DNA of 36,555 bases from Patescibacteria group bacterium (GTDB lineage: Bacteria; Patescibacteriota; Microgenomatia; UBA1400; PJMF01): NCBI GenBank assembly GCA_018816385.1, contig JAHIVK010000028.1:1-36555 (forward strand), read 5' to 3'. Numbering within the stretch: the stretch's first letter is position 1; each line of letters opens with the position of its first letter. Positions 1 to 36,555 of this stretch are shown one piece after another. The translations under genes and the position numbers were made by a program. The notes beneath the pieces were generated by a model. The model saw nothing but the letters and a program-made list of their open reading frames with translations. It did no database searches and was not told the DNA's origin.

Positions 1-71
1 AATCCAATATCTAAAGCTGAGTGACCGCCTAGAGTCCCCACATGCAGAGTGGAAAGTGAGTATTTTTTCAT
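1..71 (-). CDS. PurP-like ATP-grasp protein, N-terminal fragment truncated by window edge
   Basis: Reverse strand from ATG at 71 reads MKKYSLSTLHVGTLGGHSALDIG, same TLGxHSAL start as the adjacent PurP (IATLGSHSAL). Absent from ORF track because of truncation. Confidence 0.65.
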   Translation of the reverse strand, partial: MKKYSLSTLHVGTLGGHSALDIG

Positions 72-75
72 TGTG

Positions 76-1086
76 TTAAATTAATAAATTTAGCTTATCA
101 GATTTGAGTCCATTTTTAATTTCTCTGGCTATGCGGCGACCAGTGCTCATTGGCTCGTCATAGTTAAAATATGTATAAGGTGAACCGGCTACAAAAGGAT
201 TAGTCCCCGCTACGATTCGAGCCGAGATTTCAAAAGCATAGATTTGGGAGTCTGGGGCAATGATCATTTCTAAACAAAATGGTCCAAATAAACCCGGTGA
301 CACTATTTTTTTTGACACATCAACTACAGCTTGACCATAATCAATCATCAATGGCAAAAATGACTCGCGAATCACCACTGGGATATTGCCACAGATAGTG
401 TATGAGGTTTGGAGTGACTTCAGATCCAATTGATCTTGAACTGAAATGCGACCAATGGCGTCCACATTCGACTCATAGCGTTTATCAAAACCAAAAATTT
501 CTAGCTCCTTGGTTAAAGGTGAATAAAAATAATGGGCATAAATGGGTGCACCAATTATATATTCCTGTAAATAATACGCCTGACCTTTAAAAGGTTTAAT
601 TTTTTTGGCAAAGTCTTTAGTCGAACTAGTTAAAAAATAATTACGTCCCCCTTGGGCTCCATGAAACTTAACAATGGTCGGTCGATCAATTTCCGCGGGT
701 GTTTTAAAAAACTTAGGCAGTTTAATACCTGCTTTTTTTAACCAAGCTCTTTCCAAGTTGCGGTCTGATTCGTGACGAAGAATTAGTTTATTACCAAAGT
801 ACTTCATTTTTAACTGCTCTACCTTGTCTTCTCCTAAATAAGCAATCAGTGAAGCGTGGGGAATCAAAACAGTTTTAGTTTTGGCTAATTGCTGATCAAT
901 TTTTATTAAATCTTGGTATGAATCAATCAAAATAATCCGGTCAGCCACCTTAAACATCTGATAAGGTTTTTCTTTACCCTTCAGGCAAATGACTAGGGTT
1001 TTGAAACCTTCATCTTTGGCACCTTTGAGTATCTGTAAAGCAGAATGAGAACCTAAAGTCGCTATCGTCCAATCACTTACTTTCAT
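76..1086 (-). CDS. purP: 5-formaminoimidazole-4-carboxamide ribonucleotide synthetase (archaeal-type PurP)
   Basis: IATLGSHSALQILKGAKDEGF, IVKFHGAQGGRNYF, HYFYSPLTKELEIFGFDKRYESN, GNIPVVIRESFLP, GPFCLEMI, FEISARIVAGTNPF, typical of archaeal PurP. Confidence 0.9.
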   Translation of the reverse strand: MKVSDWTIATLGSHSALQILKGAKDEGFKTLVICLKGKEKPYQMFKVADRIILIDSYQDLIKIDQQLAKTKTVLIPHASLIAYLGEDKVEQLKMKYFGNKLILRHESDRNLERAWLKKAGIKLPKFFKTPAEIDRPTIVKFHGAQGGRNYFLTSSTKDFAKKIKPFKGQAYYLQEYIIGAPIYAHYFYSPLTKELEIFGFDKRYESNVDAIGRISVQDQLDLKSLQTSYTICGNIPVVIRESFLPLMIDYGQAVVDVSKKIVSPGLFGPFCLEMIIAPDSQIYAFEISARIVAGTNPFVAGSPYTYFNYDEPMSTGRRIAREIKNGLKSDKLNLLI

Positions 1087-1287
1087 AGCTTAGTCTAACA
1101 TTCATCAGGTTTAGATCAATACCTTTTAGCCTCCAGTCAACACCATATATAGTTTACTCTTCACCCCCGCCTCAATTATAAAAACACATTTAATTCTACC
1201 GGAAGTCACCGACTTTCTAGGAGACAGGCGGTATCAACTCAAGTAGTAACCACTTGACGTCGCCAGCTTTTTTTATATACTGCAGTT

Positions 1288-1809
1288 ATGGATCTCAAGT
1301 CCAAAATTAGACAAATTCCCAACTGGCCGATCAAGGGCGTTAATTTTAAAGACATTACCACTTTGCTGGAAGATAAACTAGTTTTTCATGAGCTGATTGA
1401 TCAAATGTGTCGTCAATTTGAAGACAAACAAATTGATAAACTGGTGGCAATTGATGCCAGAGGATTTCTGCTGGCCTCGGCTATGGCCTACAAACTTGGA
1501 ACTGGTCTCTGTATCGTCCGTAAAAAAGGCAAGTTACCTTGTCAAACTATTAAAGCCTCCTACCAAAAGGAGTACGGTCCCGATACTCTGACTCTTCACC
1601 ATGATACTATCAAACCAGGAGAGAAGATTTTACTTGTGGATGATTTAATTGCTACCGGTGGCACACTGCTAGCCACAATTCAGCTGGTGGAAAAATTGGC
1701 AGGTGAAATAGTCGGCATCAATGTGATTATTGATCTGCCTTTCTTGGGTGGCAGTCGGAAACTCAATAAATATGATCTTAAATGGCTGGTCAGTTATGAC
1801 TCCGAATAA
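1288..1809 (+). CDS. apt: Adenine phosphoribosyltransferase
   Basis: IPNWPIKGVNFKDIT, DARGFLLASAMA, PRPP loop LLVDDLIATGGTLLA. Confidence 0.95.
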   Translation: MDLKSKIRQIPNWPIKGVNFKDITTLLEDKLVFHELIDQMCRQFEDKQIDKLVAIDARGFLLASAMAYKLGTGLCIVRKKGKLPCQTIKASYQKEYGPDTLTLHHDTIKPGEKILLVDDLIATGGTLLATIQLVEKLAGEIVGINVIIDLPFLGGSRKLNKYDLKWLVSYDSE

Positions 1810-2548
1810 ACTTCATAAAATTGGCATTATTGGCGGCAGTGGTCTGGATGATCCCAAACTGTTAAATAATATCAAACAAGTAGTGATTAAAACTCCTTAT
1901 GGCTTGCCATCAGACAATCTGGTGACTGGTCAATTGGCAAGTCGCGAGGTGGTCATTTTGGCTCGCCATGGCAAAAAACACACCATTCCTCCCACCCAAA
2001 TCCCATTTAGAGCCAACATTTGGGCATTACATAAATTGGGTTGCGATGTTATTTTGGCCACCACTGCTTGTGGCTCCCTCAAAACTAAATTCAAACCTGG
2101 ACAGATCGTATTTCTTGACCAATGTATTGATTTCACCAAACTCCGCCCTCTCACTTTTTTTGACAAACACCAAGTCGTTCATACACCCATGGCAGAACCT
2201 TTTGATAAAAAACTCAGAAAACAACTTATTAAACTTGCCAAAAAACTCAAACTTTCTCACCATCCCAAAGGCACCATGATTACCATTGAAGGTCCTCGTT
2301 TTTCTACCCAAGCCGAATCATTGATGTTTAAAAAGTGGGGAGCAGATTTAATTAATATGTCGACTATTCCAGAAGTAACTTTAGCTAACGAAATTGGCAT
2401 TCCTTACCAATCGATCGCTATGGTCACCGATTATGATTGCTGGAAAAAGAACGAAATACCTGTCACTTTTGAGATGATTCTCAAAACCATGCATCAAAAC
2501 GCAGATAAAGTCAAAAGGTTGCTGATAGAGTTTGTAGCTACTTATTAA
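1796..2548 (+). CDS. S-methyl-5'-thioadenosine phosphorylase / purine nucleoside phosphorylase family 2
   Basis: IGIIGGSGLDDPKLL, VILARHGKKHTIPPTQIPFRANIWALHKLGCD, TIEGPRFSTQAESLMFKKWGADLINMSTIPEVTLANEIGIPYQSIAMVTDYDCW. Start moved to ATG 1796 (14-nt overlap with apt) rather than 1730. Confidence 0.93.
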   Translation: MTPNKLHKIGIIGGSGLDDPKLLNNIKQVVIKTPYGLPSDNLVTGQLASREVVILARHGKKHTIPPTQIPFRANIWALHKLGCDVILATTACGSLKTKFKPGQIVFLDQCIDFTKLRPLTFFDKHQVVHTPMAEPFDKKLRKQLIKLAKKLKLSHHPKGTMITIEGPRFSTQAESLMFKKWGADLINMSTIPEVTLANEIGIPYQSIAMVTDYDCWKKNEIPVTFEMILKTMHQNADKVKRLLIEFVATY

Positions 2549-2578
2549 TTTGAACTGACTAACAGATATTTTTAATGT

Positions 2579-2836
2579 TTAATTTGTCGGATTTGACTGA
2601 CTCACAACTTGGTATCCCAAAGACTCTATGATTGACCTCAATTTATCAGCAGTAACTTTTTTCTCATCATAATTTATTATGACCTGGGATTTAGCATAAC
2701 TTGTTTCGGCTTCAATTACCCCCTTAGTATCTTCTAGTTCCCCATCAATCATTAAACTACAACTGGTGCAGTGCATACCATCAATCCGAAAAGTAACTGA
2801 TTGCCCCCGTGGTATCTTTTTGAACAAATTAAGCAT
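2579..2836 (-). CDS. HMA (heavy-metal-associated) domain protein, CopZ-like
   Basis: MLNLFKKIPRGQSVTFRIDGMHCTSCSLMIDGELEDTKGV; GMHCxxC metal site. ATG at 2836 used; the upstream extension overlaps the neighbouring CDS. Confidence 0.88.
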   Translation of the reverse strand: MLNLFKKIPRGQSVTFRIDGMHCTSCSLMIDGELEDTKGVIEAETSYAKSQVIINYDEKKVTADKLRSIIESLGYQVVSQSNPTN

Positions 2837-2852
2837 CACTACCTCCTTGTAT

Positions 2853-3962
2853 CTATATAACTTCCATTGTACCAGCGTACATACCCATCGAGCAAGAAAA
2901 AGTAAACTTACCTTTGTTTTGAGGAGTAAAAGTGAACGATTGACTGTCGGTAGATCTGAGGGAAGCCTTAACACCATACTCTCTAAAAACAAAACTCAAG
3001 GCGCAAGAATACACGTCTTGACTCTTCAGAGTTAACTTAACTGGAACGCCTTTTTTCACCTTGACATAATTGGGTTGATAGCTTCGACTCAAAACGTTGA
3101 TGGTCACTTCCTGAACGCCTTCCGCAGTGGCTGTAGTTGAAGTTTGAGTTTTACTTTCTCCAGAAAAAATCTCAGTTACCGGTCGAACCAGGCGGTTAAT
3201 TGTCAGAGGTGAATCCATCACCAGCAAGACTCCGTTTAGGCTGTAAACAGCCATACCAATTAAAACTACTGATACAAATTTAGTAAATACCTTATACCAG
3301 CCCTCGCTTAATTTAGCTGTAGCTACTCCTAAGATCGCAAATAGAGGAAATGTTCCCAACACAAACGAAGCCATAATCAAAGCTCCAGTTATAGGCTGAC
3401 CTGAATTAATTGCCAACACTTCCATTGCCTGAGTGATACCACAAGGCACAAAAACTGTCATGAACCCCAACATAGCTGGAGCAAATAAAGCCTGACTTTG
3501 ACTAGAATTTTTAACCAAGCGACTCATAAATTTTGGTGGTTGAAAAACCACAAACCGAAATATGGGATGCACATTCAAAAGGTTCATGGCCGTGGCTAAC
3601 ATAAAAAGAGCCGTAAAAACTTGGAAGGCCAATCTCACCCCAAGACTTAAAGAAATGGCTGATCCCAACATTCCAAGTAAAAAACCTAAAATGGTATGTG
3701 AGGTTAGTTTGGCTAGTAAAAACATCAGAACTGGTTGCCAATCTAATTTATCAAAAGACTTTAAAGCAAAGTTTTTCTGCCCTAAAGATTTAAGATATTT
3801 TTCTTTCTTAGCATTTTTTTGTTTTTGCCGATCACTGACCAACTCGTCATGTTCTTGCTCTTTTTGGTTGGCAATCACACTTGTCAATAAGCCTCCTTGC
3901 ATAGCAATACAAGATATACCTCCAGTGGTTAAACCAATCAAAAATATCACAAATAAATTCAT
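2853..3962 (-). CDS. TauE/SafE (UreH-like) transmembrane domain fused to C-terminal cupredoxin
   Basis: Six or so hydrophobic segments (GGISCIAMQGGLLTSV, FVPCGITQAMEVLAINSG), then VTINVLSRSYQPNYVKVKKGVPVKLTLKSQDVYSCALSFVFREY...GKFTFSCSMGMYAGTMEVI cupredoxin signature. Confidence 0.87.
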   Translation of the reverse strand: MNLFVIFLIGLTTGGISCIAMQGGLLTSVIANQKEQEHDELVSDRQKQKNAKKEKYLKSLGQKNFALKSFDKLDWQPVLMFLLAKLTSHTILGFLLGMLGSAISLSLGVRLAFQVFTALFMLATAMNLLNVHPIFRFVVFQPPKFMSRLVKNSSQSQALFAPAMLGFMTVFVPCGITQAMEVLAINSGQPITGALIMASFVLGTFPLFAILGVATAKLSEGWYKVFTKFVSVVLIGMAVYSLNGVLLVMDSPLTINRLVRPVTEIFSGESKTQTSTTATAEGVQEVTINVLSRSYQPNYVKVKKGVPVKLTLKSQDVYSCALSFVFREYGVKASLRSTDSQSFTFTPQNKGKFTFSCSMGMYAGTMEVI

Positions 3963-3973
3963 GAACGACTTCC

Positions 3974-6202
3974 TTATTTAATATTGATAGTTTTAAGACG
4001 CAAAGCATTTAAGACTACGCTGACACTGGAAAAGGCCATGGCCGCTCCTGCCAACACGGGATTTAAGAGTATCCCAAACACAGGATATAAAGCTCCCATA
4101 GCCACCGGAATCAAAATTATGTTATATGAGAAAGCCCAAAACAAATTTTGTCTAATATTTCTCATCGTAGCTTGAGATAATTTCAAAGCTGTGGGCACTA
4201 AACTAATATCACTTCTGAGCAATGTAATGCCAGCTGATTCCATAGCCGCATCAGTCCCCCCGCCCATAGCAATGCTAATATCAGCGGTAGCTAAAGCCGG
4301 AGCATCATTGATCCCATCTCCCACCATAGCAATGACTGGATACTGCCCACGCAACTGTCTAATAGTCTTTTCTTTATCCGCCGGCAAAACTTCGGCCAAG
4401 ACCTGACTAATACCAACTTGACTGGCAATGGCCTTAGCCGTTTGCTTATTATCACCAGTTAACATGATACTGGTGATACCCATTTTCTGCAAAGACCGAG
4501 TGACAGCGGGTGAAGATTTTCTGATGCCATCGGCTATGCCAAACAAAGCTGTGACTTGACCATCAAGACTCATAAAAACCACAGTTTGACCTTTAGCCTT
4601 AAGCTGTTCAATTGTTTTCACAATTGCTTGAGGCAAAGCTACTTTGTGATCTTGAAGAAATTTCTGATTACCTATAAATACTTTTTGCTGATTGACCAAG
4701 GCTTTGACACCACTGCCACTCACATCTTGAAAATTGATGACTTGAAGTTTCTTTTTGCTACCCGAGTGTTCATCCGCCCAATTAACTAAAGCCCCAGCTA
4801 ATGGGTGATACGAAAGCTCTTCTACAGCTTTGAGAAGATTAGATATTAACTGCTTGTCATCAGAAAATAATTGACTTGTTTGAACAACTGGTTTACCTTC
4901 GGTCAAAGTTCCAGTTTTATCAAAAACTACAGCTTTGACTAGGTGAGCTGTTTCCAAAGATTGAGCATCTTTAATTAAAATACCCAACTTGGCTCCTTTA
5001 CCAATGCCTACCATCAATGAGGTAGGAGTGGCTAATCCCAAGGCACAAGGGCAAGCAATAATCAAGACATTAATCATGCTAATTAAAGCCGGCAAAAACT
5101 TAGGCTCAGGCCCCCACCACATCCACATCACAAATGTTAAAACAGCCAACCCGATCACTACAGGTACAAAATATGAGGAAATCTTGTCTACCAAGGCTTG
5201 AATAGCAGGTTTGGAACCTTGTGCTTGTTTAACCAAGCGAATAATATTGGCCAACATAGTTTGACTACCCACCTTGACAGCTTTCATTTGGATACTGCCC
5301 GATTGATTGAGAGTCGCTCCAACTACCAAGTCACCAACATGTTTGGCAATGGGCAGACTTTCGCCTGTAATCATACTTTCATCAACTGCAGTTTCGCCAA
5401 CCACCACCTCGCCATCAACTGGAATTTTTTGACCTGGTTTGACCAGCAATAAATCTCCAGGTTGAACCAGGTCAATAGGCACCTCTACCCAATCATTACC
5501 TTGTTTGATCCAGGCGGTTTTAGCTTGCAAGTTTAATAACTCTTTAATGGCTGATGATGTTTGAGCTTTAGCTCTAATTTCCAAGTATTTACCAAGCAGA
5601 ACAAAAGTAATAATGGCGGCTGAAGCTTCAAAATAAACGTGGGTGGTTAAACCTGCAGACATCAGTTGTTGACTAAAAATAACTACTGCCACTGAATAAA
5701 AATAAGCCACCGAAGTTCCCAAAACCACCAAGGTATCCATATTGGTGGTCAAGTTTTTCAAACCAGACCAAGCTCCCAGGTAAAAGCGCCGACCAGCCCA
5801 AAATTGAACTGGAGTGGTCAACAACCATAACAACCAAGGAGATCTCAAGATTTCTGGTAAACCTGGAATCATGCTGGAAATTAGTATCAAAGATAGCAAC
5901 CCGCTAACTATGACTTTAGTTTTAAGGGAACCGAGCTCCAAGGCTCTTTCTGTCTCAGCCACATCGCCAGCTTCATCTGTATGCAAATGAGCCGTATAAC
6001 CAAGCGAAGCCACAGCTTTGGTCAAATCTTCTTCAGAAGTTTGGTCTGAATTGAAAGTGACTGTGGCCTGTTCATTAGCATAGTTAACATTGGCCTCCGC
6101 CACACCTTTGGTTTTCTTTAACTTTCGCTGGATATTGCTGGCACAACTAGCGCAGTGCATGCCTGAGACATGAAAAGAAATGCTAGTGTCTTTATTTGAC
6201 AT
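3974..6202 (-). CDS. copA: Cu(I)-translocating P1B-type ATPase
   Basis: N-terminal HMA (GMHCASC), [14 protein letters not shown] (CPC), [49 protein letters not shown]. Confidence 0.97.
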
Positions 6203-6668
6203 ATGTTTTGGGCTCCTGTTTAAACTGCTTCAGACAACCGCTAGCACAAAAATAATAATCACGACCATTGTAAGTAGTGTGAAAACCCGCTGTCTTGGGA
6301 GAAACCCTCATGCCACAAACGGGGTCGTGAACTAAAGGTACTAAGTCTCTCATTTTAATAATTGACTCATCTGATAAATGGCCATGCTGATCAATCAATA
6401 CTTGACGCAGTAAATCATTAGCTTTAATGATACCCGGATTACTTAACTTATAGTAAATTTGTTTACCCTGTCGACGAGCTATCACCACTCCCATATTTCT
6501 CAGAATCATTAGGTGCTGACTGATATTACTCTGAGGTAAATCAAGCATGGTATGAATGTCACAAACTGGCAATTCCTGGTCACGAATTAAATTAATAATT
6601 TCCAATCTTTTGGGATGAGCCAAGGCTTTGAGTAATCCAGCTTGCAGTTCAAAGATTTGATTGTACAT
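6192..6668 (-). CDS. ArsR-family winged-helix regulator with C-terminal YHS domain
   Basis: [17 protein letters not shown]...[34 protein letters not shown], then [40 protein letters not shown] (YHS). Confidence 0.92.
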
Positions 6669-6687
6669 ATTCGATATTGTGAATATG
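6666..6687. promoter_or_regulatory. Candidate ArsR-family operator overlapping the arsR-YHS start codon
   Basis: CATATTCgatattgtGAATATG, 7-bp arms and 8-nt centre; a perfect TTGACA (-35-like) lies on the minus strand at 6699-6704. Confidence 0.55.
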
Positions 6688-6794
6688 TTTCATCAAATGT
6701 CAAGTGGGTAAAATACTCTTTACGCTAGACTGGTTTTGGAAATAGTAACTATTCTCACATTTCGCAATAGGTCAATAAGTTACAATACAAACAT

Positions 6795-7472
6795 ATGAAG
6801 GTATTAATCATCGAGGATGATCAAACACTAGCTCAAAATCTCAAGCAGGTATTGCAAAAAGATGGTTTTGCTATTGATATCGCTGTTTCAAAAGAAAATG
6901 GCTTGATAGAAATAGAAGTCAATGAATACGATTGCCTGATTCTGGATATAAATTTACCCGATGGCAGTGGTTTTGATCTGCTACGTGATTTGAGAAAAAT
7001 CAAAAATAAAACGCCCGTGATTATCTCCACAGCTCGGGGTCAGATTGAGGATAGAATTAAGGGATTGAATTTAGGAGCTGATGATTATGTGGCCAAACCA
7101 GTTGATTCGAATGAGTTAATTGCTCGCATCCGAGCTGTTATCAGAAGAAATAACAACAGCGTCCTACCCATCATTACTATTGGTAACTTAGTTGTCAAAC
7201 CAGCTCAACACTATGCCTCAATCAACAATCACCCTCTGACTCTAAATGCTAAAGAGTTCGCTGTGCTTGAGTACTTAGCCCAACATGGCGGTCAAATAAT
7301 TACCAGAACTATGCTCATGGAGCATATTTGGGGCAGTGATTTTGAAACTTTTTCTAACGTGATCGATGTGTATATTCGCAACCTCAGAAGAAAACTTGAA
7401 AAGTATTCACAACAAAATTTAATCAAAACCGTTCGAGGTAAAGGATATATTTTAGGTCATGATGAACAATAA
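6795..7472 (+). CDS. OmpR/PhoB-family response regulator (CopR/CusR-like)
   Basis: KVLIIEDDQTLAQNLKQVLQKDGF, DCLILDINLPDGSG, GADDYVAKPVDSNELIARIRAVIRR, C-terminal winged helix VIDVYIRNLRRKL...KTVRGKGYIL. Confidence 0.96.
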   Translation: MKVLIIEDDQTLAQNLKQVLQKDGFAIDIAVSKENGLIEIEVNEYDCLILDINLPDGSGFDLLRDLRKIKNKTPVIISTARGQIEDRIKGLNLGADDYVAKPVDSNELIARIRAVIRRNNNSVLPIITIGNLVVKPAQHYASINNHPLTLNAKEFAVLEYLAQHGGQIITRTMLMEHIWGSDFETFSNVIDVYIRNLRRKLEKYSQQNLIKTVRGKGYILGHDEQ

Positions 7473-8820
7473 ATTGTGGACAAAAACGATCAGCACGTTT
7501 AGAGGGCGATTAGTGCTCTGGTATCTAACGTCAGTTGGTTTAATTATTCTTCTCTTTTTCATAGCTGTGAGTGGATTATTTTGGGCAACTTTTCAAAACC
7601 AAATTGATCATCATATTCATATTGTTGTGAACGAAGCATATCAGATTGTCCAAAGTTACCATGGTCAAGAACGAGATACATTGATCAAAAATTTAGTCAG
7701 CGCTCAGGGAATGACAGTCATTGTTTTATCTCCCGATGGGGCACCAATTTTGGAAACCAATAGTCCAGACGTAGCATTAATCACAGAACACCAACTACAA
7801 AAACTCTTAACTTCTAGTAGTCTTCATAGTTCAACTCCAACTCACTTTACCGAAAGCAATATTCGCTTTGCGGCTCGACCAGTTCAAGTTAATGCTGGCA
7901 AAGGCGTGGTGGCAGTTGGTTATTCTACGCGAATCCTATATGCCACATTTTATAAAATGCTGGGCATTGCCATAGCTGTGATTATTTTTCTAGTTTTTCC
8001 GATTACCTTTTTAGGCTACAGATCGTTAAAAAAACAACTTCACCCTTTGGAAAGTATTGCTGACCAAGCCAAATCAATCACCGACACATCATCTCTTTCT
8101 CAAAGAATCAATATCACTTCGGCTACTCAAGAACTAAACACAATTCAAGAAGCGCTTAATACTATGTTAAAGAGACTTGAAAAAATATTTAAAAGTGAAC
8201 GAGAGTTTTTTTCAGATGCCGCCCATACACTCAAAACTCCTCTAGCCGTACTGCGATCTCAGTTAGAAAACACTGCTATAACTCAAAAATTAAGGGGTGA
8301 ACTCATTAAGACTGTTGATACAACCAACGATACCATTCAGGATCTGCTATTTCTTTCACAACTTGGGAGAATATCACAAAGCATTGAAGTATTTTCCCTG
8401 TCTACTGTCATGGCTAATCTATCTGAGCTAGCTATGACATTGGGAGAGGATAGTCGTATTAAGGTTGTTTCAGATATTCAATCAGATGTTCAATTTAAAG
8501 CAGATAAAAAATTACTGCAGAGAGCTTTAAGTAATATTGTTCACAATGCCATTGTCCACAATCAATCTGGAGGCACAATCAGTCTCAACTTAATAAAAAA
8601 ATCCAAACACATTATTATCGTAATTCAGGATACTGGTATTGGCATATCTGAGCGCGATTTACCCAAAGTTTTCACCCGTTTCTTCCGAGGATCCAATGCC
8701 AAAAATCAAGGTTCTGGATTAGGTTTGGCAATTTCTAAAATAGTTATCGAAAATTGTGGAGGGAAAATGATTCTTGAATCAAAAATCAACGAAGGTACTA
8801 CTGTCACAATAACTCTTTAA
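7459..8820 (+). CDS. Sensor histidine kinase (two TM, HAMP, HisKA, HATPase)
   Basis: FFSDAAHTLKTPLAVLRSQLE (H-box), VHNAIVHNQSGG (N-box), DTGIGISERDLPKVFTRFFRG, GSGLGLAISKIVIENCGG. Overlaps RR stop. Confidence 0.95.
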   Translation: MMNNKLWTKTISTFRGRLVLWYLTSVGLIILLFFIAVSGLFWATFQNQIDHHIHIVVNEAYQIVQSYHGQERDTLIKNLVSAQGMTVIVLSPDGAPILETNSPDVALITEHQLQKLLTSSSLHSSTPTHFTESNIRFAARPVQVNAGKGVVAVGYSTRILYATFYKMLGIAIAVIIFLVFPITFLGYRSLKKQLHPLESIADQAKSITDTSSLSQRINITSATQELNTIQEALNTMLKRLEKIFKSEREFFSDAAHTLKTPLAVLRSQLENTAITQKLRGELIKTVDTTNDTIQDLLFLSQLGRISQSIEVFSLSTVMANLSELAMTLGEDSRIKVVSDIQSDVQFKADKKLLQRALSNIVHNAIVHNQSGGTISLNLIKKSKHIIIVIQDTGIGISERDLPKVFTRFFRGSNAKNQGSGLGLAISKIVIENCGGKMILESKINEGTTVTITL

Positions 8821-8826
8821 ACATTC

Positions 8827-8880
8827 TAATCTGCATAGATTTGCTCAAAACGAGCAACGCATGTTGTGCAGATTATTTTC
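8827..8880 (+). terminator. Rho-independent-like terminator after histidine kinase
   Basis: TAATCTGCA...GCTCaaaacGAGC...TGCAGATTA followed by TTTTCC. Confidence 0.65.
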
Positions 8881-8915
8881 CACAGGTTTAATAATTGCTA
8901 CTTTCTTCGACATAA

Positions 8916-8949
8916 TTTCATCTTCACTTCATCTTAATTCTGGTAATCT
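8916..8949 (+). promoter_or_regulatory. Direct-repeat regulatory site 1 plus -10-like TAATCT
   Basis: TTTCATCTTCACTTCATCTT, 8 nt (AATTCTGG), TAATCT; repeat period 11 bp. Confidence 0.65.
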
Positions 8950-8985
8950 ATCGACAAATCTTAATTGATTTTTAGGAAAAAAACT

Positions 8986-9993
8986 ATGACTAGTCAGAAA
9001 GCATCAAGTACCAAAAGGAGAAATATATGGCAAATATTCCTTGAGGAAACTCAAAAAATAAGTTTTTGGAAAAGAACGGCTCTAATTTTGTCTGCAATTG
9101 TCATTCTAACTCAAGTTTTTGATGTTTCTATTACTCCGAAAGTTGCTTTATCAACCAATTCACTTATTAAGCAATCAGGTAAAGTTCCTCAGGCTCCAGC
9201 ACAAAGTGACACGGTTGAAACTGGAGCGATTGACACTGCTCTGCTGACCAAAGCCGTTTTGCCAGAAGAAGGAGTCATTCTGCCTATTGTCTGGGGTGAC
9301 TTGGGAAAACGCATGACTACCGATGGGGTGATTGATGAACAAAAATTTAGAGCTTTGTTTGAAGGTGGTTTAAATAACGTCGAAGAACAAATGTTATCAG
9401 GTAATAACACTCAGCCAATTGTTTTAAATGGGCAGAATAGTCGTTACTTGTTAGATCTATTATGGGCATTTGGATTAGCCAACAAAAACGACATTCTTGA
9501 AAACGGTGAAATGACAGATGAACAGTATGGAGGCGCGGGCAATTTTGCCTCAACTGGTGGTTGGTCGTTATCAAAAGGAGTAGGTTTTGATCACTATAGC
9601 CAACATGCTTATGTCACCTTGTCTCCAGAACAACAGGCGCTAGTGGACAAAGTATCTCGGGGTATATTTAGACCTTGTTGTGGTAATTCGACGCACTTTC
9701 CAGATTGTAATCACGGCATGGCCATGTTGGGATTACTTGAGTTAATGGCCAAAAACAATGTTTCTGAACAGGAAATGTACAACATTGCCCTCAAAGTCAA
9801 TTCCTTCTGGTTTCCACAAACATATATTGATTTAGCTACCTACTTTAAAGAACAAGGTCATGATTGGGACCAAGTTGATGCCAAAACAGTCTTAGGTACA
9901 GAATATTCCAGCGCCCAGGGTTATCAACAAACTCGCCAACAAATTCGAAGCTTACCCAAACCTCAACAAGGCGGCGGCGGATGTGGAGCATAA
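8986..9993 (+). CDS. Membrane-anchored Cys-rich protein, CCG...CxHG family, C-terminal GGGGCGA
   Basis: One N-terminal TM (FWKRTALILSAIVILTQVF), IFRPCCGNSTHFPDCNHGMAMLGLLELMAKNNVSEQEMYNIALKVNSFWFP, end QQGGGGCGA. ATG 8986 preceded by AGGAAA, preferred over TTG 8965. Confidence 0.85.
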   Translation: MTSQKASSTKRRNIWQIFLEETQKISFWKRTALILSAIVILTQVFDVSITPKVALSTNSLIKQSGKVPQAPAQSDTVETGAIDTALLTKAVLPEEGVILPIVWGDLGKRMTTDGVIDEQKFRALFEGGLNNVEEQMLSGNNTQPIVLNGQNSRYLLDLLWAFGLANKNDILENGEMTDEQYGGAGNFASTGGWSLSKGVGFDHYSQHAYVTLSPEQQALVDKVSRGIFRPCCGNSTHFPDCNHGMAMLGLLELMAKNNVSEQEMYNIALKVNSFWFPQTYIDLATYFKEQGHDWDQVDAKTVLGTEYSSAQGYQQTRQQIRSLPKPQQGGGGCGA

Positions 9994-9997
9994 CTTA

Positions 9998-10792
9998 ATG
10001 AATAATCGACTAACCCACTCACTTCAAAAGTTTTTTTGGCAACTGGTAACCATATTTGGACTGGTCATCTTGTTGGCCAGTCCCATCACTTCAGCCCTAC
10101 AAGCTGTTGGATCGAAACAAGGCATAGCTGTCTTCAACATAGTGGGCACTGTTGAAGCTAAAGAAATCTACCCCATGTTTACTTGCCCGTGCTGTGGTAA
10201 GCCTCTGGATAAAGAAGATCCGTGTTGTGGGTCAATGACTCAAATGATTGATTTCATCGATCAAAAAGTTAGTACTGGAGCCAACGAAAATGAGGTGATA
10301 CTAGCCACTGCCCAAGAGTTTGGTCTAGAGCGATTAGCTGACGAATCGCAACGCATAGGGCTCCACGAACAACTGCTAGCTAATGCTCCACCAGATGCAC
10401 CTAGAATAACTGTTTTGGAAACCAAAAAAGACCTAGGCATCGTCAGTCAAACAAAAGGCATTATCTCCACTGAATTTGTAATCAAAAATGAAGGCAAGTC
10501 TGATTTAATAATTAACAAACTTTCTTCCTCTTGTGGTTGTACATCCGGCAGCCTGGTGTATCAAGGCGTGGAAGGTCCTAAGTTTTTCATGCCCGGACAT
10601 GGTCAAACTGAACCCGATCCCAACTGGCAAGTTGCAATTGCTCCTGGAAAAGATGCTCAAGTTAGAGTCTATTACGATCCCACAGTTCATCCCGATCTAA
10701 CTGGTCCAGTCACTCGGACCGTTTCGGTTCATTCTAATGATCCAGTAGATTTTGAAACTCAGTTTACAATTACTTTAGATCAGGAGAAATAA
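9998..10792 (+). CDS. DUF1573 protein with N-terminal CcmH-like Cys domain
   Basis: YPMFTCPCCGKPLDKEDPCCGSMTQMIDFIDQKVSTGANENEVILATAQEFGLE, then DUF1573 signature DLGIVSQTKGIISTEFVIKNEGKSDLIINKLSSSCGCTSG. Confidence 0.88.
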   Translation: MNNRLTHSLQKFFWQLVTIFGLVILLASPITSALQAVGSKQGIAVFNIVGTVEAKEIYPMFTCPCCGKPLDKEDPCCGSMTQMIDFIDQKVSTGANENEVILATAQEFGLERLADESQRIGLHEQLLANAPPDAPRITVLETKKDLGIVSQTKGIISTEFVIKNEGKSDLIINKLSSSCGCTSGSLVYQGVEGPKFFMPGHGQTEPDPNWQVAIAPGKDAQVRVYYDPTVHPDLTGPVTRTVSVHSNDPVDFETQFTITLDQEK

Positions 10793-10794
10793 TT

Positions 10795-11340
10795 ATGAAT
10801 CATGATTGTTGTAATCCATCAAACAAAAATGTGGTTAAGAAAGGAGGCATGGATTCATTTCTATTCGGAATTATCGTTGTAACAGTGTTAATACTTGGAG
10901 TAGCCATTTTCTTTGGCATAAAAATGGGCGCTACCTCACAGGTGACGGCTGATACTCAAGTTACTTCATCAGTCGATTCAAACAAATTTGATTGGGGAAC
11001 TATAGATATTAATGATGGCATTGTTTCCAAAGAATTTGTCATACAAAATACTAGCAATTCAACACTTAAAATTTATGATGTGACAACTTCATGCATGTGT
11101 ACCACAGCTCAACTTAAAACTTCCCAGGCTACTTCAAAAAAGTATGGCATGCATGAGAAATCAGCTGATGTCTTTGAGGTAAAACCTGAAGAAACGGCTC
11201 AATTAATAGTTGAGTTTGATCCAGCTTTCCATGGCCCCAGTGGAGTTGGACCTATTAATCGAACTATCACCATGCGAACCAATGACACCAACCATCCTCA
11301 ATTATCGTTTAATCTAACTGCAGTAGTAGTTAAAAAATAA
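10795..11340 (+). CDS. DUF1573 membrane-anchored protein
   Basis: KFDWGTIDINDGIVSKEFVIQNTSNSTLKIYDVTTSCMCTTAQL; one N-terminal TM. Confidence 0.88.
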   Translation: MNHDCCNPSNKNVVKKGGMDSFLFGIIVVTVLILGVAIFFGIKMGATSQVTADTQVTSSVDSNKFDWGTIDINDGIVSKEFVIQNTSNSTLKIYDVTTSCMCTTAQLKTSQATSKKYGMHEKSADVFEVKPEETAQLIVEFDPAFHGPSGVGPINRTITMRTNDTNHPQLSFNLTAVVVKK

Positions 11341-11350
11341 AAAGTTTGGT

Positions 11351-12094
11351 ATGAATAGAAAATTTGTTATGATTGGAGTACTGATGATAGTTGGACTAAG
11401 GTTTGGCTGGTACTCAATTAATTCCAACAATAATAACGATTCTGTCGACACCAAAGTTAATCAGAATAGTAATATTGCCCTGATTTCTCCCCAAGTCTTT
11501 GCCGAACTGGCACAAAATGAGCAAGCATTTATTTTGGATGTCCATTCTCCAGAACAAACACATATCCCAGGTACCGACGCTTTTATACCTTATGATCAGA
11601 TTAAAAAGAATCTAGATCAGTTACCAACTGACAAAACAACCCCCATCCTAGTTTATTGCCGATCTGGTGGTATGAGCGCAGGCGTGGCTCAAGAGTTAGC
11701 CACCCTTGGTTATACTCATATCTATGATCTTCAAGGTGGCGTCAATGCCTATCGAGAGAGTCGTGTCAGCGTTGCTCTAACTCCCAACACCAGACCACTG
11801 GGAACAGTCATTTATGGCGATGTAGCTACTACTACCTTTACTTTGACTAATTTCACACCCCTGCCTACCAAAATTACCAGAGTATCTACTTCGTGTGGTT
11901 GTACTCAAGCTTCAGTTGAAAAAGAAGAGTTAGGCGCCTATGAAAGCACCACTGTTAATGTCTCATTTGATCCCGCTGTCCATCAGGACGATAGCGATTT
12001 AGGAGACTTAACCAGAACCATTTACATTGAAACCAATAATCCTAACTTTCCAGAATTAGAAAGTACCATCACCGCCACGGTCATTAAAAAATAA
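11351..12094 (+). CDS. Rhodanese domain fused to DUF1573
   Basis: AFILDVHSPEQTHIPGTDAFIPYDQI...PILVYCRSGGMSAGVAQELATLGYTHIYDLQGGVNAYRE, then GTVIYGDVATTTFTLTNFTPLPTKITRVSTSCGCTQA. Confidence 0.93.
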   Translation: MNRKFVMIGVLMIVGLRFGWYSINSNNNNDSVDTKVNQNSNIALISPQVFAELAQNEQAFILDVHSPEQTHIPGTDAFIPYDQIKKNLDQLPTDKTTPILVYCRSGGMSAGVAQELATLGYTHIYDLQGGVNAYRESRVSVALTPNTRPLGTVIYGDVATTTFTLTNFTPLPTKITRVSTSCGCTQASVEKEELGAYESTTVNVSFDPAVHQDDSDLGDLTRTIYIETNNPNFPELESTITATVIKK

Positions 12095-12099
12095 CCAAC

Positions 12100-12957
12100 A
12101 TGAATACTTTATTTCAACTGTCACTCTTAGCTTCATTTATGGCTGGTATGGTAGCTCTTTTTGCTCCATGTTGTATTACTTTTCTTTTACCATCTTACTT
12201 TGCCAATGTTTTTAAAGAAAAAAAACGAGTTGTGTTAATGACTTTTATTTACTCTCTAGGGATATTTACCGTCATGATGCCAGTGGTGTTAGGAGCTAAG
12301 GCTTTAACACAAATGTTTGCCAATTTACATGATCAGACATACATTATTGGTGGTTTATTTTTGATCTTTGTGGGTCTTTCAACTCTCCTGGGATTTAAAC
12401 TCCCCATGCCTCGCTTTAACTTTACTAAACAAGCGGACGATCCTCTTTCAACATATATTTTGGGTGTCTTATCAGGCATCAGTAGCGCCTGCTGTGCCCC
12501 TGTTCTAATTGGAGTACTGGCCTTATCAACTCTCAGTCCCACCATGGTTCAATCTTTACTCGTGGGATTTTTCTATGTTTTAGGTATGGTTACTCCTCTC
12601 TATTTAGCCAGCTTATTTATAGATAAACGCAACCTACTAGAAAAGCCACTATTTAGAAAGCCATTTAGAGAAGTGAGTTTATGGGGTAAAACACACATGA
12701 TTACTGTGGCCAATATGATTTCTTTTGTGGTGTTTGTGGGGATGGGAGCATTAATTATTTTTCTTTCTTTAGCCGGCAAACTAGCTATGAATCAAAGTGA
12801 AAAAAATGTCACTCAAACGATTCAATCCGTAGCCGTTTCAACAACGTCATTTGTCCAAAAAGTTCCAGGATTAGACATAGGTTTTGTGATAATTGCCAGC
12901 TGGCTACTTTATAAATTCATCAGGTATATTGGCCAAGATAAAAAGTTAAATAATTAA
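12100..12957 (+). CDS. CcdA-like cytochrome c biogenesis / thiol:disulfide transport membrane protein
   Basis: SFMAGMVALFAPCCITFLLPSYFA and GVLSGISSACCAPVLIGVLALS paired Cys/Pro TM motifs. Confidence 0.88.
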   Translation: MNTLFQLSLLASFMAGMVALFAPCCITFLLPSYFANVFKEKKRVVLMTFIYSLGIFTVMMPVVLGAKALTQMFANLHDQTYIIGGLFLIFVGLSTLLGFKLPMPRFNFTKQADDPLSTYILGVLSGISSACCAPVLIGVLALSTLSPTMVQSLLVGFFYVLGMVTPLYLASLFIDKRNLLEKPLFRKPFREVSLWGKTHMITVANMISFVVFVGMGALIIFLSLAGKLAMNQSEKNVTQTIQSVAVSTTSFVQKVPGLDIGFVIIASWLLYKFIRYIGQDKKLNN

Positions 12958-13481
12958 CATCCTTGACTGACATCGCAAATATAATCTAGCAATTGTTGTT
13001 GATCTAAAAAACCATAGGCTGGAGGTTCTTCCACTCCATTAGCCGTAAAAATAAATGTAGGGACACCAGCCAGGCTATAATTTTGAGCATCCTGAGCGCA
13101 AGAATTTATCTCATACCATTCTCCATAAAAAAGATCGCCATATTCAGGTAAGATTTGGTCTAATACTTCATTTTGAAAAACACAAAAGAGACATGTTTCC
13201 GAAACAAATAATTTAAACTTTAAGCGCGCGTCTGGATTGCCAGCCACTATATTGGGACAACTTGTATCTCCCAAAACATTTTTCTGACTAAATTGCTGGA
13301 CAACTACTCTCGGAGGACGATCTGTACTTGTTTTAATTTGGACTATATCTTGACTGGTATTTTTGATACTTAAATTTAAATAGACATTAAAACCAATAAA
13401 AAAGCTGGCTAAGATTACTAATAACAAAGGAGTTTTGTTAATAATTTGTTGATCAGTCCAAATAATTTTAGGTAAACTCAT
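12954..13481 (-). CDS. Membrane-anchored thioredoxin/DsbA-like protein
   Basis: LFVSETCLFCVFQNEVLDQILPEYG...YSLAGVPTFIFTANG (CLFC and cis-Pro loop). Start trimmed to ATG 13481; the 13742 extension lies inside the ccdA-like gene. Confidence 0.87.
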   Translation of the reverse strand: MSLPKIIWTDQQIINKTPLLLVILASFFIGFNVYLNLSIKNTSQDIVQIKTSTDRPPRVVVQQFSQKNVLGDTSCPNIVAGNPDARLKFKLFVSETCLFCVFQNEVLDQILPEYGDLFYGEWYEINSCAQDAQNYSLAGVPTFIFTANGVEEPPAYGFLDQQQLLDYICDVSQGC

Positions 13482-14155
13482 ATCAATAGTGCCCAAAAAG
13501 CTAAATAGATTAAATAAATACCTGCCAAAAGAATCAACACGCCAGTACTTTTTTGGATTACCTCCATATATTTGGTTAAAAATCTGCGCATTGCACTCTT
13601 TGAAAAAGACGAAATAATCGAAAATAGAATCATCAACATTGACATAGCCAAAGCATAAACTGCAAAATTGATGACTCCTCCGAATAGACCATTTTGAGCT
13701 AACGATTGGAAAATAACTAACAGAAATATCGGCAAAGTACACCCCAATGCCCCAAAAGCATAAGCCACACCAAAGACATAAAATCGCTTTAATCCATGCG
13801 CATTAGTCTGGATCACAATTGGAGGTTTGATAGCAAATTCATAACCGAGCAGGATGGATAATCCCATGAATATCAGCAGGCCTCCCGTCATCAATTCGAT
13901 CCAGGGGAATATAGGAGCAATCCAGTGACCAAAAATAGCTAATAAAATCCCAAATACCACATAAACACTGATCAGCCCCAAGCTAGCAAGACTACCTGCT
14001 TTAAAACCAAAAAGTAGTTGTTGTATTTTGTTGCTCTGTCCAGTTTCTTGTTTAACATAGAAACCTACATATGCTGGGATGAGGGCGATACTGCACGGGG
14101 CGAAAAATGCTTGCAGACCAGCCAAAAACGAGAAAGTAATTAGGATTTTATCCAT
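13478..14155 (-). CDS. CcdA/DsbD-like membrane protein
   Basis: SFLAGLQAFFAPCSIALIPAYVGFYV; VAYAFGALGCTLPIFLLVIFQSLA. Confidence 0.88.
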   Translation of the reverse strand: MDKILITFSFLAGLQAFFAPCSIALIPAYVGFYVKQETGQSNKIQQLLFGFKAGSLASLGLISVYVVFGILLAIFGHWIAPIFPWIELMTGGLLIFMGLSILLGYEFAIKPPIVIQTNAHGLKRFYVFGVAYAFGALGCTLPIFLLVIFQSLAQNGLFGGVINFAVYALAMSMLMILFSIISSFSKSAMRRFLTKYMEVIQKSTGVLILLAGIYLIYLAFWALLI

Positions 14156-14262
14156 TATATTTTCACCAAAATACCAAATAAACCTATCCTCTACATTAAT
14201 TATTGATTCAATATGAAACTGTCAGTCATAATAACTAGAAGAATATCAGTCATAATAGTCAC

Positions 14263-14985
14263 TCATATATTTATTCCATGTCTCCCTTCAGTTCCCGATC
14301 CACCATGTGCGGTGTGAGGTAGTGCACCCTCATTACCAGTCATTAATAAATAGTCTTCGAGCATACCTTTGGGATACCAAAGGGCATACCAACGGTGAGA
14401 CTCACCAACTAGTTGTTCATCACTATATTGATCGCCGTAGTTTTGAATCATATAACGATAAAAGCCTCGAACTGCCTTAGCGTGAGCGCAACCACAATTT
14501 TTAACCATAGTTACATTGTTAGGTCCACCACAACAATAGCTACAGGTCATTAATAAAGTCACAAGTTTTTGATATCGAGCCTCTTCTTCTGTTTGTAATC
14601 TGATCGATGTTTCATAGACTCCCCATTTCTTTTGAGCATTAATTGGATCGTCAAAAGAGATATTATCGGGAGCATAAAAAGGTTGACCTGTGGCTGTCAT
14701 CACCACCTTGGCATCGGCCAAGGCGTCACCACTCTGAGGACTAGCCATAACTTGGGAAATAGTTGACCACTCAAACAATGAGGTAGTCTTACCATCGGCA
14801 TTCAATTTTGGAGCGATGATGGTCATTGAGGTGCTATTTTTCATACCCATAACCATGGTCACATTGGCAATCATTAATTGATTGAGTAAAAAAATAATTA
14901 TCAACAACCAAACAAAAACATTTGCCGGCGGTGTAGCTCGAGATTTTTTATAGGCAATGAATAATTTATTAATGATGTGCTTCAT
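14263..14985 (-). CDS. Membrane-anchored Cys-rich protein, second CCG...CxC/H family member
   Basis: N-terminal TM, LLMTCSYCCGGPNNVTMVKNCGCAHAKAVRGFYRYMIQNYGDQYSDEQLVGESHRWYALWYPKGM, alignable with 8986-9993. Confidence 0.83.
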   Translation of the reverse strand: MKHIINKLFIAYKKSRATPPANVFVWLLIIIFLLNQLMIANVTMVMGMKNSTSMTIIAPKLNADGKTTSLFEWSTISQVMASPQSGDALADAKVVMTATGQPFYAPDNISFDDPINAQKKWGVYETSIRLQTEEEARYQKLVTLLMTCSYCCGGPNNVTMVKNCGCAHAKAVRGFYRYMIQNYGDQYSDEQLVGESHRWYALWYPKGMLEDYLLMTGNEGALPHTAHGGSGTEGRHGINI

Positions 14986-14999
14986 ACTATATAATTCAC

Positions 15000-16199
15000 T
15001 TATTGGACAGAACTTGGATTTGGCACTTCTACAGGATTAATGATTTGATTACTTGCTAAATCCTTGTGAGTAACTTTTCCAAGTTGATTCATGACGGTAA
15101 AGATATACCAACCATCGGGTCCCACCACACCAACGCCCGGCCAATCTCTTTTAAGATTTGGATATTTATCAACCTCTGGAGATAATAAAATTGTTGGCAC
15201 TTTGGTAATGTCATACATGGCAACCAGATTTTTTCCTTCTGCAGAAGAAATATCTATTTCACGCTCCGAACGTATGGCAACTCCGTATCCATTAGTTAAA
15301 ATTGGGTATTGAACATCCTGAACTTTATAGCAATCAACACAACTTGAGTCTATTAAATATATCAAATCGACAAACCCAACAATTTCGTTCTTCTCTAAAT
15401 CTCGGTATGGAAATATTAAATTCCGAGCTACATATGTTTGATCTTGCTCAACTGTGCCAAGTTGAGTCCAGTTAGATTTGATATCATCATATAAATCAAT
15501 CTCGGGTGATAAAAGAAAAGTAGGTATTTTTAAAATCTTATATTGTTTTATAATCTGCTGACCCTCAAGGGAGTTCCAAATAACTTCTTTTTGATCAATA
15601 ATTTTGACTCCAGACTGTTTTAAACTTTCCACCATTAATTTAGGGTCAACGCATAGAGGACATGAGGGATCGGTTAAAATGGTAGCTACAACTTGGCCAA
15701 CTTTTTGTTTACTATCGGGATCGATATAAACTGGAGTGACTTTGGTAAAAACAAAAGTATCATCCTGGACTTGACCTTGGCTTTTCACAAAGTTCTCAAT
15801 ATTACTTTTAGTGAGTTCACCAGTCACCAAAAATGTGGGAACTTTTTTGATAGCAAATTGTAAAACTTTCTCATTTGCCTCAGGAGAATCAAAGATTAAG
15901 GTTTGCTCTTCTTCTATTTTAATATTCAGTTTCTTAAAATCATCGACAATCCTGTCTATATTAAAACAATCAACACAGTCGGGAGTAGTGATTTTGATAA
16001 TCTTGACGTTGGCAGGACGACTTACTTCTTTTGTCAGCTCTATATTTTTATTCACGTCAGCCAATGTTTTTGTAGAAAAAAGGACTCCCACAATCGTCGC
16101 TAAAAGAGAAAAACCCAGCAACATCTTTAACCAAGGTAAATATAATTCCTTTTTGGAAGCATTATTTCTGATGCTGAATCCGCTATCTATCTTATTCAT
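15000..16199 (-). CDS. Secreted/anchored protein with three tandem thioredoxin-like domains
   Basis: Three units: TTPDCVDCFN...KKVPTFLVTGEL; TDPSCPLCVD...LKIPTFLLSPEIDLY; IDSSCVDCYK...TKVPTILLSPEVDKY. Start trimmed to ATG 16199. Confidence 0.85.
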   Translation of the reverse strand: MNKIDSGFSIRNNASKKELYLPWLKMLLGFSLLATIVGVLFSTKTLADVNKNIELTKEVSRPANVKIIKITTPDCVDCFNIDRIVDDFKKLNIKIEEEQTLIFDSPEANEKVLQFAIKKVPTFLVTGELTKSNIENFVKSQGQVQDDTFVFTKVTPVYIDPDSKQKVGQVVATILTDPSCPLCVDPKLMVESLKQSGVKIIDQKEVIWNSLEGQQIIKQYKILKIPTFLLSPEIDLYDDIKSNWTQLGTVEQDQTYVARNLIFPYRDLEKNEIVGFVDLIYLIDSSCVDCYKVQDVQYPILTNGYGVAIRSEREIDISSAEGKNLVAMYDITKVPTILLSPEVDKYPNLKRDWPGVGVVGPDGWYIFTVMNQLGKVTHKDLASNQIINPVEVPNPSSVQ

Positions 16200-16221
16200 A
16201 AGTTTGAAACATCTGATATCT

Positions 16222-16515
16222 TTAGCATCCTCCCACCATCGATTGCGGTACTGCCACATCAGAATTGCTTCCCATGTCAGACGATCCACTGCTTGAAGAA
16301 ACTACGGCCGGCGGTTGAGTAGCCTTGGCCAAAAAAGAACTGGCCCTAGAGCTAATTCTTGTCAATTGAAAGGTCTGAAAAAGAGTGATAATGGCAATTA
16401 ATCCCAAAACCATAACTTGTAAATTCGGTTTAGGAATACGCAAAACCAAGGCTTGATCGTCTTTTTTTACTTGTCTTTCTTCGATAGAAGAATTTATTTG
16501 TGATAATTTAGTCAT
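16222..16515 (-). CDS. Small single-TM protein ending in GGC
   Basis: NLQVMVLGLIAIITLFQTFQL TM, Ser/Gly linker, C-terminus VPQSMVGGC; first gene of minus-strand thiol operon. Confidence 0.7.
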   Translation of the reverse strand: MTKLSQINSSIEERQVKKDDQALVLRIPKPNLQVMVLGLIAIITLFQTFQLTRISSRASSFLAKATQPPAVVSSSSGSSDMGSNSDVAVPQSMVGGC

Positions 16516-16561
16516 GATATTTCACCCCCCCATTCAAGATAATTAATAATGATTAGTTAAA

Positions 16562-16722
16562 CAGACTTACTCTCGAAATGATAAACAAGTTGATTATGGA
16601 AAGATTTTTTGACATTTTCGTTGTTTCTGATAGTAGCCCATCATACTTGAGGAAGAAGAAGTAATCGAAAATGCACAAAAGAATCACGGGCAACCCGCTT
16701 CCCTTATTTCGAGAGCAAGTCT
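16562..16722. repeat. MITE-like element copy A with terminal inverted repeats
   Basis: Left AGACTTACTCTCGAAATGA (16562-16580); right end reverse complement AGACTTGCTCTCGAAATAA (16704-16722), 17/19 identical; internal sequence matches copy B. Confidence 0.75.
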
Positions 16723-16756
16723 ACTGTAGCAAGATGAAAATGAAGAGAAGATGAAA
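16723..16756 (-). promoter_or_regulatory. Direct-repeat regulatory site 2 plus -10-like TACAGT
   Basis: Minus strand TTTCATCTTCTCTTCATTTT, 8 nt (CATCTTGC), TACAGT. Confidence 0.6.
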
Positions 16757-16852
16757 CGTTAGTTGGGTGACTTTTTAAACTGTATTGTTCTAACTCCAAC
16801 TAGAAATTTATACATATAGTCCCCGCAAAACAAATTCGGTGAATTTTTAAGA

Positions 16853-17107
16853 TTACAAATGTGGTAGATTTGACTTGCGAGCACTATAGGTCCCCAGACC
16901 AAACCCTAGGATAATCCCCACAACATTTCTGTTCGAAGTACTGGATAATTTCCAGATACGAATCATCCATGCATGGCCTCTCGAGAACATTTCTGGCCCC
17001 AAAAAACAGATAGCAAACATCACGACGGTGACCATGAGCGCTGATCCTAATGCGTTTGGGATCAAATCCGGTTGGAAATAAAGTAGAACTACAGCCACAA
17101 CAATCAT
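16853..17107 (-). CDS. Small hydrophobic membrane protein
   Basis: MIVVAVVLLYFQPDLIPNALGSALMVTVVMFAICFLGPEMF; weak RBS. Confidence 0.5.
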   Translation of the reverse strand: MIVVAVVLLYFQPDLIPNALGSALMVTVVMFAICFLGPEMFSRGHAWMIRIWKLSSTSNRNVVGIILGFGLGTYSARKSNLPHL

Positions 17108-17134
17108 TCCAATTAAGCTGGCAAAAACAGTAGT

Positions 17135-17449
17135 TTAGCAACAACCGCCTTTATGCTTACCTCTTTGTTTTTCTTTTTCATGTTCTTTTTTGCCTAAGTT
17201 ATATAGATACCTACCTATGAAAGATTTAGATGGCTGATCGGAATTTTTCATTTCTTTATTTTTATCTTCATCTCCATGACACCCGCAGCCGTGAGACATC
17301 GAATGATCGTAACAACCATGTCCACCGTTTTTTTCTATTTCGTCCAACGGTACCAAATCCATACCGCCACACTTGGGACATTTACCGGGTTTGTCTGACA
17401 CAATCTCGGGGTGCATGGGACAAGTGTATTTTTTATCGTTGTTACTCAT
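17135..17449 (-). CDS. Heavy-metal-binding domain protein with Cys/His-rich tail
   Basis: YTCPMHPEIVSDKPGKCPKCGGMDLVPL (HMBD), HGCYDHSMSHGCGCHGDE, C-terminus KHKGGCC. Confidence 0.85.
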   Translation of the reverse strand: MSNNDKKYTCPMHPEIVSDKPGKCPKCGGMDLVPLDEIEKNGGHGCYDHSMSHGCGCHGDEDKNKEMKNSDQPSKSFIGRYLYNLGKKEHEKEKQRGKHKGGCC

Positions 17450-18186
17450 CTTCCTTCACCTCCTTTATTTTTGTTGAAATTTAACGAAGCGGATTTATCC
17501 ACTATATACTCTCCCTCTACTCTGTTTACTCTGCCTTCCTTATATTCATATACAAGCGGATGACCGAGAGGAAGGTTAACAAATTGGATTTCATTATCTT
17601 CAATGTTTTCCAAATACTTGACAAGCGCCCTAAGAGTATTGCCATGTCCAACAATAAGAATTGTTTTTCCACGTTTCAGAAGAGGAGTTATCGTTCTTTT
17701 GAAAAATGGAGTAATTCTCTCATATACTTCCTTCAAGCTTTCCCCCTGTGGAGGCTTGTCCGTGAACCCTCTACGCCATTTGAACACTTGCAATTTACCG
17801 TATGTTTTTGTGGCCATATCTTTGTCAATCCCCTGCAAAGCACCGTAAGCTCTTTCATTTAAATCTTGAACCGTATACACTCTAAAAATTCTATTGTTCA
17901 ATTTAGGATCCATGTCGTTGGAGATGTCATATCGCTTGTCGCTTTGGTGTTGAAATACTCCAATCTTTTTTTGTTTTGAAAGGATAATCATTAAGGTGTC
18001 GTGCGCCCGTTTGAGATGCGAAGTAAAGACGGCATCGTAATTAAAATTCTCACAATGATCTGCTACTTTGTGCGCTTCTCTTATTCCTTGTTCCGACAAG
18101 GGCACATCAAGCCAACCTGTAAAAATATTCAACTCGTTAAAACGAGATTGACCGTGTCTAACTATAACTAGTGTCCCTTTTTTCAT
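17446..18186 (-). CDS. gpmA: 2,3-bisphosphoglycerate-dependent phosphoglycerate mutase
   Basis: LVIVRHGQSRFNELNIFTGWLDVPLSEQGIREA, RAHDTL, LNERAYGALQGIDKDMATKTYG, ILIVGHGNTLRALVKYLE. Confidence 0.95.
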   Translation of the reverse strand: MKKGTLVIVRHGQSRFNELNIFTGWLDVPLSEQGIREAHKVADHCENFNYDAVFTSHLKRAHDTLMIILSKQKKIGVFQHQSDKRYDISNDMDPKLNNRIFRVYTVQDLNERAYGALQGIDKDMATKTYGKLQVFKWRRGFTDKPPQGESLKEVYERITPFFKRTITPLLKRGKTILIVGHGNTLRALVKYLENIEDNEIQFVNLPLGHPLVYEYKEGRVNRVEGEYIVDKSASLNFNKNKGGEGR

Positions 18187-18190
18187 AATT

Positions 18191-18289
18191 TCATTTCAAC
18201 GCGTGTATGAACGCAAACTTCATCCATGGCTTGGATATAGCCACGCCACAGACATAATTTTTTACGAGTGGTTCATAGTTTTCTGACAT
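18191..18289 (-). CDS. Possible 32-aa small ORF
   Basis: MSENYEPLVKNYVCGVAISKPWMKFAFIHALK between DUF5676 gene and gpmA; no clear RBS. Confidence 0.25.
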   Translation of the reverse strand: MSENYEPLVKNYVCGVAISKPWMKFAFIHALK

Positions 18290-18298
18290 AAACAATTA

Positions 18299-18583
18299 TC
18301 ACTCTCTGTTTTTTTCTCCAACCACCTGCCAAGACCATCCGAGAACCCAACCGGTTACCCAAGCAGACACAACCGCAACAATTCCTCCTAGAAGGAAGTT
18401 ACCAAGGGTTAAATGCCGACCACCCATGGCGGATAAATTCATGCCGTGCATCCACCAGCTTGTCAATTGTAAGGAAAAATCTGGAAATAACCAAACGATG
18501 GCGCTACACAATACCCATAAAATAGCCATAGTCAGACCAAAGGTGTTTGCCAATTTTGTTGTGTTTGATTTCATATCACTCAC
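18299..18583 (-). CDS. DUF5676-like small membrane protein
   Basis: ANTFGLTMAILWVLCSAIVWLFPDFSLQLTSWWMHGMNLSAM...GGIVAVVSAWVTGWVLGWSW. Confidence 0.75.
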   Translation of the reverse strand: MSDMKSNTTKLANTFGLTMAILWVLCSAIVWLFPDFSLQLTSWWMHGMNLSAMGGRHLTLGNFLLGGIVAVVSAWVTGWVLGWSWQVVGEKNRE

Positions 18584-18596
18584 CTCCCTTTTGTAC

Positions 18597-19049
18597 TTAT
18601 AATTGCCAAATAAAAATCTCTGATTTATTATCTACCCCATCAAATGTTACTGTCAACTCCTTAGGCTGTTTGGAAAAGGGTGGAAAGATCAACTCTCCTT
18701 TAATGTGGTGGCCGCCGGTGGCTCTTTTCCACTCAGACGGTTTGTAAGTATTTCCCTGATCGTCGGTTAAAGTAGCAATTCTGATATAGTCATAACCCAA
18801 ATCAACTGAATGATTATTCATGACTACATCAAAAACAATATCCTTACCTAAAGTCACTGAAGCGGGTGTAACCTCAACTTCAACCAGACCCATTGTTTTG
18901 GTTTGTGGGGATAATCCAGAGAGTTGAGTGCCGGTCTGGGTATTTGGCGAAGCTGTTGTCGAAAGCCCTTGTTTTGGCTTTGCTGTTAACCCAAAGACAA
19001 CCGCACCAGCAAAAACAAGTAGAATGACGAAAAATAGTTTTGAGTTCAT
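18597..19049 (-). CDS. Secreted/anchored protein of unknown function
   Basis: Signal anchor KLFFVILLVFAGAVVFGL; beta-rich VEVEVTPASVTLGKDIVFDVVMNNHSVDLGYDYIRIATLTDDQGNTYKPSEWKRATGGHHIKG. Confidence 0.7.
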   Translation of the reverse strand: MNSKLFFVILLVFAGAVVFGLTAKPKQGLSTTASPNTQTGTQLSGLSPQTKTMGLVEVEVTPASVTLGKDIVFDVVMNNHSVDLGYDYIRIATLTDDQGNTYKPSEWKRATGGHHIKGELIFPPFSKQPKELTVTFDGVDNKSEIFIWQL

Positions 19050-19564
19050 AGAGCCCTCCTGACTTTAGTAGAAAAAAAGCTAAATAGAACTTTTGGCGTG
19101 GCTTTTCCAGTCATGAACCAAAGCATCATGGTGATGCCAATTGCATTTGCGACGACTCCAAAGATGAGCAATTGTTTCTGGTATTCAGAAAGAAAAAGAG
19201 CTGTCGCCGATAAGCCCAGAATGGGGAGAAGCTCAACTAGATGATGAGCACAACAAGCCACCATCGCCATGCCAGAAACGGCCGTACTTGTCTCAGTTGC
19301 CAGTTGAACATCGTGTCTTTCGTGAATGGAGAAGTGATAGCCTTTCCTAAGTAACCAAAATAACCCAAATTGGATGCCAAAACCAATGATCAGTAAACTC
19401 ATCCAGGGCTGAAGAAGGGTAAACTGACTAAAAGGATGGTTTGGATCGCCAGTAATTGCAAAAAGGAGAATGTAGTAAAAAAGACTGAGACCCAAAATGC
19501 CTACTATAAAGCCTTGGAGAAAAATAAAAAATGTAGGCTTTTTGTCTGTACACTTATGCTTCAT
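19046..19564 (-). CDS. Multi-TM membrane protein with ACCAHH motif
   Basis: VSGMAMVACCAHHLVELLPILGLSATALFLSEYQKQLL; 4-nt overlap with downstream CDS. Confidence 0.75.
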   Translation of the reverse strand: MKHKCTDKKPTFFIFLQGFIVGILGLSLFYYILLFAITGDPNHPFSQFTLLQPWMSLLIIGFGIQFGLFWLLRKGYHFSIHERHDVQLATETSTAVSGMAMVACCAHHLVELLPILGLSATALFLSEYQKQLLIFGVVANAIGITMMLWFMTGKATPKVLFSFFSTKVRRAL

Positions 19565-19571
19565 GATGTTT

Positions 19572-20231
19572 TTAGGATTCAGTTAATTGTTGCTTAATGT
19601 CATTGAGAAAAAGTTGTGGTGAAGGAAAAAAGCCAGGGGTTTTACTTCTATATTCCCTGTAAGTCTGACCAAACTTGTCTATCATTTGTTTTTCTTCACT
19701 CCTTGCTAATGTGATATATCGGACGATCAAAATTGGAGCCATAATTAAGGTGATAAGTGTGGGCCATTGCAGAAGAAAACCAAAAATAACTAAGATAAAA
19801 GCAAAATATTGTGGATGGCGCATGTATTTATAGGCACCAGTTGTAGCCAAAACGCCTTTTCTAGATGCTTGATAGAGAACATTCCAAGCTCTACTTAGAA
19901 AAATCAGACCTCCAATGATAAATACAGTGCTAACAATATGAATAGGGCTAAGATGAGGATCACCCTTCAAGCCAAGAAAATCGTTTAACAAATGTCCACT
20001 GTTATGGGTAAAATCTAAACCCAAGAAGTTACTACCAAAATACGAAGTCAAAAGGTAGATAGTCAGGGGAAAGCCATACATTTCGGCAAACAAGGCAGTG
20101 ATAAAAGCTCCAAATGAACGATAGGTTGTCCAGTCCGTCTTATTTCTTGGTCTAAATGCGGCTTTAATAAAATATAGGAATAAAATAATATTAAAGAGAA
20201 CCAATAGCCAATTGCCATAGTCATAGCTCAT
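19572..20231 (-). CDS. Isoprenylcysteine carboxylmethyltransferase-like (ICMT/PEMT) membrane methyltransferase
   Basis: VLATTGAYKYMRHPQYFAFILVIFGFLLQWPTLITLIMAPILIVRYITLARSEEKQMIDKFGQTYREYRSKTPGFFP. Start trimmed to ATG 20231. Confidence 0.87.
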   Translation of the reverse strand: MSYDYGNWLLVLFNIILFLYFIKAAFRPRNKTDWTTYRSFGAFITALFAEMYGFPLTIYLLTSYFGSNFLGLDFTHNSGHLLNDFLGLKGDPHLSPIHIVSTVFIIGGLIFLSRAWNVLYQASRKGVLATTGAYKYMRHPQYFAFILVIFGFLLQWPTLITLIMAPILIVRYITLARSEEKQMIDKFGQTYREYRSKTPGFFPSPQLFLNDIKQQLTES

Positions 20232-20242
20232 AAAGTATTTCC

Positions 20243-20410
20243 TTAATGTTTGTGATGACCATCTTTCATCATCCATAAATGCATTAAAGGACAGGCCAAG
20301 ATGATGAGCCCAAACCACCCTAAGTTTTGTACCTGAGGAATAAAAAGATAAGCAAGTCCAACTACGCCGACCAAACCCAAACACATAACCAAGTGATTAG
20401 TATGCCTCAT
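20243..20410 (-). CDS. DUF2933-like 55-aa membrane protein, absent from ORF track
   Basis: Own translation: MRHTNHLVMCLGLVGVVGLAYLFIPQVQNLGWFGLIILACPLMHLWMMKDGHHKH; CPLMHLWMM..GHHKH pattern; 11 nt upstream of ICMT gene. Confidence 0.78.
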   Translation of the reverse strand: MRHTNHLVMCLGLVGVVGLAYLFIPQVQNLGWFGLIILACPLMHLWMMKDGHHKH

Positions 20411-20429
20411 AATTAAACTCGCCTATTTT

Positions 20430-20463
20430 ACTTTACAAAGATCTACATGAAGCCAGGATGAAA
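20430..20463 (-). promoter_or_regulatory. Direct-repeat regulatory site 3 plus -10-like TAAAGT
   Basis: Minus strand TTTCATCCTGGCTTCATGTA, 8 nt (GATCTTTG), TAAAGT, about 20 nt before ATG 20410. Confidence 0.6.
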
Positions 20464-20464
20464 T

Positions 20465-20713
20465 CTATATTTGTAGCATTCTAATAAAAAACAATAAGGA
20501 AATAATCTGCTTTAGACGAGAGCGCTTGAAAATATGTCTGGCATCATCTGTGTCAAATGCTTGACGGGGTAATGATAAAATTGTGTTTTCAGTTTCTTCT
20601 CGAGTCCAGTCATCCACCTTTACTCGCCGAATTAATCGGAGTTTGGTCACTAGTTCATCTTCTCGTTTACAGTCTTTGTAACTCATAGGTTCTTTTGATA
20701 CACTGGGGAACAT
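20465..20713 (-). CDS. Hypothetical 82-aa protein
   Basis: Good RBS AAAGGAG before ATG 20713; polar body and hydrophobic C-terminus LKQIISLLFFIRMLQI. Confidence 0.5.
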   Translation of the reverse strand: MFPSVSKEPMSYKDCKREDELVTKLRLIRRVKVDDWTREETENTILSLPRQAFDTDDARHIFKRSRLKQIISLLFFIRMLQI

Positions 20714-20866
20714 AATGGTACTCCTTTGATTTCTAATACAAAATCTAGAGTACCGTTTTTGTTTGCCTCCAATCTACTCCCAAACTACTTAGTAAATGCA
20801 GGACTGGTATTTTGACTGAATGCACAAAATGTATTATGCGTTCTACGGAAATAAATGATTTCTTTG

Positions 20867-20913
20867 TTTACTAAGAGAGCGATTTGTTATATGATATTTA
20901 CATATATGTGTAA
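20867..20913 (+). promoter_or_regulatory. Promoter and palindromic operator of PadR operon
   Basis: TTTACT (20867-20872) 17 nt TATGAT (20890-20895); perfect palindrome ACATATATGT (20900-20909) in TTACATATATGTGTAA, overlapping ATG 20906. Confidence 0.55.
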
Positions 20914-21286
20914 GACTTGCGGGTGTTCATTTCGGTCAAGGGAGTTTGGAAAAATTGAGCGGTTTATGGAACCCTGCATACTGCTTCTCCTAACTAAGAA
21001 TTCATCTCATGGATATGGACTAATGGAAGGGTTAGAAAAACATTGTGGTGAAAAAATGGATGCGGGTGATTTATACCGCACCCTAAGGAGGATGGAACGT
21101 GACAGCTGGGTAACTTCAGAATGGGATAAAAAAGAAAAAGAAAGGGATAAAAGAGTGTATTCAATTACTAAAACAGGTCGAGTTTTTCTTAATGATGCGA
21201 TTACTTCCTTAAGACGAACAGATGAACTAATTCATCATTTATTTAGTGGTTATAAAAAATTGTATCCAAAGGAGGCAGTATTATGA
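20906..21286 (+). CDS. PadR-family regulator with N-terminal CxxCGC motif
   Basis: MCKTCGCSFRSREFGKIERFMEPCILLLLTKNSSHGYGLMEGLEKHCGEKMDAGDLYRTLRRMERDSWVTSEWD. Confidence 0.87.
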   Translation: MCKTCGCSFRSREFGKIERFMEPCILLLLTKNSSHGYGLMEGLEKHCGEKMDAGDLYRTLRRMERDSWVTSEWDKKEKERDKRVYSITKTGRVFLNDAITSLRRTDELIHHLFSGYKKLYPKEAVL

Positions 21287-21606
21287 AATTAGGTGTCATT
21301 CTTTCAAGTATAAATGCGGAGACAAATTGGAATGCTTTCAGACTTACGAATCTAGCAGTCCGCAAAGGTGATGATGTATCGGTATTTCTGATAGGTGAAG
21401 GAGTGGGAGACGGCAAAAACAGTAGTGAGCGTTTTAATATAAAAAAACAGGTTGATAAATTATTGCAGTCAGAGAAAGCTAAGCTGTTGGCTTGTGGCAC
21501 TTGTCTGGATATTCGACATAAAAAAAGCACTAAGGCGTGTCAGATAGGTGGTATAGAAGATCTATATGCCTTAGTTAGTGATAGTGATAAAGTATTAACT
21601 TTTTAG
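21283..21606 (+). CDS. DsrE-family protein
   Basis: KLGVILSSINAETNWNAFRLTNLAVRKGDDVSVFLIGEGV...LLACGTCLDIRHKKSTKACQIGGIEDLYALV. Confidence 0.85.
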   Translation: MKLGVILSSINAETNWNAFRLTNLAVRKGDDVSVFLIGEGVGDGKNSSERFNIKKQVDKLLQSEKAKLLACGTCLDIRHKKSTKACQIGGIEDLYALVSDSDKVLTF

Positions 21607-21618
21607 ATTGGAGAAAAT

Positions 21619-22005
21619 ATGGATTTTGACTATACCGTAGAAACAAATAAAACTTTTAATGAAGCAGTGACAGCAGTTGAACTCGAGACTGCCAAGGTAG
21701 GGTTTAAGGTGTTGCACATTCATGATGTACAAGCAACAGTTGGAGCAAAGGATTTTAAAATTGAGCCGTTTAAAATCATTGAAATCTGCAATGCCAAGTC
21801 AGCTTACACGGTGTTGCAAGCAGATATTAAGATTGGTCTTTGTTTGCCATGTAAGATAAATGTTTATCAAAAAAACGAAAAGACTTATATCTCAGGCATG
21901 AGACCAATAGTCTTATCTCAATTTTTCCCCAACGCAAATCTTGGAGATTTACCAGCAGAAGTCGATAAAATTATCAGAGGGATTATTGATAAAAGTAAAG
22001 TATGA
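21619..22005 (+). CDS. DUF302 domain protein
   Basis: FDYTVETNKTFNEAVTAVELETAKVGFKVLHIHDVQATV...FKIIEICNAKSAYTVLQADIKIGLCLPCKINVYQ. Confidence 0.88.
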   Translation: MDFDYTVETNKTFNEAVTAVELETAKVGFKVLHIHDVQATVGAKDFKIEPFKIIEICNAKSAYTVLQADIKIGLCLPCKINVYQKNEKTYISGMRPIVLSQFFPNANLGDLPAEVDKIIRGIIDKSKV

Positions 22006-22394
22006 AATTATTAATGTTTCACACAAAAAGTTTTTGGTATAAGCCATATAGTCCAAACTCTTCTGAAACAGAAAAGACAAGTTTTGAAAATTGTCTCGTC
22101 ATATTTATTCACGCAGAAGAGACTAATAAAGATAATAGTGATGTCGTTGACAAAGCTGTCGGAAACATTAAATGGCTGGCAAACAAAAATAAAACAAACA
22201 CAGTAATTCTTCATTCATTTGCTCATCTTTCAAATAGTAAATCCGACCCTGAAACTGCAAATAATATAATTCAGAAGATAGGAGAAGAACTAGATAAGAA
22301 TTTATCCACTCATTTAGTGCCTTTTGGTCAGTTTTACGAGTTTTCTGCTCATGTGTTTGGTCCATCATTAGCAAAAGTGTTCAAAGATTTATAA
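22002..22394 (+). CDS. Stand-alone archaeal-type threonyl-tRNA synthetase editing domain
   Basis: MKLLMFHTKSFWYKPYSP...LVIFIHAEETNKDNSDVVDKAVGNIKWLANKNKTNTVILHSFAHLSNSKSDPETANNIIQKIGEEL...HLVPFGQFYEFSAHVFGPSLAKVFKDL matches the archaeal ThrRS N-terminal editing fold pattern. Confidence 0.82.
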   Translation: MKLLMFHTKSFWYKPYSPNSSETEKTSFENCLVIFIHAEETNKDNSDVVDKAVGNIKWLANKNKTNTVILHSFAHLSNSKSDPETANNIIQKIGEELDKNLSTHLVPFGQFYEFSAHVFGPSLAKVFKDL

Positions 22395-22398
22395 ATAT

Positions 22399-22725
22399 AT
22401 GAACAAATTACTATTTATCACTACTCTGTCTCTCGTCTTTTTACTAATGCCATCTGCATCTTTTGCTCAAGGCATGATGGGAGGAGGTGGAAATTCTATG
22501 ATGGGAAATTTTGGTACCAATTCAATGGGTACATTTGGCTGGGTATTTATGATTCTATTCTGGGGTTTAGTTATTCTTGGCATTGTCGCTTTGTTTAAGT
22601 GGATAGCTAATCAAGGCAAGGGAGAAACCAATGATAAGTCAGCTTTAGATATCCTCAAGGAACGTTACGCCAAGGGAGAAATTGACAAAAAGGAATTTGA
22701 AGAAAAAAAGAAAGTTGTAAGCTAA
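22399..22725 (+). CDS. SHOCT-domain membrane protein, Met/Gly-rich exported segment
   Basis: Signal peptide, AQGMMGGGGNSMMGNF, TM, ALDILKERYAKGEIDKKEFEEKKKVV. Confidence 0.9.
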   Translation: MNKLLFITTLSLVFLLMPSASFAQGMMGGGGNSMMGNFGTNSMGTFGWVFMILFWGLVILGIVALFKWIANQGKGETNDKSALDILKERYAKGEIDKKEFEEKKKVVS

Positions 22726-22729
22726 AGCA

Positions 22730-22951
22730 ATGTTTTGCATGAACAATATCAAAACTGCTGCTAATTTAACTTGCCCCAAATGTGGCTTCAAAAAGGTAGA
22801 ACAAATGCCGACAAACACTTGCCAACATTTTTACAAATGCGAGAGTTGTGAAGAGATATTGAAACCAAAAGAGGGTGATTGTTGTGTCTTCTGTTCCTAT
22901 GCGGATAGTAAATGTCCACCTAAACAAGAAGAGGTATCAGTAACAAAATAG
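22730..22951 (+). CDS. GDCCVxC-type small zinc-ribbon-like protein (Cys form)
   Basis: LTCPKCGFKKVEQMPTNTCQHFYKCESCEEILKPKEGDCCVFCSYADSKCPP. Confidence 0.88.
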   Translation: MFCMNNIKTAANLTCPKCGFKKVEQMPTNTCQHFYKCESCEEILKPKEGDCCVFCSYADSKCPPKQEEVSVTK

Positions 22952-23078
22952 GTTCTCGCCCGATCCATTACTCGGAGCAAACGTTCCAGGTGATAACGAA
23001 ATCCAAGACTACGTTGATCAATATCGCTTATGCACACCATCTAAAATATCATTCACACAATTTGTTGAACTTAATTAA
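22944..23078 (+). pseudogene. Possible gene remnant (C-terminal fragment)
   Basis: Open frame QNRFSPDPLLGANVPGDNEIQDYVDQYRLCTPSKISFTQFVELN* with protein-like composition and no plausible start. Confidence 0.3.
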
Positions 23079-23101
23079 ATGGATTTTTGGTTTTTAATTT
23101 T

Positions 23102-25120
23102 TTATACTTCTAACTTTGCCTTACGCAGTGACATGGCATTAATCACCACAATCACGGAAGACATACTCATTAGAAGTGCTCCAACAGCGGGAGTGAGCCT
23201 AAAACCAAACGGAATAAATAGTCCGGCAGCCGCTGGAATAGCCAAGACGTTGTACCCAACAGCCCAAAACAAGTTTTCCACCATTTTGCGATAGACTTTT
23301 CGGGAAAGGATAATCAATCTCACAATGTGCTGAGGATTGCTTTGCGTCAGGACAATGTCTCCAGCCTCTACAGCCACATCTGTGCCTGTGCCTATGGCCA
23401 CCCCCGCATTAGCTTGGGTCAGCGCGGGCGCATCGTTAACTCCATCACCAGCCATTAAGACAATATTACCTTGATTTTGTAATTCTTTGATGTGCTTATA
23501 TTTATCTTCCGGTAATACTTCTGCAAAAATCATATCGATACCAAGTTGTTTGGCGATCGTGGCGGCGGCCGCTTTGGTATCGCCGGTGAGCATTGCCACT
23601 TTAACACCAAGTTTATGCAACTCATCTACAGCCTGTTTTGATTCTGCCTTAACTTGGTCACTTAAAGAAATAACCCCTAGTAAACTATCTTTACTCGCTA
23701 CAAACACTGGCGTTTTACCTTCGGTTGATAATTCTTTAAGAACCTTTTCTGTTGCCGAATTCCAAACCTTGAGTTCCTCCATCAGTCGTTTGTTACCAAT
23801 AAAATACCTTTTTCCAGCAATCATGCCTTCCATACCCCGACCGGCTAAATTTTTAATGTTAGTCGCCTCCTTGAATTTAATACCCATTTTTGCGATATGG
23901 TCTGTTATTGACATACCAATCACATGAGAGGAGTGGGTTTCAATTGCGTGAGCTATTTCCAAGAGGTGAGTTTGCGAGCCATCAAACAACTTTATATCTG
24001 TGACACCAAAGTCTCCTCGTGTAAGTGTGCCTGTTTTATCAAATACCACATAGTCAGCACTTTTAACAATTTCAATCTTTGCCATGTCTTTGATGAACAC
24101 ACCATTTTTGACGGCTAAACGAGTAGCAATAGTTGAAACGGTGGGAATGGCCAAACCCAATGCGTGAGGACAAGCAATCACCAACACAGTAATGGCCAGA
24201 GTGGTGGCAAAAACCAAAGGTTGCCCAATCACAACTGACCAAATAACCAAAGTTAAGACAGAAACACCCAGAGCCAAGAAAGTGAGCCATCTGGAAGCCC
24301 GGTCTGCCAGTTTTTGAACTGATGGTTTCGTTTGCTTGGCAGAAGCAATCAGGCTTTGAATCTGGCCAATAGTTGAGGATTCACCGACGCGCATCAATCT
24401 AACTTCAACTGAGCCATCGATATTAATTGCTCCAGCAACTACAGAAGACCCAACTATTTTTTCAACTGGTTTAGACTCTCCAGTGATGTGGGCTTCGTTG
24501 AAGTTGCCACTCCCTTTGAGTATTTCTCCATCAGCCGGCACTTTTTCACCGGCTTTAACTACCACAATATCTCCTTCTTTGAGAGAGGTTAATGCTACTT
24601 CCTTGATTCCGTGATCTGTTTTAAGATGAGCTTCCTTGGGCAAAAGCTTGGCCACTTCTTGTAAAGCGTCCCCAGCGGCAGTTGAAGATTTAGCTTCCAA
24701 AAAGTGACCAAATAATAAAACCCAGATTAGAGTGGAGATTTCAAGATAAAACTCAGTACTGATAGCAGGAATAAAAGTTGACATGGCCGAAAAAAGATAA
24801 CCGGCTCCAACTCCTAACGAAACGAGAGTCATCATGCCATACTGCTTCATGGCAATTTCCATTTTTGCGTGCTTAAAAAAAATCAAGCCAAAATAAAAAA
24901 TAATGGAAGCGATGCCAAACTCCAAAAAAGGTCGTAAAACAAAATCAGGAGTACCCAAAAACTTGACTGCTGGCTCAGAAAAAAATGCTAAGGGAACAAG
25001 CAAGATGGAAACAATTAAGAATCGACGCAAAAAATCACCCGAAGTCTCTGGGTTGGCCATCAGATCGTGGTGATCATGACCAGCATGATCAACAGTCTGG
25101 TGGTTGTGATTCTGATTCAT
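23102..25120 (-). CDS. copB: P1B-type ATPase, CopB-like (CPH motif)
   Basis: His-rich N-terminus [83 protein letters not shown]. Confidence 0.95.
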   Translation of the reverse strand: MNQNHNHQTVDHAGHDHHDLMANPETSGDFLRRFLIVSILLVPLAFFSEPAVKFLGTPDFVLRPFLEFGIASIIFYFGLIFFKHAKMEIAMKQYGMMTLVSLGVGAGYLFSAMSTFIPAISTEFYLEISTLIWVLLFGHFLEAKSSTAAGDALQEVAKLLPKEAHLKTDHGIKEVALTSLKEGDIVVVKAGEKVPADGEILKGSGNFNEAHITGESKPVEKIVGSSVVAGAINIDGSVEVRLMRVGESSTIGQIQSLIASAKQTKPSVQKLADRASRWLTFLALGVSVLTLVIWSVVIGQPLVFATTLAITVLVIACPHALGLAIPTVSTIATRLAVKNGVFIKDMAKIEIVKSADYVVFDKTGTLTRGDFGVTDIKLFDGSQTHLLEIAHAIETHSSHVIGMSITDHIAKMGIKFKEATNIKNLAGRGMEGMIAGKRYFIGNKRLMEELKVWNSATEKVLKELSTEGKTPVFVASKDSLLGVISLSDQVKAESKQAVDELHKLGVKVAMLTGDTKAAAATIAKQLGIDMIFAEVLPEDKYKHIKELQNQGNIVLMAGDGVNDAPALTQANAGVAIGTGTDVAVEAGDIVLTQSNPQHIVRLIILSRKVYRKMVENLFWAVGYNVLAIPAAAGLFIPFGFRLTPAVGALLMSMSSVIVVINAMSLRKAKLEV

Positions 25121-25182
25121 ATTTCATTATGACATAGTTCTGTCCATCACCAAAGCTTTTGTCACAACTCATGTTAAACCAA

Positions 25183-25398
25183 TTACTTGCCAGCTTTCTT
25201 AATAAAAAAGTAAGCTCCTGCCAAGAGAAAAATAATCATGGCTATCCAAGTCAAGCCACCTAAACCCAACAAACCGTTGTTATTTCCCATCATCGATCCA
25301 AAACCCATCATGGATCCTTCATGAGCCTGTACTTGGGGAATCGTTAGACTCATAGCCAAAGCGTTCGTAATTGTCAAAATAATCAATATTTTTTTCAT
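25183..25398 (-). CDS. Small exported Met/Gly-rich membrane protein
   Basis: Signal peptide MKKILIILTITNALAMSLTIPQVQAHEGSMMGFGSMMGNNNGLL, TM; RBS GAAGGAAAGGA. Confidence 0.78.
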   Translation of the reverse strand: MKKILIILTITNALAMSLTIPQVQAHEGSMMGFGSMMGNNNGLLGLGGLTWIAMIIFLLAGAYFFIKKAGK

Positions 25399-25430
25399 AA
25401 ATATTTTTCCTTTCCTTCAATTGTTTACCA

Positions 25431-25455
25431 TAAACAACATGAAGTCTAAATGAAA
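25431..25455 (-). promoter_or_regulatory. Direct-repeat regulatory site 4
   Basis: Minus strand TTTCATTTAGACTTCATGTT, followed after 8 nt (GTTTATGG) by TAAACA, upstream of the 71-aa/CopB genes. Confidence 0.5.
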
Positions 25456-25550
25456 TGCCTAACAATTTAACTGTGGTGTAAGCGAACTTATTTTTAGCAT
25501 CAATTCTATCTTCGTTCAGTAAGTATGACCACTCCAAAGTATCTATAACC

Positions 25551-25776
25551 TTTACTTATTGTGATACTATGCTATACTGATGACTGTTAATTAAAATTGC
25601 CAATGGGTTTAAGCTAGCGCTTTTGTTTTTTTACTCAAAATTTTCAAACTTTTCGCTTCTTGTCTTTCACCTTTTGCATTTATTGACTTGTCACCAACAA
25701 GTCAGATGTCTTTAAGGTAAAGACATATCTGTGTAGTTGATTAAGATGATTAGTCCTACGCAGAGAAAGAAGTATT
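25551..25776 (+). promoter_or_regulatory. Promoter and structured 5' leader of DEAD-box helicase
   Basis: TTTACT-16-TATACT (25551-25578), then three hairpins: GACTTG/CAAGTC 25685-25703, ATGTCTTTA/TAAAGACAT 25706-25726, CTGTGTAG/CTACGCAG 25729-25763; RBS AGAAAGAAG. Confidence 0.6.
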
Positions 25777-26982
25777 ATGTATCGTTCACGTAGTTCGTTC
25801 TCGAACTCAAATAGAAATTTCCGAAGTGGAAATCGGAGTCATTTTAGTGGATTCTCTAGAGGCTCCAGAGGCAGAATGGGTTCTTTTAATCCAACGATGT
25901 TGGTTAAAAAAGCTGCCACTGAACCAATGCCAGTCTCTTCCTACACCGCCATCAACCAATTTGATAGTTTTGTTCTCCATCCCCAACTCATGCAAAATGT
26001 GCTAGATCGAGGTTATAAAGATCTGACACCAGTTCAAGATCAAGTTATACCCTTAGTTTTGTCTGGTAAAGATGTGGTGGGAATTGCCAGTACCGGCACA
26101 GGTAAAACTGCTGCCTTTTTAATTCCTCTGATTCATAATTTATTTAGTCAACCTTCAGGCAGGGTCTTAATCATGGCTCCCACCAGAGAGTTAGCCGTCC
26201 AAATTGACTCTGAGTTTAGATTGTTTGCTAGAGGCATGGGACTTTATTCAAGTTTGTGTATTGGTGGAGCTTCCATGTCCAGACAAATCGATTCACTGCG
26301 CAGAGGGGCTGATTTTGTGATTGGCACTCCCGGCAGATTAGTTGATTTAGAAAAACGTCGGATTTTAAACTTCAATTCCTTTTCGGTCATCGTCTTAGAC
26401 GAAGTTGATCAAATGTTAGACATGGGTTTTATACCAGTTATGAAGTATGTGATTGCCAAATTACCTCAAAATCGTCATTCATTATTTTTCTCTGCTACTT
26501 TGCCCAGCAAATTAGATGGCATTGTTAATAGCTTCTTAACTAATCCAGTTCAAGTCAAGGTATCAGCCGAAAAATCTTCGGCTCATGTCAACCAAGATAT
26601 CGTCAAGATAAATGGTCAATCAAAAGTTGAAGTCCTACATGATTTATTAAATAGAGATGGTTTTGACAAAGTTTTAGTCTTTGGTCGCACTAAGTACGGT
26701 TTAGATAAATTAGCTCGGGCCTTATTTGCTAAAGGTCTGAAAGTGGCCGCTATTCATGGCAATAAATCCCAAGGACAGCGCCAAAGAGCTTTGAAACAAT
26801 TCAAAGACAACTATGTTCAAGTTTTGTTAGCCACCGATATCGCTTCCAGAGGCTTAGATATCGATAGCGTATCTCACGTCATCAATTACGATCTACCTCA
26901 AACCTACGAAGACTACATTCACCGGATTGGCCGAACTGGTCGAGCCAACAAAACCGGCACCGCACTCAGTTTTGTAGATTAA
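25777..26982 (+). CDS. DEAD-box-family ATP-dependent RNA helicase (motif II DEVD)
   Basis: ASTGTGKTAAFLIP, MAPTRELAVQ, VLDEVDQMLDMGF, FFSATLP, TDIASRGLDI, YIHRIGRTGRA; Arg/Gly/Ser-rich N-terminus. Confidence 0.96.
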   Translation: MYRSRSSFSNSNRNFRSGNRSHFSGFSRGSRGRMGSFNPTMLVKKAATEPMPVSSYTAINQFDSFVLHPQLMQNVLDRGYKDLTPVQDQVIPLVLSGKDVVGIASTGTGKTAAFLIPLIHNLFSQPSGRVLIMAPTRELAVQIDSEFRLFARGMGLYSSLCIGGASMSRQIDSLRRGADFVIGTPGRLVDLEKRRILNFNSFSVIVLDEVDQMLDMGFIPVMKYVIAKLPQNRHSLFFSATLPSKLDGIVNSFLTNPVQVKVSAEKSSAHVNQDIVKINGQSKVEVLHDLLNRDGFDKVLVFGRTKYGLDKLARALFAKGLKVAAIHGNKSQGQRQRALKQFKDNYVQVLLATDIASRGLDIDSVSHVINYDLPQTYEDYIHRIGRTGRANKTGTALSFVD

Positions 26983-26994
26983 GCTTCTGGAGAT

Positions 26995-27133
26995 TGTCAT
27001 TCCCGCGTTAGCCCTTGTCATTCCCGCGTAGCGGGAATCCAGTGGATTCCCCCCGCCTAGGCGGGGGGAATGACAATGAGTGTGGGGGAGGGAATGACAA
27101 TACGCTTGTCATCCTCGCGCCAGCGAGGATCAG
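26995..27133. repeat. REP-like GC-rich palindromic repeat cluster (GTCATTCCCGCG...GGGAATCC)
   Basis: Two TGTCATTCCCGCG, ATTCCCGCGTAGCGGGAAT, GGATTCCCCCCGCCTAGGCGGGGGGAATGACA, and CATCCTCGCGCCAGCGAGGAT palindromes. Confidence 0.8.
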
Positions 27134-27149
27134 TCTTTACCCGTATAAT

Positions 27150-27908
27150 ATGGGTGTGCCAAACAAGATATTAAATTCTTCAAAATACGAAGCCTTTCAT
27201 GCTCAAAGTCGACCACTACTAGCTATTCCAAAAAAAACTAACTTTACCTATCACTTAATTTTTGATTTTTTAGACCGACATTTACCCAACAAAAAATTAA
27301 AAGTTTTGGATATCGGGTGTGGGGTCGGTCCCATATCTTTTTACTTAGCTAATCAGAATCATCAAATTACAGGCATTGATATTGCCCAACAAGCTATTAA
27401 ATCTGCCAATCAGACTAAGAGAGGACTTGGAATTAGAAATGTCAAGTTTATGATCGGAGATATTAGTCAAATGAAATTAACCAATAGTTATGATTTGATC
27501 ATTCTAAGCGAAGTTATCGAACATATAGTAGATGATAAATTACTATTGCATCAAATATCAAAATATTTAAACAAAAATGGCAGATTTATTATCACTACTC
27601 CATCAACTAACGCCCCTTTATATAAATTGGGCTTGTTGAATGACTTTGATCAAAGAGTTGGACATTTGCGAAGATACTCGCCAAGTAGTTTAAACAAACT
27701 CATAGTAGAATCAGGGTTTAAAACTAAAGTCATTAAACCGAGTGAGGGAATTTTGCGTAATTATTTATTCACTTTACTACTATGGAGCTGGCCGATGAAA
27801 GCTATTCAGAAATTTTCATTGTTGGGCAACTCAGTCACATTGATTGATAACATCTTGGTCAAACTGTTGGGTGAAAGTAATTACTTAGTATTGGCACAAA
27901 AGTCATGA
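27150..27908 (+). CDS. Class I SAM-dependent methyltransferase
   Basis: KVLDIGCGVGPISFYLANQNHQITGIDIAQQAIKSA, YDLIILSEVIEHIVDDKLLLHQI. Start after the repeat (ATG 27150 or GTG 27156). Confidence 0.9.
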   Translation: MGVPNKILNSSKYEAFHAQSRPLLAIPKKTNFTYHLIFDFLDRHLPNKKLKVLDIGCGVGPISFYLANQNHQITGIDIAQQAIKSANQTKRGLGIRNVKFMIGDISQMKLTNSYDLIILSEVIEHIVDDKLLLHQISKYLNKNGRFIITTPSTNAPLYKLGLLNDFDQRVGHLRRYSPSSLNKLIVESGFKTKVIKPSEGILRNYLFTLLLWSWPMKAIQKFSLLGNSVTLIDNILVKLLGESNYLVLAQKS

Positions 27909-28963
27909 AAATCCTCTTTTTCTCTAGATTATATAATCCTCACATTGGTGGAGTCGAAAAACATGTAGAAAGCTTGGGTCTGGAGCTAAGTAAAAAGAAA
28001 CACCAAGTCACTATTATCACTGAAGGCTATCAGCCGAACCTGCCTTCAATGGAGGCTAAACATAGGATAAAAATTTACAGAATCCCTACGCACAAAACAA
28101 CAGAAAAAGATAAAAAGTGGTTAATTTGGCGATGGCTGTGGCAACATATAAATTTGTTAAAGAGTGCAGACATCATTCATGTTCACGATGTTGGTTATTG
28201 GTGGCTACCTTACCGATTCGTTTTTCCATTGAAGAAAGTCTTCATGACTTTCCACGGCTATGAAGGTACTAGCTCACCAACTATCTTAGCCATTGTCCAA
28301 CGTAAAATTAGTGAATGGTTATCATCAGGCACGATTGGTGTGGGCGATTTTATGCGAACTTGGTACAGGGCTCAACCCAATTTAGTTAGTTATGGAGCGG
28401 TCCAATCCTCCCAATTGCTCAAATCGCCCACACAATCTAATTGCCAATTATTTCGAGCCATCTATCTCGGTCGTTTAAGCCAAGATATCGGTATCATGAC
28501 CTATTTACAAGCTCTCAAAATCCTGCAAAAGCAAGGTGTCAAAATTAAATTGGATGTTTTTGGCGACGGACATCAATTCATTGAAGCTAAACAATTTGTC
28601 AAAAAAAATAAACTCAACGTCATATTTAAAGGCATGGTCAAAAACGCCAATCAGTATTTGCCCAATTACAAGTTGGCTTTTGTCTCTAGTTACCTAGCAA
28701 TTCTAGAAGCTATGCGGGCTCAAGTGCCAGTGATTGCCGTTTTTAATAATCAAATCAAACAAGATTATTTAACTTGTCATCCCCAAGCCAAAAACATGCT
28801 CATCACCAATCGGCCAATAGTCATTGCATACAATATTAACCAATTAATTGAGAAGGAAAAAATAAACAGAGCCAAATTAACACTAGCTTATAACTGGGCT
28901 AAAACTCAAACTTGGCAAAATTTAACCACTCAATATTTAAAACTTTGGCAAACTAAAGCGTAA
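27905..28963 (+). CDS. Glycosyltransferase family 4-like
   Basis: FFSRLYNPHIGGVEKHVESLGLELSKKKHQVTIIT, IIHVHDVGYWWLP, FRAIYLGRLSQDIGIMTYLQALKIL, FVSSYLAILEAMRAQVPVIA. Confidence 0.9.
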   Translation: MKILFFSRLYNPHIGGVEKHVESLGLELSKKKHQVTIITEGYQPNLPSMEAKHRIKIYRIPTHKTTEKDKKWLIWRWLWQHINLLKSADIIHVHDVGYWWLPYRFVFPLKKVFMTFHGYEGTSSPTILAIVQRKISEWLSSGTIGVGDFMRTWYRAQPNLVSYGAVQSSQLLKSPTQSNCQLFRAIYLGRLSQDIGIMTYLQALKILQKQGVKIKLDVFGDGHQFIEAKQFVKKNKLNVIFKGMVKNANQYLPNYKLAFVSSYLAILEAMRAQVPVIAVFNNQIKQDYLTCHPQAKNMLITNRPIVIAYNINQLIEKEKINRAKLTLAYNWAKTQTWQNLTTQYLKLWQTKA

Positions 28964-28979
28964 ATAAAACATAATAGGT

Positions 28980-31103
28980 TCAATTTCCTGCTGAACAATC
29001 GCTTGGGCAGTTTGTTTTTGTTTCACCATAATCAGGTTCACAAATATTATTGCCACATCCTATTTGTTTGGTTTTATCACCCGATGTTTCATTTAATTCT
29101 TGGTTGGGCTGGTCAGTGAAACTAAATTCTTGTTGATTTTTTACATTGATAACTACAGAAATTATAGTTAACACAAATAATATGCCACAAATTGCACTTA
29201 GAATAACCACTACTTGCTTATTTAGTTTGACTGGCTTTTGAAGTTTATCTTTAACTTCGATCTCCAATGATGGCTGTTGTTTATGAGATTTTAATTTTGA
29301 AACAACATCCAGTTTGATAATTAAAATATATCCACCTAAAATTATTAACGATATTGCAAATCCAAATCCCAACAACATACCCGGCCATACGTCTGTGTTG
29401 ACAACATTAGCATCATTAATTGGTTCAAAATTAATACTATTATCTGTTTGATCATTGTCACGCATATTATTAACAGCTTCTGGAATGGGTTCTTTAATTT
29501 CTTGACAAGTGACTGGTTGTAAATTCATATCGAATGATTCAAAAAAGTAAACCGAGCCTGCGGTACCAACTGCAATATATTGGCCATTGCCAGAAATATC
29601 AATTTCTTCCACATACTCATTAAAATCAATATCCGATCTTTCAGAGACTCCTTTTTGAAAAATGTGTAGCTGGCTGTCAGTGCCACCTGTAGCCACAAAA
29701 CTGCCATCATCAGCAATATCTATACCTCCAAGAGCTGCATCTACTTTCCAATGCGAAACTGGAACATTAGAAGATTTTTCAAAAATATAGACATCACCTC
29801 TGAATGTGGCACCCCCCATATATTGACCATCTGGGGTGATATTCAAAGCTCTAAATGAGCTACCATACGGCGCTGGAAATTTCCAAATTGGAGTAGTTGA
29901 ATCCTGTGAAAAAAGGAAAACTGCCCCAGCGTCCGATTCACTCCCAACCGCAATATATTGACCGTCAGCCGAAACTTTAGCTCTATGAACTGGAGAATCT
30001 CTGGTTAACATATCGCTTCTAATAATCGGCTGGTTAGAATCCTTACCGAACAAGTAGAATCTCCGGTCAGGACAGCCGGTGGCACCAGAAATAAAACTAC
30101 CATCGTCAGATAATGAAACATCATGAAAATTACCGTCAGCATGATACTGCCATAAGGGAATTTGGCTTTTTTCGCTCCAAAATATTAATAAGTTAGTCGT
30201 TTCTGAAGACTTATAACCCTGGGCTGTACTGGAAACACTGCCTGCTGTGCCCATTGCCATATAATGACCATCTTTTGAAATGGCCACATTGTAAGCTTGG
30301 TTGCCACTGCCCCGGTAAATCCAGATAGGCTGATTACTTTGTTGGTCAAAGAGAATTGCATTGCCACCAATTGAAGCAATTATTCGAGAACCATCGCCAG
30401 AAATATCAATCCCTCCCTTAACATCACCAGGTCTTTCTTCAATCCCCTCATAAACCCAAACTGGCTTTTCTGGTGCTGATGTATCAAACAAATATATTTT
30501 TTTGTGAGTTTTGGCGGCTAAATACTTGCCATCATCGCTTAAAGCTACTCCTCCTACCCATTCGTCTTTGACATCATATGATAAAATTTTTGTTTCCGAA
30601 GCCACATCAACCACCGCTATTTCATTATTTTCAAAAGAGCTATTAAAAAGTACTGGTCCATTGTCTGGTGAATCAATAATATTACTCCTGGTTTTGCCCA
30701 AACCATTGGAGGCTTCAAAATAATAGAAGTTTGAACCAAGTTTATTGGGTACATATTGGTAGATATACTTAACTCCATTAATATAATTATTCTCTTCAGG
30801 ATTCTCCTTCTCCATGTCAATCATTTTGCCATTAAAATAAATCTTGACATATGCTGGCGAACGACCTTTTTCATCTAAATAAATAACCGAATAAGTGTAC
30901 CTTTGACAAACTGGTCCCCAGTTGGGATAAACGTGACCATTTACTAACTTAGGATCATCTGGGGAAACCTCAAGTTTGGGAATATTTTGACCAGAAGGAA
31001 GACTGGCTTTATCTTCAGCCGAAATGTTAACAGGATCAAAAACTAACGCAATTAGACAAAGCGAAAATAAAATAAGGCAATTTCTAAGTACTTTAAACAT
31101 CAA
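28980..31103 (-). CDS. Large secreted, membrane-anchored beta-propeller protein with C-terminal Cys-rich motif
   Basis: Signal peptide; repeated (D)G(K/S)YxAxG/ATxxxxxYLF blades; TM near the C-terminus; IGCGNNICEPDYGETKTNCPSDC. Confidence 0.87.
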   Translation of the reverse strand: MMFKVLRNCLILFSLCLIALVFDPVNISAEDKASLPSGQNIPKLEVSPDDPKLVNGHVYPNWGPVCQRYTYSVIYLDEKGRSPAYVKIYFNGKMIDMEKENPEENNYINGVKYIYQYVPNKLGSNFYYFEASNGLGKTRSNIIDSPDNGPVLFNSSFENNEIAVVDVASETKILSYDVKDEWVGGVALSDDGKYLAAKTHKKIYLFDTSAPEKPVWVYEGIEERPGDVKGGIDISGDGSRIIASIGGNAILFDQQSNQPIWIYRGSGNQAYNVAISKDGHYMAMGTAGSVSSTAQGYKSSETTNLLIFWSEKSQIPLWQYHADGNFHDVSLSDDGSFISGATGCPDRRFYLFGKDSNQPIIRSDMLTRDSPVHRAKVSADGQYIAVGSESDAGAVFLFSQDSTTPIWKFPAPYGSSFRALNITPDGQYMGGATFRGDVYIFEKSSNVPVSHWKVDAALGGIDIADDGSFVATGGTDSQLHIFQKGVSERSDIDFNEYVEEIDISGNGQYIAVGTAGSVYFFESFDMNLQPVTCQEIKEPIPEAVNNMRDNDQTDNSINFEPINDANVVNTDVWPGMLLGFGFAISLIILGGYILIIKLDVVSKLKSHKQQPSLEIEVKDKLQKPVKLNKQVVVILSAICGILFVLTIISVVINVKNQQEFSFTDQPNQELNETSGDKTKQIGCGNNICEPDYGETKTNCPSDCSAGN

Positions 31104-31200
31104 CTGAGTTAATTGTATAGACTTTAATACAAACAGTAAATCACTTCACTCAACACTATCCGAGCTCGCCATTGAAAAACAGTTAATTATTGGTTATATT

Positions 31201-31282
31201 AAGCTTAATTGCGAAATAAGGGAAACGGTTACCTATGCCATCTTTTATAATTAACTCATTTCTTATTTCGCAAGGCAAGTCT
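31201..31282. repeat. MITE-like element copy C (short)
   Basis: AAGCTTAATTGCGAAATAAG at left; inverted AGACTTGCCTTGCGAAATAAG at right; 5' half GCGAAATAAGGGAAACGGTTACCTATGCCATCTTTTAT matches copy B. Confidence 0.7.
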
Positions 31283-31292
31283 ATTAAAGTGA

Positions 31293-31544
31293 ATGAAAAA
31301 TAAAAATACGGCTATACTGCTCACTCTCTTGCTTCCCGGGCTTGGCCACATATATTTACGCAAATATTTCGATGGGGTGACTCTTGGTGGCGCCACCATT
31401 CTTGTCTGGATTGTTCTTTGTTTTGTCAACACTTCAATGAATATTTTTTCGGGCAGGGGACTTATTATCACTTCCGCCTTAATTTTCCTGTATGCCTACT
31501 CGATTTTTGACGCTATGCGATTACTTAGAAAAAACAAAGTTTAA
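31293..31544 (+). CDS. Small multi-TM protein
   Basis: AILLTLLLPGLGHIYLRKYFDGVTLGGATILVWIVLCFV...SALIFLYAYSIFDAMRLLRK. Confidence 0.75.
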   Translation: MKNKNTAILLTLLLPGLGHIYLRKYFDGVTLGGATILVWIVLCFVNTSMNIFSGRGLIITSALIFLYAYSIFDAMRLLRKNKV

Positions 31545-31545
31545 A

Positions 31546-32463
31546 ATGACGCTTTTACTCATTGGAGTTTTTGTTTTTATCATGATCGGGTTATACCGCG
31601 GTTATCAAGAAGCCGTAAATAAAAAAAGGTATTTAGTCTTGACCGGTATTGGACTGCTGGTGCCAATTTTAGCTCTTTTTCTCTTTGGCCCTCTTTTGCT
31701 TATCTCTCCTTTGAAACCCGGATTTGCCCAGATCAATCGGGGCGATAATATTACCATCTTCTATCCTGCCTCAAACAAACAAATACCACTCAAGCGTACG
31801 GCGGATGGCAAACATCAGGAAGCAAAACTTATCAGTCAACAAGAGGCGTCGCAGATGGCATTACTCTATACGCAGAAAGCGGTTGATAAAAATGAAGAGT
31901 TTTATCAAGTACCGGTTAATGCCAAGGTTTTACTGGTTTTAGGCGAAACTGATCTTTTTAGATATGGCGGGGTTATGCAGGGCGGAGGCACAGGTAATGA
32001 GTACGGCATTGTGATTGACGAAGTTTTTCTCAACGAAAAGCTTATCGCCCACGAACTTTCCCATGATGTAATTCGCAATTTACTGGGACCTATCAACTCC
32101 TTTAAACTTCCAACCTGGTTTGACGAGGGAATGGCCACCTATATTGCCGGTCAAAATGAATATCTATCCGAAGGAGAGGCCAAAGATATGCTGGTCCAAG
32201 GCGCGTATGTCCGCGATTTGAGCCGATGGGAGGGTTTCTTTGGTCATCTGCGCTGGAAGTTCACAGATATTCGGGAACCCCGCAAAACTTATGGTCAGGC
32301 ATATTTATTCATCAAATACCTATTTGACACCTACGGGGAGAATAAAATGTATCAGTTAATCGTGGCTATGAAAAGCGCTTCATTTAAGCGGGCATTTGAA
32401 CAGACACTAGGAGTTACTTCAAAAATGGCCAATGAGCAGTTTATCTCCAGCCTGGTTGAGTAG
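31546..32463 (+). CDS. Membrane-anchored MA-like gluzincin metallopeptidase
   Basis: LIAHELSHDVIRNLLGPINSFKLPTWFDEGMATYIAG (HExxH plus downstream Glu). ATG 31546, directly after the previous stop. Confidence 0.88.
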   Translation: MTLLLIGVFVFIMIGLYRGYQEAVNKKRYLVLTGIGLLVPILALFLFGPLLLISPLKPGFAQINRGDNITIFYPASNKQIPLKRTADGKHQEAKLISQQEASQMALLYTQKAVDKNEEFYQVPVNAKVLLVLGETDLFRYGGVMQGGGTGNEYGIVIDEVFLNEKLIAHELSHDVIRNLLGPINSFKLPTWFDEGMATYIAGQNEYLSEGEAKDMLVQGAYVRDLSRWEGFFGHLRWKFTDIREPRKTYGQAYLFIKYLFDTYGENKMYQLIVAMKSASFKRAFEQTLGVTSKMANEQFISSLVE

Positions 32464-32556
32464 ATCTAACGTCACCCATTAACTTGTGAGGCGCGCGGAT
32501 TCCATTGTGAATTTACGACCCAAAAATCTACATTTCTGATGTGATATAATTTGATG

Positions 32557-33393
32557 ATGATCAAACAAACTCCCAGCTCTGACCCAACCCAAGTTAACTA
32601 CAAAAGTCCCAAGAATGATATTTGGCAAGCGTATAAATCAGTCGTCTCCACCCTAAGTCAAGATGACCCTAGCGCCGGTTCTGTTAAACAAGCAGTAGCC
32701 AAACTGCCCGCCCAGTCCCCCAAACTCAAGAAACAGTTTCAACAAGTCGCAGATGATCTGTATCAAAACTTGAATAAATCGCTGGCTGACCTGCTGGGTC
32801 AATTTGAGCAAGCCTCTCTGGTGCTTGAACAGTTGCACACAGTCAAAGAAAAGCAACAAACAGAACTTTCGCAAGAGAAAGCGCGTCTGCTTGAAGATTT
32901 GAAAGAAACCCGGGAAAATAACTTGAAACTCCGCCAACGGGAAGCAGAAGAGTATGAGTACGACTTCAAAAAACGCCAAGAGCGTTTAGAAATAGGGTTG
33001 AAAGAATTAAGAGAGAAAACAGAGGCGAAATTATCGCAAAGGGAAATGGAGTTAAAAACAAAAGAAGATGAGCTCAATACTCTGCGCCAACAAGCCAAAG
33101 CTTTTGAAGAAAAAATCGCCTTGGCCGTGAAGCAAGCAGTGGCAGAAAACACCCAACAGCTTGAGCTGGTTTACAATCACTCCACAGCCTTGGCCGAACA
33201 AAAATATCAATCAGAAATTAAGATGAACCAACAAAAAATTAATGATCTTAACGCCTCAATTAAACAACAGCAACAAGAATCTCAACGCCTGCAAGCCGCT
33301 TCCGCCAGCATGAGCGCTAAATTAACCATGATTGCAGAAAAAGCTGTCACCAGAACCAACGCCACTCGGGACCAGCAAACTGTTGATAATTAG
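32557..33393 (+). CDS. Coiled-coil protein of unknown function
   Basis: Long heptad-rich region VLEQLHTVKEKQQTELSQEKARLLEDLKETRENNLKLRQREAEEYEYDFKKRQERLEIGLKEL; TATAAT 6 nt upstream. Confidence 0.82.
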   Translation: MIKQTPSSDPTQVNYKSPKNDIWQAYKSVVSTLSQDDPSAGSVKQAVAKLPAQSPKLKKQFQQVADDLYQNLNKSLADLLGQFEQASLVLEQLHTVKEKQQTELSQEKARLLEDLKETRENNLKLRQREAEEYEYDFKKRQERLEIGLKELREKTEAKLSQREMELKTKEDELNTLRQQAKAFEEKIALAVKQAVAENTQQLELVYNHSTALAEQKYQSEIKMNQQKINDLNASIKQQQQESQRLQAASASMSAKLTMIAEKAVTRTNATRDQQTVDN

Positions 33394-33438
33394 TCTGGTC
33401 GCAAAATTAGAAACGAGTTATAGCAACCTCAAAACCAA

Positions 33439-34317
33439 ATGCCAGGCAAACATCAATTTGAAAAACGCATAACTGCTGACCAAATTCCCATCAAACATCA
33501 GCCACCTGATTTATCGTTGCTCACAGGTTTAGTTTGGCAAAACAGCCACCTTTCTCATCAAAAATTAGCCAAATACTTGGCAGATAAACAGCCCTATACC
33601 GTTACTGTTATTTTAGACAACCTGTCGCCCCAGCTACGCAATTGCAAAACCCACGTTCAAAAAACCCTGCAAGTTCGAATGAGTCGCTACCGGGAACTTT
33701 TGCATCAATCATTAACTACCGAACTTGGGCAAGATGGGGCAAATGAACAATATCGGCAGTGGCTTGAAAAGTATAGACAACGTTGGCTCGACAAAGGTAA
33801 AACTAAAAGCCTGGATGAGTATATTTTGGAGTTGGAGATGGCGCCACGATATCAAGCAAATATCCAGAAACACTTTAAGAACATAGAAAAGTTAAAGCAG
33901 ACAAGATTTTTTGTCCATCGGGAACGATACTACAATCTGCCTGCACCAATTACGCGCGTCGATTGGCGAAGCCCGTATGACAATCTATTCATTTGGACAG
34001 AAGGCAATCAAAAATATGTGGCCAGAGGTGGTAGCGGTTCTTCTGGAGCTCGAGAAACTAATAGTCGCTTCATCTTTGCCTTAGGATTACTTAATCAAAA
34101 ACAGCCAATTTCTTCCCACCTATTTTTGTATAACAAAACAAACCAGCTACAACAACTTGCATCTTTTTCCTCTTTAACCGTGCCCAAATATGATATTGGA
34201 GCAAATTATGATCTGGAATCAATACTGGAAAAACAGTTGCTCCAAGGCACTCACTTAATTTGGTGGGAAGATTTTGATCAACTCAAAAAACTATTTATAG
34301 ATACAATTAACTCATGA
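33439..34317 (+). CDS. Hypothetical protein linked to SWIM gene
   Basis: Single ORF, 4-nt overlap with the SWIM gene; no recognised motif. Confidence 0.8.
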   Translation: MPGKHQFEKRITADQIPIKHQPPDLSLLTGLVWQNSHLSHQKLAKYLADKQPYTVTVILDNLSPQLRNCKTHVQKTLQVRMSRYRELLHQSLTTELGQDGANEQYRQWLEKYRQRWLDKGKTKSLDEYILELEMAPRYQANIQKHFKNIEKLKQTRFFVHRERYYNLPAPITRVDWRSPYDNLFIWTEGNQKYVARGGSGSSGARETNSRFIFALGLLNQKQPISSHLFLYNKTNQLQQLASFSSLTVPKYDIGANYDLESILEKQLLQGTHLIWWEDFDQLKKLFIDTINS

Positions 34318-36077
34318 ATATTACCTTGCAAAATTTTGAGTCGGCCATTGATCCTCAAATATTAAGTCGAGGCAAGTCTTACTATCGCAAAGGAGCAGTC
34401 GTCAAGTTGGAACAAGATGGAGAGAGTTGGCATGCTATGGTTGTTGGTAATGATGAATATACTGTCGATGTTGCCGTAGATCAGGGCGAAATAGTTGATT
34501 ACAACTGCACATGCCCATATGACTTTGGCCCATTGTGTAAACACGAAGTGGCTGTTTTCTATGCTATGCGCGATGGGTTCAAACAGATCAAAACAAAGAA
34601 AGTAAAAAAAATAGTGCCCGCCCCTATTTCAAACAAGAACTCTCAAACTGCCGACATCCTGCAATCAGTAACACATGCTCAACTGATTGATTTTGTGACT
34701 GAACTATCCACTCAATCGGCAGACATACAACGCCAAGTTTTGCTTCGTTTCGGCCAAACCACACTTGATAAAAAAACACTGATCGGACTCATTAAGCAAG
34801 CCTTACACCAGGCAACAGATTGCCATGGATTTTTGGATTACTGGAGTGCCGGCCAAGCCGCCGAAAATGTCTGGGTATATCTTGAAGAAGCCGAGCTGAT
34901 GATTAAACAGCAGAAATATTCAGCTATTGTGCCTTATTATCAAGCAGTAATTGAGGTAGTGGTGCCAGCACTACAGCAAGCTGATGACTCAAATGGAGAA
35001 CTTGGCGGTTTAATTGAAACGAGTTTTGAAAAACTTACTGACCTGGCACCAAAACTTCCCCCAAATGATCGGGATGAGTTATTTTTATACTGTTTGACCG
35101 AATCTAGGTCGGCCAAATATGATGGTTGGAGTGACTGGCAAATACAATGGTTACGGATTGCCGCCTTATTAATTGCTGTTTCAAGTCAACAAAGCCAACT
35201 GTTTAAAACTCTGGATGAATTGGTTGCCAGTGAAAGTCGGATAGACCACGGCCAAATCTTGGACAAACACTTTAAACCAAATAAAAAATTATCAATATTT
35301 GACGAAGTGGACAGTTACTTGGCCCAAGAAACCGCTCTGCTCAAGTATCAAGTGATTGTCAAGCGCCAAGGCAAAGAGGCAGGGTTTCATTTTCTTCTTG
35401 AAAATCAGGCAATGTCTAACATTAAGAAAGAGCTTATCAAGTACTGGATTACTTTGCCAGACTTCGACAAAGCAAAACAATTAGCCAAAGAGGCATACGA
35501 CCACTATTTAACTTCACTACCCGGACTAGCCATTGATTTTGCTAAGCAACTTGTTGTGATTGCCGAACGCCAACATGACTATTCTGCATTAATCAAGTGG
35601 GGAACTACTGTTTTCTTGGGTTGGGGAGACTTTGATTATTTCAATCAAATGAAGCAGGCGCTGGATCCTCAGAGTTGGCTAACCGTAGTTGATAATTTAT
35701 TAAAAGAAACCGGTAGTAAGTCAAAACATCCTCACGCCGGTCTTTATGTCAAGGCCAAAATTTTATCTCAAGAAAACCGATTGGCTGATTTATACGATCT
35801 GATTGTTTCAAATCCCGAAGGTTATAGCTTGTTATCCGAATATGAATCAATTTTGAAAGCCAACTATCCAGAGGGTATTGCCAAAATATATGAAGCCGAA
35901 ATAAATCAAAAACTACAAAGTTTTGGTTTGGGCAGATCTCTTTATCAAGATGTTTGTCGTATGCTTAGACGTATTAAAAAATTAGGCTTTCCGGAGAAAG
36001 TTAGGGTAATTAGCCATCAACTGCAAACTAAATACCCCAACCGACCTGCCCTACTTGATGAACTCAACCGAGTATGA
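34314..36077 (+). CDS. SWIM zinc-finger protein with helical repeat C-terminus
   Basis: RGKSYYRKGAVVKLEQDGESWHAMVVG...VDYNCTCPYDFGPLCKHEVAVFYAM (CxC...CxH). Confidence 0.9.
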   Translation: MNITLQNFESAIDPQILSRGKSYYRKGAVVKLEQDGESWHAMVVGNDEYTVDVAVDQGEIVDYNCTCPYDFGPLCKHEVAVFYAMRDGFKQIKTKKVKKIVPAPISNKNSQTADILQSVTHAQLIDFVTELSTQSADIQRQVLLRFGQTTLDKKTLIGLIKQALHQATDCHGFLDYWSAGQAAENVWVYLEEAELMIKQQKYSAIVPYYQAVIEVVVPALQQADDSNGELGGLIETSFEKLTDLAPKLPPNDRDELFLYCLTESRSAKYDGWSDWQIQWLRIAALLIAVSSQQSQLFKTLDELVASESRIDHGQILDKHFKPNKKLSIFDEVDSYLAQETALLKYQVIVKRQGKEAGFHFLLENQAMSNIKKELIKYWITLPDFDKAKQLAKEAYDHYLTSLPGLAIDFAKQLVVIAERQHDYSALIKWGTTVFLGWGDFDYFNQMKQALDPQSWLTVVDNLLKETGSKSKHPHAGLYVKAKILSQENRLADLYDLIVSNPEGYSLLSEYESILKANYPEGIAKIYEAEINQKLQSFGLGRSLYQDVCRMLRRIKKLGFPEKVRVISHQLQTKYPNRPALLDELNRV

Positions 36078-36099
36078 GGGTTGTTTGATTCTCATATTT

Positions 36100-36378
36100 T
36101 TATTTTTCTTCTATCTTGATTGCTTTGCCCTTAATAATAGCTTCGGCAATCTTTTTATTGGCACTGCCTAATAGTCTGGCAAAGGTCGGCTGGGAGATTT
36201 TCATCTTCTCTGAGGCTTCAATCTGTTCTAATCCGTCAACTTCATACAGTTTTATGGCTTCTAGTTCATCAGGCAATAAAACTACTTCCTCAAGCTCCCT
36301 CAAAGGGATGCCTTGGGGTTTAAAGTAATAGACGTTTGGTTGAAACCGCATACAGCGGGGTATTTTGGGTCTTGGCAG
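36100..36378 (-). CDS. UPF0251/DUF134 HTH protein, probably initiating at a non-ATG codon
   Basis: GIPLRELEEVVLLPDELEAIKLYEVDGLEQIEASEKMKISQPTFARLLGSANKKIAEAIIKGKAIKI; the upstream in-frame LPRPKIPRC matches the family MPRPRK...RC N-terminus with CTG at the Met position. Confidence 0.83.
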   Translation of the reverse strand: MPRPKIPRCMRFQPNVYYFKPQGIPLRELEEVVLLPDELEAIKLYEVDGLEQIEASEKMKISQPTFARLLGSANKKIAEAIIKGKAIKIEEK

Positions 36379-36419
36379 AATTTTGTTTCTGATGTTGATT
36401 AAATCCCTACCTCGTCATT

Positions 36420-36555
36420 AGACTTGTCGCGAAATAAGGGCAATGGCTACTTATGGCATCTTTTATGCATTTTCTTTGCTTCTTCTTCCTCAAGTAGCTG
36501 AGGCTACTATCGTCATCAGAATCAACGAAAATGCTATAAAATCTATCCATAATTA
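36420..36555 (+). repeat. MITE-like element copy B (right end beyond window)
   Basis: AGACTTGTCGCGAAATAAGGG...TGCATTTTCTTTGCTTCTTCTTCCTCAAGTAG...CTACTAT...CAGAATCAACGAAAATG...AAATCTATCCATAAT aligns with copy A over its length. Confidence 0.72.

Follow-up and report, generated by a model that had tools for sequence, protein, structure and literature searches.

A conserved copper-linked gene island of Patescibacteria encoding exported cysteine proteins and CcdA-like carriers

Results

Two convergent operons beside copper pumps

In a Patescibacteria group bacterium (GTDB Patescibacteriota; Microgenomatia; UBA1400; PJMF01; assembly GCA_018816385.1), genes for exported cysteine proteins and membrane carriers adjoin copper pumps and form a conserved, undescribed gene set. 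This island is probably a copper-induced extracytoplasmic module that handles thiols and Cu(I). The window, i.e. the whole stretch of DNA analysed, comprises positions 1-36,555 of the forward strand of contig JAHIVK010000028.1; the genome is tiny and 97.5% complete. Two convergent operons (8986-12957, plus strand, and 16515-12954, minus strand) share 4 bp at 12954-12957. They encode three DUF1573 proteins, two CcdA-like carriers, one CLFC thioredoxin-like protein, one triple-CxxC thioredoxin-like protein and two CCG...C.H proteins (CCG1 and CCG2). A sequence-only reading had listed convergent operons with these parts, and open reading frames and family matches bear out its inventory. The features are as follows:

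2853-3962, minus strand: DsbD_2-cupredoxin fusion, part of the island
3974-6202, minus strand: CopA-type Cu(I) P1B ATPase with HMA domain and CPC motif
6795-7472, plus strand: heavy-metal-type response regulator (best NCBIfam match cztR_silR_copR, below cut-off)
7459-8820, plus strand: heavy-metal-type sensor kinase (best NCBIfam match cztS_silS_copS, below cut-off)
8917-8935, plus strand: promoter element upstream of CCG1, exact direct repeat TTCATCTT-N3-TTCATCTT
8965-9993 (ATG start at 8986), plus strand: CCG1, 342 aa, membrane-anchored and probably exported, C-terminal GGGGCG tail
9983-10792, plus strand: DUF1573 protein with a CcmH-like helical N-terminal domain (CPCCG...PCCG)
10795-11340, plus strand: membrane-anchored DUF1573 protein, N-terminal MNHDCC
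11351-12094, plus strand: membrane-anchored rhodanese-DUF1573 fusion (CRSGGMS loop, SCGCT)
12100-12957, plus strand: CcdA-like membrane electron carrier with vicinal cysteine pairs (PCC, ACC)
12954-13481, minus strand: CLFC thioredoxin-like protein, membrane-anchored
13478-14155, minus strand: second CcdA-like carrier, DsbD_2-like, with cysteines in PCS and GCT
14263-14985, minus strand: CCG2, 240 aa, CSYCCGG...CGCAH, CCG1 homologue by profile comparison
15000-16289, minus strand: triple thioredoxin-like protein, 429 aa (CVDC, CPLC, CVDC)
16222-16515, minus strand: 97-aa membrane protein, C-terminus PQSMVGGC
16737-16755, minus strand: same promoter repeat with 1 mismatch, upstream of the second operon
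23102-25120, minus strand: CopB-type P1B ATPase with CPH motif

CCG1 and CCG2

CCG1 matched no family in Pfam, NCBIfam or PDB, and membership of a known family there was rejected. PCYCGC-type lipoproteins (PF13798) were considered as candidate kin, and no CCG1 member matched in Pfam at E 0.1. Across GTDB genomes, CCG1 has 405 relatives, and the best 80 are almost all from Patescibacteria; the relatives compared share the invariant motif RPCC.N...F.DCNHG.A and their cysteines are near-invariant. The AlphaFold model of CCG1 is confident within the domain (pLDDT about 98). The sole sensible Foldseek match of this model was the thiol-oxidoreductase CcmH (2HL7; TM 0.63 of target, rmsd 2.0 over 60 columns, E 5.7, prob 0.38), a hint that the predicted fold may be CcmH-like. 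Direct homology to CcmH by sequence was unsupported (HHalign 0.5%), leaving the fold hint.

Profile comparison identifies CCG2 as a homologue of CCG1 (probability 95%); against the CcmH profile, CCG2 reached 30% in HHalign. In other genomes CCG2 takes the CCG1 slot (DUF411-c20-c12-CCG) with the thioredoxin-like protein alongside, and operons with CCG1 and with CCG2 normally occur in separate genomes. The C-terminal MVGGC tail, fused to CCG2 in other genomes, is carried here by the separate 97-aa protein. The homology and common slot, the split tail and the separation by genome could not be seen in the sequence-only reading.

DUF1573 proteins, carriers and thioredoxin-like proteins

All three DUF1573 proteins scored above the Pfam cut-off (PF07610). 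Their cysteines are near-invariant, with a C-x-C motif plus conserved Met and His. A selenoprotein form of DUF1573, in which UGC replaces CGC (PMC9312934), points to a reactive first cysteine. The N-terminus of the first DUF1573 protein reached 49% against the CcmH profile (HHalign; 15% or less in unrelated controls), and a confident AlphaFold model has three helices after the cysteine loop, which supports the CcmH-like domain proposed earlier as a remote relationship. Fold matches of the whole protein were dominated by its Ig domain, masking the CcmH-like part. Pfam CcmH (PF03918) was matched by none of the three CC-motif proteins, whose cysteine spacing differs from LRCxxC. The rhodanese CRSGGMS loop is intact in the fusion of the window and in the fusion copies listed.

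In both CcdA-like carriers, the two membrane sites where a cysteine is expected each hold one; these cysteines are near-invariant among homologues, and the HMM scores are weak. The carrier at 12100-12957 scored 24.3 bits against PF02683 on its own (cut-off 27.1) and passed the cut-off when counted with its neighbours in frame; the other scored 21.6 bits against PF13386 (cut-off 24.9). No extra domain was matched in these proteins (225-285 aa), and the ScsB alpha and gamma periplasmic domains are absent. Literature searches turned up no paper that links CcdA to copper in Patescibacteria. The CLFC protein, previously called DsbA-like, gave weak thioredoxin-like matches (TIGR00411, E 2.6e-6, below cut-off); these make it thioredoxin-like without singling out DsbA. 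Exactly three CxxC motifs (residues 105, 210 and 317) lie in the 429-aa protein, which is likewise thioredoxin-like by weak matches.

Conservation of the neighbourhood

Next, we analysed 81 loci, i.e. the best 80 of the 405 CCG1 relatives plus the window. A P-type ATPase was present in 59/81 loci, DUF1573 in 49/81, a CsoR-family gene in 28/81 and the two CcdA types in 27 each, mostly within 3 kb of CCG1 and on the same strand. Heavy-metal two-component genes also lie beside CCG1 in relatives' loci, and DsrE-like, DUF302, rhodanese and cupredoxin genes are among its neighbours. In the 52 loci with enough flank, CcdA or DUF1573 was found within 5 kb in 43 and a copper-linked gene in 44. Among 288 evenly drawn Patescibacteria (28 with CCG1, 260 without), DUF1573 was present in 23/28 CCG1 genomes vs. 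20/260 others (Fisher 1e-17) and a Cu-ATPase in 28/28 vs. 158/260 (3e-6). Homologues in dozens of genomes are surrounded by the same genes, which exceeds chance. Co-location with copper ATPases was thereby borne out in the window and in relatives' loci, and the neighbourhood test across Patescibacteria that had been set beforehand found the gene set conserved.

Regulators and promoter repeat

The promoter motif reported earlier as shared precedes both operons and is kept upstream of CCG1 in relatives. The 11-bp direct repeat gave 6 matches at no more than 3 mismatches (1.25 expected). The 21 loci that have two-component genes (331 kb) contained 29 matches and the 80 loci that lack them (1.21 Mb) contained 4, mostly directly upstream of island genes; the repeat travels with the two-component system. 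The response regulator is the presumed binder of this operator-like repeat, and the subfamily scores of both two-component proteins are below cut-off. In roughly two thirds of the CsoR-family repressors linked to CCG1, C-H-H stands in place of the C-H-C triad for Cu(I). The best match of the ArsR-YHS protein among specific regulators was the sulfite sensor BigR (63 bits, below cut-off).

Cytochrome c maturation, copper supply and sulfur chemistry

A cytochrome c maturation pathway, whether complete or a remnant, would fit the CcdA and CcmH-like parts. A genome search found no match to the PF01578 heme-lyase family, PF13442 or COX1, no open reading frame of the window contains CxxCH, and 0/288 sampled Patescibacteria reached the PF01578 cut-off. 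The claims that cytochrome c is lacking and that the gene set is independent of its maturation are both upheld by these searches. Of the two outcomes named in the sequence-only reading as refuting it, such a pathway with its cytochromes or a gene set that is not conserved, neither came about. Cytochrome c maturation as an explanation, already contradicted, was rejected as extremely improbable; it could return only with a heme lyase in the 2.5% of the genome that the assembly lacks. Copper supply (metallation) of an exported copper enzyme, instead of defence, would fit the cupredoxin-fused DsbD_2 and the cupredoxins of the island, and also the DUF1573 Ig domain, which is fold-similar to the Cu(I) metallochaperone 3zk0 among many other Ig folds. 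However, CCG1 and COX1 are unassociated (1/28 vs. 19/260 among the 288 genomes, p 0.7), the partners are export ATPases and metal-type regulators, and an oxidase as recipient is disfavoured by this and by the missing COX1. We regard copper supply as improbable.

A sulfane-sulfur (persulfide) relay, in which the exported rhodanese-DUF1573, CCG and CcdA proteins would make or carry persulfides for, e.g., detoxification of reactive sulfur or precipitation of copper as sulfide outside the cell, is unlikely, albeit less so than copper supply. The intact rhodanese loops, the DsrE-like and DUF302 neighbours, the BigR-like score of the ArsR-YHS protein and a weak match of one CcdA-like protein to TsoB (a rhodanese/DsbD fusion) argue for it. 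Only some islands, chiefly ones that carry the two-component system, nevertheless have the rhodanese fusion, and most lack it; copper ATPases, by contrast, recur throughout.

Discussion

The most likely reading is a module that follows Scs-like logic but uses CcmH-like helical proteins ending in a cysteine tail; it looks like a copper defence assembled from components otherwise familiar from cytochrome c assembly. A CopRS-type two-component system would sense metal and activate both operons through the 11-bp repeat, while Cu(I) would leave the cytosol through CopA and CopB. Outside the membrane, the CcmH-like helical domain of anchored CCG1 and CCG2 may present a C-C...C-x-H(-Met) site, complemented by a flexible C-terminal ...GGC(G) tail, which the 97-aa protein would supply to CCG2 here; DUF1573 proteins would contribute C-x-C with conserved Met and His. 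As copper and oxygen oxidise such thiols, an electron supply would be needed: the CcdA-like carriers could bring electrons from the cytosol, and either the thioredoxin-like proteins (CLFC, triple thioredoxin-like) or the DUF1573/rhodanese proteins could pass them on. CCG sites kept reduced in this way might serve in Cu(I) binding, in its transfer or in the repair of exported proteins. Copper handling may be the task of the CCG proteins themselves, rather than the reduction or metallation of other exported cysteine-rich proteins that the sequence-only reading had suggested. We tentatively consider, at somewhat less than even chances, that CCG1 and CCG2 represent a hitherto unknown family of exported Cu(I)/thiol shuttles, reduced by CcdA, with a CcmH-like domain, a CC...C.H(Met) metal site and a swinging C-terminal GGC tail that can be moved to a separate membrane protein. 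Several observations weigh against the copper module: the E value of the CcmH fold match, the missing profile similarity of CCG1 to CcmH, the mostly C-H-H CsoR proteins, the below-cut-off regulator and kinase, and the neighbours of rhodanese, DsrE-like and DUF302 type, which are compatible with sulfur chemistry too.

In Scs (suppressor of copper sensitivity, ScsABCD), ScsB and ScsC are both Cu(I) binders, and ScsB maintains ScsC in its reduced form (PMC8900818). The island shares with it a DsbD/CcdA-type transmembrane reductant and candidate thioredoxin-fold partners, with a presumed role in copper tolerance; unlike Scs, it lacks ScsB alpha/gamma domains, has CCG and DUF1573 instead of ScsC-type central proteins, and occurs in Patescibacteria linked to two-component control. 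CcmH/NrfF proteins (PF03918) are membrane-anchored, with a short cysteine loop and a three-helix bundle (PMC3884852). The 2HL7 match of CCG1 and the remote profile signals of the DUF1573 N-terminus and CCG2 hint at a resemblance to them. CC...C.H in place of LRCxxC, the C-terminal cysteine tail, the copper neighbours and the lack of heme lyase and cytochrome c are differences. As in CcdA-ResA/StoA (System II type), a CcdA-type carrier is paired with exported thioredoxin-like proteins; the differences are vicinal CC at both membrane sites of one carrier, a metal-type regulon and no CcsA family (PF01578). The C-x-C motif is that of the DUF1573/OS_HP2 (seleno)protein family, to which the island adds conserved Met and His, CcmH-like or rhodanese fusions and copper context.

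CCG1 is an undescribed, very strictly conserved family, central to copper islands in about a tenth of the sampled Patescibacteria. Its split C-terminal cysteine tail offers a clean mechanistic handle, and the island provides a concrete extracytoplasmic redox/metal system for hard-to-culture bacteria that is testable in E. coli. The gene set points to a use of CcmH-type thiol chemistry and of CcdA electron supply in copper handling, with no cytochrome involved; if the CCG proteins are such shuttles, the CcmH fold would have a copper role independent of heme.

Organisation of the two operons

CCG1 and CCG2, two CCG...C.H proteins, are carried one each by two convergent operons. CcdA and Trx assignments were based on weak HMM scores and motifs, and export and topology were inferred from N-terminal hydrophobic helices.

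8917-8935, upstream of + operon: TTCATCTT-N3-TTCATCTT repeat, exact
8986-9993, + operon: CCG1
9983-10792, + operon: DUF1573 protein, N-terminal CPCCG...PCCG helical domain
10795-11340, + operon: DUF1573 protein, N-terminus MNHDCC
11351-12094, + operon: membrane-anchored rhodanese-DUF1573 fusion
12100-12957, + operon: CcdA-like protein
13481-12954, - operon: CLFC protein, thioredoxin-like
14155-13478, - operon: second CcdA-like protein
14985-14263, - operon: CCG2
16289-15000, - operon: triple thioredoxin-like protein
16515-16222, - operon: 97-aa membrane protein, C-terminal MVGGC
16737-16755, upstream of - operon: the same repeat, one mismatch
23102-25120: CopB, CPH-type

Upstream of the + operon lie a response regulator and a kinase (both heavy-metal-type), an ArsR-YHS regulator, a CPC-type CopA and a DsbD_2-cupredoxin fusion. 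An HMBD heavy-metal-binding protein (YTCPMHPEI; 17135-17449, - strand) has a C-terminal GGCC. A Cys pair or terminal Cys also occurs at protein ends in the recurring groups c12 and c13, the second DUF1573 protein and the CLFC protein (QGC), perhaps as a common handle. Long imperfect inverted/direct intergenic repeats (I1, I2, I4 and D7; 16593-16756, 31195-31248 and 36429-36553) are possibly a small mobile element.

Conservation of the copper island

The proposal of an extracytoplasmic thiol/copper relay implied a gene set conserved across Patescibacteria, and such conservation was found. GTDB genomes contain 405 relatives of CCG1. In the best 80 of these plus the window, surveyed with a simple ORF caller, the neighbours included a P-type ATPase (59 loci; CPC or CPH motifs), DUF1573 (49), a two-Cys membrane protein (34), CsoR-family (28), SHOCT (28), two types of CcdA (27 each) and a response regulator/kinase (18/17). 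CxxC...CC proteins, DUF411, cupredoxins and TlpA/AhpC-like proteins also recurred, and recurring neighbours were for the most part on the same strand and <3 kb away. A conserved pair (19046-19564 and 18597-19049, - strand), a membrane protein with near-invariant CCAH and a DUF5643-like GGHH protein, recurs next to CCG1 in 18-19 loci. Two membrane families, c12 (CxxC and terminal CC; L079:1703-2143) and c20 (AHCPLC; L095:3736-4311), often precede CCG1 or CCG2 and matched no Pfam or NCBIfam model.

Of 288 Patescibacteria genomes drawn evenly, 28 had clear CCG1 matches. DUF1573 was present in 23/28 of these vs 20/260 others and Cu-ATPase in 28/28 vs 158/260, while COX1 showed no genome-wide association with CCG1. 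CCG1 of the window is up to 61-70% identical to homologues of other classes of the phylum, compared with 41-46% for those of its own order, and is missing from two genomes of its own family in the even draw; together, these comparisons suggest horizontal spread. A 7-kb contig titled Thermodesulfovibrionia (L060) carries a typical patescibacterial island, which may reflect a binning error or transfer.

CCG1 and CCG2 proteins

Sequence searches with CCG1 gave no match in Pfam, NCBIfam or PDB. An alignment of 50 members shows R-P-C-C, N, F and D-C-N-H-G to be invariant, and the Cys of the C-terminal ...GGGGCG is 96% conserved. The AlphaFold model has one N-terminal helix, presumed to be a membrane anchor, followed by a confident, largely helical domain and a disordered tail. 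The only sensible fold match of this model was 2HL7, the periplasmic domain of CcmH, with a TM of 0.63 of target and an rmsd of 2.0 over 60 columns, but its E was 5.7.

HHalign identified CCG2 as a homologue of CCG1 (94.6%, E 7e-8; <=12% for unrelated controls). Both occupy a common gene slot: DUF411-c20-c12-CCG2-3xTrx-ATPase in one relative (L133) vs DUF411-c20-c12-CCG1 in another (L146). CCG2 was found in 10/288 Patescibacteria genomes, and together with CCG1 only in that of the window. CCG2 of seven other genomes has MVGGC or MIGGC at its own C-terminus, whereas the window and its two closest relatives carry this tail on the separate 97-aa protein. At L128:6563-7963 (+), CCG2 is apparently in frame with an upstream GCPVCG-motif membrane protein, a possible fusion.

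A shared promoter repeat

The promoter motif that the sequence-only reading had assigned to both operons was borne out as the direct repeat TTCATCTT-N3-TTCATCTT. In relatives, allowing <=2 mismatches, it gave 29 matches/331 kb where two-component genes were linked vs 4/1.21 Mb where they were not, the loci being mutually related and the counts therefore non-independent. Among the 29, 27 were <350 bp from a same-strand gene start, mostly of an island gene. OmpR-family operators are expected to show such a pattern, and this repeat is a candidate for one.

Cytochrome c maturation

The source genome (1.0 Mb, 97.5% complete) has no match to the heme-lyase family PF01578 or to cytochrome c PF13442, and no COX1; CxxCH is absent from all window ORFs. 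These results speak against a role of the module in cytochrome c maturation. The PF01578 cut-off was passed by 0/288 Patescibacteria. Elsewhere in the genome, PF02683 (CcdA) is matched only by a thioredoxin-like/CcdA fusion, which lies on contig C33.

A proposed copper or sulfur relay

Conserved composition, copper linkage, a common regulatory repeat, conserved Cys/His/Met sites and absence of the cytochrome route are established for the module. CcdA and the thioredoxin-like proteins would keep the CCG and DUF1573 thiols reduced, and these thiols would bind or shuttle Cu(I) coming from CopA/CopB; the CC site could receive Cu(I) or a disulfide by way of the tail Cys. Most island DUF1573 proteins (10795-12094 and relatives' loci) have, besides C-x-C, a conserved Met (often M-x-x-H) and FDP..H, plausibly a Cu(I) ligand set.

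Given the rhodanese, a persulfide (sulfur) relay is the main competing explanation. The selenoprotein form of DUF1573, which has UGC (PMC9312934), fits the Cu(I)/thiol and sulfur readings alike. Cu(I)/Ag(I) is the most likely metal, although the C-H-H triad predominates among the linked CsoR-family proteins. In Scs, ScsC is kept reduced by ScsB and both bind Cu(I) (PMC8900818); the Cu(I)/thiol relay proposed for the island would follow a similar logic with different proteins.
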